From Clostridiaceae bacterium HFYG-1003 (GTDB lineage: Bacteria; Bacillota; Clostridia; Clostridiales; Clostridiaceae), in contig CP102060.1 of assembly GCA_024579835.1 (NCBI GenBank), forward strand, positions 2,021,558-2,085,557: DNA of 64,000 bases. The letters run 5' to 3'. The notes under the pieces are model-generated. The model was not told where the DNA came from. It made no database searches and saw only the letters and a list, made by a program, of their open reading frames with translations. Made by a program: the position numbers and the translations under genes. Below, in pieces: positions 1 through 64,000 of this stretch. Every line of letters starts with the position of its first letter. Within the stretch, counting starts at the first letter, position 1.

Positions 1-148
1 CCCTGGCGTCCGGTCCTTCTTCAGCAACCGTCTGGGCGGTGGAGACCGGGGGATTCCCTGATTTTAAAATAGGACGGAGCGCCCCGTCACAGCCTGTCAC
101 TGATAAGGTCAACAGGCAGGACAATATGATAGCTGTATATTTTTTCAT
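1..148 (-). CDS. lipoprotein, 5' end only (cut by window edge)
   Basis: An ATG on the minus strand at 146-148 opens a frame that stays open to the left edge, giving 49 residues. It starts MKKYTAIILSCLLTLSVTGC, a lipoprotein signal peptide with lipobox VTGC, followed by a Thr/Ala/Glu-rich linker like those of the two other lipoproteins here (37.7 kb and 57.1 kb). A GAGAGGAG ribosome binding site lies at 158-165. The mature domain is outside the window, so the function is unknown. The gene is divergent from the S-component at 490. Confidence 0.7.
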   Translation of the reverse strand, partial: MKKYTAIILSCLLTLSVTGCDGALRPILKSGNPPVSTAQTVAEEGPDAR

Positions 149-489
149 GTTGAATGACTCCTCTCGTGATAAGGCTATTATGTCATAAGTCAACTCGGGA
201 TAAATGACAGGACAGTTACTGGCCCAAGGTTAATTATCCAATAAAACCATTGGAAAATCAAAGAATATTCATCACATTTCCCTTAAATCACGGTAAATTT
301 CACTCCCCGCAGGTTTCCCCCTGCGAATGAGCCAGTTCTCGATTGAATTTTTATTCGTCGCCTTTGGAATATCTGTACGCTTAAACGCTGTTGTCAGCAT
401 CCCCAAAAGTCAGATTTTCACATGGAATTGTCAAAAATCAGCCTGGCCGTTACAATCAGAAGTGGTATTCAATCGAAAAGGAGATTTCT
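149..489. other. divergent intergenic region
   Basis: AT-rich spacer between the minus-strand lipoprotein and the plus-strand S-component. A short hairpin (CGCAGG, six-base loop, CCTGCG) lies near 308-325 without a T-run. I saw no recognisable riboswitch and no further gene. Confidence 0.4.
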
Positions 490-1011
490 ATGATTCCAAC
501 AAAAAAACTGACATTTGCCGGTCTTTTTCTGGCCTTCGGCATTCTGCTGCCCCAGATTTTTCATCTCCTGGGCGGAACCGGCCCGGTATTTCTGCCCATG
601 CACCTTCCGGTTCTGATCTCCGGATTTCTTCTGGGCTGGCCCTATTCCACTCTGATCGGTCTGATCACGCCCGTTCTAAGTTCGTTGCTCACCGCCATGC
701 CGCAGCCACCGATTCTGTATTTCATGATGGTCGAGCTTGGTGCATATGGCTTGTTTGCCGGATATTTCTTCCGAGCCAAAAAATGGCGTATATTCCCCTC
801 TTTGGCAGGCGCTATGATTCTGGGCAGAATCGTTCTGGCTGTTACGGTATACCTGTTGCAGCCGCTCATGGGTCTCAAGCTGTCGCCCCAGGCCTACCTG
901 ACCGCAGCCCTCTTGAATGGTCTTCCGGGCATTGCCCTCCAGCTGGTGTTCGTACCGGTTCTGATTCGCCTGATCCGGCGGGCCCTTCGCTGGGAGCTTC
1001 AAACCAGCTGA
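490..1011 (+). CDS. ECF transporter S-component-like membrane protein
   Basis: A 173-residue, very hydrophobic protein with about five to six membrane segments. The MIPTKKLTFAGLFLAFGILL start, the conserved-looking polar PMHLPVLISGFLLG loop and the small size fit the substrate-binding S subunit of an energy-coupling-factor importer for a vitamin or other micronutrient. The substrate cannot be told from sequence, and no A, A' or T subunits are nearby, so it would rely on a shared ECF module. The start is chosen because AAAGGAG lies about seven bases upstream; the frame is open further upstream but without a better site. Confidence 0.65.
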   Translation: MIPTKKLTFAGLFLAFGILLPQIFHLLGGTGPVFLPMHLPVLISGFLLGWPYSTLIGLITPVLSSLLTAMPQPPILYFMMVELGAYGLFAGYFFRAKKWRIFPSLAGAMILGRIVLAVTVYLLQPLMGLKLSPQAYLTAALLNGLPGIALQLVFVPVLIRLIRRALRWELQTS

Positions 1012-1016
1012 TTGGC

Positions 1017-1082
1017 GACTCTCAGTGGATTTTCTTACTCTCAGTGCAATTTCTGACTCTCCATCCAATTTCTGACTCTCCA
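1017..1082. repeat. 19-bp tandem repeat, about 3.5 copies
   Basis: Units at 1017, 1036, 1055 and 1074 share the pattern GACTCTC, four to five variable bases, then AATTTCT. They lie immediately after the S-component stop codon and before the terminator. Confidence 0.75.
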
Positions 1083-1136
1083 TACTTTGGACAGTCAGGC
1101 AGCATCATCGCTGCGAATCGGTTCCTGACAGAATTT

Positions 1137-1180
1137 GAAAACGGCAGAATCCCGGGAAACACCCCGGGATTCTGCCGTTT
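1137..1180 (-). terminator. rho-independent terminator of the ABC exporter
   Basis: A perfect 16-bp stem (1141-1156 with 1163-1178), six-base loop, followed on the minus strand by TTTTC. It may also stop plus-strand transcription from the S-component. Confidence 0.8.
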
Positions 1181-1187
1181 GGCCTGT

Positions 1188-3011
1188 TCAGGAGTGAGGG
1201 ACTGGCATTTCGTCCTTCTTCAGGGGTTCATCCGCTGCATTTTGTGCCACGTTGAACAGCGAATAGAAGTACTGCCGGCTGGCCATGAGATCGGCAAAGG
1301 ATCCGACCTCCTCGAGGCGGCCCTGCCGCAGCACCAGAATGGAATCATACCGGCTGAGCAGCTGTTCATCCAGCTCGTGAGTCACCACGATGCGAGTGAG
1401 ATCCTGGAGATCCAGGATGGAATTGCTGATCCCGAAGGATGTCACCGGATCCAGCGCAGCGGTTGCCTCATCGACCAGGAGAACCGGTGTTTCCCGCAGC
1501 AGACAGCGGGCAATGGACACACGCTGGCGTTCTCCGCCGGATAAGCCGCTGCCGTTTTCCCCGCAGGGGTATTCCCAGGTTTTTTCCTGAATCAGGTCGG
1601 CCAGACCGGACATTCTGACCGCCGCATTGATCTTTTCTTCCGGAAACTCGTGATACATCGTAATATTGTTCCGAATCGAGTCATTAAAGATAAAAACATT
1701 CTGCTGAATAATCGAAACAATCCCGTAAAGTGATTCCGTCTCGATGCTCCGCAGTTCCTTTTGATCAAACCGGATCTCACCCTCATAGGTGCCGCTGGAT
1801 CCCATCAGGAGATTCAGCAGAGTGGACTTGCCGCTGCCGGAGGCCCCGACAATGGCATAGCTTTTCCCGGATTCAAACCGGCAGGAAACGTCGTGCAAGA
1901 TGCGATGATCCGCCTCATAGCCAAAACTGATCCGATCCAGCTCAATGGCCTGATCCAGCCGGGGTGCCACGGGGTCACCGCCATCGCGGAAATTGGTGGA
2001 AATTGCCCGGGCCAGCTTGTCAATCAGCGCATTGGCGGCCTTTCGATTTGCCAGAATCTGAGGAACCTGGGCGATGGGGGTTATGACGAAATTCATCAGC
2101 TGGACGAAGACAATGACCACGCCGGCAGTTACTCCGCGTCCGGTCAGTGCCAGATAAGCTCCTGCCAGAAAGACGCCGATCTGAGCCACAATCCCTGCTA
2201 CCGAGCCAATCAGCTGAATCAGGATCTCCACCTGTTTGCGGGTTCGTTTGGCCTCCTCCACTTTCTCATTGATGGCAGCAAAGTTGCTTTGAATTTCCTT
2301 CTCGACGCGAAAACTCTTAATCACGGAAAATCCGCCCAGGATATCCTTCACCAACCCGACAAAACTGGCGTTGCGCTCTGATACGGCAAGTTCAGCCTGA
2401 GCCATCCGATTGCCTGTGGCAAGGGAAGCCAGGACCGGAAAAACGGCGAGCAGAAACGCGATCAATGTCAGCAGCGGATGATACAGGATCATCATCGCAA
2501 ACGCACCAATAAACATGATGATCTGCATCACCAGGCTGAAAATCTTGCCCAGATAGTTGGTTTCGATGGATGCAATGTCATTGGAAAATGCTGACAGATA
2601 AGTCGAACTGTTTTCCGATTGAAAGGAATGCAGATTCTTTTTGGTTATTTCCGTGAAGGCGTGATCCTTGTACTGCTGCATCGCCTGCTTGAGGAATTTT
2701 GGAAATACCTGCCGCTCGATCAATAAGGAAGCAACGAGCACCCCCAGCGTGATCGCAACCATAACGGTTACCTGCATCAGATTCCATCGGGTCTCGGTTC
2801 CTGAAACAATGTCAATAATGACCTGCATGAGATAGGATACAAAAAGATTGACCAGCGACAGGATGACCGTCGTGGCAAGAGACATGAAAAATGCGGCTCG
2901 ATTGCCCCGGTAGAACTGAGCTTTCAGCTCCCGGGCAAAGGAAACATGGGATTCTGATGAATCGATCTGCAATCGGATCCCCTCCGTAATAGTAAACTTT
3001 TCCATAACCAT
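1188..3011 (-). CDS. ABC exporter, fused permease and ATPase
   Basis: A 607-residue half-transporter of the ABC-B/MsbA architecture. Six membrane helices occupy about residues 40-320 and the ATPase about 355-590. Walker A (GASGSGKST) is near 389, the signature LSGGERQRV near 490, Walker B VLLVDEATAALD near 510 and the switch histidine (VVTHEL) near 544. All key motifs are intact, so a functional homodimer or heterodimer exporter is likely; the cargo is unknown (peptide, lipid or drug). The start at 3011 follows GGGGGA; an upstream in-frame ATG at 3110 would add 33 hydrophilic residues without a binding site. It is transcribed alone. Confidence 0.9.
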   Translation of the reverse strand: MVMEKFTITEGIRLQIDSSESHVSFARELKAQFYRGNRAAFFMSLATTVILSLVNLFVSYLMQVIIDIVSGTETRWNLMQVTVMVAITLGVLVASLLIERQVFPKFLKQAMQQYKDHAFTEITKKNLHSFQSENSSTYLSAFSNDIASIETNYLGKIFSLVMQIIMFIGAFAMMILYHPLLTLIAFLLAVFPVLASLATGNRMAQAELAVSERNASFVGLVKDILGGFSVIKSFRVEKEIQSNFAAINEKVEEAKRTRKQVEILIQLIGSVAGIVAQIGVFLAGAYLALTGRGVTAGVVIVFVQLMNFVITPIAQVPQILANRKAANALIDKLARAISTNFRDGGDPVAPRLDQAIELDRISFGYEADHRILHDVSCRFESGKSYAIVGASGSGKSTLLNLLMGSSGTYEGEIRFDQKELRSIETESLYGIVSIIQQNVFIFNDSIRNNITMYHEFPEEKINAAVRMSGLADLIQEKTWEYPCGENGSGLSGGERQRVSIARCLLRETPVLLVDEATAALDPVTSFGISNSILDLQDLTRIVVTHELDEQLLSRYDSILVLRQGRLEEVGSFADLMASRQYFYSLFNVAQNAADEPLKKDEMPVPHS

Positions 3012-3131
3012 TATATTCCCCCGGACTTTCCGAAAACAGATACACGATTCGAAACTGTCACTTCTCATCGTCAAAACACAAACACCACTCAGGAACCGCC
3101 TTTTCGACATAACCTTACTTTTGGCTGGATT

Positions 3132-3220
3132 GCCCGAAGATCCCGAAGCTCCCGAAGCACCCGAAGTTCCCGAAGTACCCGAAGTACCCGAAGCACCTGA
3201 AGCACCTGAAGCACCTGAGA
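3132..3220. repeat. 9-bp tandem repeat (CCCGAAGCN-type)
   Basis: About ten copies of a degenerate 9-mer that would read Pro-Glu-Ala/Val on the plus strand or Leu-Arg-Val/Glu on the minus strand. It lies between the start of the ABC exporter and the DUF1801 gene. Neither strand shows a ribosome binding site for a gene through it. Confidence 0.8.
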
Positions 3221-3305
3221 TGCCTGTGTTCCCGCAAGAAATCCGTCAATCAGAAAAGACTCCTGCCACTGCGGCGGGAGCCTGGTTGATGGGGTCAATG
3301 TCCGA

Positions 3306-3686
3306 CTAATCTTCCGGCTTACGCCAGTAAGTCTTAATATCTTTCTTATCTTCGAGATTGAATGCGATGATTTCCCGGAGCAGATCATAGTTCACCGGCA
3401 GATTCCAAGGCAGGCGGAATGTCATTTTGCCATACTCATAACCAGCCGCCTCCAGCTGTCGGGCGAAGCGTTCAATCCCCGCCTGTTCGGGGCTGAAGCT
3501 CATATGCGACTTGAACAGACTCAGGGACAGAATAAAGGTGCCGTGATGCGTGAAGGCCGGATTGCTCCAGGCAATTCGCTCGCCCAGCTCCGGAAAGGTC
3601 CGGCGGATCCAATCAATCATTTCGGCTGTTCTTTTCTTGTGTTCCTCGTTCTCTATGGTATCCAGAAAGTCTTCCAGACGTTCCAT
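3306..3686 (-). CDS. DUF1801 (YdhG-like) protein
   Basis: A 126-residue cytoplasmic protein of the DUF1801/YdhG family, a small alpha/beta fold sometimes described as a frataxin-like iron chaperone. Family hallmarks visible here are the N-terminal helix ending in MIDWIRRTFPELGERIAW, the SNPAFTHHGTFILSLSLFKSHMSFSP core and a C-terminal helix of about 25 residues. A GGTGAGG-type site precedes the start. It stands alone, divergent from the amidase at 3896. The biochemical role remains uncertain. Confidence 0.75.
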   Translation of the reverse strand: MERLEDFLDTIENEEHKKRTAEMIDWIRRTFPELGERIAWSNPAFTHHGTFILSLSLFKSHMSFSPEQAGIERFARQLEAAGYEYGKMTFRLPWNLPVNYDLLREIIAFNLEDKKDIKTYWRKPED

Positions 3687-3895
3687 TCATCCTCACCCCT
3701 TGATGCTGTTTGTCGTATTCTACCATACCGGGACAGTTCAGGGGGTCCTGATACAAAATGTTAAAAGAGACCCCGTGTCAGACCAGCTCCGGCCGTCACG
3801 CTGCGCAGTCAGAGAAAATCCTGCCTTGCTTCTTTTGATATAATGAACTGGAAAAGACATTTCATAATACGAATTCCACAAGAAAGGATTAAGAT

Positions 3896-4864
3896 ATGTG
3901 TACCACCATCCAGATCGATTATGAAGGCGGAACAGTTCTTGGTCGGAACATGGACTGGGACATGGAAGTTGACTATCATATTCTCTATCTGCCGGCCGAC
4001 TATGAATATGGCCGTGATCTCTACGGGAATCCTCTGAAGAGCAGATACCGCATGCTGGGCATGTGCTTTCGAAAAATGAACCCGCTCAAAGACGGCGTCA
4101 ACGAACACGGCCTGATGGGCTGCACCAACATGTTTCTTCAGATGAACCTCTACAGCGCCAAGGTCAGTCCGGGAAAAATCAATCTGTCCGCCCTGGACTT
4201 TTTCAACTATGCCCTGGCCAATTACCGGACATGCCGGGAACTGGCTGCGGACCTCCCGAACCTCCACATTTCCAAACGGGATCATCAGGGCAATAAGGTC
4301 ATTTCACCTGATTTTCATTATTACTTTTCGGACGCCAGCGGAGACACCCTTTTAATTGAACCGCAGAACCAGGAACTGAAAGCCCTGCCCAATCCCTATC
4401 GGGTTATGACCAATTCCCCCTCACTGGATCACCATGCCCGAGCCCTGGAAAAAACCTTTCAGAAAAACGGGCGGGAGTTCCACCCGGCCAAGGATCTGCC
4501 GGGCGGTTATGATCCCGTATCCCGGTTCATCAAAGCCTATTACCTCAATCAGCACATCGCCGATGCCAAAACCTGCACGCAGGCTTTGGAAAATGCTTAC
4601 TCCATCCTGGAAGCCCTCAAGATTCCGGAAGCATTTACCAAAACCCGCTACGACTATACCTTTACCCGCTACATCAGTGCCTATGACGCGACCAGCCGGC
4701 TGCTGACCGTGCGCAGTCACATGAATCCCCGGGTCTACGCCCTGCGCCTGGATGACCTGGCTCACCTCAAGGACAGGACTTTCATTCCCGTCCCCCGTCA
4801 GCTGACGCTGGACTGCCTGTTCCCCCAAGACTCTGTCACACCCTCCGACCTGACATCGCAATAA
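3896..4864 (+). CDS. choloylglycine hydrolase / penicillin acylase family amidase
   Basis: A 322-residue N-terminal-nucleophile hydrolase of the linear amide C-N hydrolase family (bile salt hydrolases, penicillin V acylases). Cys2 becomes the nucleophile once Met1 is removed. The supporting residues are visible: Arg17 and Asp20 in GRNMDWD, the Asn in GVNEHGL, the Asn in VMTNSP and a late Arg in DPVSRF. There is no signal peptide, so it acts in the cytoplasm. Substrate (conjugated bile salt, acyl-homoserine lactone or penicillin V) cannot be assigned. AGAAAGGA precedes the start; the gene is monocistronic. Confidence 0.87.
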   Translation: MCTTIQIDYEGGTVLGRNMDWDMEVDYHILYLPADYEYGRDLYGNPLKSRYRMLGMCFRKMNPLKDGVNEHGLMGCTNMFLQMNLYSAKVSPGKINLSALDFFNYALANYRTCRELAADLPNLHISKRDHQGNKVISPDFHYYFSDASGDTLLIEPQNQELKALPNPYRVMTNSPSLDHHARALEKTFQKNGREFHPAKDLPGGYDPVSRFIKAYYLNQHIADAKTCTQALENAYSILEALKIPEAFTKTRYDYTFTRYISAYDATSRLLTVRSHMNPRVYALRLDDLAHLKDRTFIPVPRQLTLDCLFPQDSVTPSDLTSQ

Positions 4865-5209
4865 CCAGGCTTCTCTCTCTAAGCCATTTCCTCCATTCCT
4901 CCCATCAAGCATTACGAATGCCCTGTCTCTGGTCACCGATGCATGCCAGACAGCAGAGACGCCGGATGAGGAAACGGATCTGGTTATAATGATCCCTGAT
5001 CAGTTCCCAAGGATCAGTCTTGATTCATATCCGAACTTTCACTCGCTGTTTCACCTGAATCAAAAGACACCAGTTCCGGCAGGATGTTCTGCCCCGAACT
5101 GGTGTCTTTTGAGCTGTTCCATCAGTATTTTTTTATTCTACGGGTTCGAACCCTCTCGCGCTTTGGCGTTTGGCCGATCTCACGAGAGCGTATACTCGGT
5201 GTCTTCGGA
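4865..5209. other. intergenic region with terminator
   Basis: Holds the hairpin at 5062-5110 and the palindrome CGGGTTCGAACCCG-like sequence near 5141, which resembles a tRNA T-loop but has no tRNA around it. No gene was seen. Confidence 0.4.
5062..5110. terminator. bidirectional terminator between amidase and malY-like gene
   Basis: Stem of AAAAGACACCAGTTC (5062-5076) pairing with GAACTGGTGTCTTTT (ending 5110), with T-runs in both directions, between convergent genes. Confidence 0.8.
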
Positions 5210-6424
5210 TCAATCCTTCATCGGAACTGCTACCGGCAAAAGAGCCTGCCGGATTCGTTCAAGTCCCTCGGCCAGGACAGACCGGGGACAGGCCAGATTC
5301 AGGCGGACATGACCTTCACCGTTGCCTACGAACATGCTGCCGTCTTCCAGGATGACTCCGGCCTCTTTGGCAAAGAAGAGCTGAGGCGATTCAATATCAG
5401 GTGACAGATAGGCTGAAAAGTCCACCCAGGCCAGGTACGTAGCCTGCGGGATCCGATACCGGGTCTCCGGCAGGTGCCGATCCAGAAAACCCTTCAGAAA
5501 TTCAAAATTGTCATCCAGGTATGCTTTCAGCTGTTCCAGCCATTCCTGCCCATGCTGCCAGGCTGACTGTGCCGCCGTCAGACTGAGGGGGTTTTCTCCC
5601 AGAATGCTTCGTTTCTGCCAGGCCTCTCTCAATTGTGGATCCGGAATAACCAGATTGGAGATCATAAAGCCTGCCAGATTGAAGGTTTTTGACGGAGCCA
5701 TGCAAGTGACCAGGCGAGTATACTCGCCCATCACGTTGGCCAGAGGAATGTGACGCAGTCCGGTGCGCAGCAGGTCACAGTGGATCTCATCTGAAATGAC
5801 CCACATGTTTTCTTCTCGCATCAGCCGGGCAAACTCCTTCAGCTCCTCCTCCTGCCAGACCCGTCCCGTGGGATTATGCGGGTTGCAGAAGATGCACAGG
5901 CTAGTCCTGGGATCCCTGGCTTTGGCTCTCAGATCCTCCCAGTCCATGAAAAACTCTCCCTCCACATTTTGGAGCGGCGAACAGATGACCTCCCGGTTGT
6001 GATGCTGGGATGCCTTCTGGAAGGGAGCATAGGATGGGGTCAGAATCAGAACCTTCTCCCCCGGGAGGGTCATGAGATCCACCAGATCAAATAACGCCGG
6101 CACAATGCCCGGCGAGGTCACGATCTGTTCTCTGGGCACGGTCCAGTGATACTTCTCCTGGCACCAGTTCAGGAATGCATCCAGATAGCCCGGGTCAAAC
6201 AATCCGGTATAGCCAAAAATCCTTTGGTCAATCCGGGCATGCAATGCATCGATGACCGCCTGAGGGACAGCGAAGTCCATATCCGCTACCCACATCCGGA
6301 TGATCTCATCCGGTTCATAGGGCAGTGTTTCGCCCGCCGGAATCAGCCAGCCCTCATACCCTTCATAATTGATGGAGTTGGTCCCTTCTCTTGGAATGAT
6401 TTCGTCAAAGTTAACCTGATTCAT
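5210..6424 (-). CDS. MalY/PatB-type PLP C-S lyase (cystathionine beta-lyase family)
   Basis: A 404-residue fold-type I aminotransferase of the MalY/PatB subgroup, which cleaves the C-S bond of cystathionine or cysteine conjugates to pyruvate, ammonia and a thiol. Diagnostic segments are WVADMDFAVPQAV near the N-terminus, CNPHNPTGRVW and the PLP-binding lysine in SKTFNLAGFMISN, followed by a C-terminal RLNLACPRS arginine motif. A perfect AGGAGG site sets the start at 6424; a longer frame upstream has none. It ends a minus-strand gene run that begins at 10180, with 89 bp to the metallophosphoesterase, so it may be in or just behind that operon. Confidence 0.88.
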   Translation of the reverse strand: MNQVNFDEIIPREGTNSINYEGYEGWLIPAGETLPYEPDEIIRMWVADMDFAVPQAVIDALHARIDQRIFGYTGLFDPGYLDAFLNWCQEKYHWTVPREQIVTSPGIVPALFDLVDLMTLPGEKVLILTPSYAPFQKASQHHNREVICSPLQNVEGEFFMDWEDLRAKARDPRTSLCIFCNPHNPTGRVWQEEELKEFARLMREENMWVISDEIHCDLLRTGLRHIPLANVMGEYTRLVTCMAPSKTFNLAGFMISNLVIPDPQLREAWQKRSILGENPLSLTAAQSAWQHGQEWLEQLKAYLDDNFEFLKGFLDRHLPETRYRIPQATYLAWVDFSAYLSPDIESPQLFFAKEAGVILEDGSMFVGNGEGHVRLNLACPRSVLAEGLERIRQALLPVAVPMKD

Positions 6425-6513
6425 CGTACCTCCTGTTGGATATTCCCGAACAAACAGCAGTTCATCCAGTTCAGTCAACCGCTGACCAAGCTGAACAAGT
6501 GACGGCAAAGAGC

Positions 6514-7434
6514 TTAGTCTGATCCTGATGTGCGCAGCAGACGGATCATGACAAGCTCCGGTGGATTGAACAGCCGAACCGGAATGACACTGTTGCCAAG
6601 CCCCCGGCTGATGACGAGTGAAGTATGGCCGAGGCGGTGCAGCCCGGCGGTATATTTGGGAAAATAGCCCTGCCCCGGGGCATAGAGTCCGCCCAGGAGG
6701 GGCAGCCGGAACTGACCGCCATGGGCGTGTCCCGACAGCACCAGGTCGATGCCGGCGGCGGCATAATACTCTGTGAATTCCGGACGGTGAGCCAGCAGAA
6801 TCTGAAAGTCCTCCGGATGGACCAGCGCCTGAAGCTGACGATCGATCGGATCAGACGCCTCATCAGTAAAGTCCCGTCCCTGGGTCAGCTCCGGATCCGG
6901 AAGTCCCAGCAGAGTCAATGAACTGCCGGAACGAGTTATTCGGTTTGATTCATTATCCAGGATCCCGACCCCCAGCGCTTGAAGCTCCCGTTTCAGTTCC
7001 TCGTACTGCCCGCTCCAGACTTCATGATTGCCGCTGACAAAATAGACCGGGGCGATGGTCTGCGCCTGCCGGACAAACTCCAGGACAAGTGGCAGATTCG
7101 GGTGCTTTGAATCAATCAGATCTCCGGTGATCAGAATCAGGTTGGGCTGTTCCCGCGTCAACCGTTCAATCAGCCTCCCCTTCCAGTCCCGGCTGTGCAG
7201 GTCGGACACCTGGGCCAGCCGAAACCCCTGGAAAGTCTGTGGCAATCGGCTGCTGCTCACATCGACGGCCCGGACGGTGATTCGGCTGTTGTCCCACCAC
7301 AGCCAGCCAAGCACAAGCACCAAAACGATCACCCCAATCTTTCGCCGACCCCTGGGGCTGGTGTTGTCAGCAGCTTGTCCATGAAGTCCGGACTGATGCG
7401 TTCCGGACTGATGCGTTCCGGTTTCCACCCTCAT
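6514..7434 (-). CDS. membrane-anchored metallophosphoesterase (YkuE-like)
   Basis: A 306-residue calcineurin-like phosphoesterase. One N-terminal membrane anchor (IGVIVLVLVLGWLWW) is followed by the dimetal motifs DLHSRDW, GDLIDS, GNHEVW, LAHRP and GHAHGGQ in the canonical order. The family includes YkuE and YaeI/LpxH-like enzymes; the substrate is not predictable. The start is fixed at 7434 by an ATGA overlap with the stop of the preceding chromate-type gene, indicating translational coupling. The N-terminus carries a short duplicated GTHQSG repeat encoded by a 15-bp DNA repeat. Confidence 0.85.
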   Translation of the reverse strand: MRVETGTHQSGTHQSGLHGQAADNTSPRGRRKIGVIVLVLVLGWLWWDNSRITVRAVDVSSSRLPQTFQGFRLAQVSDLHSRDWKGRLIERLTREQPNLILITGDLIDSKHPNLPLVLEFVRQAQTIAPVYFVSGNHEVWSGQYEELKRELQALGVGILDNESNRITRSGSSLTLLGLPDPELTQGRDFTDEASDPIDRQLQALVHPEDFQILLAHRPEFTEYYAAAGIDLVLSGHAHGGQFRLPLLGGLYAPGQGYFPKYTAGLHRLGHTSLVISRGLGNSVIPVRLFNPPELVMIRLLRTSGSD

Positions 7435-8003
7435 CAGGGCAATCCGGCGTACAGCACATTTCCCGCGATGCCCAGCAGGGCACCGACAATAATCAGCTGA
7501 ATCATATCGAATCGCTTGGTCAGACGCAGACCGAAGCCAATGACGAAGGCCGCGGCCGCCACCGGATGCAGGGCTGACCATTGGACCACGCCATTTTGGA
7601 ACAGCGAGTTGCGAAACATGCTGAGGGCCGCGATGGCGATCAGTCCGACGATGCCCGGTTTGAGCCCCTTGAGCGTCCGGTCCAGGAAAGCAATCTTCCG
7701 GTCACGGAAGATGAAGTAGGCCAGAATCATCATTAGAGTAAACTGCGGCAGGACATTTCCCAGAGTAGCCACGATGGCACCGGGGATACCGGCAACTTTG
7801 GTTCCGACGAAGGTGGCCGAATTGATGGCGATGGGGCCGGGCGTCATCTGAGAGATGGAAACTAGGTCCGTCATCTCTTTCATCGAGAGCCAGCCTCTCT
7901 CCTCCACCACAAATCGCTGAATCAGGGGCAGAACAGCATAGCCGCCGCCAAAGGCAAAGGCACCGATCTGGACAAACACCAGAAATAATTCAAGCAGCAG
8001 CAT
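7434..8003 (-). CDS. chromate transporter family protein, half-size (second of pair)
   Basis: A 189-residue single-domain CHR-family protein. It has the hallmark FGGGYAVLPLIQ start and SQMTPGPIAINSATFVG loop, plus about five to six membrane segments. Short-chain CHR proteins work as heterodimeric pairs; the partner is the adjacent gene at 8004-8570, with the stop and start abutting. The physiological ion in anaerobes is uncertain and may be sulfate or another oxyanion rather than chromate. Confidence 0.85.
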   Translation of the reverse strand: MLLLELFLVFVQIGAFAFGGGYAVLPLIQRFVVEERGWLSMKEMTDLVSISQMTPGPIAINSATFVGTKVAGIPGAIVATLGNVLPQFTLMMILAYFIFRDRKIAFLDRTLKGLKPGIVGLIAIAALSMFRNSLFQNGVVQWSALHPVAAAAFVIGFGLRLTKRFDMIQLIIVGALLGIAGNVLYAGLP

Positions 8004-8570
8004 TTATCTCACCTGCCCTTCGTCCAGAATACTGAAGGTTGCCAGTCCGATCAGGGCCAGGGCCAGAATGATCAGAACAGTATGAATGTGGAATGCAAAG
8101 CTGGCCAGGAAAGCCGATACCATGAGAATCAAGGCAAACAGCCGGTGCTTTCGCATCGCCGCCTTGCCCATGTCATAGACCGTGAGAACCAGCACGGCGC
8201 TGATGACGCCGCCCATGCCCAGCAGAGCCGACTTTACCCAGAAATTTTTCGAGAAGGCTTCGTAAAAATAAAAGATGATGGTGATCAGGATCAGGCAGGG
8301 CAGCACCGAGGCAAGCAACGCCGTGACCGCTCCCTTCCAGCCCCGGAGCCGGTAGCCGGTCAGAAGAGAAGTGCTGATGGCCATGGCGCCGGGTCCGGAT
8401 TGAGCCAGAGCGACCAGACTGAGCATCTCTTCCTCGTCGATGAGGCCTTTCTTCTTGACGAATTCATCGCGAATCACGGGAACGATGGTATAGCCGCCGC
8501 CAAAGGTCACTGCGTTGATCTTAAAGAAGGTCAGAAATATTTCGTGCAAGGATATACTTTGTTTCATCAT
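8004..8570 (-). CDS. chromate transporter family protein, half-size (first of pair)
   Basis: A 188-residue CHR-family half transporter with FGGGYTIVPVIRDEFV and AQSGPGAMAISTSLLTG motifs. It pairs with the next gene, the two having opposite predicted membrane topology in characterised short-chain CHR pairs. The binding site AGGGGG lies one base before the first ATG (8570) and four before the second (8567), so 8567 may be the true start. It begins five bases after the stop of the gamma-glutamyltransferase gene. Confidence 0.85.
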   Translation of the reverse strand: MMKQSISLHEIFLTFFKINAVTFGGGYTIVPVIRDEFVKKKGLIDEEEMLSLVALAQSGPGAMAISTSLLTGYRLRGWKGAVTALLASVLPCLILITIIFYFYEAFSKNFWVKSALLGMGGVISAVLVLTVYDMGKAAMRKHRLFALILMVSAFLASFAFHIHTVLIILALALIGLATFSILDEGQVR

Positions 8571-8575
8571 GCCCC

Positions 8576-10180
8576 CTAATAGACAGCCAGGTTGCTGTCG
8601 GTTCTGGATTCGGTTCCGGCTGCGTAAACGCCGTTGTCCAGCTTCAGAATCACCTGGCCTCGTCCGAAATGGGTCCGGTCCGGTTCAATTTTGATCTCGT
8701 GGCCCCGAGCTTCCAGTTCCCGGATAATCTTGGGATCAAAGCCTTCTTCCACCAGGAAGGTTTTTTCCCGAATCCACTGCCAACGGGGCGCGTCCAGCGC
8801 CATCTGAGGATTGAGGTGGAAATCGGCCAGATTGGATACCACCTGGAAGTGACCCTGCGGCTGCATATAGGCACCCATCACGCCAAACACTCCGCAGCAG
8901 GCGCCGTCCCGGAGCAGCATGCCCGGAATGATGGTGTGATAGGTCTTTTTGCCGGGAGCCAGGCAGTTGATATGGGTCTCATCCAGTTTAAAGTCCGCGC
9001 CGCGGTTATGAAGCGCGATTCCGGTATCCTTGACCACAATGCCGCTGCCAAAGCCCATGTAGTTGGACTGAATCATCGATACCATGTTCCCGTCCTTGTC
9101 GGCGCAGGCCAGATAGACGGTTCCACCGGCAAACGGATCGTCCGGGCTGTGAAGTTCGGCCTGATCCGAGATCTGATCAAATCGCTTCCGGCCGTAAGAC
9201 TCGGCCAGCAGCGCCGCCGGATCAACGGCCATGTGGGCGGGATCGGTGACATGGTGCATGCCGTCCGCAAAAGCCATCTTCATGGCTTCAAACATGGTGT
9301 GGTAATAATCGGAGCTTCGCTCAGTCACTTCCCGATGTTTAAAGATATTCAGCGCCATCAGGGCCACGATGCCCTGGCCGCTGGGCGGCAGCTCGACCAC
9401 TTCCAGGCCGCGGTAGCTGGTCTTCAATGGGGTTACCCACTGGCTTTGGAAGGCCGCCAGATCGCTTTTTCTCAGATATCCGCCATGGGCAATGGCATCC
9501 TGTTCGATGCGGTCAGCCAGTTCTCCCTGATAGAACGCCTCCCCCATGGTGTTTCCGATCAGTTCCAGGGTTCTGGCGTGATGCGGCAGGCGCATGATTT
9601 CAAACGGTTGCGGTGCCCGGCCATTGATCGTAAAGGTGGCAAACCATTCCTCAAACTCCGGCTTGCCTTGCCAGGTTTCGCTGTATTTATCCACTGCCCT
9701 GGACCAGAGCTTGCTGGTGAGAGCGGCCACGGGGAACCCGTTGCGGGCATACTCAATGGCCGGCTGCAGGCATTCGGCCAGAGACAGCCTGCCAAAACGC
9801 CGGGACAGGCTGACCCAGCCCTGAGGCGCGCCCGGAACATTCACCGGAATCCAGCCCTGAGAGGGCATGGCACTGTGATGTTTCCGAACTTCATCCAATG
9901 AAATGGCCTGCGGAGAAGGTCCGTTGGAATTCATTCCATAGAGCTCGCCCTTCATCCAGACCAGGGCAAAATTGTCGCCGCCGATGCCGTTGGCGGTTGG
10001 TTCGACTACCGTCAGACAGGCTGCGGTTGCTATGGCTGCGTCCACGGCATTACCGCCCCGTTTCAGGGTATCCAGACCGGCCTGGGACGCCAGAGCGTTG
10101 CCAGTGGCTACTACCCCGTTGGCTGCGCCGATTGTCAGGCGCTCTGAGGGAAATGGCTGATGATTGGGATCAAAAAACAT
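8576..10180 (-). CDS. gamma-glutamyltransferase-like enzyme
   Basis: A 534-residue Ntn hydrolase of the gamma-glutamyltranspeptidase family. The proenzyme would self-cleave before the threonine in GGTVYLACADKDGNMVS, splitting it into large and small subunits; the GSGIVV and GIALHNRGADF segments of the small subunit are present. No signal peptide is visible, so it is a cytoplasmic member as in YwrD-type proteins, acting on gamma-glutamyl amides or glutathione. The start at 10180 follows GGAGG; a TTG 12 bases upstream is less likely. It is the first gene of the minus-strand run with the chromate-type transporters and the phosphoesterase. Confidence 0.88.
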   Translation of the reverse strand: MFFDPNHQPFPSERLTIGAANGVVATGNALASQAGLDTLKRGGNAVDAAIATAACLTVVEPTANGIGGDNFALVWMKGELYGMNSNGPSPQAISLDEVRKHHSAMPSQGWIPVNVPGAPQGWVSLSRRFGRLSLAECLQPAIEYARNGFPVAALTSKLWSRAVDKYSETWQGKPEFEEWFATFTINGRAPQPFEIMRLPHHARTLELIGNTMGEAFYQGELADRIEQDAIAHGGYLRKSDLAAFQSQWVTPLKTSYRGLEVVELPPSGQGIVALMALNIFKHREVTERSSDYYHTMFEAMKMAFADGMHHVTDPAHMAVDPAALLAESYGRKRFDQISDQAELHSPDDPFAGGTVYLACADKDGNMVSMIQSNYMGFGSGIVVKDTGIALHNRGADFKLDETHINCLAPGKKTYHTIIPGMLLRDGACCGVFGVMGAYMQPQGHFQVVSNLADFHLNPQMALDAPRWQWIREKTFLVEEGFDPKIIRELEARGHEIKIEPDRTHFGRGQVILKLDNGVYAAGTESRTDSNLAVY

Positions 10181-10294
10181 AGGTTCCTCCAAACAGAACC
10201 AGACCGGATCTCGGTCTGATCGCTCATGTGATCAAAAAAGTTCAGTTTGCCGATAACAGACCACCGTTCATCCGGCGGCAGTCCCAGCAAACAC

Positions 10295-10327
10295 AAGGAG
10301 TGCCGTTCCCACCGGAAGGCACTCCTT
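10295..10327 (-). terminator. terminator after the glycosyltransferase
   Basis: Stem AAGGAGTGCC (10295-10304) with GGCACTCCTT (10318-10327), 88 bases beyond the glycosyltransferase stop. It separates that unit from the gamma-glutamyltransferase operon. Confidence 0.6.
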
Positions 10328-10414
10328 CATTATAGCATTTTTACCCGGAACGCATTGCCGCATCTAGGATTTTGCACCCAACCAGGTTGTGAGTCCGCTG
10401 GAACGCTCCAGGGA

Positions 10415-11419
10415 TCAGTCTTTTCTCATGAGGGATTCATACACATCCTTGAGTTTTTGAGCTGTACGGTCCAGGCTGCGCTCGCGCACCTTCTCATAAC
10501 CGCTGTCCGTCAGATCCGGCAGGGTCTGGTACAGCATGCGGTCCAGAGTCTTCAGAAATTCGGCATTGGTCCTGCCCTTGTAGACATCGACATTCTCCCT
10601 GAGCCATTTCGAGTAAATGGGGATGTCGCGCACCAGCACCGGCACATTCAGCGCCAGGGCTTCCAACAGTGTCAGGCCTTCCGTTTCTTCGTAGGTAGGC
10701 ATGAAAAACACATCACTGCCCAGATATGCTCCTTTCAGGTCCTCGTGATCGATGTAACCCGGAAGTTTCATATTCGAAGGGATTTTTTTCAGTAGTGAGC
10801 GCATGGCCGGCGTCAGCAGGGAGGGATCGGTATGTCCCAGCCAGATGAACTGAAAGTCAGGACGCAGCCGGGCCAGCTCGATGAAATCCTGGATGCCTTT
10901 GCGTTCGATGTAATGGCCAATGCCCAGGATCACTTTGTCCTGCGGCCCGTAGCCGAAGCGTTCCCTGAATTTAGCCGCTGCCGCGGGATCCCTATGATAC
11001 TGAGCCAGGTCGATTCCATTGGAGATCGGTACGATGGGCGCCTTAATGCCGTAAACCGACAGCAGGTCCGCGGAATAATCTGTGGGGGTGATCACAACAT
11101 CGCCGGTGCTGTAGCACTGTGTAATCCACCATTGAAACACCGGTGCCAGAAGATTCGAACCCACAAAGGAATTCTCAAAGTCCTCCCGGGTGGAATGGGC
11201 ATAATAGACCACTTTTTTCCCCATCCGACGGGCGCGTTTGGCCATAAAGTAAAAATTTGGCAGAAAGGTGTTGAGCTGAACAATATCCCAGTCCTCCGCC
11301 GGATTCGTTGTATAGGGGATTCCCAGCTGTTCCAGCACCGCGGTCTGATTCTGGAAGGCACGGTATATGCCCGATTTCTTCATGACCTGAAGATTCTGGT
11401 CATACATCAGTAATTTCAT
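10415..11419 (-). CDS. GT4-family glycosyltransferase
   Basis: A 334-residue GT-B fold retaining glycosyltransferase of family 4. The C-terminal Rossmann half shows VILGIGHYIERKGIQDFIELA and the donor-binding E-x7-E segment EETEGLTLLEAL; the N-terminal half has the acceptor-side YYAHSTREDFENS loop. Proteins of this length and kind often glycosylate diacylglycerol or cell-surface carriers, but the acceptor cannot be told here. The start overlaps the stop of the upstream methyltransferase-GNAT gene (ATGA), with AAGGAG before it, so the two are translationally coupled. Confidence 0.85.
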   Translation of the reverse strand: MKLLMYDQNLQVMKKSGIYRAFQNQTAVLEQLGIPYTTNPAEDWDIVQLNTFLPNFYFMAKRARRMGKKVVYYAHSTREDFENSFVGSNLLAPVFQWWITQCYSTGDVVITPTDYSADLLSVYGIKAPIVPISNGIDLAQYHRDPAAAAKFRERFGYGPQDKVILGIGHYIERKGIQDFIELARLRPDFQFIWLGHTDPSLLTPAMRSLLKKIPSNMKLPGYIDHEDLKGAYLGSDVFFMPTYEETEGLTLLEALALNVPVLVRDIPIYSKWLRENVDVYKGRTNAEFLKTLDRMLYQTLPDLTDSGYEKVRERSLDRTAQKLKDVYESLMRKD

Positions 11420-12789
11420 TCTTTCTCCTTTTCAGCATCCAGCGGGGCTGTTGCTTCTGTCAGCTGCCAGCGGTACTGATTTTCATAGTATTGGGGCATC
11501 TCGCTGCTGATGCGGAACGATTCCGGCAGCGCGACGGTTCGGAGGTACTGTGCGCCTAGCTTCTGACAGACCCGCATTGAGGCATGATTGCGCAGTTCAT
11601 TGGAGATCGCCAGGGACTCCATGTCATGAGCTTTGGCCAACGGAATCAGAAGGCGGCAGGCCTCAGCCGCGTAGCCATGTCCGCGGTACGCGGGAAGAAT
11701 GGAATAACCGATGTTGCCGCCATAAAACAGGTTCTCGTGGTACCCAATCCGCAGATCCATGCTGCCGATGACTTCATCGCCCAGACAAATATCAAAATAA
11801 TAAGCTGGAACCCAGCCCTTATCCGGCATCGCCGGACTGACCCGTGTCAGGCGCAGGGAAAGCATGCCGGATTTCAGCTCTATCCGAATAAAATCATCGA
11901 ACCGGACGGATTTGGCGCAGAATTCCGCCAGATCAGCCGCCACTTCTGGCTCCTCCGGGTACTTGATGTCAATGGATCGATCCTGAGTGGCCTGAAACAG
12001 GAAATGATTCGTGGCTGAAACCAGGGACGAGGACTCGCAATGCGTCAGGTGCCACTGCAGGTAATTCTCATAGGCTTCTGTCCCCATGGCATTGACCGAA
12101 GGGGCCAGCAGCTCGGAAAATCCGTCACTGGCAAGGATTCGACGGATGGACAGATCACAGCTTTCGATCAGATCCTTCCCTTCTTCCAGGGTATGAAAGA
12201 CAAAGGGAAAATCCGCCACTCGCTGCCGGGCGGGATCATAGGTGGATTGAGCAAACCATTGTGGATTATGCACTGTTTCTGTCATGGGCACCATGTCATG
12301 GTTGATGAAGGCGCAGAAGATCGTTCCGTCCGGCTTAAGCACCCGTCGGGCTTCCATCACGGCGCGCAGCCGATCCCGGTGGTCAGACAGATGGTACAGC
12401 GGACCCAGCAGAAGAACTACGTCAAAGCTTTCAGCCGGAAGGCACGACAGATCCAGCGCATTGCCCTCCATCAGATGAATCGCCAGATTCGGATCGGTCA
12501 GTTCACGGAACTGTTGGATATTGCGCCGGGCAAGTTCAACCGCGGTGACTCGGATGCCCTGTCGGGCAAACTTCCGGGAATAGGCACCGGTTCCCGCTCC
12601 GATGTCCAGCAGCGCCATTCCTGGCTTCAGCACTGACTCAACTGCTCCGACCGTGGTCAGAAACTCGACCTGTCCTGCCTTGGACCGAAATCGCTCCTCT
12701 TCATGAAACAGGTCATAGATTCCGGATATCTGTTCTTTCAGATCCCCCGTCTCCTTGAGATCTTGGATATTGCCAGGCCACTTTGCCAT
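11416..12789 (-). CDS. SAM methyltransferase fused to GNAT acetyltransferase
   Basis: A 457-residue two-domain protein. Residues about 20-250 form a class I SAM-dependent methyltransferase with motif I LLDIGAGTGAYSR at 60-72, acidic strand end VTAVELA and the post-motif LLLGPLYHLSD. Residues about 275-440 form a GNAT N-acetyltransferase with the acetyl-CoA pyrophosphate loop YRGHGYAAEA near 368-377 and the NHASMRVCQKLGA helix. The frame is continuous through the junction. GAGAGGAG sets the start at 12789. The substrate is unknown. It is coupled to a GT4 glycosyltransferase, which could mean joint modification of one metabolite. Confidence 0.85.
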   Translation of the reverse strand: MAKWPGNIQDLKETGDLKEQISGIYDLFHEEERFRSKAGQVEFLTTVGAVESVLKPGMALLDIGAGTGAYSRKFARQGIRVTAVELARRNIQQFRELTDPNLAIHLMEGNALDLSCLPAESFDVVLLLGPLYHLSDHRDRLRAVMEARRVLKPDGTIFCAFINHDMVPMTETVHNPQWFAQSTYDPARQRVADFPFVFHTLEEGKDLIESCDLSIRRILASDGFSELLAPSVNAMGTEAYENYLQWHLTHCESSSLVSATNHFLFQATQDRSIDIKYPEEPEVAADLAEFCAKSVRFDDFIRIELKSGMLSLRLTRVSPAMPDKGWVPAYYFDICLGDEVIGSMDLRIGYHENLFYGGNIGYSILPAYRGHGYAAEACRLLIPLAKAHDMESLAISNELRNHASMRVCQKLGAQYLRTVALPESFRISSEMPQYYENQYRWQLTEATAPLDAEKEKE

Positions 12790-13332
12790 GTTCTTCTCCT
12801 CTCGCAGGCTGATGCCGCATGTCTCAGCCTGTCTTGCACTCATCACTATTTTACCCTACCAATCATTAAGAAATCATAAAATAAATGGGATTAGAGTGAT
12901 CCCAGGTCATTTTTACTGTTCAGTCACCTCCTCAGCCTCGCTGGCACTGACCAAATATCATAAAAGGACCTGCGGGCTTGAGCCGGAATGTCAACATGAA
13001 CTGCCGCTTAAACATCAGTTTAAGCAACCTGCGGTAGTTTTATGAAAAAATGTCCCACATCTAAATTTCAGCTGGACACGAACCGACATCGAGAAATTCC
13101 ATCCTATCCTCAGTCTTCAGAGTTGGCTGGATTGCCTGACTCCCCACGCTGGATTTATATCTTCCTCATTAGTTGATTCACATTCTGATACCAGAACCAA
13201 CCCCCCAGAGGTGATTCAGGACAATAAGATACCTTTGCATAACATATGATCTGGGACAAAAAAACCTGAAGGAGTTATGCCGACCAGGCGATAACTCCTT
13301 CAGGGATCGTATGTTCAGGATCTTAGCGGACA
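12790..13332. other. intergenic region
   Basis: No convincing gene on either strand. It holds a small hairpin (GCTTAAAC-ATCA-GTTTAAGC, 13006-13025) and, at the right end, the terminator of the truncated ABC gene. Confidence 0.4.
13265..13304 (-). terminator. terminator of truncated ABC ATPase gene
   Basis: Perfect 14-bp stem (13265-13278 with 13291-13304), then TTTTTTT on the minus strand. A strong canonical terminator kept behind a broken gene. Confidence 0.85.
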
Positions 13333-13776
13333 TTATATCTTAAAATAGGCTTCCTGCCGTTCCTCATCGAATGGCACCAGACTGTTATTCTGGATCATCA
13401 GGATGCGGTCACAAAACTGCTGTAAATACTGGTGTTGATGAGAAGTAAGAATGATCGTTCGCTTCTTATCCTTTTGTGATCGAATCAGCTTCGTTACAAC
13501 AAGATTCGTTTCATAATCGAGGGCGTTGAAGGGTTCATCCAGGAGGATTATCTGCTGGTTCTCCATCACTGCCTGGACGATCCCAAGTTTTTGCTTCATT
13601 CCGGAAGAATAGTTCTTGACCATAGTTTTATCATCCGGATCGAGCCCGATCGCCTGCATTGCTTCTCGGATCTGCACATCTGATATTTTGCTCTGGATCT
13701 GAGCCAGCATTTTCAAGTTGGTGAAGCCGTTATAGTATTCGATATAGGCTGGTTCATTCACAAACAAGCCGATATT
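13333..13776 (-). pseudogene. 5'-truncated ABC transporter ATPase
   Basis: About 147 residues corresponding to the C-terminal two-thirds of a bacitracin/lantibiotic-type ABC ATPase. The signature YSSGMKQKLGIVQA, Walker B QIILLDEPFNALD and switch histidine ILTSHQHQ are present, but the N-terminal 80 or so residues with Walker A are absent. The family-like sequence begins abruptly after a TAG at 13777-13779, and upstream the sequence turns very AT-rich without similarity. No ATG or ribosome binding site is available (only a TTG at 13767). No permease partner is adjacent. It is most likely a deletion remnant. Confidence 0.75.
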
Positions 13777-13779
13777 CTA

Positions 13780-14195
13780 AATGTAATTATGATAATAGAT
13801 ACTTTATTTTGCAAACACATTCTTTTGTGAAATTCTATTTTTTTTTGAAAACTATGTTATTCATCCGCTAATAACCGCAATAGATGACGTAAAAATTCCG
13901 CCGTGCAATCTATCCATTATCACCTTTGCAATCTATTCCCGTTTATCATTTCCATTCATCATTCCAAGTCAAAGATCCACTCATTCTGATCAGTTCTCTA
14001 TTTATTAACTGTCAGTTTACTTTTCACTCTTAAAATTTCCTTCATATAATATCGCTATTTTTTCCATATCATATTTCTAAATCGCCATTTTATCATTTTT
14101 TGTTAATTGTGTTGTTTTGTTAACAAAATATGACTATACTATTTATAGTTTGATTTATCAGACAATTGATCAACTGATGCATGAGGAGTACGACT
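13780..14195. other. AT-rich intergenic region upstream of selenium operon
   Basis: Conspicuously AT-rich compared with its surroundings. It ends with the promoter of the plus-strand selenium operon. No gene seen. Confidence 0.5.
14112..14140 (+). promoter_or_regulatory. promoter of the selenium-trafficking operon with palindrome
   Basis: A sigma-A-like promoter: TTGTTT at 14112-14117, 17-base spacer, TATACT at 14135-14140, 56 bases before the ATG. The spacer begins inside the perfect palindrome TTTTGTTAACAAAA (14115-14128), a good place for a repressor; its half-sites resemble those of Rex, but this is inference. Confidence 0.55.
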
Positions 14196-15359
14196 ATGAT
14201 CTACTTGGATAATGCCGCTACCACCCGGGTTAAGCCGCAGGCGGTTGTTGATGCTGTCTGCCAGGCATTATGTGCCATGGGCAATGCCGGACGTGGTCAG
14301 CATGAAGACTCACTGTCGGCCGATCGAGTGATTTATGAAGCACGCTGTGAAATCGCCGATTTATTTAGGGCGGCCAATCCCCGCCAGGTGGTTTTCACAA
14401 AAAACTCCACCGAAGCTTTGAATATCGCGATTCGAGGCCTGGTTAATCCGGGGGATCACATCATCACCACCTGCATGGAACACAATTCCGTGCTTCGACC
14501 TCTCTATGCTCTGGAAGATGAAGGTCTCATCACCCTCGACTTCATTGGACTCGACGAGCACGGTCGGCTGAAGATGGAACAGTTCGAATCCCTGATTCAG
14601 GATAATACCGCTTTCGTGGTGGTAAATCACGGATCAAATGTTACCGGCAACCTGGCGGATCTTGCCGCCATCGGAAAGCTGTGCAAAGAACACAGCTTAA
14701 AGCTGGTTGTTGACGCTTCTCAGACCGCCGGAGTATTCCCCATTGATATGGGCACACTGGGCATCAGCGTGCTCTGCTTTACCGGGCACAAGTCATTGCT
14801 GGGTCCGCAGGGGACCGGCGGGCTGTGCGCATCTGCGGATACGATGATCCGCCCGCTGCTGACCGGAGGCAGTGGAATCCGAAGCTTTGACCGGCATCAC
14901 CCGCCGGAAATGCCGACCCGTCTGGAGGCTGGCACACTGAACGGACATGGCCTGAGCGGCCTTTTGGCTGCTCTGCGATATATTAAACAACGCGGCATGG
15001 AACACCTGCGTGCCGAGGAGCAATCCCTGGCCCGAAAATTCTACGAGGGCATCCGAGCCATCGAAGGAATTCAGACTTATGGAGATTTTTCAACGACAGA
15101 CCGCTGCCCCATCGTCTCGCTGAACGTCAGAGATCTGGACGCCGCTCTGGTCAGCTTCCGACTGCAGGAAGACTATGGCATAGCCACCCGGCCAGGAGCG
15201 CATTGTGCGCCCTTGGTCCATGCTCATTTCGGAACCGAGGATCAGGGGATGGTTCGGTTCAGTTTTTCCAGCTTCAATACCGAAGCGGAAGTCCAAACAG
15301 CCATTGACGCCGTTCGGCAGATCGCCCGCGATTCTGCCGGATGCGTTAAGGATAAATAG
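14196..15359 (+). CDS. cysteine desulfurase family protein (EF2568-like)
   Basis: A 387-residue class V PLP aminotransferase fold. The PLP lysine is Lys199 in CFTGHKSLLG, Asp173 (VVDASQTAG) would bind the pyridine nitrogen, and the likely persulfide/perselenide Cys337 lies in RPGAHCAPLVH. It matches the cysteine desulfurase-family subgroup that accompanies selenium-dependent molybdenum hydroxylase genes rather than general IscS/SufS. GAGGAG fixes the start at 14196. It leads an operon with YedE-like, TusA-like and DUF3343 genes (spacings 17, 32 and 1 bp), implying generation and handling of labile sulfur or selenium. Confidence 0.85.
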   Translation: MIYLDNAATTRVKPQAVVDAVCQALCAMGNAGRGQHEDSLSADRVIYEARCEIADLFRAANPRQVVFTKNSTEALNIAIRGLVNPGDHIITTCMEHNSVLRPLYALEDEGLITLDFIGLDEHGRLKMEQFESLIQDNTAFVVVNHGSNVTGNLADLAAIGKLCKEHSLKLVVDASQTAGVFPIDMGTLGISVLCFTGHKSLLGPQGTGGLCASADTMIRPLLTGGSGIRSFDRHHPPEMPTRLEAGTLNGHGLSGLLAALRYIKQRGMEHLRAEEQSLARKFYEGIRAIEGIQTYGDFSTTDRCPIVSLNVRDLDAALVSFRLQEDYGIATRPGAHCAPLVHAHFGTEDQGMVRFSFSSFNTEAEVQTAIDAVRQIARDSAGCVKDK

Positions 15360-15376
15360 TAAGAGGGGGAATTTTT

Positions 15377-16471
15377 ATGGACTTTTTCAAATCAAAAAAG
15401 GGGCTGCTGGCACTGGGTGTGCTGGCAGGGCTTGGAGCAGTGCTTCTGGCCATTTATGGCAACCCGAAGAACATGGCCTTCTGTATTGCCTGCTTTATCC
15501 GTGACTCCGCGGGAGCGATGAAATTTCACAACGCCTCCATCGTTCAGTACTTCCGTCCCGAAATCGTCGGTCTGGTACTTGGAGCGTTCCTGGTATCTCT
15601 GCTGACAAAGGAATACCGTTCTACCGGCGGATCCTCACCGATGATCCGATTCCTGCTGGGCGGCATTATGATGACCGGTGCCCTGGTCTTTCTGGGTTGC
15701 CCGCTTCGCATGATTTTGCGCATGGCAGCCGGTGACATCAGTTCCTACATTGGTCTGATCGGCTTTGTGCTGGGTGTTGGCACCGGATCCCTGATGCTGA
15801 AGAAAGGGTTCAGCCTGGGTCGTTCCTACACCGTGAAAAAGGAGAACGGCTATATGCTGCCGGCTCTTCTGGTTTTCCTGTTCATTCTCAGCCTGACCAC
15901 CACGCTGTTTGTTACCAGCCAGACCGGTCCTGGCAGCATGCATGCCCCGGCTCTGCTCGCTTTAGCCGTTGGCATCGCCTTTGGCGTCATCGCTCATCGT
16001 ACCCGGATGTGCTTTGCCGGAAGCATCCGCGACATCATTCTGCTTCGTGACTTCGGACTGTTCTCGGTTGTCGGCGGAGTATTCCTTACCATGCTGATCT
16101 ACAACATCGCAACCAGCCAGTTCAAGTTCGTGGCTTACGGACCAATCGCTCATGCTCAGACCCTTTGGAATATCCTGGGCATGTACGTTGTCGGCTTTGC
16201 CGCAGTGCTGTTGGGCGGATGCCCCCTGCGTCAGCTGATTCTGGCCGGATCCGGATCATCGGATTCTGCCGTGACGGTTCTTGGTATGTTCCTTGGAGCG
16301 GCTATGGCCCACAACTTTGGCCTGGCTGCCAGCGCTGCCGCAGCCGCAACCGCTGAAAAAGCCGCCTCCGTCGGAGGCCCCGGCCCCAATGGCCAGGCCG
16401 CCATCCTGATCTGCATTGCCGCCTTGTTTGTGATTTCGTTCATTGGTCTGCGTAAAAAGGAAACAGCTTAA
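15377..16471 (+). CDS. yedE: YedE-like selenium/sulfur transport membrane protein
   Basis: A 364-residue polytopic membrane protein of the YeeE/YedE family, with about nine or ten membrane segments. Two repeats each carry the conserved cysteine motif GCPLR (LGCPLRMILR and GGCPLRQLIL), and a third conserved segment HRTRMCFAGSIRD lies between. In this family the cysteines relay thiosulfate or, in the selenium-linked subgroup, a selenium species across the membrane. The gene order cysteine desulfurase, YedE, TusA-like and DUF3343 argues for the selenium subgroup. A GGGGG-type site precedes the start. Confidence 0.85.
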   Translation: MDFFKSKKGLLALGVLAGLGAVLLAIYGNPKNMAFCIACFIRDSAGAMKFHNASIVQYFRPEIVGLVLGAFLVSLLTKEYRSTGGSSPMIRFLLGGIMMTGALVFLGCPLRMILRMAAGDISSYIGLIGFVLGVGTGSLMLKKGFSLGRSYTVKKENGYMLPALLVFLFILSLTTTLFVTSQTGPGSMHAPALLALAVGIAFGVIAHRTRMCFAGSIRDIILLRDFGLFSVVGGVFLTMLIYNIATSQFKFVAYGPIAHAQTLWNILGMYVVGFAAVLLGGCPLRQLILAGSGSSDSAVTVLGMFLGAAMAHNFGLAASAAAAATAEKAASVGGPGPNGQAAILICIAALFVISFIGLRKKETA

Positions 16472-16503
16472 CAAGCAATAGCATCCTGAAGGAGGATAAA
16501 ACC

Positions 16504-16704
16504 ATGAAAACCATCGATGTCAGAGGACTCTCCTGCCCGGAACCTGTCCTGCAGGTGAAGCAGGCCCTGACCAGCAACTCAGAGCTCACCGTTCTGGCCA
16601 ATGAGGCCCACACCGTGACAAATATCACCCGTTTTGCCCAGAGCCAGGGAAAGACGGTCAGCGTGAAAGAAGTAGGCGCTGAGTTTGAGCTCATGATCAA
16701 GTAA
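16504..16704 (+). CDS. TusA/YedF-like sulfur (selenium) carrier
   Basis: A 66-residue TusA-fold protein with the catalytic CPxP motif (LSCPEPVLQVK, Cys11). TusA proteins pass persulfide sulfur between partners; the short form linked to YedE and DUF3343 is associated with selenium handling. GAAGGAGG lies seven bases before the start. It is separated by one base from the DUF3343 gene; in some relatives the two are fused as YedF, which supports joint function. Confidence 0.85.
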   Translation: MKTIDVRGLSCPEPVLQVKQALTSNSELTVLANEAHTVTNITRFAQSQGKTVSVKEVGAEFELMIK

Positions 16705-16705
16705 G

Positions 16706-16933
16706 ATGGCTCAGCGACTCATCGTCACATTCCATACAACCAGCGAGGCGATGGCTGCCGAGTCCGCCTGCAAACGGGAGCAGATTCCCGGCAAGCTGAT
16801 TCCGGTTCCCAGAACCCTGTCAGCCGGCTGCGGCATTGCCTGGATGAGCGAACCCCACGAGCAGTCCCGTATGGAACAGCTCTTGGAATGCCGCCAAATT
16901 GAATGGGATCAGATTACCGTGATCGACTTTTAA
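16706..16933 (+). CDS. DUF3343 putative Se/S carrier protein
   Basis: A 75-residue DUF3343 protein. The family signature is visible as LIVTFHTTSEAMAAE at the N-terminus and PVPRTLSAGCGIAW around the single conserved cysteine. The family is known from selenium-metabolism gene neighbourhoods; the biochemical role is unproven. The ATG lies one base after the TusA stop, so translation is likely coupled, as no separate binding site is seen. Confidence 0.8.
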   Translation: MAQRLIVTFHTTSEAMAAESACKREQIPGKLIPVPRTLSAGCGIAWMSEPHEQSRMEQLLECRQIEWDQITVIDF

Positions 16934-16936
16934 CCT

Positions 16937-16971
16937 AGCGCTGCGCCACCCTTTTGGAATGGCGCAGCGCT
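16937..16971 (+). terminator. terminator of the selenium operon
   Basis: 12-bp stem AGCGCTGCGCCA with TGGCGCAGCGCT, starting four bases after the DUF3343 stop codon, followed by TTTCC. Confidence 0.8.
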
Positions 16972-17284
16972 TTCCACATGCAATACAGCATATTTATTTA
17001 ACTGGGTTGTCCTGCTCTCGGTCCCCTGCCCTTTCAGCGCAGCTCAAGTCAATATCAATCCTCATCACAAGCGCCGATATATTCTTCGGGTTCATAATAT
17101 GACTACAGATAACGCTTGCGGGTCAGGCTGCTATATCCGCTTGAGATTCCCAATAACTCTCTATTCATTACCAATTTAAATTATGCGATACTTTCAAGTT
17201 CATCAATCCTCTGAAACACGATGATAAAACTGATATAATAATGAGAGCAACCAAAATAATACAAACAGAAATCGAGGAAAGAAA
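16972..17284 (+). promoter_or_regulatory. intergenic region with promoter of the CobW-type operon
   Basis: A sigma-A-like promoter is visible: TGAAAC at 17212-17217, 16-base spacer, consensus TATAAT at 17234-17239, 46 bases before the GTPase ATG. No gene was seen in the remainder. Confidence 0.5.
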
Positions 17285-18226
17285 ATGGAAGAACTTAAGC
17301 AAACCAAATTATATATCCTGACCGGCTTTTTAGGTGCCGGCAAAACGACGCTGCTGCGGAACCTGCTGATGAATGACCAGGGCAAAAAAATCGGCGTCAT
17401 TATGAATGAATTCGGCAAGGTCGGCATTGACGGCAATCTGATCAACAAGAACGGAATCATGCTCCAGGAGATCAATCGGGGGTCCATCTTCTGCTCTTGT
17501 CTGAAGATCAATTTTGCCAAGACCATGGCCGAAATGCTGGATGAAGATCTGGATATTGTCATTGTCGAAAGTTCCGGACTGGCTGACCCTTCCAACATTG
17601 GTGAAATACTGGACACCGTGGAACAGCTCAAAGGTCGCGGCTATGACTATCAGGGGTCGATTTGCGTCATCGATGCCGTGGACTTCCTCAATCAGGTCGA
17701 TGAGATTGACACCGTCTATCGTCAGACGAAACACGCCCAGCTGGCAGCAATCAGCAAGAAAGACCTGGTCGAAGGCTCCGTCATTGACCAGATCAAGGAC
17801 AAAGTCCGTGAAATCAATCCCCACACGGAAATCACCCTGGTGAAGCACGGCGAGCTCGACCTGAACCTGTTCGAACAGGATCTGCGCAAGGGGCGGGACC
17901 TCCTGGTGGAAGACACGACCAACACCAAGGAAAACAAACCAAAAACCATTTCTATGATCATTAATGAACCGGTGACCCGGGAAGAGCTGATGAGCTTCCT
18001 GCGCCGAGTCAGTTACAACTGCTACCGGATCAAAGGCCCCGTCACCCTGGAGGACGGTCTGGTCGAAGTGGATGTGGTCAATGATCGTATCGATCTGAGA
18101 GAACCGACAGCCACCCACGAAGAAAATCGTCTTGTTTTTATTTCGAAAGTCGGCCCGGCCATCATTCGTACGGTCAATGATGCCTGGCAGGAACTTGTCG
18201 GAAAATCCATGAAACTGCAAAATTAG
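17285..18226 (+). CDS. CobW/COG0523-type metal-chaperone GTPase
   Basis: A 313-residue G3E-family P-loop GTPase. Walker A is GFLGAGKTTLL at 14-24, the switch-like NEFGKVGIDG follows, and the Walker B region is VIVESSGLADP. The metal-binding motif usually written CxCC appears as FCSCLK, with the last cysteine replaced. The guanine-specificity loop is ISKKDL. The C-terminal domain (about 220-313) is the CobW_C type. Such proteins deliver metals or cofactors to client enzymes; the client is unknown. AGGAAAG precedes the start. A small thioredoxin-fold gene follows after nine bases. Confidence 0.82.
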   Translation: MEELKQTKLYILTGFLGAGKTTLLRNLLMNDQGKKIGVIMNEFGKVGIDGNLINKNGIMLQEINRGSIFCSCLKINFAKTMAEMLDEDLDIVIVESSGLADPSNIGEILDTVEQLKGRGYDYQGSICVIDAVDFLNQVDEIDTVYRQTKHAQLAAISKKDLVEGSVIDQIKDKVREINPHTEITLVKHGELDLNLFEQDLRKGRDLLVEDTTNTKENKPKTISMIINEPVTREELMSFLRRVSYNCYRIKGPVTLEDGLVEVDVVNDRIDLREPTATHEENRLVFISKVGPAIIRTVNDAWQELVGKSMKLQN

Positions 18227-18235
18227 GAGAAAACG

Positions 18236-18475
18236 ATGAAAATACAGATATTGGGCACCGGCTGCGACAAGTGCGATAAAATGATGGATCGCCTGACCCA
18301 GCTGAAGAAAAGCGGAACCTGTGACTTTGAACTGGAGAAAGTGGAAAGTCTCATCGACATCATGAAATTCGGCGTCATGACAACCCCCGGGTTGGTGATT
18401 GACGGCAAGCTGATCAGCCAAGGGAAAGTCTACACGGTCGAACAGCTGGAGGAACTCCTGAAAAAACATTCGTAA
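18236..18475 (+). CDS. small thioredoxin-fold redox-disulfide protein
   Basis: A 79-residue protein of the small redox-active disulfide protein type. The N-terminal strand is followed by a GTGCDKCDKM active site (Cys10-x2-Cys13), then a VMTTPGLVIDGKL segment with the cis-proline (TTP) of the thioredoxin fold. GGAG lies before the start and the spacing to the GTPase gene is nine bases, so they are co-transcribed. It may keep a thiol or metal in the state needed by the GTPase. Confidence 0.82.
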   Translation: MKIQILGTGCDKCDKMMDRLTQLKKSGTCDFELEKVESLIDIMKFGVMTTPGLVIDGKLISQGKVYTVEQLEELLKKHS

Positions 18476-18501
18476 TTCCCGTTCCCTGCCAAGACAGAAA
18501 T

Positions 18502-18670
18502 TCACTTTGAAATTCCTCGGAATGAGCTTGTGAAATCCATAGGCAGTGCCTTAGAAATATTCGGAGGATGATCCCAAGGATTGTCCGTCACTTCCATCCA
18601 GCCATTGTCGGTCAGGAATCCATAACAGTTTCTGGATAGCGAATCTGGAACACCGATTTGGATCAAAGAT
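18502..18670 (-). other. short coding-like fragment
   Basis: On the minus strand a 55-codon open frame ending at TGA 18502-18504 reads like protein (for example NCYGFLTDNGWMEVTDNPWD and NISKALPMDFTSSFRG). It has no ATG and no ribosome binding site; a TTG near 18662-18664 is the only early start. It may be the end of a decayed gene or a small unrecognised protein. Confidence 0.25.
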
Positions 18671-18792
18671 CCGGCTCAGAATTCGGGATCAAGATTCAGA
18701 ATTAAGGCTCAGGATCACTCAACCGGCTCAGGGATCCGGTTGAGTGATCGGCTTCGATTTCAAACGGATTATATCCTGAAATATGCAACCAA

Positions 18793-18818
18793 AAGCGGCC
18801 ATCGGCCGCTTCTTTTTT
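18793..18818 (+). terminator. rho-independent terminator
   Basis: AAGCGGCC-ATC-GGCCGCTT followed by CTTTTTTT. It lies 318 bases beyond the thioredoxin-like gene, so a long 3' region or a separate short transcript precedes it. Confidence 0.8.
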
Positions 18819-19217
18819 TCGGGCCGAATGAAAAGGATTTTGGTTTCCCGGCAAAATCTGCTGTCCTCTCCGTTTTTGATTGTATGCAATATAAGCTGGG
18901 AAGCACTTTTGCCAGGCGTATAATAAAATTAAGAACTAGCCTGATGATCCGAATGGAAAACCTGCCAGGTTCCTTATTTTGTCTCCGGTTGATTCCCAGA
19001 CTGTCAAATTTCTAGCCAGTAGATTCTTCATTCCACCAGAAGTGACTTTGACTGGCAATCCACCCCACCAGTTTCATATCGTGCCGCCAGCACTTTCGCC
19101 TGAGACAAGCCGCCCCATCCCCTGCATCATCTGGCAACCCTGCATGGAAAGAATAATAAACTGCATTGCCTATGTCTTTCAGTTCACCTGTCTGTCCTTG
19201 AGGAATGAGGTGTCATT

Positions 19218-20738
19218 ATGAAGAAACGATGGATTGCCGGACTAATCCTGCTTGGATTTGGCTTGCACAGCGTGCCGGTTCTCGCTGCCGGCGATCAGGT
19301 TCAAAAAGTTGAGATGGACATGAGCGGCTTGGATATGAGCTGGATGGGCGGAGGCAACGATGCCTTCGGTACTCCAGAGGCCAGTTCACTGTATATCCGA
19401 AAAGCCGCAGACGGAACCTGGCAGCTGATTCTGAACCGGGAGTACGGTTCGGATGATCGTCAGCCGGGGCAGTATCAGTTCATGGCGACTCTGCCCAAAA
19501 ACACCCTGAATATACGAAAAGATTACGGGAAGACCCTGGAGTTGAACATCAACCTGACCGGATATGCGATTTTCTACCCCAATGAGGAACCATGGCCGGA
19601 TGATCCGAAAGAAGAAGATTCCAAATCAAAAGAACTCAATGAAAATGCAGAGTCGGATGAAAAACCGCCGCAAGAGCCTTTCGAACCCGATCCTTTCCCG
19701 ACCAGTCACCGGTTTCGGATCCATGCTGAACCCTTTGATGCCATTCGGGCAATGATCTCCATGAAAGCCAGCTCCGGCGAACTCAAGTCCAGAGATAAAA
19801 TCAGAGGAAAAATCAGCAGTCTCCAGATCCAGGGAGCGATTGACGGAGATCCGTTCGAGGCCGAGGGGTCCCTGTCCCTGCTGCTTTGGCGGACCATGAC
19901 GATTGGATCGGCGGAAATTCTGCCGGAAGACGGCAATATCAAAGACATGCCCGACCCGAGCGATCCGTCCAAATCCGGGATAAAGTCACAATCCGAGGAA
20001 CAAGCCCTCCCATCTTCAAAGCAAGTTCCGATCAGCAGCAGCCATCCAGCGTCTTCGGCCGCTGATTCAGCATCATCCAAAGAACTTGCGGGAGCGTCCG
20101 GCCAGAAGACCCCTTCGACTGACAGCCGCACGGGCAACGCCACTCCCGACCAGTCGGGCATCGACTCCGACGAAACCAGGAAAGGCAAGCCGGAGACCCT
20201 CCCGATGACGATCATCCAACTCAATGCCAGCGGTGAGGAGCAGCTTCAGGGAGACGGTTATGATGTCAATCGCTGGACCTCCGTGTCCTTCACGCTTGAA
20301 AATCAACTACTGGAAGTTCAGTCGGATGTGAAAGGCACCGACCCCGTGACTGGCTGGGATGCAGCGGAAATGTTCCATGGTTTCGTCAGTGACTGCTGGT
20401 GGACTCCGGACGAATTCTCCGATGGCGCTTTCACGATTGATGTGACAGTGAGCGGCCTGTTGGAGAAATGGTCCTTCGATGGAAAAACCGGGGAGGAAAT
20501 CGTGGAAGTCAGCGAAACCACCAGGCATTACCAGATTGACTGTAACCTCTCTGAAACAGGAACCTCGCAGACGATCAGCAAAGTAGCAAGCAAAACCTAC
20601 GCCATGATGGCCAAGGAAACTGCGCAGATCCTTCAGGGCGATGCCGTCCTGAGGATCAACGGAAATGCTCCCATTGCCGGCACCGGCTCTGCCCGAATTT
20701 CCGCCGGAGTCCTGCGTCATTTTGGTAATGTTCCATAG
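19218..20738 (+). CDS. secreted protein of unknown function
   Basis: A 506-residue protein I do not recognise. Residues 1-23 are a Sec signal peptide (cleavage after PVLAA), without a lipobox. The mature part starts with a Met/Asp/Gly-rich stretch (MDMSGLDMSWMGGGND), then a beta-rich domain (about 55-120), an acidic linker (about 122-150), a second beta-rich domain (about 160-235), a Ser/Pro/Thr-rich linker (about 250-320) and a third beta-rich domain (about 325-500) with two close tryptophans (DCWWTPDEF). The linkers suggest an extracellular multidomain protein. GAGGTG precedes the start; monocistronic. Confidence 0.7.
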   Translation: MKKRWIAGLILLGFGLHSVPVLAAGDQVQKVEMDMSGLDMSWMGGGNDAFGTPEASSLYIRKAADGTWQLILNREYGSDDRQPGQYQFMATLPKNTLNIRKDYGKTLELNINLTGYAIFYPNEEPWPDDPKEEDSKSKELNENAESDEKPPQEPFEPDPFPTSHRFRIHAEPFDAIRAMISMKASSGELKSRDKIRGKISSLQIQGAIDGDPFEAEGSLSLLLWRTMTIGSAEILPEDGNIKDMPDPSDPSKSGIKSQSEEQALPSSKQVPISSSHPASSAADSASSKELAGASGQKTPSTDSRTGNATPDQSGIDSDETRKGKPETLPMTIIQLNASGEEQLQGDGYDVNRWTSVSFTLENQLLEVQSDVKGTDPVTGWDAAEMFHGFVSDCWWTPDEFSDGAFTIDVTVSGLLEKWSFDGKTGEEIVEVSETTRHYQIDCNLSETGTSQTISKVASKTYAMMAKETAQILQGDAVLRINGNAPIAGTGSARISAGVLRHFGNVP

Positions 20739-20849
20739 ATATTCCGCTCCATCCAGTCATTGCTTGCCCCTTAAGCTGAGTCTCAACCTCAGCCTGGCTG
20801 CCAGTATCACCCACACTCCTCTGATCGGGCTTACTGAACATACGACAAC

Positions 20850-20888
20850 AAAGCGTCTCACCCCAATCAGTTATGGGTGAGACGCTTT
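20850..20888. terminator. bidirectional terminator
   Basis: 14-bp stem AAAGCGTCTCACCC with GGGTGAGACGCTTT between the convergent secreted-protein and GIY-YIG genes. Confidence 0.75.
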
Positions 20889-20987
20889 GCGCCATCAATG
20901 GTGAATGTTGTCTGGTGAATGTGATCCAAGACAGGATGACTGCCAATAACTCCTGAAGAATACCTGACGATTTGTGAATGCAAAAGC

Positions 20988-21962
20988 TTATAGCCGAACG
21001 ACCTGTTCTTCCGGAAGAGACCGAATTTCCGAGTAGAGAATATCCCGAAAATCATATTGCTCAAATCTGGAGAACATGGCCCAGGGCGGTTCTTCTTCAG
21101 TTGGGGGGGAAGCGAGGAACCTTTGGAAGTCCGATCCGTCGCTGGTTTCGCCCTGGCCAAAGGCATCGATCAGTCCATTCTGAATCCTGAAATACTTATA
21201 GCCCTGGGGTATGGGGATTCGCAGGAACAGAAGTTCTTCAAACAGCTTGTGATCTTCAAACCACATCCGGCGGAGCAGGCTGAGAGACTCCTTGAAATCC
21301 CGAAAGAAAATTGCGGCCTGAAACTTTTCCCGGTCCGCTTCCTCGAGCATGGTCTGCTCGAGATCCTGCAAAAAGTCCCGCCATAAAGACTCCTCCTGAA
21401 ACAGCCGGCCGATCACCGCCCGATGCTGCAGATAGGTTTCCGTGGCAATGCGCTGTGGCAGGATAAAATAGGTGAAATCAATGCCGCTTCGGTTCGCATC
21501 TGATGGGCGGGCGGCTGGAGTCTCCCGAAATCGCATGGGATAGAGCTTCTCAAAGCTTTCAATCACGCTTTCGAGCAGCCGGCGATTGCGGAAGGGACCG
21601 ACTCCCTGATCCGGGCGATGGACCACGGAAAGAGGGGCTTCTTTTACTGTTTCGCCGATTTTTAAATAAACAAATCCCCGCTCGCGCTTGAACTGCGAAT
21701 TGTAAAGCGGCCGAAGCTCCTTGATCCGCTGACATTCCAGAAGACGGGCTTCCAGATGGGTGTCGCAGACTTCATATTCCAGATCGGATATCTGACGTAC
21801 CAGTCGGGCGACCTTTCCCTCCTTCGTTCCGGTAAAGTACGATCGAACTCTTTGCCGCAAACATTTGCTCTTGCCTACATATATAATTCTGCCGTCACTG
21901 CTGAGAAAACGGTAGACTCCCGGGAGTTCCGGAAGATTCTTTAGTTTTTGCTGAATGTCCAT
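20988..21962 (-). CDS. GIY-YIG nuclease domain protein (UvrC N-terminal-like)
   Basis: A 324-residue protein whose first 90 residues are a GIY-YIG nuclease domain: GVYRF at 15-19, IIYVGKSKCLRQRVRSYF at 26-43, and the metal-binding glutamate in HLEARLLE. It resembles the UvrC N-terminal half, but the C-terminal endonuclease V-like and HhH parts of UvrC are absent, replaced by a helical region of unknown role. Possible roles are DNA repair or a Cho-like incision nuclease. The start at 21962 has only a GGAG two bases away; an ATG 42 bases upstream is an alternative. Confidence 0.75.
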   Translation of the reverse strand: MDIQQKLKNLPELPGVYRFLSSDGRIIYVGKSKCLRQRVRSYFTGTKEGKVARLVRQISDLEYEVCDTHLEARLLECQRIKELRPLYNSQFKRERGFVYLKIGETVKEAPLSVVHRPDQGVGPFRNRRLLESVIESFEKLYPMRFRETPAARPSDANRSGIDFTYFILPQRIATETYLQHRAVIGRLFQEESLWRDFLQDLEQTMLEEADREKFQAAIFFRDFKESLSLLRRMWFEDHKLFEELLFLRIPIPQGYKYFRIQNGLIDAFGQGETSDGSDFQRFLASPPTEEEPPWAMFSRFEQYDFRDILYSEIRSLPEEQVVRL

Positions 21963-22005
21963 GACTCCATTATACCTTGTTATACCTCCAAAATTGAGCA
22001 ACATG

Positions 22006-22055
22006 AAAAACTGCTCCGGATGGGATCATACGAAGATCCACCGAAGCAGTTTTTT
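22006..22055. terminator. hairpin terminator downstream of yccF-like gene
   Basis: AAAAACTGCT (22006-22015) pairs with AGCAGTTTTT (22045-22054). It sits between the YccF and GIY-YIG genes, both on the minus strand, and terminates the former. Confidence 0.65.
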
Positions 22056-22057
22056 GT

Positions 22058-22426
22058 CTATCCTTCCCGAACGATTCTGGCACCAAAGGGTGCCAGTGCC
22101 AGGCGAGCCAGCTTGAACGACTGAGCCGCGAACGGTATGCCGATAATCGTCAAAAGGAGCAGCACGCCATTGAAGAAGTGGCCCAAAGCCAGCGGAAGTC
22201 CGCTGAAAACGAGCCAGATCAGATTGACAACCAGTGATCCGGTTCCGCCGGTGTATTCCAGTTCATAGCCAAAGGGCCAGAAGCTTAATCGAGCGAACTT
22301 AAAGCACTGGACACCAATCGGGATGCCAATAATGGTGATGCACCAAAGGATTCCAGCTCCGATCCAACCAAGGCCGCCCCAGAAGCCGCCCAACAGGAAC
22401 CATATGATATTGCCGAGCAGTTTCAT
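22058..22426 (-). CDS. YccF-domain inner membrane protein
   Basis: A 122-residue membrane protein made of two YccF-type repeats, each with two membrane segments: GILWCITIIGIPIGVQCFKFARLSFWPFG and its equivalent LLLLTIIGIPFAAQSFKLARLALAPFG. The family is of unknown function. GGGGAG fixes the start at 22426, six bases upstream. Probably the end of, or separate from, the methyltransferase unit 165 bp upstream. Confidence 0.85.
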   Translation of the reverse strand: MKLLGNIIWFLLGGFWGGLGWIGAGILWCITIIGIPIGVQCFKFARLSFWPFGYELEYTGGTGSLVVNLIWLVFSGLPLALGHFFNGVLLLLTIIGIPFAAQSFKLARLALAPFGARIVREG

Positions 22427-22591
22427 TGTAGTCTCCCCCATGAATTATTTTTTCCCTGAGGCAAAATGGATGCCACATAGGAGCTGGCTTCATTATGGAA
22501 GAGAAAAATTAAAACAAACTAAATTTTTTTAAAACAGCTCCGGAAACCTCATCCCTCGGGTTTTGATTGATCCTGACAGACATTTCTTGTC

Positions 22592-23221
22592 TCAGCCTCG
22601 GTCATGCGGAATGCATACATACCAGGCAGCGCGACCTCCGATTTGAACCACGTCGACTTTGCTAAAGCATCGCTTGCCCTGATGGGTGCATACCTCCATC
22701 TCTTGCGGAACCTGCCGGATGAAGCCAAAATAGTCGCCGCCCTCCAGCCATTCCACGAATGAAGTTAATAGAGACCGCTCCTGGTTATAGTCCATAATGA
22801 CCACAACCCGCCGAGCCACCCGACTCATCTCCCGGTAGAGCTGCAAGCGCCGCTCTGCTTCCATGCCATGGGCTACATAAGAGGCAACCGCTGCATCGAA
22901 GGATCGGTCCGGGAACGGCAGTCCGTTCTGAACATCACCCCGGATGAAATGCACATTCCGGTTTTCCGGTCGTGAGCTGGCAAATTTCAGCATCTTCTCC
23001 GCCGAATCCAGCCCAGTAACGCTCAAACCTCGCTCTGCCAGAACCGAACAGAGAGCACCGGTTCCGCACCCCACATCGAGTACCGAAGTAAGTGAAGAAA
23101 AGTCGAGGTGGTCTTCCTGTTTTTCCATTGCCTGGCGAAACCATTTCCTCTGGATCGTAAAAAAACGGCTGTAAACCGGGGCAATCGAATTGAACAGAAC
23201 TCTGCTGTTCTTATCGCTCAT
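22592..23221 (-). CDS. class I SAM-dependent methyltransferase
   Basis: A 209-residue methyltransferase with motif I VLDVGCGTGALC near 47-58, acidic motif II TGLDSAEKML, and a post-I IRGDVQNGLPFPDRSFDA segment, in the UbiE/methyltransferase-11 style. The substrate is unknown. GGAGGGG precedes the start. It follows the HD-domain gene after 25 bp, so both are probably co-transcribed. Confidence 0.8.
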   Translation of the reverse strand: MSDKNSRVLFNSIAPVYSRFFTIQRKWFRQAMEKQEDHLDFSSLTSVLDVGCGTGALCSVLAERGLSVTGLDSAEKMLKFASSRPENRNVHFIRGDVQNGLPFPDRSFDAAVASYVAHGMEAERRLQLYREMSRVARRVVVIMDYNQERSLLTSFVEWLEGGDYFGFIRQVPQEMEVCTHQGKRCFSKVDVVQIGGRAAWYVCIPHDRG

Positions 23222-23246
23222 TGTGTCCCCTCCAAAATCTTTTTTT

Positions 23247-23921
23247 TCATGAGCAACTCCCCCGCACAGAAGGCGATTCAGAAGTCACCTCAGAAGTTGC
23301 CTCAAAAGTCGCCCCAGAAGTCGCCTCAGAAGTCGGCTCAGAAGTCGGCTCAGAAGTCGCCTCAGAAACCTTCCCGAAAACCTCCTTCACCAGACGGCAG
23401 TATTCCGCATATGCCTCCAGACCGCTGAGTTCTTTCAGGCAATCAGCCAGTGAAGCATAATACCAGTGATGTTCGCTCTTGCGTTTTTCGTGAAAGCTTT
23501 CCCATAACCGGTCCCCGAGAATTGACTGATCCCGCCGGATCGCCCGGATATTTGCCAGCTTGTCAGCCAGGGCAATAATTTTAACATCAAGGTCTTTTTC
23601 TTCCCTGAGAAAGTCAATCGTGTGCTGTTTCCGGGTTTTCCAATCCTTGACTGTTTTATCTTCGCTTTGAGCCGCCACCAAGTCAGCGACCCGAGGGTTG
23701 AACAAGGCCTGCAAGGTTTCCTGCCTGACCTTGGCATCCTCACAGGTATCATGCAGGATAGCGGCACAGACAATATCCTCATCGTGACGACCGAGTTCTC
23801 CCAGGATGGAGGCTACGATCACAGCCACTTCCATCGGATGAATGATGTAGGGGAGGTCTGATCCCTTTCTGGTTTGCCCAGTATGAGCCAGGGTTGCAAA
23901 CATCATTGCTTTTTCGATCAT
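23247..23921 (-). CDS. HD-domain phosphohydrolase (RelA/SpoT hydrolase-like, MESH1 type)
   Basis: A 224-residue protein. Residues 1-185 are a stand-alone HD domain like the ppGpp hydrolase part of SpoT: LAHTGQTRKGSDLPYIIHPMEV, the metal-binding CAAILHDTCEDA (HD pair plus ED) and VKIIALADKLANIR. There is no synthetase domain, so it would remove ppGpp or a related nucleotide. The last 35 residues are a low-complexity Thr-Ser-Glu tail encoded by a 12-bp DNA repeat and are not part of the family. AAGGAG fixes the start at 23921. A transposon lies about 55 bp upstream and may have displaced its promoter. Confidence 0.83.
   Translation of the reverse strand: MIEKAMMFATLAHTGQTRKGSDLPYIIHPMEVAVIVASILGELGRHDEDIVCAAILHDTCEDAKVRQETLQALFNPRVADLVAAQSEDKTVKDWKTRKQHTIDFLREEKDLDVKIIALADKLANIRAIRRDQSILGDRLWESFHEKRKSEHHWYYASLADCLKELSGLEAYAEYCRLVKEVFGKVSEATSEPTSEPTSEATSGATFEATSEVTSESPSVRGSCS
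23277..23372. repeat. 12-bp tandem repeat within the HD gene 3' end
   Basis: About eight degenerate copies of TCAGAAGTCGCC. Being a multiple of three it stays in frame and encodes repeated Thr-Ser-Glu-Ala/Pro in the C-terminal tail of the HD protein. Confidence 0.8.
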
Positions 23922-24021
23922 GACAATCTCCTTCTCTGAACTGTAATGAGAACAGGTTGTTACTGCTATTGTTCCTTGTCCAGAAGTTGATGGTATTTCT
24001 TGTCCGGGAATTGCTGGAAAG

Positions 24022-24055
24022 AATGGCAAGTTGAGAGAAATTTCAACTTGCCATT
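24022..24055 (-). terminator. hairpin after the transposon ATPase gene
   Basis: 13-bp stem AATGGCAAGTTGA (24022-24034) with TCAACTTGCCATT (24043-24055), five bases beyond the ATPase stop. The minus-strand T-run is weak (TTTCC). It lies between the transposon genes and the HD gene. Confidence 0.5.
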
Positions 24056-24059
24056 TTGT

Positions 24060-24860
24060 TTAGCTCAGTTCCCCATTGATGACCAGTTTGACCATGTGGT
24101 CGTCAATGATTCGCTTTCCACTTTGGTAACCAAAAATCAGGGTGCTAGTACACACTTGGTTGACTAGCCTGGCGGATCCACCGGAATATCGATAGATTGC
24201 CTCAGTAGCCTCATCTGAGAAGAGCTCATGGTCGATCCCGGCATATTCCAGGTGGCGTTTCATGTATCCCTTCACCTGTGAGTGGTCCATCAATTGCATT
24301 TTGCACTGGATGTCGATCCGTTGCCGGATCGCCGTATAGGACTGCATCTGGAGTTTCTCCCATAGCTCGACCTGGCCCACCAGAACCAGTGCCATGGGAC
24401 TGACGGCATCCATCCGGAAGTTGAGGAGAAAACGTACCTCTTCAAGCATTTCTCGATCCAGCAGATGCGCCTCATCGACAACGACCACCGGACGCTTATT
24501 GTGGAGTCCTTTCATCAACTCGATCTCTTTATGCAGCTGGCGTTTGGCATCCCCTCGATAGAATCTTGATTCGGCCCCTAACTGATCCAGCATCCCTTTG
24601 TAGAAATTTCTCGGCGTCATTTTCGAGTCTGCCAGATAGATCAGGGTGTATCTGGTGTCATCCAGTTGATCGCGGAATCGGCGAATGGTGGTCGTCTTAC
24701 CAGTGCCGCACTCTCCGGTGAGTACACAGAAGAGTTGCCGTTCGGCGACATAGGATAATCTGCTTAGGGACTCCTCCAGCGTATTGGAAGGGAATAGTTC
24801 CGTAGTCGGCAGATCCCGACAGAATGGAGTTTTCTTGAAGCCATAAAACGCTTCAAACAT
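24060..24860 (-). CDS. ExeA-family AAA ATPase, transposition helper
   Basis: A 266-residue AAA+ ATPase of the ExeA type: N-terminal FEAFYGFKKTPFCRD, Walker A GECGTGKTTT at 49-58, Walker B VVVVDEAHLL, sensor-like LVLVGQVELW and an arginine-rich IRQRIDIQ segment. Next to a DDE transposase it would act like MuB/TnsC in target choice and transposase activation. The ATG at 24858-24860 lies just before the transposase stop (24853-24855), with GGGGGTGG upstream, so the two are translationally coupled. Confidence 0.87.
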   Translation of the reverse strand: MFEAFYGFKKTPFCRDLPTTELFPSNTLEESLSRLSYVAERQLFCVLTGECGTGKTTTIRRFRDQLDDTRYTLIYLADSKMTPRNFYKGMLDQLGAESRFYRGDAKRQLHKEIELMKGLHNKRPVVVVDEAHLLDREMLEEVRFLLNFRMDAVSPMALVLVGQVELWEKLQMQSYTAIRQRIDIQCKMQLMDHSQVKGYMKRHLEYAGIDHELFSDEATEAIYRYSGGSARLVNQVCTSTLIFGYQSGKRIIDDHMVKLVINGELS

Positions 24861-26208
24861 CACTGCCACCCCCTTTTCTTATGTCTTTGAAAGAGATGGC
24901 CGTAGACTGCTGTTTGTCTTTTCGCTTCTGATTCTGCTTTTGGGCACCATCGAGTAACCGGGAAGAGGTTGGCTTGACTGGAGTCAGGAACTCCGGCAGC
25001 TGAGGCTTGGGCGTCACACGCTCCCCAATGACCAGCTTTCTCACCACAAAGGGTTTGTCATCCTGATACTCAATGCTCAGTTCCTCGGTGTTACTGGGGT
25101 CATAGACCACTTCCACGCTGCGAGCCACATAGGGTAGCCCAACTTCATACTTCGCGCCGCCAAAGCTGATGCAGCCACTCTTATCGACTTTTCTGGTCTC
25201 AGCGTGCAAAAAGGCGTTGGCGACCTTCTCCGCTGGCAGATATTTCAAGGGCCTGGGATCCAGATTATACGCCTGATGCGGGGTCGTTCCATTGAGTGCG
25301 GTATGCGGTTTGTTCTGGTAGCATTCTTCCAACCAGATCCAGAACCGCTCATTCATAACCTCGAGGGATCGTTCCGAGTTATCGAATTTATACTCATCGA
25401 GAAACCGATCGATATTCTGATTGAATTTTTCTATTTTTCCGGTGCCTTCCGGAGAGTAGGGCTTTGCGAAGATCAGCCGGATGCCAAGCTTTGCGCAGGC
25501 TCTGGACATCCACTTATTTTTAAACTGGCGGCCGTTATCGAAGTATGCCTGCTCTGGAATTCCCCACTTGAGGATGGCTTTGCGGAAGCAATCCTCAACG
25601 ATGCTCTGCTCCAGGTTCGAGTAGAACTGGGCATGGAGGATCATCCGGGTAGCGTCGTCCAAAAACGCCACCAGATAGACCTGCTGCGGCTTGTTTCCAG
25701 GACCGATCGGCAGGTAACAGCCATACTTGATATCCGAATGCCACAGTTTGTTGCGGGTGCGTTTTTGAAATCGGCGGGTAGCTACCCCGCCAGCGGCATA
25801 GATGGCCATATGCTTCCCGCTGTAGCCCTTCTCCTGCAATTTCTCCTGCAGGCTGCTTCGCTTGATCGAGCCAGCTTCGGTGAGGCCTTCCCATTCCATG
25901 ATTCGAATGATCTCAGCCACACTTCTGGACGGGATCTCTTTGCGCAGCCGCACGGCTTCGTCCAACACCAGCGCCGGGATGGCTCTTGAATCCTGCGATA
26001 CCCTCGCCTGCGGTATCAGTCCGGAAAATCCCTTCTGCTGATAACTATTCAGATATCGCCGTAAGGTCCGCTCGGAAATCCCAGCCTCGCGGCAGATCTG
26101 CTCCTTAAGCACCCGGATCTGCCCCTTGTCCAAGTCATGGGAAAGAAGGGGCGCCAGTAGAATCGCCCGTTGCGTCGCTATTTCCTGTGCTTTTTCCTTG
26201 TCCTTCAT
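24853..26208 (-). CDS. DDE-type integrase/transposase (MuA/TnsB-like)
   Basis: A 451-residue transposase. An N-terminal helix-turn-helix region (about 25-60, ICREAGISERTLRRYL) binds the ends; the RNase H-like core carries Asp159 (WHSDIKYG), Asp224 (YFDNGRQF) and Glu260 (GTGKIEKFNQ), the intact DDE triad; a Mu-transposase-type beta-barrel (about 335-400) follows. The start at 26208 has GGAGG seven bases before it. The preceding DUF6431 frame ends 61 bases upstream. The protein looks complete, so the element may still be active. Confidence 0.9.
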   Translation of the reverse strand: MKDKEKAQEIATQRAILLAPLLSHDLDKGQIRVLKEQICREAGISERTLRRYLNSYQQKGFSGLIPQARVSQDSRAIPALVLDEAVRLRKEIPSRSVAEIIRIMEWEGLTEAGSIKRSSLQEKLQEKGYSGKHMAIYAAGGVATRRFQKRTRNKLWHSDIKYGCYLPIGPGNKPQQVYLVAFLDDATRMILHAQFYSNLEQSIVEDCFRKAILKWGIPEQAYFDNGRQFKNKWMSRACAKLGIRLIFAKPYSPEGTGKIEKFNQNIDRFLDEYKFDNSERSLEVMNERFWIWLEECYQNKPHTALNGTTPHQAYNLDPRPLKYLPAEKVANAFLHAETRKVDKSGCISFGGAKYEVGLPYVARSVEVVYDPSNTEELSIEYQDDKPFVVRKLVIGERVTPKPQLPEFLTPVKPTSSRLLDGAQKQNQKRKDKQQSTAISFKDIRKGGGSDV

Positions 26209-26268
26209 GTCATGCCTCCATTCAATTTCGAGTGATGACATGATTTTAGAGGACTCCTCGGTGGACAC

Positions 26269-26766
26269 CTATGCCAACTGGGTATGTGGCCATCGGTGAT
26301 TGTTGACTAAAATCCGGACAACCTTTTTCAGCCAGCCCGCAGGCTCGCCTACAAAGAAGAAAATCCTCTCGAGTATGGACTGAGGCAGATCGGAAAAGTC
26401 GACCCCATAGTCCTGAGTGACTGTAGCATATGTACTGAGCAGAGCACCGACTAAAGCGTGGGCTCTGGAGTTGAACCAGGCTCGGACCCGCCGAATGGTC
26501 GAATTCTCAACGGGCACCGCTTCATGTTGACCGGTGATGATCTGCTCCAGGATCGTTGTGGTCTGCCGCTTATAGGGAGTTAAGAGATCCGGAAGTTCGT
26601 GATGGATCTTCCCGCAACCGGGGTTGGTACAGCGCAGGCGACGAAGCACCAGGATCATGACATCCCCATTCTCGTCGATCACTGATCTCCTGCGGGAGCC
26701 AATGACCTTAAGCGACTGATGACAGATGGGACATATGCTTTTCTCCATACTCCGAACAAAAAACAC
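26269..26766 (-). CDS. DUF6431 zinc-finger protein of the transposon
   Basis: A 165-residue protein with an N-terminal zinc ribbon (CPICHQSLK and, 24 residues later, LRCTNPGCGKIHHELPD) typical of DUF6431, a family regularly found as the first gene of this transposon type. It may help end or target recognition. A GTG at 26766 is used here because relatives carry a few residues before the first CPxC; an ATG at 26748 is the alternative. The frame is intact. Confidence 0.75.
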   Translation of the reverse strand: MFFVRSMEKSICPICHQSLKVIGSRRRSVIDENGDVMILVLRRLRCTNPGCGKIHHELPDLLTPYKRQTTTILEQIITGQHEAVPVENSTIRRVRAWFNSRAHALVGALLSTYATVTQDYGVDFSDLPQSILERIFFFVGEPAGWLKKVVRILVNNHRWPHTQLA

Positions 26767-26800
26767 CCAGATCGGGATTCCATTCTAAAACGTATTTTGA

Positions 26801-26885
26801 TATACTGATCATGCTAATAACTTAGTAAGGATCCTCCCTGATGACTCGGCGCTAACCATAGAGTCAGGGAGGATCTCTTTTTGTC
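26801..26885 (+). ncRNA. possible short RNA with terminator in the transposon end
   Basis: A plus-strand terminator is clear: GATCCTCCCTGA (26830-26841) pairs with TCAGGGAGGATC (26864-26875), then TCTTTTTG. No plus-strand gene precedes it. A possible promoter is TTCCAT (26778-26783), 17-base spacer, TATACT (26801-26806), giving a transcript of about 70-75 nt divergent from the transposase genes. Confidence 0.35.
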
Positions 26886-27154
26886 CTCCACAATATTATT
26901 AGGGACATTATATCCGTCTATTTACGGACAGACAAGGCTGGCTACTATAGGACGATTGGATCCGGCATAAACAACAGGTCAATCCGTTCTGACGGATTCT
27001 CCCATTCCGAAGATTATGAATCAATTTTCTGAACGGATAAACCCCCAAAAGAAAAGATAGGGTATACTCAAATTATAACCGATTGATATACCGGTCATAG
27101 CAGTCAGGATGAAAGCATTTGAAGCCCCGCTTCAACCATCGAACAGAACCTTTT

Positions 27155-27265
27155 ATGTCTGCTGAATCCCTGCCATTTCAGGAAATCTACGACCCCCTGT
27201 CCGGGAATTCACTCGAGAACTTCAACGACACCTTCGCAAGGGCGCGAACCGAAAGGAGCACATGA
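27155..27265 (+). CDS. possible 36-residue leader ORF
   Basis: Starts MSAESLPFQEIYDPLSGNSL and ends in TGA immediately before the ATG of the next gene (27266). The composition looks coding, but no ribosome binding site was seen, so this is tentative. It could be a coupled leader peptide or a chance frame. Confidence 0.25.
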   Translation: MSAESLPFQEIYDPLSGNSLENFNDTFARARTERST

Positions 27266-27604
27266 ATGGAACAGAACGATCTTCGCAGCAGGCTGGCTTC
27301 CATTGACTGGGACAAAGCATTTGACGATTCAATTTTTTTGGACAAGTCCGACTTTACGCTGCCAGATGGCCGTCGGATTCAGTCAGAGCTTTGGAGTGAA
27401 TTCGGCTATACTTTCCTGACCTACCGTTTTCTGAAAACCGGTCTGGAGAATGCTGCCACGGAAGAAATTGTCGACTATCTCAATGGTCAGGGTGTCTCCA
27501 TCGATACGAAGCAGTTCCCGGTTCAGGACATGGAGCTGCTGACCCCGGAATATGATCCGGATCTCTATACCCTCACCATCACCATTTCCGAAACTGAAGA
27601 ATAG
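27266..27604 (+). CDS. hypothetical cytoplasmic protein, 112 residues
   Basis: An acidic soluble protein that I do not recognise. It has no membrane segment or cysteines. An alpha/beta pattern is suggested by LPDGRRIQSELWSEFGYTFLTY and a C-terminal strand LYTLTITIS. AAAGGAG lies ahead of the ATG, so it is very likely translated. It stands alone between the transposon end and a convergent DUF523 gene. Confidence 0.65.
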   Translation: MEQNDLRSRLASIDWDKAFDDSIFLDKSDFTLPDGRRIQSELWSEFGYTFLTYRFLKTGLENAATEEIVDYLNGQGVSIDTKQFPVQDMELLTPEYDPDLYTLTITISETEE

Positions 27605-27638
27605 GATTAGCTCGCACTTTTCACCTCACGTATAAATC

Positions 27639-27678
27639 AGCCAAGACCCTGAACCTGAACTGGTTTGGGGTCTTGGCT
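27639..27678. terminator. terminator after hypothetical gene
   Basis: 11-bp stem AGCCAAGACCC (27639-27649) with GGGTCTTGGCT (27668-27678), 35 bases after the plus-strand stop codon; also downstream of the convergent DUF523 gene. Confidence 0.65.
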
Positions 27679-27710
27679 CATTTCCATTCACCGGAAAATC
27701 TTCCAGAGAT

Positions 27711-27787
27711 TGAATCCGGTTGAGATGCTGCCTGATCCGATCAAGCTGCTTTCTGATCCAATAAAGATGATTTCGGATCCGATCGTG
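27711..27787. repeat. 21-bp tandem repeat, about 3.5 copies
   Basis: Units beginning GATCCRATMAAGMTG at a 21-bp period lie just beyond the stop of the DUF523 gene at 27792. Read on the minus strand they would continue as a heptapeptide repeat if the stop were lost. Confidence 0.7.
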
Positions 27788-27791
27788 CCTG

Positions 27792-28805
27792 TTACGCCTG
27801 TTCCTCAGGGGATTGATCTTCTTCCGCCCCTTCTTCTGCCAGCGCCTCTGTTGTCGGCAGCACCGGTTTTGGCATACGCCGCTTCTCACGGTACAGAACC
27901 GGAGAAGACGCGAAGAAGACTCCTTCTTCAAAGGCAGTTCGCTCCATCAGCGTCAGCTCTTTGGCAATGGTTGTGACATTGCGTCGAAAATCCGGTGAAT
28001 TGATTCCATCTACAGTCTTGCCTTTCGCTTTACGATAAAACGAATAGTTTTTCCATAGCATCTGCGTAATCTTTGCCGTGGTGGAGGGGCGGCGTAAAAC
28101 TTCCAGAATTTCACCGCGAATCGCGGCAATATCCTCCGCGGTAACTTGTTTGCCTAGGTCTGCCAGCCGTCGGCCCATTTCCCTGGCCCAGGGCTCATCC
28201 AGCTCCTGGCAAAGGAACTTCAGCTTATACCAGGCTTCGTAAAGTGAATTCTTGCTTTCAAGTGGCAAGGAGCGAAACCAATGGAACGCCAGCAGCCGGC
28301 GCCGCCAATCCCACCAGCGGATAGGACTTTGAAGATCGCTGGCCGGAATCAGGAAATACTCCCGGTCCAAGAGCAAGGTTCCGAAGATCCCGGGCGGATT
28401 GCCCCGCTTCTGTTTTTTCAGGGACGTACGGTAGACGCCGCAGGTCGGACTGCCGTCCATGTAGATGAATGCGGTGGCTTTCGCCCGCTCCAGCGTTTCC
28501 AGGCAGGACAACGTGCCAAACTTAACATCCTCCGTCACATCCTGACCCCCGCGGTTCTTAATGATTGCCAGACCCGACCAGACCTCTTTCCCGGTGCCGC
28601 CTGACAGATGAATCGGATCTCTGGGCACTCCCAGGCCGGACATGGTTTCCGGGCAGACCGGCACCCATTTAAAGTCGCTCTTTTCACGGCCCAGCCCCGC
28701 AGTCAGATCCCAGCCCTTGGCGTTGTAACGCACTGGGCTCCCCATCGTACAGGCACTGATTCCAATGGTAATGCGCTCATGCAGAATGACATTCGTTTTG
28801 TCCAT
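27792..28805 (-). CDS. DUF523 plus DUF1722 (YbgA-like) protein
   Basis: A 337-residue two-domain protein. Residues about 8-165 are DUF523 (IGISACTMGSPVRYNAKGWD and the cysteine motifs VCPETMSGLGVPRDP and GSPTCGVYRT). Residues about 190-305 are DUF1722 (FHWFRSLPLESKNSLYEAWYKLKFL replacing the usual HSKY start). The combination is known in many bacteria but has no firmly established function; DUF523 has been linked to sulfur chemistry of tRNA or to thiouracil desulfidase activity. AGGGGA sets the start at 28805; a longer upstream frame lacks a site. Confidence 0.8.
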   Translation of the reverse strand: MDKTNVILHERITIGISACTMGSPVRYNAKGWDLTAGLGREKSDFKWVPVCPETMSGLGVPRDPIHLSGGTGKEVWSGLAIIKNRGGQDVTEDVKFGTLSCLETLERAKATAFIYMDGSPTCGVYRTSLKKQKRGNPPGIFGTLLLDREYFLIPASDLQSPIRWWDWRRRLLAFHWFRSLPLESKNSLYEAWYKLKFLCQELDEPWAREMGRRLADLGKQVTAEDIAAIRGEILEVLRRPSTTAKITQMLWKNYSFYRKAKGKTVDGINSPDFRRNVTTIAKELTLMERTAFEEGVFFASSPVLYREKRRMPKPVLPTTEALAEEGAEEDQSPEEQA

Positions 28806-29023
28806 CGTTAAATCCCCTCTGCTCTTTTCTTTGAGTATAGGGCCTTCCTTCCGTTCTGTCATGATAAATTTCAGAATGACGTGAACGATCCATCTGCTGA
28901 GGGAGCCGTTATAAGGAAGGATCCCTCGCTCCGCTTTTCTGACGAAGTCCGGCAATCCAGCCACGGAGCAGGCCAACTCCCTGATGGCGTGAGAATTCGA
29001 GAATTGCAGTGATCGAATGAAAA

Positions 29024-29061
29024 CACACCGGCCCCGCCTTGACAAGGACGTTTCCGGTGTG
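29024..29061 (-). terminator. terminator of the peptidase T-like gene
   Basis: Stem CACACCGG with CCGGTGTG enclosing CCTTG-A-CAAGG, followed on the minus strand by TTTTC. Confidence 0.65.
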
Positions 29062-29075
29062 CTGACATGAAATGA

Positions 29076-30182
29076 TTAGCCCAACATCAGTCGGAGCACC
29101 AGCTCCGCTGTGGTATTCAGGTCTCGTATGTGGAGATGTTCCTCCAGCGTATGCGGTTTCCGTTCCCCGATGGCCAGATTCACGGAAGGGATTCCGTTGG
29201 CATTGAAGACATTGGTGTCCGATCCTCCGCCGGATCGGGCGGTTTTCGCCTGGATGCCCATCTGCGCGAACACTGCTTTCAGTTCGGATACCAGGGCGTG
29301 ATCCTCCGGAATGCTGAATGCGCCGTAGGCCGGAGCAATGACCACATCAGCCTTGCCGTTGAACTTTCTGGCCGCTTCATAGCAGCATTCTGCCATATGG
29401 TCTGTCTGAGCCTTCAGTTTTTCATCGGACAGGCTGCGGGCTTCCGCCTGAATCCGGACTTCCTTCGTCACAATGTTGGTGGGTCCCTTGCCTTCGATGG
29501 ATCCAATATTGGCGGTTGTTTCCTCATCAATGCGGAGCAGCTTCATCCGGGAAATGGCGTCCGCGGCAATCATAATGGCTGAAATTCCGGTTTCCGGTGC
29601 TACCCCGGCATGAGCTTCAAGGCCGGTAAACGTAACGTCAATCTTGGCCTGGGCCGGACCGGCAATAATAATGTCGCCCGGATCACCGCCACTGTCCAGA
29701 ACAAAGCCCTTTTTCGCCTTCAGTCTGGTGTAGTCCAAATTTTTGGATCCAAACAGTCCGCCTTCCTCAAAAATGGTGAATGCCACCTCCACGTCGCCGT
29801 GGGGAGCGGAAGTCTCTTTCAACACGGCAAACGCCTCCATGAGCGCCGCAATTCCGGCCTTGTTGTCTGCGCCCAGAATCGTGGTGCCGTCACTGAAAAT
29901 CGTGCCATCCTTGATGACAGGCTTAATACCGCGTCCCGGGCTGACTGTATCCATATGGGAACTGAACAGGATCGGATCCCGGTCCAGCTGTCCGTTCAGA
30001 CGTCCGATCAAGTTGCCTGAATTGCTTCCGACCACCTCACCGGCGCCATCCATTTCCACTTCCAGGCCCAGTTCCTGCATTTCAGCCATCAGAATCCGGG
30101 CGAAGTCTCCCTCTTCCCTGGTGGGGCTGTCAATCTGCACATAGCGCAGAAACCGATCCAATAACCTTTGTTCGTTAATCAT
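29076..30182 (-). CDS. peptidase T-like M20 metallopeptidase
   Basis: A 368-residue dinuclear zinc peptidase of the peptidase T-like group. Metal and catalytic motifs are FSSHMDTVSPG, LGADNKAGIAAL, FTIFEEGGLFGSKNLD and a late GGGSDTNVFNANGIP with the SVNLAIGERKPHT end. It would trim tripeptides or acyl/aminoacyl substrates in the cytoplasm. GGAGG five bases before the ATG at 30182 fixes the start. It lies 365 bp after the AbgT-type transporter on the same strand, and the two could handle the same peptide-like substrates. Confidence 0.87.
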   Translation of the reverse strand: MINEQRLLDRFLRYVQIDSPTREEGDFARILMAEMQELGLEVEMDGAGEVVGSNSGNLIGRLNGQLDRDPILFSSHMDTVSPGRGIKPVIKDGTIFSDGTTILGADNKAGIAALMEAFAVLKETSAPHGDVEVAFTIFEEGGLFGSKNLDYTRLKAKKGFVLDSGGDPGDIIIAGPAQAKIDVTFTGLEAHAGVAPETGISAIMIAADAISRMKLLRIDEETTANIGSIEGKGPTNIVTKEVRIQAEARSLSDEKLKAQTDHMAECCYEAARKFNGKADVVIAPAYGAFSIPEDHALVSELKAVFAQMGIQAKTARSGGGSDTNVFNANGIPSVNLAIGERKPHTLEEHLHIRDLNTTAELVLRLMLG

Positions 30183-30547
30183 CATAACCTCCATGTTCAT
30201 TCGGATTTTTCATCTGCCGAATCAGTTCGTTCAGGTCAGATCCCTGAAAAATTTCAGGATCTAAACCACTCACCCATCTGAAAAGAAAATCATTTGAAGA
30301 ATATAATCATCTTAAGAATTCAATCATCTGAAAAGAAAATCATTTGTAAAATTCCGTCATCTGAAAAATTCAGACAGCTTCCGGCTGCCCTTGCCTGTAG
30401 GCTGCATTCAGCCAATCAATTCATTAGTTTTCCTGTTCAATCCCATCAATGAAGTTGAACCATCAATGAATCTGAACCATCATATTCTGATCCATCATAG
30501 AAAACGAATCAGAAAAAATAAGGCCGCGAGGGCCTTATTGGTTTCAA
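30183..30547. other. spacer with 22-bp direct repeat
   Basis: The 22-mer CATCTGAAAAGAAAATCATTTG occurs exactly at 30275-30296 and 30325-30346, a 50-bp period, with further degenerate AATCATCTGAAAA words around it. The stretch also includes the AbgT terminator. No gene seen. Confidence 0.6.
30517..30539 (-). terminator. terminator of the AbgT-type transporter gene
   Basis: AATAAGGCC with GGCCTTATT around a tight loop, followed by TTTTTTCTG on the minus strand. Confidence 0.85.
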
Positions 30548-32089
30548 TTACATGTACAGGGCAGCTCCGGGTCCCAGCGGGAGTCCCACCAGCATCCAGA
30601 TAATGAGCATAATGGCCCAGCCGATCAGGAATACGACGGAATAGGGCAGCATGGTGGAAATCAGTGTTCCCAGGCCGCTGTCTTTCTCGTATTTCTTGGC
30701 AAAGACGACAATCATCGCAAAGTAGCTCATCAGCGGCGTGATGATATTGGTGGAGGAATCTCCAATCCGGAAGGCAACCTGAGTGAGTTCCGGAGTCAGT
30801 CCCAGACGCATCATCATCGGCACGAAGATCGGTGCCATAATCGCCCACTTGGCGGAAGCGGATCCCATGAACAGGTTGATGAAGGCTGAAATCAAAATGA
30901 ATCCGAGCACCAGCGGAATTCCCTTAAAGCCGATGCGCTCCAGGAAACCGGCGCCTTCGACGGAGAGAATGGTTCCCAAATTGGATTTTCCGAAGAATGC
31001 CACAAACTGAGCCGCAAAGAAAGCCAGTACAAGGTACCCGCCCATGCTCTTCATGGCGCTGGTCATGGCTTCAACCAGATCATTGGTGTTCTTGATCTTG
31101 CCGGTAGCTTTTCCGTAAACATAGCCAGGAATCAGGAACAGCAGGAGGATCATGAAGATCAGACCGCTGTGCATGAAGTTATTCAGGTTCAGTTTTCCGG
31201 CAGCATCGACTTCCTTGAGCACAGCATTCTGCGGTACGGTCAGGAAGGCCATGAGCAAAGCAAAAAGCAAAAGAGCGATTCCGGCATTTCTCAGACCCTT
31301 GTTTTCCACAGCGGTCAGTTTCTCTGCATCGGGCTTGAACTCACCTGTGTATGGTCCCAGGTTCGGTTCGACAATTCGTTCGGTAACGACGGTTCCAAGA
31401 ATCGTCAGAAGGAAGGTGGAGACAAACATGAAGTAGAAGTTGCCGGTGGCAAGCATGGTGTAATCACTACCGGAAGCCTTCAGGGCTTCATTGGTGATAC
31501 CGGCAAGCAGCGGATCCAGAGTTCCGACCAGCAGGTTGGCGGAGAATCCGGCAGAAACTCCGGCAAAGGCCGCTGCCAGACCCGCGATGGGGTGACGGCC
31601 GGCTCCGGCGAAAACGATGGCTCCCAAAGGAATAACCACAACGTATCCGGCATCAGAGGCCACATTGGACATAACCCCGGCGAATACAACCACCGCAGTC
31701 AGAAGGCTGGCGGGAACATTGCTCAACAGCTTCTTCAGGGACGCATTGATCAGTCCGGAGTATTCAGCAACACCGACACCCAGCATGGCAACCAGAACGG
31801 TACCCAGTGGCGCGAAGCCGGTAAAGTTTCCGGTGGCTGAGTTGAAGAAGAACCGCAGTCCTTCCACGGACAGCATGTTGGTTGCTCCGATCGTTACTTC
31901 CTTGGCCTGTCTGGCATCATAGTAAGTTACCTGAAGTCCGGACTTGGCGACAAAGTAGGAAATGACGACGACGAGCGCGGTGAGAATGACGAAAATAATA
32001 GCTGGATGAGGCAGAGCGTTACCGATGGCCTCAATGGATTTGAGTACACCACCGCGTTTGGCAGTGTTGTCATGGGTTGGTTTTGCCAT
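30548..32089 (-). CDS. AbgT-family transporter
   Basis: A 513-residue polytopic membrane protein of the AbgT (p-aminobenzoyl-glutamate transporter) family, about 11-12 membrane segments, close to the family's usual 500 residues. Recognisable conserved parts are the N-terminal LPHPAIIFVILTALVVVISYF, the FAPLGTVLVAMLGVGVAEYSGL segment and RIGDSSTNIITPLMSYFAMI. The family imports p-aminobenzoyl-glutamate dipeptide or exports sulfonamides. AGGAGGG precedes the start. The downstream M20 peptidase fits import and hydrolysis of an acyl-amino acid. Confidence 0.9.
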   Translation of the reverse strand: MAKPTHDNTAKRGGVLKSIEAIGNALPHPAIIFVILTALVVVISYFVAKSGLQVTYYDARQAKEVTIGATNMLSVEGLRFFFNSATGNFTGFAPLGTVLVAMLGVGVAEYSGLINASLKKLLSNVPASLLTAVVVFAGVMSNVASDAGYVVVIPLGAIVFAGAGRHPIAGLAAAFAGVSAGFSANLLVGTLDPLLAGITNEALKASGSDYTMLATGNFYFMFVSTFLLTILGTVVTERIVEPNLGPYTGEFKPDAEKLTAVENKGLRNAGIALLLFALLMAFLTVPQNAVLKEVDAAGKLNLNNFMHSGLIFMILLLFLIPGYVYGKATGKIKNTNDLVEAMTSAMKSMGGYLVLAFFAAQFVAFFGKSNLGTILSVEGAGFLERIGFKGIPLVLGFILISAFINLFMGSASAKWAIMAPIFVPMMMRLGLTPELTQVAFRIGDSSTNIITPLMSYFAMIVVFAKKYEKDSGLGTLISTMLPYSVVFLIGWAIMLIIWMLVGLPLGPGAALYM

Positions 32090-32926
32090 GTTTTCCCTCC
32101 TAAGGAATATATATATTTTGACCTTTTGAAGTATACCACATGTAAACCTTTAATCAATATTTATAGCATTTTTAGATGAATATAACATTATTTCCGCAAA
32201 TCTGTTTTTGATTGCATAAAATTTTTTTTGAAGAATTTTTATGCTATTCGCTAAAGTCACTTAAAGGTGCCAAATTGATAATCGAGAATCGTTAACACCT
32301 TGATTTTTTATGAAATATGAGGTAAAAGCCGGTTATTTTACACCTCTTTAACCATTATTCGATGTTAATCGAATGGTTATAAATGAATATTGATCCGACG
32401 TTCTGAAAGTTCAACCAGTTATTGCAGGCAGAGAACTTTCTACAGGCAGACTTGAAAATACAGAAAATCAAATATTTAACAATTTAATATATACCTGTAT
32501 ATAATGTATATTCACAGAGGTATATTTCTTGTTTAATCCCGGAACTGTAAAAGAAACGTTGTACTCATCTGATTTGACTGACTAAAGAAGCAGCCTGACC
32601 GATTGAGCAGATGCCCTCCGCGGTTTACCTCTGACAATCCCCTCCATCGGACCGGCCGCTTTGCCTGGCAGTTCCCTTCACCGAAGATCCCCACCTCGCA
32701 TGACAGTTCTCTCGCCGAACAGTCTATCAACTGACGATTCCCTTCGCCGGTCAGTTCGTCACTTGTTCCAAAGCATGCAAAAAAGAAAAATTCATAAGGA
32801 TCCCCTTACGAATTTTATTGTTCTTATTATTGCTGAGGCCGTCCGGCAGCGCCGGTGTCAAAAAGGTCAGGTCCCGGAATTGCCAGACTGAATCCACCCG
32901 TTGTCCTCTCGGAAGCAGTAAGGGGA
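32090..32926. other. long intergenic region
   Basis: AT-rich to about 32530, with an imperfect dyad at 32351-32375 (AACCATT...AATGGTT). From 32600 to 32760 there are three degenerate CGGCGAAGGGAACTG-like words on the minus strand. It ends with the frl terminator at 32787-32816. No gene seen. Confidence 0.45.
32787..32816 (-). terminator. terminator of the frl operon
   Basis: AAAATTC-A-TAAGG pairs with CCTTA-C-GAATTTT, followed by TTCTTTTTTG on the minus strand, 111 bases after the frlR stop. Confidence 0.75.
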
Positions 32927-33670
32927 TCAGTCCAGGCGAACTTCGAATGAGAGTTCAGCCTTTTGCGGGAGCAGATAATACCGGGAGAAATGGACCGGCC
33001 GGTCCTGCTCATCAAAAATGGTTTTCTTCACGAGAACCAGCGGTGTCGTGAGGGGGACACCCAGAATTTTTGCAGCTTCCTCATCACCCGTGAGAAATTC
33101 AATGGTTTTGGTCACTCGTTTGAAATGAATGCCGTAAGTCTTTCTGGCCAGTTCAAAAGTGGATGTATCAGAGTCTACCCGATCCATGATTCCCGGATAG
33201 CGATCCGCCGGAAAAAAAGCAAAATCAAGGCTGAAAGGACCTTCCGCATCAAAAACCAGTCGAACCAGCGTAAACAGCTCGAAGGGCTCTGTCCGCTGGA
33301 AGATGATTTTTTCGGCTTCGTCGGCCATGTGCAGACCTTTGGACAAAATCTTCTTGGTAAAAGTGACCCCGGCACCCCCCAGGCCATCGGCGAATCCGCC
33401 AAATTCCAGGATATGGACGCTTTTTTTGATTTTGGAAGAGACAAAGGTGCCTTTGCCGTGAACCGCTTCCAGCACCCCCTTGTCGGACAGTTCCTTGATG
33501 GCCCGGCGAACCGTGATCCGGCTGGTGTTGAACAGTTCACACAGTTCCTGCTCTGAAGGAATTTTGCTGCCAGGAGTCAACGTGCCTTTTTCGATCATGA
33601 TCTCTATATAGTTTGATACCTGCTCGTAGAGGTAGGAAGAGATGTTGCTGTCCAGATTTACTTTTTTCAT
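32927..33670 (-). CDS. frlR: GntR/HutC-family regulator of the frl operon
   Basis: A 247-residue regulator. Residues 1-75 are the GntR winged helix (ISSYLYEQVSNYIEIMIEKGTL, then SEQELCELFNTSRITVRRAIKEL); residues 90-240 are a HutC/UTRA-type effector domain (SFEVRLD end). It is the last gene of an operon with the same content as the Bacillus frl genes, where FrlR represses fructoselysine use; the effector is expected to be a phosphorylated Amadori compound. GGGAG precedes the ATG at 33670. A TATAATAT/ATATTATA dyad lies just upstream. Confidence 0.82.
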   Translation of the reverse strand: MKKVNLDSNISSYLYEQVSNYIEIMIEKGTLTPGSKIPSEQELCELFNTSRITVRRAIKELSDKGVLEAVHGKGTFVSSKIKKSVHILEFGGFADGLGGAGVTFTKKILSKGLHMADEAEKIIFQRTEPFELFTLVRLVFDAEGPFSLDFAFFPADRYPGIMDRVDSDTSTFELARKTYGIHFKRVTKTIEFLTGDEEAAKILGVPLTTPLVLVKKTIFDEQDRPVHFSRYYLLPQKAELSFEVRLD

Positions 33671-33694
33671 AGCTTCTCCCAGGAATGAATCCAA

Positions 33695-33723
33695 TATAAT
33701 ATTCTGTATTACATTATATTATA
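33695..33723. promoter_or_regulatory. dyad between frlD and frlR
   Basis: TATAATAT (33695-33702) and ATATTATA (33716-33723) form an exact inverted repeat spanning the frlD stop codon and the region just before frlR. It could be an autoregulatory operator or part of an frlR promoter. Confidence 0.35.
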
Positions 33724-34535
33724 TCATGCGGATATCCGAAACCGCCCTCGAGCTCGCAGGTTTTGGCCGCGCTGAGGGCCCCTCTGCTCAGACTCTCTTC
33801 CATCGACAGCCCATTTTTATGACTCACCAGGAATGCGGCAATGAAACTGTCTCCGGCACCCATGGTATCCACAACCTGGGCCGGTGCCGGCGCCTGGCGA
33901 TATTCCTTCCCTTCCGAAACAAACAGAGCTCCCTCTTTGCCGCGAGTCATGCCCAGAACCTTCACATTCGGATACTTTCCAAAGGCTTTGATCAGAGCGG
34001 CAATTTCCTCTTGAGTACGATCGGAAGCGGACAGGAAGGCATAGCAAATATACGGCGCCACCCGATCGATCTGCTCCAGGGTGTAATGGTCGGAAAAGTC
34101 ATAGGATACTTCAATGACCTGGCACAGAACCGGCAGCTCCTCCTCCATCCAGGAATAACAGCTGGTATGGCAAAGATCATAGTCTTTCACGTAAGCCAGG
34201 TCATGCCGGGTCATATGGAGCTTGGCCAGCGTTTGAACCGTATCTCCCTCAAATCGCCGAAAAATGCGGTCACCGGATTCATCCAGGTAGACGCCGGGCT
34301 GACCGGTCAGACCTTCCATGGTTCGGGAACGGCTCCACTCGATCCCCTCCTGGTCCATGGCAAACTTGACGTGCTGCGCCTTGTCGTCTGTTCCCAGAAT
34401 CCCGATGTAGGAGCATTTTTCCGCTCCGCTGCGCTTGGCGTTGACGGCAACGTTCACGCAGTTGCCTCCCGGGTAATAGGTATTCTTGTAGTGGTAACAA
34501 TCGCAGACGTTGTCACCGATGCAAATCAGCTTCAT
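33714..34535 (-). CDS. frlD: fructoselysine 6-kinase (PfkB family)
   Basis: A 273-residue PfkB/ribokinase-fold sugar kinase. It has the N-terminal GDNVCDCYHYKNTYYPGGN substrate region and the C-terminal catalytic signature DTMGAGDSFIAAFL with the anion-hole and base aspartate. Together with the adjacent SIS-domain deglycase it matches FrlD, which phosphorylates fructoselysine (or fructose-amino acids) at C6 using ATP. AAAGGA precedes the start. It follows the second permease gene after four bases. Confidence 0.88.
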   Translation of the reverse strand: MKLICIGDNVCDCYHYKNTYYPGGNCVNVAVNAKRSGAEKCSYIGILGTDDKAQHVKFAMDQEGIEWSRSRTMEGLTGQPGVYLDESGDRIFRRFEGDTVQTLAKLHMTRHDLAYVKDYDLCHTSCYSWMEEELPVLCQVIEVSYDFSDHYTLEQIDRVAPYICYAFLSASDRTQEEIAALIKAFGKYPNVKVLGMTRGKEGALFVSEGKEYRQAPAPAQVVDTMGAGDSFIAAFLVSHKNGLSMEESLSRGALSAAKTCELEGGFGYPHDII

Positions 34536-34539
34536 GTCG

Positions 34540-35403
34540 TTATCCTTTCACGGAGCCCTCGGACAGGCCACGAATCAGTTGTTTTTGAGTAAAGATCAAC
34601 AGCACAATCATCGGCAGGGAAGCAATGACCATACCTGCCAGGAGTACACCCCAGTCGGTTCGGAGGGCATCGCGGAAATTCATCAGACCAGCCGGGATGG
34701 TTTTATTCGCTTCCGAGCTGATGAAGATAATGCCAAACAGGAATTCATTCCAGGCATAGAAGGCAGTCAAAAGGGCAATGGTTGAGATAATCGGCCGTGA
34801 CATGGGCAGATAAATCTTGGAGTAAATCTCCAGCTCGCTGCATCCATCCACGATGGCGGACTCCACAATCTCCTTGGGGATGGTCAGAAAATGCGACCGC
34901 ACCAGAAGAATTGACAAAGGCAGCCGAAAAGCGATGTAGGGCAGGATCAGAGCCAGTTTGGTATCCAGCAGACCGACCGCGTCCAGAAATTTATAGAGCG
35001 GGATCAGACAGACTTGTGGATTAACCATCAGTCCGGCCATGATGGCAATGAGCAGCAGGTCCACCAGGCGCGATTTAAAGCGGGACAGACCGTAGGCGGC
35101 CAATGTCGCGATGAAGATCACACTGACGATGACAGCTCCGGTAATCTGGAGACTGTTCAGGAAATAATCAGCGATGCCCCCTTCCCAGGCTTTGCGGTAA
35201 TTGTCGACCAGCCAGGTTTCGGGAAATCCCCAGACATTTCCATAGATTTCGGCGTAGGATTTCATGGAGGATACGATCATCCAGAACAGCGGATAAAGGA
35301 TCACAACAGCCAGAATGACCAGAAGGGCTGCCGTCAGAAGACGCCCCGGAGTCAGTCTGATCCGGCGTCTGTTCGGTTTGGATTGTTTGAGTGTTCCTTC
35401 CAT
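34540..35403 (-). CDS. frlM: sugar ABC transporter permease (FrlM-like)
   Basis: A 287-residue MalG/AraQ-type permease with six membrane segments and the ATPase-contact EAA loop EIVESAIVDGCSELEIYSKIYLP. It forms the channel with the FrlN-like permease. GGAGG just after the frlN stop fixes the start at 35403; the long open frame upstream overlaps frlN in another frame and is not real. It would import fructose-amino acids delivered by the lipoprotein FrlO. Confidence 0.87.
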   Translation of the reverse strand: MEGTLKQSKPNRRRIRLTPGRLLTAALLVILAVVILYPLFWMIVSSMKSYAEIYGNVWGFPETWLVDNYRKAWEGGIADYFLNSLQITGAVIVSVIFIATLAAYGLSRFKSRLVDLLLIAIMAGLMVNPQVCLIPLYKFLDAVGLLDTKLALILPYIAFRLPLSILLVRSHFLTIPKEIVESAIVDGCSELEIYSKIYLPMSRPIISTIALLTAFYAWNEFLFGIIFISSEANKTIPAGLMNFRDALRTDWGVLLAGMVIASLPMIVLLIFTQKQLIRGLSEGSVKG

Positions 35404-35404
35404 G

Positions 35405-36292
35405 TTAGTCCTCCTTTCCGGTTCTGGAGATGGCAACCTGCACCAGGGAAACAATGGCGGTAATGACAAAGATGAGCACAGCCAGAGCGGAAGCGTAGCC
35501 CATGTTGTCGCGCATGAACCCTTCCAGGTACATATGAAGGGCGATGGTGGTTGAACTGATGCCAGGGCCCCCGCCTTTGGCCAGAATGTATGGTTCATTG
35601 AATACCAGCATGGAGCCGGTGATCGTGATCAGGGTATTGACGAAGATCGTTTCTTTTACCTGAGGGACCGTGACATGGAAGAACTGGCCGATGGAACCCG
35701 CTCCGTCGATGACACTGGCTTCATACAGATCCTTTGGAATCTTCTGAATGGCTACAATGAAGAGCATCATGATGTAGCCGGTACTTTGCCACTGACTCAT
35801 CGTAATGACCGAATAGATGGCTGTCTTGGGATTGCCCAGCCAGACTCGCTTTAAGGACTCCAGTCCGATTAATTCCAGGAAATTGTTGAGTATGCCCATC
35901 TGCGGATTGTAGATAAAGCTGAACAGCATGGCAATGACTGATATCGATATCATAACAGGCATAAAATAAACGACCCGGAAAAACGGCGCCACCCTGCGGA
36001 AGATCTTATGTTCCAAAATGGCAGCCAGTACTAATCCAAAGCCGACCTGGACCAGAACGGAGATGACAGCATAGCGGAAATTATTCGTTAAAGCCACCGG
36101 CAGAGTGCGGTCCTGCATCAGCTTCTCGTAATTGGCCAGGCCGACGAATTGCTGCGTTGGTGAAAAAGCCGAAAACTTATAGAAGCTATTGATCAGGTTC
36201 TGGACCAGGGGTCCAAATACAAAGAAAATCAGAAACACCAGGGCTGGCGTTAAAAACCACAAGGGTTTCAATTTTCGGTTCCACTTATTCAT
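35405..36292 (-). CDS. frlN: sugar ABC transporter permease (FrlN-like)
   Basis: A 295-residue MalF/UgpA-type permease with six membrane segments starting WFLTPALVFLIFFVFGPLV, and the EAA loop YEASVIDGAGSIGQFFHVTVP. It pairs with the downstream permease. It follows the binding-protein gene after 85 bp holding a stable hairpin, the usual arrangement that keeps more binding protein than permease mRNA. Confidence 0.87.
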   Translation of the reverse strand: MNKWNRKLKPLWFLTPALVFLIFFVFGPLVQNLINSFYKFSAFSPTQQFVGLANYEKLMQDRTLPVALTNNFRYAVISVLVQVGFGLVLAAILEHKIFRRVAPFFRVVYFMPVMISISVIAMLFSFIYNPQMGILNNFLELIGLESLKRVWLGNPKTAIYSVITMSQWQSTGYIMMLFIVAIQKIPKDLYEASVIDGAGSIGQFFHVTVPQVKETIFVNTLITITGSMLVFNEPYILAKGGGPGISSTTIALHMYLEGFMRDNMGYASALAVLIFVITAIVSLVQVAISRTGKED

Positions 36293-36319
36293 TGGGTATT
36301 TCTCCCCCTTTTATTGATA

Positions 36320-36355
36320 GGGATAAGACATCATCCTCCGATGCGGTCTTATCCC
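36320..36355 (-). promoter_or_regulatory. intercistronic hairpin between frlO and frlN
   Basis: GGGATAAGAC (36320-36329) with GTCTTATCCC (36346-36355), a perfect 10-bp stem 23 bases after the binding-protein stop, with no T-run after it on the minus strand. Probably an mRNA-stabilising or partial attenuation structure. Confidence 0.6.
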
Positions 36356-36377
36356 TGTCTTCCCTTAAAATTCAGGC

Positions 36378-37715
36378 TTAGTTGCCTCTGAGTTCCGTTG
36401 CTTTGACCTTGACGGCTTCCATGATCTGTTCCGCCGTAGTCTGTTTGGTTGCCAGTTCCTGGCCACCCTTCATGAAGATATCGCCGATGTTGATGTTAAC
36501 GGCATTGTCAAACCATGGCGTCATGGACTCCGCATCGTTGATGAGGTTAAATGCCTCTACGACTTCCGGTGAGGCAGTCTCTGAAGTAACTCCGCCCTTG
36601 ATGGCCGTGATCTCGCCGGTTGTCTTGGTAAAGTCCGCAGCAGTTTCGGCAGAGGTCAGATACTTGAAGAATTCAATGGCTTCGGGAGATGCTTCCTTGG
36701 AGAGCATGACTCCTTCCGGAGCACCTTCCAGAGAACTCTGAACCCCGACTGCCCCTTCCACTTCCGGGAAGTTGAAGTAGCCGAATTCGACCTTGTCGAT
36801 TTCCTTAATCCGCTTGATTTCCGCAATCTGGAGGTAAACCATCGGGATCTCGCCGTTGGCAAACATATTTCTTGATGTTTCATGATCGATGGCCGTGGAG
36901 ATGTCTCCCATGTAGCCTGCCAGCGTTTCAAACATTTTCAGACCTTCGACGTAACCAGGATCTGTGAATTCACCAGTTTTCTGGTTGTAATCTTTTGCCA
37001 GGACATCAGCTTTGACGACCCGGTCAAAAATCGGACCCATGAAGTGCGATACGACCCAGGGTTCGGACAGGCCCGCCGCGATGGGGGTGTCATAGCCATT
37101 GGCTTTCAGCGTATCCAGGACTTCCAGCAAGCCCTTCCAGGTGGTCGGAGCCTTCAGATTCAGCTTACCAAAAACTTCGGTGTTATAGAAGAAGGCTTTG
37201 CCGTCCATGGTGAATGGCGCTGCGTATTTCTTGCCGTCAAAGGTAAAGCCCTTGATCTGGGATTCGATCAGATTGCCGGACCAGGCTTTATCCTGCTCAT
37301 AGAGATCATCCAGGGCCCGGACTTTTCCGGAGGAGACCAGATTCTGGGCAAAGGAGTCCGACCAGGAGAAGAATACGTCCGGCATCTGGGTGCTGGCAAC
37401 CTGAACCCTGATCTTTTCCTTATATGCATCGTTAATGACGCTTTCAACTTTAATGTCGACATTGGGATGGGTCGCGATGTATTCCTGCACCTTACGGTCA
37501 TAGAAGCTTTTCTTGGGCTCGTTCGGCCAGCGGTGGAAGAAGTTGATGACGACCTTTTCCGCAGGCTGAGTCGCGGCTGAAGTGGAGGCTGCGGTTCCGG
37601 CTGAAGTTCCGGTGGAACCACCGGCGGTGGTGGCTGGCGCCGCCGGGCTGCAGGCGGCCAGAATAACAGAAGATGCCAGGATGGCTGAAGTCAGATTGAA
37701 TAATCTTTTTTTCAT
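36378..37715 (-). CDS. frlO: sugar-binding lipoprotein (FrlO-like)
   Basis: A 445-residue extracellular solute-binding protein, family 1. Residues 1-22 are a lipoprotein signal peptide with lipobox ILAAC; a low-complexity Ala/Thr/Gly linker follows (about 23-55), then the bilobed domain with INFFHRWPNEPKKSFYDR and the DVFFSWSDSFAQ segment. It captures the fructose-amino acid substrate at the cell surface. GAGGAG precedes the start. It lies between the deglycase and permease genes as in the Bacillus frl operon. Confidence 0.87.
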   Translation of the reverse strand: MKKRLFNLTSAILASSVILAACSPAAPATTAGGSTGTSAGTAASTSAATQPAEKVVINFFHRWPNEPKKSFYDRKVQEYIATHPNVDIKVESVINDAYKEKIRVQVASTQMPDVFFSWSDSFAQNLVSSGKVRALDDLYEQDKAWSGNLIESQIKGFTFDGKKYAAPFTMDGKAFFYNTEVFGKLNLKAPTTWKGLLEVLDTLKANGYDTPIAAGLSEPWVVSHFMGPIFDRVVKADVLAKDYNQKTGEFTDPGYVEGLKMFETLAGYMGDISTAIDHETSRNMFANGEIPMVYLQIAEIKRIKEIDKVEFGYFNFPEVEGAVGVQSSLEGAPEGVMLSKEASPEAIEFFKYLTSAETAADFTKTTGEITAIKGGVTSETASPEVVEAFNLINDAESMTPWFDNAVNINIGDIFMKGGQELATKQTTAEQIMEAVKVKATELRGN

Positions 37716-37769
37716 GTTATTTGCTCCTCATATCTTGGTTTGAATCAATGATCCCTGGATCGAAATTGA

Positions 37770-38750
37770 TTAATATTCCATTCTCCACATGTAGCGTCTG
37801 ACACTCAGGGGATGTCCCTTGTGATCAGCCAGGGCGTCGGCATAGCCTCTCATGACTTTTCCGATCAGGAGAGAACCGAAGTACTCCCGCAGGTCTTCAT
37901 CTACGCCGGTATAGTCGAATTCATTGGTGTCAATGACATAGACCTCATCGCTGAACTTCTCGGCGAAGGCAATGGCCCGGTCATCCAGCGGAAGCGTCGC
38001 GCCATTGCCCCGGATAACGAGGAACGGCACATCATAGTCCGTGATTTCAAAGGGTCCGTGGAAGAATTCACCGGCATGAATGGCATTGGAGTGAACCCAG
38101 AGCATTTCCATCAAGAGGCAGCTGGTAAAGGAGTAGGCATGCGAGAAGTACTGTCCGCTGGCCATGGTGTAAACCAGAGGGGCCCGTTTCTGTTCCTTGC
38201 CAAACTCTTCCGCGCTTTCCGCATATTTGGCGACATTGGCATCGACCAGTCCCTGCAGACCCTTCATCTGTTCCAGCAGCCGATCCCATTTTCCATTGGG
38301 ATTGAGCACGTTGATTAAGCTGAACAGGAAGCGGAAATAGGTGGCGGTGTCTCCATCGATCGCGTCCACTGGTTCCGTCTTGGAATAGAGGTAGCCCAGC
38401 TTGTACTCGCCGGCCTGCGATAACGGAGAGTCAGCAACCATTGAAATGGCCAGAGTCAGCGCTCCCTTGGCACGAGCCAGTTTCGTAGCTTCCACCGATT
38501 CCGGGGTTTCACCTGAATGGGATCTGGTGATCACCAGAGAGTTTTCCCCCAGCTGTTTCGGTGTCCGATGGACAAACTCATTGGAAGTATAGACCTTGAC
38601 GGGAACATCCGTTTCCAGATCCAGGTAATACTCGCCCGGCATCAGTGAAGCCATGGATCCGCCGCAGGCTACCAGATAGATATTATCAATCTTCCGGCTC
38701 TTCACGGCTTCCAGCACTTCGTTGATCTGCTGAACAAAGGTTTCATGCAT
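37770..38750 (-). CDS. frlB: fructoselysine 6-phosphate deglycase (SIS domain)
   Basis: A 326-residue protein of two SIS sugar-phosphate isomerase domains (YLVACGGSMASLMPGEYYLDL and LVITRSHSGETPESVEATKLA in the first; YTMASGQYFSHAYSFTSCLL and HAGEFFHGPFE in the second). In this operon context it is FrlB, which cleaves fructoselysine 6-phosphate to lysine and glucose 6-phosphate. GGGGTGA precedes the start. It is the first gene of the frl operon. Confidence 0.88.
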   Translation of the reverse strand: MHETFVQQINEVLEAVKSRKIDNIYLVACGGSMASLMPGEYYLDLETDVPVKVYTSNEFVHRTPKQLGENSLVITRSHSGETPESVEATKLARAKGALTLAISMVADSPLSQAGEYKLGYLYSKTEPVDAIDGDTATYFRFLFSLINVLNPNGKWDRLLEQMKGLQGLVDANVAKYAESAEEFGKEQKRAPLVYTMASGQYFSHAYSFTSCLLMEMLWVHSNAIHAGEFFHGPFEITDYDVPFLVIRGNGATLPLDDRAIAFAEKFSDEVYVIDTNEFDYTGVDEDLREYFGSLLIGKVMRGYADALADHKGHPLSVRRYMWRMEY

Positions 38751-39103
38751 AATTTGTCACCCCAAATTACAATATTCATCATAGCTCGAATCAAGTCGTA
38801 TTATGACGTTATGTGAATGGTACCATTGTCAATTTCCAAAGTCAATGACGAAATCGATTTTCGTTGCCTGTTTATTAATATACATCAAAATCAAGTCGAA
38901 ATCCCGCAATATTGATTTTAAACGCATATTATTCCGCGGTTTTTTTGTTCATTTACGAATCAAGTCGAAATTTACCCTGATCCCAAACTCTTTCTGGATT
39001 CAGCCGCATCATCGGCCCGACGCTTTTTGTGCATATGACCAATAGGCAAGTCCTTCTGGCCTGGCGTATGATGGGGACAATCAAGCAAAGGAAGTGTGAA
39101 AAA
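38751..39103. promoter_or_regulatory. divergent control region of frl operon and msmX
   Basis: The 10-mer AATCAAGTCG recurs exactly at 38789, 38889 and 38958, each followed by W-A-W-T. Between the first two lie a perfect palindrome AATGGTACCATT (38816-38827), directly followed by a minus-strand TTGACA -35-like hexamer (38827-38832), and a palindrome CGAAATCGATTTTCG-like sequence near 38849-38863. These are good operator candidates for FrlR or another regulator. Confidence 0.55.
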
Positions 39104-40213
39104 ATGGCCAGTGTAGAACTGTCTCACATCAATAAGGTATATAAAGGGAACGTATACGCCGTCAAGGACTTCAATCTCACCATCGCCGACAAGGAATTCA
39201 TCATCCTGGTCGGGCCTTCCGGCTGCGGCAAATCCACGACCCTCCGGATGATTGCCGGTCTGGAAGACATCTCCGAAGGCACCATCAAAATCGGGGATCG
39301 GATCATCAATGACATAGATCCCAAAGATCGGGACATCGCGATGGTGTTTCAGAACTACGCCCTGTACCCTCATATGACTGTATTTGAAAATATGGCGTTC
39401 GGACTCAAGCTGCGCAAGATTTCGAAAGAGGTCATTGAACAGAAGGTGGCCGAAGCCGCGAAAATCCTTGACATCGAACACCTGCTCAAGCGCAAGCCGA
39501 AAGCCCTCTCCGGCGGCCAGCGCCAGCGCGTTGCCCTGGGCCGGGCCATTGTCCGGGACCCGAACGTATTCCTGATGGATGAACCACTGTCCAACCTCGA
39601 TGCCAAGCTTCGGGTTCAGATGCGGACAGAAATCTCCAAACTCCATCAGCGACTGCAGACCACCTTTATCTATGTCACCCATGACCAGACCGAAGCCATG
39701 ACCATGGGTGACCGGATCGTCGTCATGAAGGACGGACTGATCCAGCAGGTAAATGCCCCTCAGGAGATCTATGAGCACCCGGCCAACATGTTTGTTGCCG
39801 GCTTCATCGGCTCACCTCAGATCAACTTCCTCAAAGGCCGGGTGGTTCCCCAGGGGGATCAGCTTGCTCTGCAATATGGCGAAGTCCTGATTCCGCTCAC
39901 CCGGGAAAAATCCGACCTTCTGAAAAACCATGATTTGAGCGGAAAAGAGGTTATAATTGGAGTAAGACCGGAGGCCATCGGCTGTGAACCGGAATTTCTG
40001 GAGCAGCATGCCTCCACCGTTTTCCCGGTGATGGCGGAAGTAACCGAAATCATGGGAGCCGAATCCTACCTCTACTTCAAGCACGGCGAGAATGCCATCA
40101 CCGCCCGGGTCAACGGCAATACCAGAATCCGCCCCGGGGAAACCGTCCAAATCGCCCTGAATGAAAGCAAAGTCCATGTGTTTGACCCGGATACCGAAGA
40201 AACCTACTTTTAG
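39104..40213 (+). CDS. msmX: MsmX/UgpC-type ABC sugar ATPase
   Basis: A 369-residue carbohydrate-importer ATPase. Walker A GPSGCGKST, Q-loop FQNYALYPHM, signature LSGGQRQRVALGRAI, Walker B VFLMDEPLSNLDA and switch VTHDQTEAMTM are all intact; residues about 240-365 are the regulatory MOI/TOBE domain. The frl operon has two permeases and a binding protein but no ATPase; in Bacillus the shared MsmX (or FrlP) fills that role, and here this divergent gene is the obvious supplier. It may serve other sugar importers too. AAGGAAG lies nine bases before the ATG at 39104. Confidence 0.92.
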   Translation: MASVELSHINKVYKGNVYAVKDFNLTIADKEFIILVGPSGCGKSTTLRMIAGLEDISEGTIKIGDRIINDIDPKDRDIAMVFQNYALYPHMTVFENMAFGLKLRKISKEVIEQKVAEAAKILDIEHLLKRKPKALSGGQRQRVALGRAIVRDPNVFLMDEPLSNLDAKLRVQMRTEISKLHQRLQTTFIYVTHDQTEAMTMGDRIVVMKDGLIQQVNAPQEIYEHPANMFVAGFIGSPQINFLKGRVVPQGDQLALQYGEVLIPLTREKSDLLKNHDLSGKEVIIGVRPEAIGCEPEFLEQHASTVFPVMAEVTEIMGAESYLYFKHGENAITARVNGNTRIRPGETVQIALNESKVHVFDPDTEETYF

Positions 40214-40222
40214 GAGCCAGTC

Positions 40223-40936
40223 ATGAAGAAAGCCAGGGGATCGTTCCAATCCGTGACCGCACCGTCCGGGGGAGGCAATATGCCGCCCCCGGTTTCCCCT
40301 GTTTCAAAGGCAGGCAGATCTTCGGCTTCCCCCAATTTTGCCATGCTGGCCGCTGTCTCTTACCAGCCGGAAGTGGCTGCCCTGATCCAGAACTTTTCCG
40401 AGGGCCTGAATCTCTCCCCTGCCGGATCGGACCGGATCCTTGTCCTGTCTCAGACCGACGAACCGAAGGAACTGGCCGAAGGCCTGATCTGGGCTCTGAC
40501 CGAAAACCTCTATCTGTCCCCGGATGCCGTGTACCAGTATGGTGACGCTGTACCGGCAGATCCTGGCATTTCGGTTCTGAACCACTTGCTGGACCTCAAG
40601 CTTCGCCGCCGCAAAGACGGCTTGGGTTGCGCTGACTTTGAACTGCTATTTGACCACCTGGCCGATCCCGGTGATGTGCATCAAGCCTGGCTTCGACAAA
40701 ATCTGCAGCGACTTCGTCCGCTGTCACCGGAGCTTCGCGAAACTTTTGCCAGTTTTTCCCGGCATAACCTCAGCCCCGGCGATACCGCCGCCGCACTGTT
40801 CATTCACCGCAATACCCTGAAATACCGCCTGGACCGCCTGCACCAGCAGACCGGCATCGATCCCAGAAGCCACCACGGAGCCGCGCTCCTGAACCTGCTG
40901 CTGGCAGCCGAGTGCCGGACAGTTCCTGGGGAATGA
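40223..40936 (+). CDS. PucR/CdaR-type helix-turn-helix protein
   Basis: A 237-residue protein whose C-terminal 55 residues are a PucR-type helix-turn-helix (FIHRNTLKYRLDRLHQQTGIDPRS). The N-terminal 40 residues are low-complexity Pro/Ser/Gly; the middle is a poorly conserved sensor region. CdaR-like genes often follow msmX-type ATPase genes in Firmicutes. GGAG precedes the start nine bases after the msmX stop, so they are co-transcribed. The target genes are unknown. Confidence 0.75.
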   Translation: MKKARGSFQSVTAPSGGGNMPPPVSPVSKAGRSSASPNFAMLAAVSYQPEVAALIQNFSEGLNLSPAGSDRILVLSQTDEPKELAEGLIWALTENLYLSPDAVYQYGDAVPADPGISVLNHLLDLKLRRRKDGLGCADFELLFDHLADPGDVHQAWLRQNLQRLRPLSPELRETFASFSRHNLSPGDTAAALFIHRNTLKYRLDRLHQQTGIDPRSHHGAALLNLLLAAECRTVPGE

Positions 40937-41085
40937 TTCCACTGATCCATTCCGCAAAACTTATTCTCGAAACCCATTGCTCATAACTATCTTTCGAGCC
41001 AACCCTCCGAACGAATTTCTGTCTCAGCTCCAGACAAAGTCCGGGGTTATCGAAAAAAAGCAAAGCAGCAATCGTTCAAAGCAAG

Positions 41086-41126
41086 AAATCCCGGATCTCT
41101 CCCCTGGGGAATGAGATCCGGGATTT
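41086..41126 (+). terminator. terminator of the msmX operon
   Basis: Perfect 14-bp stem AAATCCCGGATCTC with GAGATCCGGGATTT, followed by CATG; convergent genes lie on each side. Confidence 0.65.
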
Positions 41127-41141
41127 CATGTCATCGATGAC

Positions 41142-41173
41142 AAAAGACAGAGAGCGTGGATACTCTCTGTCTT
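41142..41173 (-). terminator. terminator of the symporter gene
   Basis: 12-bp stem AAAGACAGAGAG with CTCTCTGTCTTT, followed on the minus strand by TTTTG. It sits 16 bases from the preceding terminator. Confidence 0.7.
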
Positions 41174-41212
41174 TCTGCTTTTGCTATTACATGCGTAGTA
41201 GTCGGTAAGACC

Positions 41213-42451
41213 TTAGATCTCGACCGTCATTTCATCATCTTCGTCTTCAGGTTCCGGTTTTCCTTTAGCGATGAATCGGTGATAGTATTCGTCAACAACC
41301 ACCGCAATGGCATTATCGCCGGAAACGTTGCAGGCCGTACCGAAGCTGTCTTGGGTCAGATACAGGGTGATCAGAAGCTGGCCCAGAGTCCCGGTGGGAT
41401 CAATGCCGACCAGGGAAACAAAGGGCAGCGCGCTCATAATGGCTCCACCCGGAGCTCCCGGTGCCGCGACCATAGCGATGCCGAGCATCGCGATGAAGCC
41501 CATCATGAGTCCGAAGCCGTGAGGCAGTCCATACATCAGCAATACCGCAGTAACAATGCTGGTAATGGTGATGATGCTGCCTGACAGATGGATTGTGGCG
41601 CACAGCGGAACCACAAAGTCACGAATCTGCTTGGAAACACCGTTCTTCTTGGCGCATTCCACGTTGACCGGAATCGTTGCCGCGGAGGACTGGGTTCCGA
41701 TGGCAGTGATGTAGCCGGGAATCTGGTTTTTAATCATTCGAACCGGGTTCTTGCGTCCAATCGCTCCGGCAATGAAGAACTGAGCGATGATGTAGAGAAT
41801 ATGCAGGATGATGATGATGACGAAAACTTTCCAGAAGATGGACAACACCGTAAAGACCGATCCGGAGTAGCTCAGGTTCAGGAAGTTTCCGAAGATATAC
41901 AGCGGCAGGCCCGGAATGATCAGCGTATTCAGGATCTTCGTGATAATCGCGCCGAAATCAGAGAAGATATGGTAAATGGTTTCCCCGCGTCCCTGGCTTC
42001 TGAGCCATGAAATACCGATTCCGAACATAAACGCAAACACGATAGCGCCTGTGACATCGAGCAGCGGGGCCAGCGGGATGGAGAACAGCGGTGTCAGTTC
42101 AGCGCCTGTTTCCGTCAGCTTTTCCACCAGGTCCTGGCTGATGAACGAGGGGAATACACTGATAGCCACCAGGTGGGCAACCGTACCGGCCAGAAGGGTT
42201 GACCCATAGGCCAGAATTGTCGTGACGCCGAGCAGCTTCCCGGCTCCCTCGGTCAGATCCGCTATGCCTACAATGACGAATCCAAGGATCATCAGGGGAA
42301 TGACAAAGGAGAGAATGCTGCTGAAAATTTTGGAATAAGTGATCGGAATCCGAAGCAGAAACTCAGGAATGAAGTTCAGCTGACCGACAATAACACCTAA
42401 AATGATCGCGATGACTAGTTTTGGTACCAGACCTATTTTTTTCTTTTCCAT
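41213..42451 (-). CDS. dicarboxylate/amino acid:cation symporter (DAACS family)
   Basis: A 412-residue sodium- or proton-coupled symporter of the glutamate/C4-dicarboxylate/serine family, with eight membrane helices and two re-entrant loops. The second hairpin reads MVAAPGAPGGAIMSALPFVS and helix 8 carries NVSGDNAIAVVVDEYY, which holds the substrate-binding Asp/Asn residues. It resembles the SstT-like serine/threonine branch, but the substrate is not certain. AAGGA six bases before the ATG fixes the start at 42451. Confidence 0.87.
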   Translation of the reverse strand: MEKKKIGLVPKLVIAIILGVIVGQLNFIPEFLLRIPITYSKIFSSILSFVIPLMILGFVIVGIADLTEGAGKLLGVTTILAYGSTLLAGTVAHLVAISVFPSFISQDLVEKLTETGAELTPLFSIPLAPLLDVTGAIVFAFMFGIGISWLRSQGRGETIYHIFSDFGAIITKILNTLIIPGLPLYIFGNFLNLSYSGSVFTVLSIFWKVFVIIIILHILYIIAQFFIAGAIGRKNPVRMIKNQIPGYITAIGTQSSAATIPVNVECAKKNGVSKQIRDFVVPLCATIHLSGSIITITSIVTAVLLMYGLPHGFGLMMGFIAMLGIAMVAAPGAPGGAIMSALPFVSLVGIDPTGTLGQLLITLYLTQDSFGTACNVSGDNAIAVVVDEYYHRFIAKGKPEPEDEDDEMTVEI

Positions 42452-43119
42452 ACACAGTCCTTTTCCTTTAGTTTTTTTGTTCTGGTTTATCTTAACAGTC
42501 CCGTCAGATAATAACAATTATAAATCGGAATTTCCATTGATAATCCGATAATATATCCGCCTTTTCAACATCTTGTTTGCACAAATAACCTGCGTATGCC
42601 AAAAACCTCATAATCTCCATTGATAATAATTATCACTTACAAAAAGTTTTTGCAACCCACTTCTTTCGAAGGCATCTTCAGCCGTTCGAACAAACCACCC
42701 TGAACGCAACCAACACATTACCAATTGAATGGAAGCCAGCAATCTGATGAAATATTCGCCTTCCCCATTCGCTGCAAATATACTATAAAACCTGTATCAA
42801 TTTTATACTTCACTGTTTTATTATACATCCAACCAGTTTTTCGCTAACGCACCAATGATTCCTGCTGTTATTTTTTTCGCACTTGATTTTACCTGAGCTC
42901 ACAGAGAAATATTTATCTCCAGCAAATATGATTTTTTTAAAGAAATGAGATGAAAGCCAGTGATTTATACACTTTATATCACTTTCAGCTAATCAATTCG
43001 AAATTAAAGGAAAAAACGCGGTTCATAACAATCAGATGTTAAATTGTGCACAATTGTTATATTCTGAACGTAGTGGTATTCTATTGTTAAATATTTATCT
43101 TAACAAAGGAGTAACTACA
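42452..43119. promoter_or_regulatory. AT-rich divergent region with operator-like repeats before the alcohol dehydrogenase
   Basis: No gene seen. Near the right end are a perfect palindrome AATTGTGCACAATT (43042-43055) and an exact inverted repeat TTGTTAA (43084-43090) / TTAACAA (43100-43106) with a nine-base spacer, immediately before the AAAGGAG site of the alcohol dehydrogenase. The half-sites equal those of the redox repressor Rex, though the usual spacing is four. Confidence 0.5.
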
Positions 43120-44301
43120 ATGAGTCGATTTACTTTGCCCAGAGACCTCTATCACGGAAAAGGAACATTGTCAGAACTGAAGAACTTGAAAGGCACAAGA
43201 GCCATACTGGTAGTCGGGGGAAGCTCGATGAAAAAGCAGGGATTTCTTGATCGGGCCGTGGGTTACCTGGAAGAAGCCGGAATGGAAGTTCTGCTGTTTG
43301 AAGGAGTAGAGCCGGATCCATCGGTGGAAACCGTTATGCGCGGTGCTGAGGCAATGCGGGAATTCCAGCCGGACTGGATCGTATCCATGGGCGGGGGCTC
43401 ACCGATTGATGCCGCCAAGGCGATGTGGGCATTCTATGAATACCCTGAGACTACCTTTGAGGATCTGATTATCCCCTTCAACTTCCCGCAACTCAGACAA
43501 AAGGCCAGATTTGCCGCTATCCCAACCACTTCGGGAACCGCCACTGAAGTTACTGCCTTCTCAGTCATCACAAACTATGCGACCGGCGTAAAATACCCGC
43601 TGGCTGATTTCAATATAACGCCTGATGTTGCGATTTTGGATCCGGAACTGGTTGAACATCTGCCCCTGACCCAGGTGGCTTATACCGGAATGGATGCCCT
43701 GACTCACGCCATCGAGGCCTATGTTTCCACCCTGAACAATCCCTTTACGGATCCGCTGGCTCTCCAGGCCATTGAGATGGTTCTGGATTACCTGCCGGCC
43801 TCCTATCAGAACAATCAGGGTGCCCGGGAACAGATGCACTACGCGCAATGCCTGGCAGGTATGTCCTTCTCCAACGCCCTGCTTGGAATTGTTCACTCCA
43901 TGGCACATAAAACCGGTGCGGCCTTCTCGACCGGACATATTCCTCACGGCTGTGCCAATGCAATCTATCTCCCCTTTGTCATCCGCTATAATGCCAAAAA
44001 TCCGGTGGCTGCAGGCCGTTATGCCGCAATTGCCCGCCGCATGGGACTGGCTGGAGTGTCCAACGAAGCCCTGATCAACAGCCTTTGCAATAAAATCCAT
44101 GAGTTCAACACGCTGCTGAATATCCCCCACACCCTGCAGGAATTCGGCATTCAGGAATCGGAGTTTAAAGAAAAACTCTCCCGCATTGCAGAACTCGCCG
44201 TGGGTGACGCCTGCACCGGCTCCAATCCCAGACCGATTGATCCCATTGCCATGGAACAACTTCTGACCTGTACTTATTACGGCACAGAAGTCAACTTCTA
44301 A
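43120..44301 (+). CDS. iron-containing alcohol dehydrogenase
   Basis: A 393-residue group III NAD(P)-dependent alcohol dehydrogenase. The nucleotide loop GGGSPIDAAKAMWAF, the PTTSGTATEVT segment and the metal ligands (Asp in DVAILDPELVEHLP, His in GMDALTHAIEAY, the HSMAHKTGAAF histidines and GHIPHGCANAI) are all present. It resembles clostridial butanol/propanediol-type dehydrogenases and would reoxidise NAD(P)H by reducing an aldehyde. AAAGGAG sets the start at 43120. Monocistronic, with redox-repressor-like sites upstream. Confidence 0.9.
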   Translation: MSRFTLPRDLYHGKGTLSELKNLKGTRAILVVGGSSMKKQGFLDRAVGYLEEAGMEVLLFEGVEPDPSVETVMRGAEAMREFQPDWIVSMGGGSPIDAAKAMWAFYEYPETTFEDLIIPFNFPQLRQKARFAAIPTTSGTATEVTAFSVITNYATGVKYPLADFNITPDVAILDPELVEHLPLTQVAYTGMDALTHAIEAYVSTLNNPFTDPLALQAIEMVLDYLPASYQNNQGAREQMHYAQCLAGMSFSNALLGIVHSMAHKTGAAFSTGHIPHGCANAIYLPFVIRYNAKNPVAAGRYAAIARRMGLAGVSNEALINSLCNKIHEFNTLLNIPHTLQEFGIQESEFKEKLSRIAELAVGDACTGSNPRPIDPIAMEQLLTCTYYGTEVNF

Positions 44302-44386
44302 CCGGCTCCGAAATCCCTCGCGGTCCGACCGCATACCTCCCAGGTTAACCGGACGGGACTCGTCCTCCCGTCCCACCACTTGCTTT

Positions 44387-44420
44387 ATACCGCCAATCCT
44401 CCCGGATGGCGGTATTTTTT
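44387..44420 (+). terminator. terminator of the alcohol dehydrogenase gene
   Basis: ATACCGCCA with TGGCGGTAT, followed by TTTTTT. Confidence 0.85.
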
Positions 44421-44545
44421 GATTCCTATTTCCAACCCAGGAGGCTGCAGCTGGATGACAGAAGGAACCAGATGTCATAAACCATGCCCATCCAACTCAA
44501 GATCCACTAGTATTCGCTCGCGGGAACGCCCCCGACCGTGTAATC

Positions 44546-44568
44546 AAAAAAACTTTGCTGCAGCAAGG
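44546..44568 (-). terminator. terminator of the ridA/D-threonine aldolase-type unit
   Basis: On the minus strand a short CTTGC-TGCA-GCAAAG hairpin is followed by seven T residues, 78 bases beyond the stop codon. Confidence 0.6.
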
Positions 44569-44645
44569 AAAACCCTCAACCAAGGAATGGGTGACGGTTC
44601 TTCTTGCCGCAGCACAGGAGATTCAAATAACTTCAGACATCATCG

Positions 44646-45758
44646 CTATCGGAGCCTGCCGCGTCCGGCGATGGGACAGACCTCCACGACTTCTCCGTTG
44701 GATACCATATAGGCTTCCTCGTGCAGGTTCATCATAGGACAGACATGGACCGGAATGATCTCCACCTTGTCCCCCACCCTGACCGCGTCGCGAAACTTCT
44801 TGCTGTAGATAATGGCGTGCTCATCAAAGACATCAAAAATGTGTACATCCGGGAACTGTTTGATGATGCCCATGCCCTCAACGGCAGTAATTCCAACGCG
44901 GCGGGTTTGCATCGTAATGCCTTTGGCGCCGACATCCAGGATGACCCGTTCGGATGTAGGGCGGCTGATCACCGTAGCCAGCACTGTTGCCGCGCACATG
45001 TCCAGGCTGCCATGGACACTTGCCATGGAGGCATCCATCAGAGCGTAGGTTCCGGGGCGAATTTCGGTGACGCCTTCCAGGATGGGGAAATCCTGCAGCA
45101 GCGATGGCGTGGAGCCGATACTCACCGTCTCCATTTCAAAACCCATGGTGCGGGCGATCTGTGCAAAACGCAGCGTACGAACTTGGGCATCCAGGTGGAT
45201 CTGCCTGCATTCGGCCAGATCCTTCGCATTGTAGGAACTGCCATCATGGGAGAATACCCCCGTGATCGCTATGTCCGGAGCCTGGGTCCGGACATAGTTC
45301 AGCAGATCACGGAACTCTGTTTCCTCGATCATGCCGGAACGGTTCTCGCCCACTTCGATTTCAACAAGCGTTTGGGCTATGTGACCACTGTCCTGGAACG
45401 CATTTTGAATGAGGGCTGCCTGTTCGACAGAGTCCAGCCCGAAAGTCAGATGCACGCCCGACTCCATCAGTTTGATAATGCGTCTGAATTTGGCTTCCCC
45501 CACAATTTCATTGGCGATAAAAATATCTCGAAGCCCATGCTCTGCCATCACCTCAGCCTCCCCCACTTTTGCCACGGTGATGCCCCTGGCTCCCCGCAGT
45601 TCCTGCATGCGGGCGATCTGCGGGATTTTGTGGGTCTTGGTGTGCGGCCGGAGCGCTACCTGCCGGCTGTCCGCATAAGACTGCATCCGATCCAGATTGC
45701 TCATCATTATCTCTCGGTCAATAATGACCGAGGGGGTATCCAACTGCATGTATCGCAT
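44646..45758 (-). CDS. D-threonine aldolase / D-serine deaminase-like PLP enzyme
   Basis: A 370-residue fold-type III (alanine-racemase-like) PLP enzyme. The PLP lysine is Lys41 in RPHTKTHK, the barrel continues through VEIEVGENRSGM and SIGSTPSLLQDF, and the C-terminal domain carries the metal-site HVCPMMNLHEE with the late histidine/cysteine pair. Members cleave D-threonine or deaminate D-serine-type beta-hydroxy amino acids. The ribosome binding site GGAGG lies in the last codons of ridA, three bases upstream, so the two genes are tightly coupled. Confidence 0.85.
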   Translation of the reverse strand: MRYMQLDTPSVIIDREIMMSNLDRMQSYADSRQVALRPHTKTHKIPQIARMQELRGARGITVAKVGEAEVMAEHGLRDIFIANEIVGEAKFRRIIKLMESGVHLTFGLDSVEQAALIQNAFQDSGHIAQTLVEIEVGENRSGMIEETEFRDLLNYVRTQAPDIAITGVFSHDGSSYNAKDLAECRQIHLDAQVRTLRFAQIARTMGFEMETVSIGSTPSLLQDFPILEGVTEIRPGTYALMDASMASVHGSLDMCAATVLATVISRPTSERVILDVGAKGITMQTRRVGITAVEGMGIIKQFPDVHIFDVFDEHAIIYSKKFRDAVRVGDKVEIIPVHVCPMMNLHEEAYMVSNGEVVEVCPIAGRGRLR

Positions 45759-45761
45759 GAC

Positions 45762-46148
45762 TTATCCTCCGATGGCCGCGATCGCCTCAATCTCAACCAG
45801 ACAGCCAGCATAGAGCGGTCCGGTTGGGATGACGATCCGAGCCGGTTTGTGTCCGTCAAAGAACTTGGAGTAAACTTCGTTGACTTCCCCCCAGTATGCA
45901 ACATCAGTGATGTAGATGCGGCAACTTAAAACCTGCTCCCGGCTGACTCCGGCGGAACCCAGGACCAGATCAAGGTTTTTCAATGCCTGCAAAGCTTCTG
46001 CCTTGATTCCGCCCTCAGGACGCAGACCGGTAACGGGATTTATGGACAGCTGACCTGACACGTAGAGCGTACCGTTATGGACGACACCAGGGGTGTAGTG
46101 CCCCCCATCCCGAACAGAGTATTCCGTTTGGATGAACTTAATATTCAT
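45762..46148 (-). CDS. RidA-family enamine/imine deaminase
   Basis: A 128-residue RidA/YjgF/UK114 protein. The substrate-binding Arg104 is in KPARIVIPTGPLY, with GTLYVSGQLSINPVTG and EIEAIAAIGG framing the active-site cleft. RidA hydrolyses reactive 2-aminoacrylate and related imines made by PLP serine/threonine dehydratases, matching the downstream PLP enzyme acting on beta-hydroxy D-amino acids. AAGGAG precedes the start. Confidence 0.88.
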   Translation of the reverse strand: MNIKFIQTEYSVRDGGHYTPGVVHNGTLYVSGQLSINPVTGLRPEGGIKAEALQALKNLDLVLGSAGVSREQVLSCRIYITDVAYWGEVNEVYSKFFDGHKPARIVIPTGPLYAGCLVEIEAIAAIGG

Positions 46149-46339
46149 GATGACACTCCTTACAATTTCAGATTACCAAAGTATTTTATGCGCATCATAG
46201 CACCATCTCCTGGGAGGGTCAATCAGATCGGACCGTCTCAATGAATTTCCTCAGTCTAACGGCCATCAGAAGATCATTTTTAGTTCCACTCCTCTCCCTT
46301 GCATGTGGAATCGGATGCAAAAAAAGAGATTGTGAGATT

Positions 46340-46384
46340 AAGAAATTCAGAGGAAACAGCTTTGCCGTTTCTTCTGAATTTCTT
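46340..46384 (-). terminator. hairpin after the yfcC-like gene
   Basis: AAGAAATTCAGA-G-GAAAC pairs with GTTTC-T-TCTGAATTTCTT, 49 bases beyond the transporter stop. The minus-strand T-run is displaced, so termination strength is uncertain. Confidence 0.5.
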
Positions 46385-46432
46385 TGATCCGACAGTCTCT
46401 GAAGGAGGCTGGGGAAATATTAAGTATACTTT

Positions 46433-47146
46433 TTAGAATGGTCCGAACTGAGTCAGCTGGGCAACGATCATGACGATAATCGCCATGACCCATTCCATTA
46501 ACAGAAGCGGAACGAAGAATTTGAGCCACTTCTGGTAAGGCACGCGGGCCAGAGCAATGGTTGCCATAAAGTATCCGGAAACCGGGTACAGAATGTTGGT
46601 CAGACCATCACCAAACTGCAGCGCCAGGACGGCAGACTGTCTGGTGACGCCGATGACATCTGCCAATGGTGCCATAATCGGCATGGTGGCAACGGCCTGG
46701 CCGCTTCCGGAGGAGATGAAAAACTCAATGATTGTCTGTGATACCATCATTCCCACAGCGGCGAAGGTAGCAGGGATTCCCTGGAGCGCACCGGCGAAGA
46801 AATGGACGATTGTATCGGTAATCTGGGCATTATTCATGACAACTGCGATACCGCGGGAGACACCGATGATCAAAGCGCCTTCCAAAACTCTGGTGGATCC
46901 TTCCACGAAGGCCTGGCTGATTTCATCGCCTTTCATTCCGGCAATGAGTCCGCCGATGATGCCGATGGCTACGAAAGCCGCACCGATCTGAGGCATGTCC
47001 CAGCCCCACTGAATAACGCCAAATACCATCAAAACGAAGATGGCAATGGATGACAAGCCTGCCAGCTGCTGCCGGGAGGACAGTTTCTTCTCAATGGCGG
47101 AGTCAGTACCCAGTTCCAGCTTGGTATTCAGGTCGATATCATACAT
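46433..47146 (-). CDS. YfcC-family transporter, C-terminal part (after in-frame stop)
   Basis: A 237-residue piece beginning at an ATG six codons beyond a TAA (47165-47167). It carries the second half of a YfcC/DcuC-type permease: IAIFVLMVFGVIQWGWDMPQ, VEGSTRVLEGALIIGVSRGIAVVM and ISSGSGQAVATMPIMAPLAD. The reading frame continues without shift from the upstream piece, with coding-like sequence (DAKNSL) between stop and ATG. No ribosome binding site is seen before this ATG, so independent translation is doubtful. Confidence 0.7.
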   Translation of the reverse strand: MYDIDLNTKLELGTDSAIEKKLSSRQQLAGLSSIAIFVLMVFGVIQWGWDMPQIGAAFVAIGIIGGLIAGMKGDEISQAFVEGSTRVLEGALIIGVSRGIAVVMNNAQITDTIVHFFAGALQGIPATFAAVGMMVSQTIIEFFISSGSGQAVATMPIMAPLADVIGVTRQSAVLALQFGDGLTNILYPVSGYFMATIALARVPYQKWLKFFVPLLLMEWVMAIIVMIVAQLTQFGPF

Positions 47147-47164
47147 CAGGCTGTTTTTGGCATC

Positions 47165-47836
47165 TTACTGAACTTTTCTGGCATACCGGATCACGTAGAT
47201 CACAGCCACGGTCATAAACGCAACTTGCGCAGCCAGCCGCAATTGCCAGCCGGACATCAGAGGCAGTCCGGAAATTTTCTGACCGATAATGGTGGTAAAG
47301 GGATTGGCTACACCCAGTGAGAAACCAATCTGGGAACCAATCAGTGCTGTGGCAGCGGCCGTGATGGAGTCAAATCCCATACTCAGCATCAGCGGCAGGA
47401 TGATCGGTACATAAACCATGGTCAGTTCACACATGCCGATAAAGTTATCGATCAGTGCAAAGATAATCATCAAAATAGGAATGACTAAAATGCCTTTGTC
47501 TTTCAATTTTCTGGTCAGGCCTTGAATCGCTCCGGTAATAACGCCGGCTTTTTCCAGAACAAACACTCCACTGCCGACCGCGAAGGTCAAAACAACGACA
47601 TAGCCAGCTTCTACCATACCATCAACCGGAGATGCAAAGAACTGCACCAGGGTGGTGGGATTTCTTTCTACGGTATGGTATGAATCAGGATCTACCAGCT
47701 GACGGCCGGTCGTTTCATCAAAATTTCTTTCGTATTTTCCCGCAGGAATCAGATAAGTCAGTGCTGAGACGATCATGATAAGGCCTAAGAGAATAATAAA
47801 GGTGTGAGGAACTTTCAGTTTGCGCAGTTTTTCCAT
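47165..47836 (-). CDS. YfcC-family transporter, N-terminal part (ends at in-frame stop)
   Basis: A 223-residue N-terminal half of a YfcC/DcuC-family (pfam03606-type) permease for C4-dicarboxylates, short-chain acids or basic amino acids: VPHTFIILLGLIMIVSALTYLIPAGKYER, the AGYVVVLTFAVGSGVFVLEKAG segment and NPFTTIIGQ. Full-length relatives are about 460-500 residues, and this frame plus the downstream one would give 467. GGGAG precedes the ATG at 47836. The TAA falls in the hydrophilic loop where relatives usually have a lysine. Either a fresh nonsense mutation or readthrough. Confidence 0.75.
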   Translation of the reverse strand: MEKLRKLKVPHTFIILLGLIMIVSALTYLIPAGKYERNFDETTGRQLVDPDSYHTVERNPTTLVQFFASPVDGMVEAGYVVVLTFAVGSGVFVLEKAGVITGAIQGLTRKLKDKGILVIPILMIIFALIDNFIGMCELTMVYVPIILPLMLSMGFDSITAAATALIGSQIGFSLGVANPFTTIIGQKISGLPLMSGWQLRLAAQVAFMTVAVIYVIRYARKVQ

Positions 47837-48057
47837 GTTATTTTTCTCCCTTATTTTTGATTAGTACTATCTAAAAAAACACTCGGAAACAACACTGTTC
47901 TTCAAACCTCCTTAAATATATTTCATCCGGTGTTCTTTAAAATCAATTGTCCCCGATCAACTCATATGCTTCGTTGGATATCTACGTGATTACTTATATG
48001 TATATCCAAATGATTACTTATGTGTTTATCCACGCATTGTTTAAATTACTTACTTTC

Positions 48058-49272
48058 TTATTTCCTTTTTCTCATTATTTCCGAATATGTTACCGGCAGG
48101 GACGCATACAGGGCGCAACTCTTCATCAGGCTGCTCTTGAATACTTTTTCGTCGGGTGAATGAGCGAATTCAATCGATCCCGGGCCGTAGCCGATGCATG
48201 GGATCTGGTGTCGCCCCATAATGGAAACACCATTAGTGGAAAATGGCCAGACCGTAATCCGGGGAGGGGTCCGATACAGACTGGCATAAGCAGTCTTCAG
48301 ACTTTCACAGACCGGGCTTTCCTCCTGAATCAGCCAGGCCGGATAAAATTTTTCCGTCGGATAAACCAGCCCAGTATAGGAGGGTTCTTCATACAGTTCG
48401 ATGTCTACGACCACCTGGGCGGCCTGTACCTCCGGCAGCTGCCTGAGCTGCTTGAGTGCAAATTCCGGTGTTTCTCTGGAATTCAATCGGCGATCCAGGA
48501 TCACGGTACAGGAATCAGCAACAGCGCAGCGTGAAGGCGCTGTGGATGTTATTTCCGAAATGGCCACACTGCCCTTCCCCAGCTTTCCGTCACTGGGCAG
48601 CTCTTCGTTCAGCCTCTGGATTGCTCCAATCACTGGTCCCATCTTATAGACAGCATTAACCCCCAGCTCCGGCCGGGAACCATGGGCAGATACGCCTGAG
48701 GTCGTAAGCCGGATTTCAGCCCGCCCTCTCTGACCGAGACTGATCATATCGTCACTTGGTTCTGTCAGAACCACAAACTCTGGCCGAATCCAGTCCTCTT
48801 CGATGATATATTGCCAACAACGGCCATCACAGTCCTCTTCCTGTACGCTGCAGACAAACAAGACCGTGCAGTTCCCCAGCAGATCCAGATCCTTCATGAT
48901 TTTTCCGGCATACAGCATGGAGGCAACGCCGCCTTTCTGATCTGTTGTGCCCAGGCCGCCGATTTCCTTTGCATTCTCATATCCTGAAAAGGGATCAAAG
49001 GTCCAGTTTCCCAGGTCGCCGCAAGATACCGTATCGACATGACCGTCAAACGCAATGAGATGTTCCCCGTGCCCCAGATAACCCATCAGGTTCCCCATGG
49101 GATCCACCCATATCCGTTCGAATCCAATCCGTTCCATTTCTTCCCTGATTCGGGCCATTGCCTTTCCCTCGTCGCCGTCATAGCTTTGAATCGCTATGAT
49201 CTCACGCAGAAAGGACATCATCGGCTGCCGTATCTCTTCAACAGCCCCTAAGATCTTCGAACTGATCTCCAC
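48058..49272 (-). CDS. ygeY: YgeY-type selenium-metabolism-linked M20 hydrolase
   Basis: A 404-residue M20 metallohydrolase. Metal motifs are AFDGHVDTVSCGD, GTTDQKGGVASML and the catalytic CSVQEEDCDGRCW. The YgeY subgroup is recognised by this EEDCDG motif and by WPFSTNGVSIMGR near the C-terminus; it co-occurs with selenium-dependent molybdenum hydroxylases and probably cleaves an acyl-amino acid or ureido compound. A GTG at 49272 with AGGTG upstream is the likely start. The interrupted YfcC transporter lies 221 bp downstream on the same strand and may have imported its substrate. Confidence 0.85.
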   Translation of the reverse strand: MEISSKILGAVEEIRQPMMSFLREIIAIQSYDGDEGKAMARIREEMERIGFERIWVDPMGNLMGYLGHGEHLIAFDGHVDTVSCGDLGNWTFDPFSGYENAKEIGGLGTTDQKGGVASMLYAGKIMKDLDLLGNCTVLFVCSVQEEDCDGRCWQYIIEEDWIRPEFVVLTEPSDDMISLGQRGRAEIRLTTSGVSAHGSRPELGVNAVYKMGPVIGAIQRLNEELPSDGKLGKGSVAISEITSTAPSRCAVADSCTVILDRRLNSRETPEFALKQLRQLPEVQAAQVVVDIELYEEPSYTGLVYPTEKFYPAWLIQEESPVCESLKTAYASLYRTPPRITVWPFSTNGVSIMGRHQIPCIGYGPGSIEFAHSPDEKVFKSSLMKSCALYASLPVTYSEIMRKRK

Positions 49273-49855
49273 CTTTTCACCTCTTCCTGATTCGCATCTG
49301 CAGCAAATACATCAACTGAACGAATGCTTTTGTTAAATTAATAGTGATGTTTTAAAAAACATTTCAAAATCATTGTACTACCAGACTTTTTTTTGATGAA
49401 ACCCTTTTCCCGTTAAGTACGTAAATATGAAAAAAATGAGTAATTCCAACGCTTTAACTCATTTTCATCAATAATACAAGACAATTACCAACCCGAACTA
49501 ACATTTATGTAATCGTTCTATCAAAATTTGTCATACAACACCATTTTTCTTAGTGGTTTGAGTACTTTTCTCGATAATTGTCATCCGTACATTTACATCT
49601 TAAGCTATGAAAATGTTCGAATAACTTAAACATTTCATTCCTTCTCCGAAAGATGATCTGCTTCCAATGTTTCCCCTTTCGAGTCGACGCTCTGAAATGG
49701 CATCACCCTTTGATTGAGCTGTGGAGTTTTGAAGCCGTTGAGCTGTGGAGCAAAAGAAATTTATACAGGATATTCACGAGAAAAAAGTACGATGCTGTCC
49801 GCTCAACCGTTGAGCGGACAGCATCGTACTTCAGGCCGAAATACTGTTTATTCTG
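49273..49855. other. AT-rich intergenic region
   Basis: No gene seen. The word TTGAGCTGTGGAG occurs twice (about 49710 and 49738). The right end is the hydrogenase operon terminator. Confidence 0.45.
49787..49829 (-). terminator. strong terminator of the hydrogenase operon
   Basis: Perfect 20-bp stem (49787-49806 with 49810-49829), three-base loop, then TTTTTT on the minus strand, 27 bases beyond the last gene. Confidence 0.88.
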
Positions 49856-50416
49856 TTATTCTATGGGTCTTTTAAAGTTTTCCCGTTTCTTCAAAAGGCT
49901 GCCAAGTACCAGAGCTATGGCTCCTCCAATCAGAGCAGCGTAGAGCTGAACAAGTCCGAAGGCTACCGGAAGTCTCTGCTGCAATGCCGGCGGGATGGGG
50001 AGTCCGAAGACGGGAACAGCATACTGAGCAGCCATCATCATGACGAAAAACTTCAGTCCCGACCCAATCACAATGCCAATGACCTGCGTTGTCAGATTTC
50101 TGAGCAGGAAGCTGAACGGGATGACCAGCGCCAGGTTGCCCAGCATGATGAAGGGAATGAACGGAGCAAGTGCCGGATTGAGCTGACCGGTGGCAAAAGC
50201 CATGATGGGACTGAGCACTGCCAGCAGCATGCCATAACGGCGGCCGCAGAAAATGACCGTCAGCAGTAGCAGCGCGTTGATGAGCGGTCCGACGAATACT
50301 CGTGAAAAGTCCGGATTGAATCTTCCAAGCAGCTGGATGACAATGGCCATCCCTAAGAACAAGGCCGCCAGAATCATGGATCTGGTTTCGCGGCCGGTGG
50401 TATTTCCTGTTTTCAT
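49856..50416 (-). CDS. ECF S-component-like membrane protein
   Basis: A 186-residue hydrophobic protein with about five to six membrane segments. The SMILAALFLGMAIVIQLLG start, the FVGPLINALLLLTVIFCGRRYGMLLAVLSPI core and the small size fit an ECF-importer S-component, substrate unknown. GGGGGAG precedes the start five bases after the hydrogenase stop, so it is co-transcribed with it. An import role linked to hydrogenase maturation or cofactor supply is conceivable but is inference. Confidence 0.65.
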   Translation of the reverse strand: MKTGNTTGRETRSMILAALFLGMAIVIQLLGRFNPDFSRVFVGPLINALLLLTVIFCGRRYGMLLAVLSPIMAFATGQLNPALAPFIPFIMLGNLALVIPFSFLLRNLTTQVIGIVIGSGLKFFVMMMAAQYAVPVFGLPIPPALQQRLPVAFGLVQLYAALIGGAIALVLGSLLKKRENFKRPIE

Positions 50417-50421
50417 TCGAT

Positions 50422-51918
50422 TTACTCCCCCTGAATTTTCGGGTTATCCAATGGTGATTTCGCAGCGGCTTTTTCCTTGAAGGCAGCCAGTGCCCGCTGG
50501 GCTTTGAGAATCGGAGCCAGTGTTCCGGGTCCACCCAGGCAACCGCCCGGACAAGCCATTCCCTCCAGTAAATAGCCATTCTTTTTGCCGGCTTTCGCGA
50601 GCTTCATCAGCTTGACGCATTCATGGAGGCCATTGGCTTTTTCCGTGAGGACCGTCCGGTCAGGCTCCAGCTGAGCCACAACGGCCGCAACCGCCCCGGC
50701 TACGCCGCCCGATTCCGCAAAACCACGTCCCAGACTGGATGAATCATCAATGGCAGCACTCACTTCCAGACCCGTCAGCTCAATGCTTTTAGCAATGAAC
50801 ATGCCCATGAGTTCTTCATAGGTGAGGACGAAGTCAACATAGTCCTTGACATTGTCCTGCAGCGCTTCCAGTTTCTTGGAAATGCAGGGACCGATAAACG
50901 TAACTTTGGCGTTGAAATCTTCCCGTTTAATGTGCTGAGCGGTAGCAATCATCGGAGTCGCCGAACTCGATATGTTCTTATCCTCCTCGGGGAACATCTT
51001 CTTGACCATCATTGCCCAGGACGGACAGCAGGAGGTTCCCATGTAGGGCTTGGATGCCGGAACTTCATGCAGGTATTCCCGGGCCTCCTTGATCGTTTCG
51101 ATATCAGCTCCCAGTCCCACTTCCATCACTTCATCAAAGCCCAGCAGACGGATTCCCTCGAAAATTTGCTCGGGAGTGACCACCGGTCCAAACTGTGAAA
51201 TGAAGGACGGCGCTACGATGGCCAGATGGCGCCCGCCGGCTTTCATGGACTTGATCAGCTGATAAATCTCGGATTTATCTGCAATGGCGCCAAAAGGACA
51301 CTTCTGAATGCACTGGCCGCAGGAAACACATTTGTCCTGATTGATCTTTGCCCGCCCCAGGTGGTCCGAATCGATGGCGTTGACCCCACAGGCCTGAGCA
51401 CAGGGCCGATCATACTGAATGATGGCGTTATAGGGGCAGGCGTCTCGGCAGCGGCCGCACTTAATGCATTTCTCCTGATCAATGTGGGTCTGATGCTTAC
51501 CCATGGTAATGGCGTTTACCGGACAGACATTGATGCAGGGGTGCGCAATGCACTTGCGGCAGTTGGAAGTGACTTCCAGCCGTTTCGTCGGACAGGCTTC
51601 GCAGGCAAAGGTGATGACATTGACCAGTGGGGCTTCGTAAAAACGCTTCGCCACATCGGCCTCATCAATGCCTTCTGCCAGTACGCCCAGCTCACCGGCA
51701 CTTCTTACCGGCAGTCCCAGCGTCAGACGGAGGCGTTCACCGACGATGGCACGCTCCTTGAAAACCGAATCCCGATAGTTGGCAACCTCTCCCGGAATGA
51801 TGTCTGAGATGGCTTTCCCAATTGCCTCCCCCGGATTTTTATCTTCATAAGCAATTCGCGCGATCTCCGTGAAGATTCTTCGTCTGATGTGAATGATGTC
51901 ATTATATACTTCGTACAT
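50422..51918 (-). CDS. monomeric [FeFe] hydrogenase with dicluster ferredoxin domain
   Basis: A 498-residue hydrogenase. Residues about 110-225 carry several 4Fe-4S motifs (CIAHPCINVCP, CIKCGRCRDACP, CVSCGQCIQKCP). The H-cluster domain follows with motif L1 GTSCCPSW, L2 FIGPCISKKLE and L3 EGMACPGGCLGGPG, all four H-cluster cysteines present. The TSCCP form of L1 (instead of TSCCPGW/TSCSPGW with PGWV) is typical of group B enzymes, whose physiological direction is poorly known. AAGGAG precedes the start. The operon also holds a 2Fe-2S thioredoxin-like ferredoxin and an S-component-like gene. Confidence 0.88.
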   Translation of the reverse strand: MYEVYNDIIHIRRRIFTEIARIAYEDKNPGEAIGKAISDIIPGEVANYRDSVFKERAIVGERLRLTLGLPVRSAGELGVLAEGIDEADVAKRFYEAPLVNVITFACEACPTKRLEVTSNCRKCIAHPCINVCPVNAITMGKHQTHIDQEKCIKCGRCRDACPYNAIIQYDRPCAQACGVNAIDSDHLGRAKINQDKCVSCGQCIQKCPFGAIADKSEIYQLIKSMKAGGRHLAIVAPSFISQFGPVVTPEQIFEGIRLLGFDEVMEVGLGADIETIKEAREYLHEVPASKPYMGTSCCPSWAMMVKKMFPEEDKNISSSATPMIATAQHIKREDFNAKVTFIGPCISKKLEALQDNVKDYVDFVLTYEELMGMFIAKSIELTGLEVSAAIDDSSSLGRGFAESGGVAGAVAAVVAQLEPDRTVLTEKANGLHECVKLMKLAKAGKKNGYLLEGMACPGGCLGGPGTLAPILKAQRALAAFKEKAAAKSPLDNPKIQGE

Positions 51919-51973
51919 TTGATTACTCCTTGGGTAATTATTCGAGCAAGGTTATCATTGGCTGCGGTCAGGG

Positions 51974-52240
51974 TTAGATGTCAGACTCCGGCATTTCCCG
52001 CCGATACCCTTCCATCACCTTTTCCATGACAACTTCTGAAGTCGCTGACAGAATCACTTCACCATCAATCATGACAACCGGACTGGCCGACTCATTGACC
52101 TTACACTGACCTAGGCATTGCTCAAATGCGATTTCCAGTGAATCCCACGACAGGAATACCTTTAAATCCTCCAACTGCGTCTGGATCGACATATTCCCCA
52201 TCGCTACACAGTTCGACCCCATACAGAGTGTTACTTTCAT
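51974..52240 (-). CDS. thioredoxin-like [2Fe-2S] ferredoxin (NuoE-type domain)
   Basis: An 88-residue protein with the 2Fe-2S cluster ligands of the NuoE/HoxE fold: Cys6-x4-Cys11 (LCMGSNC) and Cys-x3-Cys (CLGQCK). It would exchange electrons with the downstream hydrogenase, acting as a detached version of the subunit found in electron-bifurcating hydrogenases. AAGGGG-type site before the start. First gene of the operon, 55 bp before the hydrogenase ATG. Confidence 0.83.
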   Translation of the reverse strand: MKVTLCMGSNCVAMGNMSIQTQLEDLKVFLSWDSLEIAFEQCLGQCKVNESASPVVMIDGEVILSATSEVVMEKVMEGYRREMPESDI

Positions 52241-52711
52241 TTCTTTCCCCTTTCACAAGACAAATAATCTTTCGTCAATATTATATCATACCCCGGTTCT
52301 CCTCAGTCGGGAGTATCAGCTTCCCGGAGTTCTATGAGCCATCCTTCGCCTCGCCCTCTCGATCCTGCCTGACCCCAGATAAAACAGCCGACCTTGACCC
52401 AATGGTTCTTTTATGGGCTATGCACGATGGGTTTTGCACGATGGGCATTTCACCGTGGATTTTGCACGGTGGCATTACAAGATCACTTTGAGATGATCCC
52501 TGTGAGCGGTTGTTGTTAAGCCAAGGACTTAGACGAACCGACCATTGACGCGATGAACTGTTTTCCTGCCTGATCAGATCAAAGAACATGACGAAACCGC
52601 ATGAAGGGAGCGCAACCCCTGTTTTCACGGGGGATTGCGCTCCTGATTTTCGATTCCTTCGGGCCGGATTATTCGAATAACTCTTGAATTCAACTTCGAA
52701 CAACAGGCTGG
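52241..52711. other. intergenic region with 15-bp repeats and a terminator
   Basis: Four degenerate GCACGATGGG/CACGGTGG words, spaced about 15 bp, lie at 52420-52475. A hairpin GGAGCGCAA (52607-52615) with TTGCGCTCC (52635-52643) lies 69 bases beyond the SDR stop and probably terminates that gene. No gene seen. Confidence 0.5.
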
Positions 52712-53473
52712 CTAATAAGCAGTCCAGCCGCTGTCCGCCGTAATGCACTGACCATTTATGAAGCCGGAATCGTCGGAAGCCAGAAACAGTGCCACACGGG
52801 CAATTTCAATCGGCTTGCCGTTTCTTGGATTGCCGCCGATATTGGACATGGCGATATTCAGCCCTTCCTGGTTGACCTTTTTCATGAAGTCACCGCTGCC
52901 GATCTCCGTTTCAACGCCTCCGGGGCAGATAGCATTGCAGCGGATGTTCTTTTTGGCGTACATATATCCCGTATTCTTGGTCAGGCCCACGACCGCGTGC
53001 TTGGCTGCAGTGTAAACCGCACCCGCTCTGGCGCCGTACAATCCTCCGACGGAAGCAATATTTATGATGTTGCCGCCGCCCTGTACCAGGAACTGCTTCA
53101 CCGCGCCGCGGCTGGTATAAAATGGAGCAAACGTATTGAGGGCAAACACTTTTTCCAGCATGTCATCAGCAACATCTCCCACCGCGCTGAAATCATCCAT
53201 GATTCCGGCATTATTCACCAGAATATCCAGTTTGCCTGCATCCTTCACGACTGCCTCAATCAACGACTGAGCGTCTTCTTTCTCCATCAGATCCGCGACA
53301 TGCGGAATGATCCGGCCAGGCCCCTGAATACTTTCCGCCAGTTCCTGCAACCGCTCCGCCCTTCTGGCCACAGCATATACAATAGCCCCTTCCTGAGCAA
53401 ACAGCGCTGCGATTTCGTGTCCCATTCCGGAGCTGGCTCCGGTAACAATGGCTACTTTACCTTGAAGCTTCAT
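52712..53473 (-). CDS. short-chain dehydrogenase/reductase
   Basis: A 253-residue classical SDR. Cofactor motif TGASSGMGHEIA at 11-22, NNAGIMDD, catalytic Ser in NIASVGGLYG and YTAAK, and the GFINGQCITADSGW C-terminal family signature. NAD(H) or NADP(H) preference and substrate are unknown. AGGAGG precedes the start. It is preceded by a possible leader RNA with its own terminator (53626-53733), so expression could be attenuated. Confidence 0.88.
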   Translation of the reverse strand: MKLQGKVAIVTGASSGMGHEIAALFAQEGAIVYAVARRAERLQELAESIQGPGRIIPHVADLMEKEDAQSLIEAVVKDAGKLDILVNNAGIMDDFSAVGDVADDMLEKVFALNTFAPFYTSRGAVKQFLVQGGGNIINIASVGGLYGARAGAVYTAAKHAVVGLTKNTGYMYAKKNIRCNAICPGGVETEIGSGDFMKKVNQEGLNIAMSNIGGNPRNGKPIEIARVALFLASDDSGFINGQCITADSGWTAY

Positions 53474-53625
53474 GTTTCAGACCTCCTAATGAGTTTATTT
53501 TCACAATCTCTTCTCCTAAATTATAGTCCAATCGTCTTATCCTGTAAACGTTATCCCATTCGTGGCGAAAAGCGATTTTCCAATGAGCGCAAACGAGAAA
53601 TCTTACCCGAATGCCAATCAAGCAG

Positions 53626-53733
53626 ACCAAAAAGCCCCCACATCCGTGGAGGCGATCCAGTAAATACAAAGGAAATTACCTCGGATGAGGTTCACCCTTA
53701 TGCGACGCTGCATTGAACTGTTTTAAATTCTGC
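53626..53733 (-). promoter_or_regulatory. possible transcription-attenuating leader of the SDR gene
   Basis: On the minus strand: a promoter-like TTGATT-16-TAAAAC partly inside the preceding terminator, a small hairpin ACCTC-ATCC-GAGGT, then CCTCCAC-GGAT-GTGGGGG followed by CTTTTTGG (ending near 53626), about 150 bases before the SDR start. I could not match it to a known riboswitch class. Confidence 0.35.
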
Positions 53734-53760
53734 AATCCGGTAATCAAGGATTACCGGATT
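53734..53760 (-). terminator. terminator of the TspO-like gene
   Basis: AATCCGGTAATC-AAG-GATTACCGGATT, 12-bp perfect stem 38 bases after the stop codon; weak T-run. Confidence 0.6.
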
Positions 53761-53797
53761 CCTTGGAACTTCGCAATCAAGCGATACTGAGATGGCT

Positions 53798-54595
53798 TTA
53801 TTCTAAATTTTTTTCAACATTGGGCAGTATATTGAACCGGTTGCGATAGAACTGGATGGCTACCAGAGCGATCAGCAGAGCCGCTCCGGTAATTGCCGCA
53901 GTCTGAGCCATAGGATATTTCCCCTGAAAGCCCTCAGGAGCCATGAGAAAACGGTAAATCCCGAAATATGCCCAAGCAACCGGCAGCGGAATCGCTGCGT
54001 TGCTCAGCCGATAGGCCACCCCTCCAGTGAGGAGGACTGCCACGGAGAGGATCAGGATGGCCCATAACTCCAGTGATAATCCAAACCCGTCCCAGTTCAT
54101 CTTCACCAGGCTGGCAGCGATATTTACCACTGTGGCAATCATGAGCCAGCCGGTATAGAGCGAAAAAGTCAGGGGAAGCAGCCAGCGGCGGCCTTCCTGG
54201 ATCTTGAGCAGTTCGCGGCAGATCAGACTCAGGATGACCAGGAAACCAATGATGAAGAGACTTGAAAGTTCAATGAAGAGAAACGAGAAGGTGACGATCC
54301 ACAGGATATTGAACAGGCACGAAATTCGAAACAGCAGACTGATCCGGTCCACTGCCTCCTGGTAGTACCGATCATTTTTCTTCAGGATCATAAAGATGAT
54401 GGAAAAAAGCAGCAGTGTGTAGATCAGGCTCCAGATGCTGAAAGTCGATGGACTGGGCGTGATCAGCGTAATGTATTTGTCCGAGATTTCCTTTTGTGAC
54501 AGTCCATTAATCAGACCGGCAGCACCCAGTCCGTTAAATACCAGAGTTACTGCAAAAAAAAGGGCATTGATCCAGGCTTTTTTTGATCGTTCCAT
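53798..54595 (-). CDS. TspO/MBR-like tryptophan-rich membrane protein
   Basis: A 265-residue membrane protein with about seven membrane segments. The pattern of PSPSTFSIWSLIYTLL early and repeated tryptophans in membrane segments fits the longer Firmicutes version of the TspO/MBR (tryptophan-rich sensory protein) group, whose archetype is about 160 residues and binds tetrapyrroles. The assignment is tentative. AAAGGAGT precedes the start. An FAD-oxidoreductase remnant lies directly upstream on the same strand. Confidence 0.65.
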   Translation of the reverse strand: MERSKKAWINALFFAVTLVFNGLGAAGLINGLSQKEISDKYITLITPSPSTFSIWSLIYTLLLFSIIFMILKKNDRYYQEAVDRISLLFRISCLFNILWIVTFSFLFIELSSLFIIGFLVILSLICRELLKIQEGRRWLLPLTFSLYTGWLMIATVVNIAASLVKMNWDGFGLSLELWAILILSVAVLLTGGVAYRLSNAAIPLPVAWAYFGIYRFLMAPEGFQGKYPMAQTAAITGAALLIALVAIQFYRNRFNILPNVEKNLE

Positions 54596-54782
54596 CGTTG
54601 ACTCCTTTCCGGGTAAAAATTCTACTCAACCTTTAAAATCATGGTATGGATGCTTACTTCTGAAGAACTGGCAGTCGAAAGGGATTCGGATCCTAAGATT
54701 CAGCTCTCCGCCTACTCAAAGCTCACTTTCGATCCGCCTGCCCTTCACTCAGGCTCACCTTCATTCTAAATCATTCTGAACT

Positions 54783-55105
54783 TTATTGGTATGGCTTGGC
54801 AGATCCGGATTCAACCGATTTGAGCAGCTCACTCACCCGGTCGGCGGCCAGTTTGCCTGTCAGGACAGAAACCGGCAGACCCGAAGGACTGAATGTCCAC
54901 TGACCGCATTAAACAATCCGGGGGATCGGGGTTTCAATGGACTGCTGAATTCTCTGCAGTCTGGTCTGCGCCGGAATCCGCGTATTGGAAAAAGCCCATC
55001 CAGTTATGTCGCCGTCTGAGTTTCCGACCTCCCGTTCAATGGTGATCGGGGTGGCACACAGGGCAAATAGGCATTGCTTTCATTAATGAGAACCTGGCAA
55101 AAAAA
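54783..55105 (-). pseudogene. remnant of an FAD-dependent oxidoreductase (phytoene desaturase-like)
   Basis: The minus strand encodes the C-terminal end of an FAD/NAD(P)-binding amine-oxidase-type oxidoreductase: GDITGWAFSNTRIP, then IQQSIETPIPRIV, an in-frame TAA (54909-54911), then CGQWTFSPSGLPVSVLTGKL and AADRVSELLKSVES to the natural TAA at 54783-54785. The GQWTFSPSGLP plus LTGKLAADRV pattern is the FAD-binding end of phytoene-desaturase/carotenoid-isomerase-like proteins. Further upstream (near 55060) the similarity-like sequence continues in another frame (ESNAYLPC), implying a frameshift. The N-terminal 400 or so residues are missing. Confidence 0.65.
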
Positions 55106-55188
55106 CAACCATCCATGAATAACCCATGGTAGAAACCCAATCATGGACTTCTGTTATAGGACCGGAGGATCCTCATCTTTCTCCGGAA

Positions 55189-56325
55189 TTAATCCTGTAT
55201 TACTCGGCGTAATTCATCCATCATAGCCCTGCGATTGCGGTAAGTCCTCTGAAACAATTCCAGCAGTTCTCCTGCAATCGGCCATCCTCCTGGCAATCGA
55301 CTCACATAACTGATAAATTCAGCAATCTCCCGATAATATCCCCGGTTGCTCGTTGTTCGAGCCATTTCACGCAGTAATTCGCTGTATTTCTCCAGTACCT
55401 GCTCCTGATATCGGTCCGTCAACATCAAGTCATATTTCCGGAGCAAATGAATATCATTGGTGCGAAAGACCACATTGCTTAGCTCTTCCCACATCTCTTC
55501 CTCACAGTACAGACTTGCCTGCAGCCCATGATCTGGTACACTCTCGATCATATCCCTGCGAAGTGACAGCCACTCGGCTTCAGAAACCGCTGTTTTCAGC
55601 TCTTGAATCAGCGTACTGTCCCCTGGCAGAAAGTCTTTCAACAAGATCAGGAGCTCTTCGCGGTAGGAATCCAACTGGGCTGATTGGTGAAAGATTTTCT
55701 TTAACATTAGGTGATGTCGGGTCAGCCAGACTTTGGAAGCCAAATCCAGAACAAGGCTTTCCCTTAGAATCGCTTCCGCTTTGTCAAACTCCTGATTCTC
55801 TGACTCGACCACAGCCATGAATGAGCGAATTTTCGGCTCGTCCCAGAATCGCCTGGCATAGGACAGCAGGTCAGCGGTTGAGGCTCCCATCTGCTTTAAA
55901 AGTTGCAGATGCAAGATGGCCCATTCATTTTCTCCGTCAATAATTGACCGGCCATTCATCCGGCTATCTTCTGCCAGGCGTTCACTGATAACGAGCTTTC
56001 TCTCCCAATAGTGTGGTTCATCAAACGACCCATTCCACAAATTGCTGATCGCCTGGGATAACTCCTGATTGGAATGGTCTAAACGATCCGATAACCATTG
56101 GAAGAGCCGCTCTTTGCTGCCTGAATCGGCCTCCTGAATGATTGTTTCAAGCATGTTATAACATTCCTGATCAAAATTCCAATAATTGTAGACATACCAT
56201 TCTGCATCCATCACTGAGACCATCTCCATGAGATGAACGACACACTCAAAGGCGTCTACTGGCTTCTGATCATCCAGAAGCCCCTGAATCTCATGGTGGA
56301 GGTAACTGAAGAGCTCGGAAAACAA
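55189..56325 (-). CDS. SWIM-protein C-terminal region (after in-frame stop)
   Basis: A 378-residue alpha-helical acidic protein piece that I do not recognise by itself. It has no ATG at its start (TTG at 56325) and no ribosome binding site. The open frame runs back in the same phase to a TAA at 56431-56433 through 35 coding-like codons (QEIGVTQEQIRLKLQQLINS), and beyond it into the SWIM zinc-finger gene. It therefore looks like the C-terminal two-thirds of a roughly 564-residue SWIM zinc-finger protein. Confidence 0.65.
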   Translation of the reverse strand: MFSELFSYLHHEIQGLLDDQKPVDAFECVVHLMEMVSVMDAEWYVYNYWNFDQECYNMLETIIQEADSGSKERLFQWLSDRLDHSNQELSQAISNLWNGSFDEPHYWERKLVISERLAEDSRMNGRSIIDGENEWAILHLQLLKQMGASTADLLSYARRFWDEPKIRSFMAVVESENQEFDKAEAILRESLVLDLASKVWLTRHHLMLKKIFHQSAQLDSYREELLILLKDFLPGDSTLIQELKTAVSEAEWLSLRRDMIESVPDHGLQASLYCEEEMWEELSNVVFRTNDIHLLRKYDLMLTDRYQEQVLEKYSELLREMARTTSNRGYYREIAEFISYVSRLPGGWPIAGELLELFQRTYRNRRAMMDELRRVIQD

Positions 56326-56430
56326 GTCATCCAGGTCTTCTTCCGCGACATAACCATCCTCTTCTGTATATGAGTTGATCAGCTGCTGTAACTTCAGCCG
56401 AATTTGTTCCTGTGTGACTCCGATCTCCTG

Positions 56431-56883
56431 TTAGATCAGGATTCTGCGGAATCTCTGTTCCAGTCCCTCATCCTCTTCCAGAATTTCAAAAAGATATTTA
56501 CGTACCAGCTTCTCATCCGAATTTTGAACCAGTTCTGCCAGACTCCGTGTCTGCAAGGGATGATCTTCTTCATCTGATTCCCCAGGGATTTTTCGTTCAC
56601 CCGCACTCCGGTTCAGATTGGCTTCCCAGGCAAGCAGCAATGCCGCCATATGCTTGCAGTTTTCGCCGGAAGCAGCATAGGGACAACTGCAATAGCAAGC
56701 AACAGGTTCATTTTTTACTATCTTTATTTGAACGTGGTATAGCTGCTCTCCCTCAACCAGGCCATCCAGTATTTCCCCGTCAAACGACATATCAATGACA
56801 GTCTGATTCAGGTAATAATCGATCCCTCGCTCAAAAATATGATCCTGAAAATATTGTCGATAATCTGAATTTACGTGTGTCAT
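56431..56883 (-). CDS. SWIM zinc-finger protein, N-terminal part (ends at in-frame stop)
   Basis: A 150-residue protein with a SWIM zinc-finger: the CxCx(n)CxH motif is CYCSCPYAASGENCKHM at about 73-89. SWIM domains bind DNA or proteins and, in bacteria, often head longer proteins next to SNF2-type helicases. The N-terminal DYRQYFQDHIFERGIDYY is typical. The gene ends at TAA 56431-56433, but the frame continues for another 414 codons, so this is probably a broken or readthrough gene. No SNF2 helicase is adjacent. Confidence 0.75.
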   Translation of the reverse strand: MTHVNSDYRQYFQDHIFERGIDYYLNQTVIDMSFDGEILDGLVEGEQLYHVQIKIVKNEPVACYCSCPYAASGENCKHMAALLLAWEANLNRSAGERKIPGESDEEDHPLQTRSLAELVQNSDEKLVRKYLFEILEEDEGLEQRFRRILI

Positions 56884-57124
56884 ACAACCTCTCTTTCCTA
56901 ACTCCAGTTTACCATCGCGGCAAGACCGCCAAAATCATTTCCGGTCAAAGAAAGTCAGTTTATTTTCCAAGAAGATGTGCCTTTTGGGGAGTGAGGAATG
57001 AGAATTTCGGTGGACCTATTATGATTCAACAATATTATCCGAAAAGAAGGAACAGCTCATTGAACGCCTGGCATTGCCCCATTACAATGGAAATAGCAAC
57101 TATTCATTTAGGGAGGGCAATTGT

Positions 57125-58138
57125 ATGATACGATTCCCAAGGACTAGGGCTCTCATCCCTGGTATCCTGCTGACTCTGGTCCTGGCAGGATGCGCTGGTG
57201 AGGCAAAACCGACCGGCACGGGAACTGCGGCGGGAACAACTGCTGCCGCACCAGTCACTACCGCACCCGCTGCCACAACTGCGGGCAATGCGGGAACTTC
57301 TCCTTTGACAGCAGCTTCGACCCAACCGACCCCAGTGGTTTTTTCCGACCCGGTCTTTGAAAAACTGGTGAAAGCTGAACTGAAGAAAGACACCATTTAT
57401 CCGGCGGATCTGGAAGACTTCACGAACCTGAAGATCGGCGGAGACCATTTCCTGCTGCTCTCCGGCAAAGGAGTTCCCGATCGATCGATTGTATTGCTGT
57501 TTGGTACCGACGTGGAACTGGACGGCAAGCGCTTTACCGGATTTGGCACCATGAAGTCGCTGGCCGACCTGAGTCTTTTCCCCAATCTCACATCCCTCCA
57601 TGTTACCCTGCAGCCAGATATCGATTATTCAACCATTCCGGCCCAGGTCAAGGAAACGCTGCGCAGTGGGTTCTTCACCCAAAGCAAACTGAAGGACATC
57701 CAATTTCTTCAAGGTGCCAAGTCCCTGTTCAACCTGAGCTTGAGCTTTAATGAAATCACAGACCTGTCACCGCTGAAGGACTCCAAAGAATTGCTCTATC
57801 TCTCAGCCAACAGCAATCAGGTGTCAGACTTGTCTCCCCTTTCGGAACTGCTCAAGCTGAAAAGCCTGACATTCTACGAAAACCGGATTAAAGACCTATC
57901 TCCCCTGTCCGGCCTTCCAAATCTGGAGACCCTGGAGCTCTACTCGAACTACGTGGAAGACCTCACGCCCCTGTCCGGCATAAAAACCCTCAAAGAGCTG
58001 GAACTGATTGCCAACAAAATCGAGGACGTCAGCCCCCTGAAAGGCTTTTCCTCCTTTGATTCACTTCGTCTGAGCAAGAATCCGATCAAGAACATCGAAG
58101 AACTTGATCACATTAAGAACCTGGTGTTCGAGCCCTAA
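57125..58138 (+). CDS. leucine-rich-repeat lipoprotein
   Basis: A 337-residue surface lipoprotein. Lipobox LVLAGC at about 18-23 gives an N-terminal diacylglyceryl cysteine; a Thr/Ala linker (about 28-70) reaches through the wall; residues about 195-330 hold six 22-residue leucine-rich repeats of the SDS22/internalin type (LxxLxLxxNxIxDLSPL). LRR surfaces bind other proteins, so an adhesion or protein-protein role is likely. GGGAGGG eight bases before the ATG fixes the start at 57125. Monocistronic. Confidence 0.83.
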   Translation: MIRFPRTRALIPGILLTLVLAGCAGEAKPTGTGTAAGTTAAAPVTTAPAATTAGNAGTSPLTAASTQPTPVVFSDPVFEKLVKAELKKDTIYPADLEDFTNLKIGGDHFLLLSGKGVPDRSIVLLFGTDVELDGKRFTGFGTMKSLADLSLFPNLTSLHVTLQPDIDYSTIPAQVKETLRSGFFTQSKLKDIQFLQGAKSLFNLSLSFNEITDLSPLKDSKELLYLSANSNQVSDLSPLSELLKLKSLTFYENRIKDLSPLSGLPNLETLELYSNYVEDLTPLSGIKTLKELELIANKIEDVSPLKGFSSFDSLRLSKNPIKNIEELDHIKNLVFEP

Positions 58139-58605
58139 GCCCTTCACGATCGTTCCATTAATCCAAATTTCTTTCAAGCAGCTTTAGCTCCTATACGCAG
58201 CTCCCAGCATCGTCACAGGGCAGCCTGAATATCACCGATTCAGACTGCCTTGCCATTTCCATTCCCTTTCTGTTTTTGTTTCAGTTTCTGTTTCCGTTCC
58301 GTTTTCTGTTACTGTTTCTGTTCCTGTTCCTGATCTTATCCCAATCCCTTTCCCTTTTATAATCCCTTTCCCTTTCCCTTTCCCTTTCCTTTTCCCTTTT
58401 CCTTTTCCTTTTCCTTTTCCTTTTCCTGGGGGTTACGTAGCATCTACAGTGAGAGCATCGCCAGACAATCGGCTATAATGAAAGAAGAACTATTGTTACA
58501 GGCAGCCTGGCAAAGGGGAGACCTGGCAAATCTGCTTGGCGCAATCTCTGCGCGCAGTGGCTGTCAGATGATCTGCCAGGTTGTGGAAACCAAGAGGAGA
58601 ACTTC
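58139..58605. other. intergenic region with polypyrimidine tract and leader
   Basis: Contains a GGCAG-CTGAAT/ATTCAG-CTGCC hairpin (58219-58249) that may end the LRR gene, the hexamer tract at 58254-58427, a TATAAT at about 58474-58479 that could be the -10 of the helicase promoter, and a dyad ACCTGGCA/TGCCAGGT (about 58521 and 58577) in the helicase leader. Confidence 0.5.
58254..58427. repeat. polypyrimidine hexamer tract
   Basis: Degenerate TTTCTG/TTCCTG hexamers grade into CCCTTT and then CCTTTT hexamers. The plus strand is almost entirely pyrimidine for about 170 bases. Confidence 0.85.
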
Positions 58606-61110
58606 ATGGATCAGTTTCACCTGCCATCGGATCATTTGGATGTCCTGACACATAATGGAGAGACCCTCTCCTATGTCCAGCCATACGGCTCGGACGGGGT
58701 CGTGGTCATTGACCGGGACGCGATCCTGCGGGAGCCGTTTACCTACAAAAGATACTGTCAGAAGCAGAATGAATGGATGCGCCTGTATGGCAGAGTCTAT
58801 CGCTTTCTTGAGTCGGATCAGAATCTGGCTGACTTTCGATCGGCCGGCTGCTTTCCGGATTCGGACCTCTACGATCTCTCCCGGACCCTGGATCGGGAGA
58901 GCACGCTGGCGGAGCCTACTCCGTTGGAATATCGATTCGAGGAATGCTTTATCGATGCCTTCGGAGAGGAAGCATTAAAATATCTGAAACGCGAATATGC
59001 TTTTCTGACGGATCAGGGAAATACCGTATATGTCGATTACGCGCTGTTTCGCAAGGATGGAACCTGGATTGCCATCGAAGAAAACGGCATCCGCTACCAT
59101 CACCCGCAAATCATCGGCAAGGAACGGTATCAGCACATTCTGAAAAAACAGAATGCCATTGTTGCTGCCCATGGGATTGTCTTTCGATGGGACACGGAAA
59201 GCCTGTTCCATCGGGAGAAAATCGCCGATGAGCTCCGGGAGTTTTTGGGTGATCTCGATGATTACCTGATTCAGTACTCACTGTCAGCTTCTCGCGGTTT
59301 TTCCCTGCACGAGCATCAGGCAGATCAGCTTTCTCAGCTCCAGGCCGACCGGGACGCCGGAAAACGGTCTGCTCTGGTTGTCCTGCCGACGGGCACCGGA
59401 AAAACCGTCATCGCCCTGGAAGACATGGTTCGAGTGGCCACAGCTCATGGCTCGCTCGACGTGCTGATCCTGGTGCCATCCCTCGATCTGGTGCTCCAGT
59501 GGCAGAAAGCCGCTGCCGCCTTTGAAACATTGATCGGCCGCATTCAGGTGCAGACGTACGCTGCCATAGCAAGGCAATATCACCGGGAACCGGTGAATCA
59601 ATATCACTATATCGTGGTGGATGAAGCTCATCACGGACCGGCTCCGATCCTGAAAAAAGTCATCCAGCATTATCAGCCGCTGTTCCTGCTGGGGCTGACC
59701 GCAACGGACGAACGCCTGGATGAACGGCGGCTGGAATCAGTTTTTGGGAGCTATGAGGAGAAACTGGATCTGAAGGAGGCCATTCAAAAAGGCCTGCTCT
59801 GCCAGATCCGGGCCTTCCGCCTGGAGAGCACGCTGGACCTGTCTGAAGTAAGGTTCAATGGCAGGGATTATGTTTCCTCGGATCTGGAAAAAAGAATCCG
59901 GGTCAACTCCCGAAATGAGCTCATTGCCGATGTCCTGCATACTTATTTTTATTCCAGACTTCCCGGGAAATCGGGTCTGGTGTACTGCGTCAATGTGGCT
60001 CACGCGAAAGAAATGGCGAAAATTCTTCGGCTGCGCGGATTTACCGCCGAGTCCGTGGATGGTTCCGATCCCCGGCGATACGAAAAGATTCGGCGATATA
60101 TGGAACGCCAGCTCCAGTTCCTATGCACCTGCAGCCTCCTGACCGAAGGCTGGGACGCACCGCACACCTCGGTCATCGTCATGGCTCGTCCAACCCTGTC
60201 CCGAGTACTCTATGCCCAGCAGCTGGGACGGGGCACCCGCAAGACAGAGGGCAAGGAAGCATTGTATGTCATCGATGTGGTGGACCGCTACGGAAGCTTT
60301 GGCCAGCTCAGCAACCGTCCCTGGTCAGTGAATTCCCTGCTGAATCAGCCCTGGTACGTGCCATTTGGGGATCTGGTGCCCAGATCCGATGTTGCTGGTC
60401 AGGAGCTGGTCATCCTTGGGACCACCCATGAACAGCCGGTGAAGCTGCAGCCCTACGAGCTGTTCACCATGCAGCGGCTCTATGAATCGTATCTGTCGGT
60501 GGAATCCCTGGCCCGGGAACTGTTTGTATCCACCGGAACCGTGCGAAGCTGGATCAACACCGGAGAACTGACCCCAGATGTCCATCTCCCGATGGGCCGA
60601 AGCGCGGTCGATCTGTTCCATCCGGATCAGATCGCTATAATCCGGGTGGCGAAAGGTTTGAAGGAACACACGGAAGCCACCATCGTGGAAGACTTCTGGG
60701 AGTTCCTTGCCGAGCGAAGCTACAGTTACAGCTACAAGATGGTCTTTCTGCTGGCTCTGCTGAAACAGGCAGACAGTACCGGGGATGCCGAAATTACCGG
60801 TGTACTGAGCGCCTATCGCGAGTTCTATCTCAATCGGATCAGAGAGAATAAAACCGTAGACCGCCCCGGCTCCCCCTACCATGACCCGGAGTTTCTGATG
60901 GATGACAAAGCACTGACCAACAGTCTTCTTTCAAACCCCTTTGAGAAATTCGAACGCAAGCGTTTCTTCTACTATGCGAAAGATCTCAAAAAGATCTCGA
61001 TTCACCATCGATTGTGGGAAGATCTGACTCACTACGGCGGTCTGGAGAATCTTCGCCGCCAGATGCAGGAAGATCTCATCCATTATTATGCCCCGCTCGG
61101 AGGTTACTAA
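58606..61110 (+). CDS. SF2 helicase with N-terminal nuclease-like domain and HTH
   Basis: An 834-residue multidomain protein. Residues about 110-205 resemble a PD-(D/E)xK (Vsr/DUF559-like) nuclease: Asp144 in VDYALF, then IAIEENG (Glu158/159) and the downstream ERYQHILKKQNAI helix and VFRWDTESL strand. Residues 235-565 are an SF2 helicase: PTGTGKT 261-267, DEAH 339-342, LTATD 364-368, TEGWDAP about 513-519, QQLGRGTRK 538-546. A MerR/excisionase-like helix-turn-helix follows (630-656, SVESLARELFVSTGTVRSWI), then a helical tail. The architecture suggests DNA processing, repair or phage restriction. GAGGAG precedes the ATG. Confidence 0.8.
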   Translation: MDQFHLPSDHLDVLTHNGETLSYVQPYGSDGVVVIDRDAILREPFTYKRYCQKQNEWMRLYGRVYRFLESDQNLADFRSAGCFPDSDLYDLSRTLDRESTLAEPTPLEYRFEECFIDAFGEEALKYLKREYAFLTDQGNTVYVDYALFRKDGTWIAIEENGIRYHHPQIIGKERYQHILKKQNAIVAAHGIVFRWDTESLFHREKIADELREFLGDLDDYLIQYSLSASRGFSLHEHQADQLSQLQADRDAGKRSALVVLPTGTGKTVIALEDMVRVATAHGSLDVLILVPSLDLVLQWQKAAAAFETLIGRIQVQTYAAIARQYHREPVNQYHYIVVDEAHHGPAPILKKVIQHYQPLFLLGLTATDERLDERRLESVFGSYEEKLDLKEAIQKGLLCQIRAFRLESTLDLSEVRFNGRDYVSSDLEKRIRVNSRNELIADVLHTYFYSRLPGKSGLVYCVNVAHAKEMAKILRLRGFTAESVDGSDPRRYEKIRRYMERQLQFLCTCSLLTEGWDAPHTSVIVMARPTLSRVLYAQQLGRGTRKTEGKEALYVIDVVDRYGSFGQLSNRPWSVNSLLNQPWYVPFGDLVPRSDVAGQELVILGTTHEQPVKLQPYELFTMQRLYESYLSVESLARELFVSTGTVRSWINTGELTPDVHLPMGRSAVDLFHPDQIAIIRVAKGLKEHTEATIVEDFWEFLAERSYSYSYKMVFLLALLKQADSTGDAEITGVLSAYREFYLNRIRENKTVDRPGSPYHDPEFLMDDKALTNSLLSNPFEKFERKRFFYYAKDLKKISIHHRLWEDLTHYGGLENLRRQMQEDLIHYYAPLGGY

Positions 61111-61186
61111 AGAAACCTACCTGAACATCCTTCAGGCAATCCACTCATGTCACCAGAATCAACCAAACATTCAAGGAGCTCAAGCC

Positions 61187-61579
61187 ATGAAAGAAACAAG
61201 CTGCCTCTTTTGTCAACTGGTCCAGGATCATCCCGTCCAGGAGAATGAGTACTTCTATGCCCGCTTTGACAAGTACCCGGTTACTCCGGGACATCTCCTG
61301 GTTATACCCAAACGCCATGTCGAGACCCTGTTCGAACTCAGTGAAGTGGAACGAAGCACTCTATTTCCATTCATCGAGGAATGCAAGAATCTCCTGGAAG
61401 AACAATTTTCTCCCACCGGTTTCAACTTCGGAGTGAATCAGGGCCAGGCTGCCGGACAGACCATCCCCCATCTCCATATTCATCTGATTCCCAGATATCC
61501 GGGAGATCTGCCGGATCCGGAAGGCGGAGTCCGGGGAGTGATCCCCGGAAAGAGAAAGTATCGGAGCTCACCAGAATAA
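61187..61579 (+). CDS. HIT-family nucleotide hydrolase
   Basis: A 130-residue histidine-triad protein. The catalytic HLHIHLIPR motif follows GVNQGQAAGQTIPH, and the N-terminal CLFCQLVQ start and LLVIPKRHVETLFEL segment are typical of Hint-like enzymes that hydrolyse AMP-linked phosphoramidates or dinucleoside polyphosphates. AAGGAG sets the start at 61187. It lies 76 bp after the helicase and shares its terminator, so the two are probably one transcript. Confidence 0.87.
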   Translation: MKETSCLFCQLVQDHPVQENEYFYARFDKYPVTPGHLLVIPKRHVETLFELSEVERSTLFPFIEECKNLLEEQFSPTGFNFGVNQGQAAGQTIPHLHIHLIPRYPGDLPDPEGGVRGVIPGKRKYRSSPE

Positions 61580-61599
61580 CAGAATAACTCCCCCATCAA

Positions 61600-61647
61600 G
61601 AAGCGACGAGCCGGATCCTCCCATGAGAGGATCCGGCTCGTTGCTTC
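61600..61647 (+). terminator. strong terminator of the helicase/HIT unit
   Basis: 21-bp stem 61600-61620 with 61627-61647, six-base loop, then TTTTT. Confidence 0.88.
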
Positions 61648-61654
61648 TTTTTCG

Positions 61655-61759
61655 CTATCCGGCCAGCTGGATTAGCCTACGGAGAGTGAAATAAATCAAT
61701 AACAGGAAGAAAAACGGAATCAACAGCAGCATCAGGATCAGTTTGCCCAGTACACGCAT
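61655..61759 (-). CDS. possible 34-residue single-span membrane peptide
   Basis: An ATG at 61757-61759 opens a frame MRVLGKLILMLLLIPFFFLL ending LIQLAG, TAG at 61655-61657: basic N-terminus, one strong membrane helix, basic tail (TLRRLIQ). GGGTGATG lies five bases upstream, and a TATGAT -10-like hexamer is present about 40 bases ahead. Could be a small regulatory membrane protein or a type I toxin-like peptide. Confidence 0.4.
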   Translation of the reverse strand: MRVLGKLILMLLLIPFFFLLLIYFTLRRLIQLAG

Positions 61760-61923
61760 TTTTCATCACCCAGCCCATTTATTTATTGGGTCGATCATAC
61801 CACTTTGTCTGGACAATTCGTAAAGCCCGATAACCATTCGACTTTCCCACCAGCAGGCTTCATAATCCCTTACAGCACAACTTCGAATAAAATTATCCCT
61901 GTTACAGCAGATAATTCCCATCC
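61760..61923. other. spacer
   Basis: Contains the putative promoter of the small peptide (TATGAT near 61798-61803 on the minus strand) and a CCCA/TGGG small hairpin. No other gene. Confidence 0.35.
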
Positions 61924-62622
61924 CTACTGTTGACTGGACAGAAACAGGCGGATCGCCTCAACGGTTTGGTTCTGCTGGGATTCGGCCGAAATTGCGGCAT
62001 CGAGGTCCCCTTTCTGCTTGCCATAGTTGCCGAACTGGGCATGGTTGCCGCCTTCTATGGCAATCACATGTTCCGTATAGTTGATCTTGTCTGCCACTTC
62101 CGTATTCAGGGTTCCATATACTGTCAATGTTTTCGAGGCTGGATAATTGCCATAGAGGTAAGCACCCATCAGGATCAGGCCTTTGATCTTTTGAGGATTG
62201 CTCGAAGCGTACTGGCTGGCCATCGCTCCGCCCAAAGAATGTCCGCCGACATACCAGTTCTGAATCATGGGATGTTGAGCCATGATCCGATCTGCTGCAT
62301 TTGAATCAAACACGGCCAGGTTGAAGGGCATTTCCACCAGGAAACAGGTGATGCCGGTTCGCTCTGTGATCTGATCAAGCAGCGGCAAATACGCCAGGTA
62401 TTCGACTTTTCCACCGGGGTAGAAAATCAGGGCCGTGTCACTGGCTACATCCGATTCGACAATCAGATACCGGTCCTTTTCCGTAATGTCTGCCGTCTCC
62501 AGAAGCGCTTTGGCTGAAGCATCCGCCCGATAGTAGTCAGACACATATACGAAGAAAGCGCCGGTTAATGCCAGGATCAGGATCAGCAAGCCCAGCAGGA
62601 TCTTTTTCCAGATTTGTTTCAT
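61924..62622 (-). CDS. membrane-anchored alpha/beta hydrolase
   Basis: A 232-residue alpha/beta hydrolase. Residues 5-28 are a membrane anchor or signal sequence (ILLGLLILILALTGAFFVYV) placing the enzyme outside the membrane. The oxyanion-side TALIFYPGGKVEYLAYLPLL, nucleophile elbow GHSLGGAMAS and late GGNHAQFGNYG with the catalytic histidine are all present. It matches the alpha/beta hydrolase_5-type family of small esterase-like proteins; the substrate is unknown. GAGGTG six bases before the ATG at 62622 fixes the start. Monocistronic. Confidence 0.83.
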   Translation of the reverse strand: MKQIWKKILLGLLILILALTGAFFVYVSDYYRADASAKALLETADITEKDRYLIVESDVASDTALIFYPGGKVEYLAYLPLLDQITERTGITCFLVEMPFNLAVFDSNAADRIMAQHPMIQNWYVGGHSLGGAMASQYASSNPQKIKGLILMGAYLYGNYPASKTLTVYGTLNTEVADKINYTEHVIAIEGGNHAQFGNYGKQKGDLDAAISAESQQNQTVEAIRLFLSSQQ

Positions 62623-62926
62623 GTTAATCACCTCACCGTCACATCTTACTGGTTCATTAGAAGCAGATCGTTTTTCAGGGACTCCAGTTTAAACCATACT
62701 TTAACTATACACAGCCTGCGCTCTGATCCCACTCCATCCGATAAAAATTAACTTTATTGCGCTCCGGACCTGTTCATTGCGTCCGCTGTTCATGTCCTGG
62801 AACGATACTTATAATTTTCGCTTGTTGGAACACCCCGACAGGAAGTCATCGGATGACGGAAAATAGTAAAAACACTCGGAGCAGGATCATTTGATCCTGC
62901 TCCGAGATAAATAAGAATACTTGTGC
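62623..62926. other. intergenic region
   Basis: Contains only the promoter side of the hydrolase gene and the terminator at 62875-62906. Confidence 0.45.
62875..62906 (-). terminator. terminator of the YjiH-like gene
   Basis: 15-bp perfect stem CTCGGAGCAGGATCA with TGATCCTGCTCCGAG, then TGTTTTTAC on the minus strand. Confidence 0.85.
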
Positions 62927-64000
62927 TTACATGAATCCCAGCAGTCTCGCGAAGAGAGCCGCGAAAATAATGCCAAGGACGGTTCTCTCAAAGAATACAA
63001 CCACCAGTTCCCATAACTTCAGAGGAAGTTTGGTGGCCATCATCACAACGATGGTTTCTGAGAAGAAGATAATCTGCACGATGGATACCGCAACTACGAC
63101 ATATCTGGCTCCGGGATGGATCAGATCGACGTTGTTCTTGATCAGAAGAACGGGCAGGAACATCTCCGCGATTCCAACCGGGAAGGAAGGAGCGATTTCC
63201 TGAACATTCGGGATGCGCAGCAGGTGCAGCAATGGTTCAAATACTTTCCCCAGGTATGTAAAGAACGGCGTCTTTTCCGCAATAATCAGTGAGGATGTAC
63301 CAACGGCTGCAAGCAGGCTCAGCACCTTGGGAATGACTTCCATTCCGTCCTTCAGACTCGAGACAATTTCTGAGGGCAGCGGGTTTGCTGTGTAGGCTTT
63401 TTTCGCCATCCGGTGGACACCGGTAACAAAAATATTCTCTCCGCTGACAGATGTGGTTCTCCGATCTTCTTCGGTCTGGACTTTCCCGTCCAGATAAACA
63501 TCTTCTTTTTTATTGAACGGGGGCATCCGGGCTATCAAAGCACTGATGACCATGGTCAGGAAGAGCGATGAGAAGTAGACTGCTAAAAAGCGATCTTCCA
63601 GTCCGGCGGTCTGAATGACCATATAGGCAAATCCGACGCTGACGGCACTGAAACCGGTCACAACCAGAACCGCTTCTTTGATGGTATACACGCCCTGACG
63701 ATACAGCTTGCTGGTGATCAGAACGCCCACCGAGGAGGAACTGACAAAAGAGGCAATGGCGTTTACGGCAGCTCTGCCCGGCACTTTCCAGACCGGTCTC
63801 ATCAAAGGTTCCATTAAGGATCCGATCAAATCAATAAAACCGTAGTTCAGCAGAAACGGCATGCACACACCGCTTACGACAATGATCCAGAACACCGCGA
63901 CCACGATCGCAGGAATGATCGTTCCTCCGGTTGCGGGGCCTACAATTACTTCGGGAAACTTGACAGGCGTGGTTTTATTCAAGGTAAACGCCAGGGTGAA
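62927..64000 (-). CDS. YjiH/nucleoside-recognition (Gate) membrane protein, 5' end cut
   Basis: At least 357 residues of a polytopic membrane protein of the YjiH family, which contains nucleoside-recognition Gate domains. Conserved parts are FVSSSSVGVLITSKLYRQG, SVGFAYMVIQTAGLEDRF and PSFPVGIAEMFLPVLLI, with eight or so membrane segments. Relatives are about 440 residues, and the frame stays open to the right edge, so about 80 N-terminal residues are outside the window. The transported substrate is unknown. Confidence 0.82.
   Translation of the reverse strand, partial: FTLAFTLNKTTPVKFPEVIVGPATGGTIIPAIVVAVFWIIVVSGVCMPFLLNYGFIDLIGSLMEPLMRPVWKVPGRAAVNAIASFVSSSSVGVLITSKLYRQGVYTIKEAVLVVTGFSAVSVGFAYMVIQTAGLEDRFLAVYFSSLFLTMVISALIARMPPFNKKEDVYLDGKVQTEEDRRTTSVSGENIFVTGVHRMAKKAYTANPLPSEIVSSLKDGMEVIPKVLSLLAAVGTSSLIIAEKTPFFTYLGKVFEPLLHLLRIPNVQEIAPSFPVGIAEMFLPVLLIKNNVDLIHPGARYVVVAVSIVQIIFFSETIVVMMATKLPLKLWELVVVFFERTVLGIIFAALFARLLGFM

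What the first reader, a model, noticed from the sequence alone, without database searches (positions are those of the whole stretch)
58606..61579. Nuclease-like/helicase/HTH protein with a HIT hydrolase
One 834-residue protein joins a putative PD-(D/E)xK-like N-terminal region (Asp144, Glu158/159), a complete SF2 helicase and a MerR/excisionase-like helix-turn-helix, followed in the same transcript by a HIT nucleotide hydrolase. SF2 helicase-nuclease fusions are common in DNA restriction and repair systems. A DNA-binding HTH placed after the helicase, plus a nucleotide hydrolase, is not an arrangement I recognise as a named system. The helicase motifs are seen directly; the nuclease assignment and any defence role are inference.
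Basis: partly seen in the sequence, partly recalled or inferred. Interest (0 to 1): 0.55.

Follow-up and report, generated by a model that had tools for sequence, protein, structure and literature searches.

The report
Helicase-nuclease with DNA-reader and HIT partner
This gene pair encodes what looks like a DNA-restriction machine (nuclease, motor and two DNA-binding domains) with a small nucleotide-cutting enzyme beside it; the end domain of the big protein and the small enzyme also turn up with other restriction machines, which points to a mix-and-match bacterial defence module.

Summary
A HIT gene (likely start 61187) follows with no intervening terminator.

CORE has no Pfam match in my scans but occurs in the N-terminal part of McrB-like ATPases beside McrC, at the C-terminus of PLD-nuclease/SF2 helicases (SauUSI layout, other reader), and once fused directly to HIT. 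The HIT is distinct from housekeeping-type HITs: 28 of 50 such HIT genes from 398 genomes lie within 3 kb of, or are fused to, CORE; none of 16 lower-scoring HITs does (11 of them seen with 1.5-kb flanks only). Some relatives sit beside BREX or DISARM genes.

Best reading: a type-IV-like restriction enzyme whose winged helices read foreign, perhaps modified, DNA, with HIT as a nucleotide-hydrolase accessory. Defence, modification dependence and the HIT substrate are inferred. No known defence gene was found around the window's own copy. New variant of a known kind.

The parts
58606..61110 (+). 834-aa nuclease-SF2 helicase-wHTH-CORE protein (called X here)
   Evidence: ORF with AGAGGAG (58593-58599) 6 bp before ATG; Pfam ResIII/Helicase_C; four full-length relatives with 52-66% identity in the best segment
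58606..58902 (+). residues 1-99: N-terminal extension, in alignment A1 only in window, L023-L026 and L035
   Evidence: alignment A1
58903..59250 (+). residues 100-215: PD-(D/E)XK (Vsr/DUF559/MTES_1575-like) nuclease domain; E108, D144, E158, H165
   Evidence: relatives hit PF18741 and PF04480; window does not; 36/36, 36/36, 37/37, 37/37; secondary structure, low confidence
59299..60291 (+). residues 232-562: SF2 helicase (PTGTGKT, DEAH, LTAT, QQLGRGTR)
   Evidence: (best solved relative SauUSI, 7clg, E 4.8e-31)
60487..60666 (+). residues 628-687: MerR-type winged helix-turn-helix
   Evidence: AF2 pLDDT 89.5 for residues 613-834; BrlR 5xbt Z 8.0, 2.3 A over 58 aa, 26% identity
60667..61101 (+). 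residues 688-832: CORE domain, winged-helix-like (perhaps Cdc6/ORC type); shared with McrB-like and PLD-helicase proteins
   Evidence: 1fnn Z 10.6, 3.3 A over 108 aa; hhalign 99.9% to McrB-type N-terminal domains, 96.7% to PLD-helicase C-termini
61173..61178 (+). ribosome-binding site AAGGAG of the HIT gene
   Evidence: sequence
61187..61579 (+). HIT hydrolase, 130 aa, triad HLHIHLI intact (H95, H97, H99)
   Evidence: PF01230 3.1e-24; in frame; alignment A6
61600..61647 (+). intrinsic terminator closing the X-HIT unit
   Evidence: 20-bp stem, 12 GC pairs, T tail; pattern match

Best explanation
X-HIT is a type-IV-like restriction or anti-invader system. Two winged-helix domains at the C-terminus (MerR-type and CORE) bind and recognise DNA that should not be there, possibly DNA with modified bases, since the same CORE domain occupies the specificity-domain position in McrB-like and SauUSI-layout proteins. 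Binding switches on the SF2 motor, which moves along the DNA, and the N-terminal PD-(D/E)XK (Vsr/DUF559-like) domain cuts it. The HIT enzyme hydrolyses a nucleotide produced by the attack or the infection, for example modified or capped nucleotides. Shown by computation: domain make-up, conserved residues, CORE homology across three effector types, HIT subfamily and its association, defence contexts of some relatives. Inferred: DNA cleavage, defence, modification dependence, the substrate and role of HIT.
For: Catalytic pattern invariant in rows reaching the columns; relatives match PF18741/PF04480. Helicase best among solved structures to SauUSI (7clg; identity of 7clg read in PMC7913695) and to PADLOC mREase_IV (1.1e-34). 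CORE shared with the N-terminal part of McrB-like proteins (1e-9 to 1e-21; hhalign 1.9e-34): 5 of 5 scanned have AAA_5, 4 of 4 partner genes scanned are DUF2357+PDDEXK_7, and 9 of 12 such loci have a gene of that cluster beside them. CORE also ends PLDc_2-SF2 proteins (5 of 5 scanned; hhalign 3.6e-10). HIT: all 13 HITs in 52 loci lie directly beside the CORE gene on the same strand (2.2 expected, 0 of 100,000 draws); separated from 11 HinT-type HITs by a 100/100 branch; 28 of 50 in a 398-genome sample near or fused to CORE against 0 of 16; CORE-HIT fusion L325. Context: PglX-PglZ-BrxL-HIT-X (L205), X-HIT-MazG-DrmE-DrmA-DrmB (L030), and defence-candidate hits near X in L202, L204 and L199. Patchy: C-terminal profile in 14 of 391, 25 of 225 and 32 of 398 genomes, McrB type included, and in neither of two held genus mates.
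Against: No activity data. Ten of the larger genes around the window's own copy give no PADLOC hit at E<=0.001. The nuclease fold of the window protein was not confirmed by Pfam or fold search. For the C-terminal model Foldseek found nothing at E<=0.001; VIA's own note says that Z below about 13 can be a mere common arrangement for helical folds. 22 of 50 HITs have no CORE gene nearby; the 145-bit cut is mine (next scores 136, 134, 132) and the profile was built from CORE-linked HITs. 14 of 40 X-group loci (15 with L188, whose MazG match lies 475 bp off) have no HIT, methyltransferase or MazG gene by my labels. Against modification dependence: a DNA cytosine methylase (DrmMII 1.1e-165) follows HIT in the PLD-type locus L311, and L205 has PglX, so relatives may work beside, or with, DNA methylation.
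Confidence: 0.58

Rival explanations
1. Abortive-infection or signalling system: X is a damage or replication sensor with a nuclease effector, and HIT removes a nucleotide signal or keeps X quiet, i.e. HIT is a regulator or antidote.
For: Small enzymes of nucleotide or small-molecule chemistry recur beside CORE genes: HIT, TehB-like methyltransferase, a macro-MazG fusion, NUDIX; the HIT triad is intact. The helicase-nuclease Hna is ATP-inhibited and abortive (PMC13381803; abstract, section 6 and data section read).
Against: Partners differ in chemistry and are missing in some loci, odd for an obligate antidote; no toxicity data.
Confidence: 0.2
2. Housekeeping or repair helicase-nuclease (RadD/XPB/Vsr-like) with HIT repairing adenylated DNA ends, aprataxin-style (aprataxin recalled, not looked up).
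For: Helicase also matches RadD (6.6e-25) and XPB (2.6e-17) models; no PADLOC hit around the window copy.
Against: Scores far below those models' cut-offs (87 against 720 bits, 63 against 610). Patchy: 25 of 225 order-level genomes match the C-terminal profile, neither held genus mate does; BREX/DISARM contexts; X split into two ORFs in several genomes.
Confidence: 0.12
3. The HIT gene is a passenger with no functional link to X.
For: Window and its two nearest relatives share the pair as one clade; 22 of 50 HITs of the subfamily lack a CORE neighbour.
Against: HIT lies downstream in 7 and upstream in 4 of 11 X loci, and upstream of two McrB-type genes; the label needs 7 changes on the X tree, 5 of them forced by starred branches; direct CORE-HIT fusion; 0 of 16 control HITs.
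Confidence: 0.1

Closest known systems
SauUSI (type IV restriction; PDB 7clg; PMC7913695, passages read)
   Same: N-terminal nuclease, SF2 translocase and C-terminal target-recognition domain in one polypeptide; best solved helicase match
   Different: SauUSI has a PLD nuclease and an SRA reader; X has a Vsr/DUF559-like nuclease, a MerR-type wHTH and CORE, plus HIT
McrBC-type systems (PMC11090510, passages read)
   Same: CORE sits in the N-terminal part of some McrB-like ATPases next to McrC, some with the same HIT subfamily
   Different: X has no AAA+ domain and no McrC partner
PLDc_2-SF2 helicases ending in CORE, with HIT and often MazG (L288, L289, L302, L304, L311)
   Same: motor, CORE and HIT
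   Different: PLD instead of PD-(D/E)XK nuclease; no MerR-type match in these proteins
Hna (PMC13381803; abstract, section 6 and data section read)
   Same: SF2 helicase plus PD-(D/E)XK nuclease, 845 aa
   Different: Hna nuclease is C-terminal and its helicase DinG-like; no HTH or HIT in the parts read
CoCoNuT type III-B (PMC11090510, passages)
   Same: Vsr-like nuclease fused to a helicase in a McrBC-related system
   Different: SF1 UPF1-like helicase, predicted RNA target
Thoeris ThsC2 HIT (PADLOC PDLC00441)
   Same: HIT family, E 1.3e-14
   Different: no Thoeris-like partner among the neighbours scanned; general HIT similarity

Membership tests
PD-(D/E)XK nuclease, MTES_1575/DUF559 (Vsr-like) | conserved acidic active-site residues in the family pattern (pattern recalled) | tested here: met
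   E108 36/36, D144 36/36, E158 37/37, H165 37/37 of rows reaching the column
PD-(D/E)XK nuclease, MTES_1575/DUF559 (Vsr-like) | profile match above curated cut-off | tested here: not met
   window domain no hit; of 6 relatives scanned 5 match PF18741 at 1.5e-5 to 5.4e-8, all below its cut-off, and one passes DUF559's (22.3 against 20.6 bits)
PD-(D/E)XK nuclease, MTES_1575/DUF559 (Vsr-like) | fold | tested here: inconclusive
   low-confidence model with the right order of elements; fold-search lists filled by the helicase
SauUSI-type type IV enzyme | PLD nuclease domain | tested here: not met
   no PLD family among the Pfam matches of P0001
SauUSI-type type IV enzyme | C-terminal SRA reader | tested here: not met
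   no SRA family among Pfam matches; C-terminal model (pLDDT 89.5) is helical with short hairpins and aligns with winged helices
SauUSI-type type IV enzyme | modification- and ATP-dependent DNA cleavage | not testable with these tools
   needs biochemistry
McrBC | AAA+ McrB and DUF2357/PDDEXK_7 McrC | tested here: not met
   absent from X and the six neighbours scanned; present in CORE-McrB relatives
Type I/III restriction-modification | adjacent modification methyltransferase or specificity subunit | tested here: not met
   six neighbours scanned, none of these families
Hna | C-terminal nuclease after a DinG-like helicase | tested here: not met
   nuclease-like domain is N-terminal, before a ResIII-type helicase
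HIT superfamily | PF01230 match and HxHxHxx triad | tested here: met
   3.1e-24; HLHIHLI
HinT-type (housekeeping) HIT | groups with the HinT-type HITs of the same genomes | tested here: not met
   100/100 branch separates 11 HinT-type rows (label mine) from 13 CORE-linked HITs and two others
RadD repair helicase | NF053632 equivalog cut-off (720 bits) | tested here: not met
   87.4 bits

The most novel reading that the evidence does not exclude
CORE is an undescribed reader of modified or otherwise foreign DNA that evolution has plugged onto at least three DNA-destroying machines (Vsr-like nuclease + SF2, PLD nuclease + SF2, McrB/McrC), repeatedly paired with a dedicated HIT and/or MazG nucleotide hydrolase that destroys modified nucleotides from, or for, the invader: restriction coupled to nucleotide-pool sanitation.
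Probability: 0.3. Interest if true: 0.8.

Novelty: new variant of a known kind. Interest (0 to 1): 0.6.

Why it matters
It gives a single, testable thread through several restriction families: one domain (CORE) with no Pfam match here, found in three effector architectures and fused once to a HIT enzyme. If CORE reads DNA modifications, it predicts the specificity domain of McrB-like and PLD-helicase proteins that carry it; if this HIT subfamily acts on modified nucleotides, it explains why nucleotide hydrolases travel with restriction genes. It also gives HIT proteins, whose bacterial roles are mostly unclear (recalled), a concrete place to be tested.

Tried and rejected
Hna: considered because of the helicase-nuclease layout; rejected after reading parts of PMC13381803 (nuclease at the C-terminus, DinG-like). 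RadD, XPB, EcoAI R subunit: NCBIfam matches limited to the helicase and far below cut-offs. Thoeris ThsC: HIT-level similarity only. MazG as an X partner: weaker than it looked; 6 of 16 MazG-like genes in the 52 loci are directly adjacent on the same strand, 3.3 expected, reached in 6741 of 100,000 draws; its link is rather to HIT (4 HIT-MazG fusions in 50; beside or fused in 10 of 15 SF2-CORE loci). SAM methyltransferase partner: four scanned are Methyltransf_25/11/TehB-like, no DNA-methyltransferase family.

Whole-model fold search was useless for the nuclease: Foldseek and VIA lists were filled by the helicase core. A PDB profile search with the nuclease alignment gave nothing; with the C-terminal alignment 7 weak matches, best 0.0015 to an AraR-type HTH. 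Plasmid searches with CORE gave no match. Viral scans: whole-protein scan kept 80 of 339 relatives, covering mainly the helicase (L131 spans residues 112-562; not followed); nuclease scan none; C-terminal scan two. An empty-site comparison with the two held genus mates failed: only a 201-bp match in one.

Error made and redone: the window row of the HIT model was read one base out of frame (61188 instead of 61187); rebuilt, same 13 loci. One search prints wrong gaps for window, L025 and L200 (overlapping ORFs). Sampling: neighbourhoods were fetched for all full-length-type hits but for only 12 of about 33 weaker or partial ones (five more came later through HIT). One search's gene picking dropped the HIT in 6 loci, so counts are, which used all ORFs. 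L327 (136 bits, below my cut) was fetched and shows no CORE gene among the neighbours listed; G599 (134) and G674:C33 (124) were not examined.
Full report
What is there. The window encodes, on the + strand, an 834-aa protein (58606-61110) with AGAGGAG six bases before its ATG, then after 76 bp a 130-aa HIT protein (61187-61579) with its own AAGGAG, then a terminator-like stem (61600-61647). The pattern scan shows no + strand terminator between the genes. The genome (3.43 Mb, one contig) has one copy of the large gene; two other matches, at 30% and 23% identity, cover helicase parts only. It has two HIT genes.

The large protein (X). Pfam sees the SF2 helicase and, below cut-off, a MerR HTH. 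PADLOC (mREase_IV) and PDB (7clg, SauUSI; for the identity of 7clg) point to type IV restriction helicases. Ten relatives align with it from about residue 100 to the end. In 37 rows carrying the N-terminal domain, E108 (36/36), D144 (36/36), E158 (37/37) and H165 (37/37) do not vary, in the order expected of Vsr/DUF559-type PD-(D/E)XK nucleases (pattern recalled). 5 of 11 such domains match Pfam MTES_1575 (best 4.7e-8) and 5 of 11 DUF559 (best 7.1e-5), but the window's own domain matches neither, and MTES_1575 matches stay below the curated cut-off. AlphaFold2 with 5 sequences gave a poor whole model (pLDDT 44); in residues 101-220 the block means run from 40 to 80, with helix 106-119, strands 132-134, 140-142, 145-149 and 154-160, helix 172-187 and strand 190-196. 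The nuclease is therefore likely, not proven.

The C-terminus. Residues 613-834 modelled alone with 7 sequences reach pLDDT 89.5. VIA-align gives two modules (model number + 612): residues 628-687 align with MerR-family DNA-binding domains (BrlR 5xbt Z 8.0, 2.3 A over 58 aa, 26% identity), and residues 688-829 with the C-terminal part of archaeal Cdc6 (1fnn Z 10.6, 3.3 A over 108 aa), Aeropyrum ORC2 (1w5t 9.2) and chain A of several ORC complexes (8.1-8.5), which I recall to be the winged-helix domain of ORC1. Foldseek alone found nothing at E<=0.001, and VIA's note warns that Z below about 13 may reflect only a common arrangement in helical folds. So the ORC likeness is moderate evidence; two winged-helix-like modules is my reading. 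I call the second module CORE.

CORE elsewhere. A profile of residues 566-834 matched 14 of 391 class-level, 25 of 225 order-level and 32 of 398 phylum-level genomes at E<=1e-8 (samples overlap); by my count of those lists, 10, 16 and 12 genomes have the X type (E 1e-38 or better), the rest being weaker, mostly McrB type. In 12 loci the match lies in the N-terminal part of McrB-like proteins (1e-9 to 1e-21). Of five scanned, all have AAA_5, two MrcB_N and one a sub-threshold EVE match, and the four partner genes scanned are DUF2357+PDDEXK_7 (McrC); 9 of the 12 loci have a gene of that cluster beside them. A third architecture, PLDc_2-SF2 helicase-CORE, appeared beside HIT genes (5 of 5 such proteins scanned have PLDc_2). 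hhalign between alignments: X against McrB type 99.9%, 1.9e-34; X against PLD type 96.7%, 3.6e-10; McrB against PLD 96.9%, 1.5e-10. In L325 CORE (3-137) is fused to HIT (141-258).

The HIT gene. In 52 loci that carry CORE proteins (40 X group, 12 McrB type), all 13 HITs found lie directly beside the CORE gene on the same strand (2.16 expected, 0 of 100,000 random draws); TehB-like methyltransferases do so in 9 of 10 (1.6 expected), MazG-like genes in 6 of 16 (3.3 expected; not significant). HIT lies downstream in window, L023, L024, L030, L198, L200 and L202, and upstream in L031, L204, L205, L207 and the McrB-type L218 and L221. On a tree of 39 X proteins the HIT label needs 7 changes, so the pairing was made or lost repeatedly. 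The 13 CORE-linked HITs are separated from 11 HinT-type HITs of the same genomes by a 100/100 branch; two further HITs (L247, L248) fall on the CORE-linked side without that label. L247 lies 49 bp from a PLD-SF2 protein in which no CORE was detected (L287); L248 has no such neighbour (as L328). In PDB the HIT profile scores better with HIT-family, Ap4A-phosphorylase and Fhit entries than with HINT1/hinT.

A survey starting from HIT: 50 places at 145 bits or more in 398 genomes (the cut is mine, the next scores are 136, 134 and 132). 27 have a CORE gene within 3 kb (6 X, 6 McrB type, 15 SF2-CORE type; in G894 on the other strand, in G708 only a fragment) and 1 is fused to CORE, so 28 of 50; 22 have none. 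Seven of the 50 are rows of the profile itself and G611 is a near copy of one, so the survey leans towards CORE-linked HITs. Of 16 lower-scoring HITs none has a CORE, X, McrB, McrC, MazG or TehB-like neighbour, with flanks of 1.5 kb for 11 and about 9 kb for 5. Four HITs are fused to MazG (G954, G731, G871, G825).

Context. L205 (and, by ORF similarity, L207) reads PglX-PglZ-BrxL-HIT-X; L030 reads X-HIT-MazG-DrmE-DrmA-DrmB. Large defence-candidate proteins lie near X in L202 (PDC-S37, 4.1e-186), L204 (MkoA, 8.1e-55) and L199 (Helicase_II, 4.4e-52). A type IV enzyme complementing BREX is on record (PMC8565348, search listing only). A second large SF2 protein of about 1,100 aa lies near X in L024 and L189; its nuclease was not tested. 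On two IMG/VR contigs X lies near ORFs that I read as serine recombinases (L222, L223). Against this, 10 larger genes around the window's own copy give no PADLOC hit. Against a pure type IV reading, a cytosine methylase (DrmMII 1.1e-165) follows HIT in the PLD-type locus L311, and L205 has PglX.

Mechanism. Shown: domain order, conserved residues, homology of CORE across three effectors, a recurrent and distinct HIT. Inferred: CORE and the MerR-type domain find the target; ATP-driven movement as in SauUSI (PMC7913695, passages: SRA recognition activates the ATPase, translocation, shredding between sites); cutting by the N-terminal nuclease; HIT acts on a nucleotide. Absence of a DNA methyltransferase among the neighbours scanned fits modification-dependent or otherwise self-sparing restriction. 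Winged helices as readers of adenine methylation are on record (PMC11037411, start of abstract in the listing), so a winged-helix reader is reasonable, but no result here shows that CORE reads a modification.

Novelty. Nine searches of the open-access library and passages of PMC11090510, PMC12458937 and PMC12839542 did not show this X-HIT arrangement or CORE described; subscription papers and supplements were not searched, so prior description is possible. I file it as a new variant of a known kind: a type-IV-like restriction helicase-nuclease with an unfamiliar reader and a HIT accessory.

Noticed in passing
window 58267-58427: Polypyrimidine hexamer repeats (TTTCTG x11, TCCCTT x13.8) upstream of the operon; possibly a slippage-prone or structural leader element.
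   Followed up: no
L325:8191-8985 (+): 264-aa protein fusing CORE (3-137) to HIT (141-258), with no restriction gene recognised among the listed neighbours.
   Followed up: partly
L306, L308, L309, L320: HIT-MazG fusions of 235-250 aa; L308 follows an SF2-CORE protein.
   Followed up: partly
L182:4590-5468 (-): Macro domain fused to a MazG/PRA-PH-like domain, 2 bp from X.
   Followed up: no
L027:7872-8288 and 8758-16285: N-terminal fragment of an X gene followed by other multi-gene ORFs; X seems disrupted there.
   Followed up: no
L034, L185, L198, L203, L206: X appears split into two ORFs, suggesting inactivation or assembly errors.
   Followed up: no
L035 (MT836124.1): A record labelled 'Bacteriophage sp.' (unverified fecal scaffold) carries a full-length X with a methyltransferase partner; it may be bacterial rather than phage DNA.
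   Followed up: no
L131:3245-4633 (IMG/VR): Viral-collection match spanning X residues 112-562, i.e. nuclease-like region plus helicase without the C-terminus.
   Followed up: no
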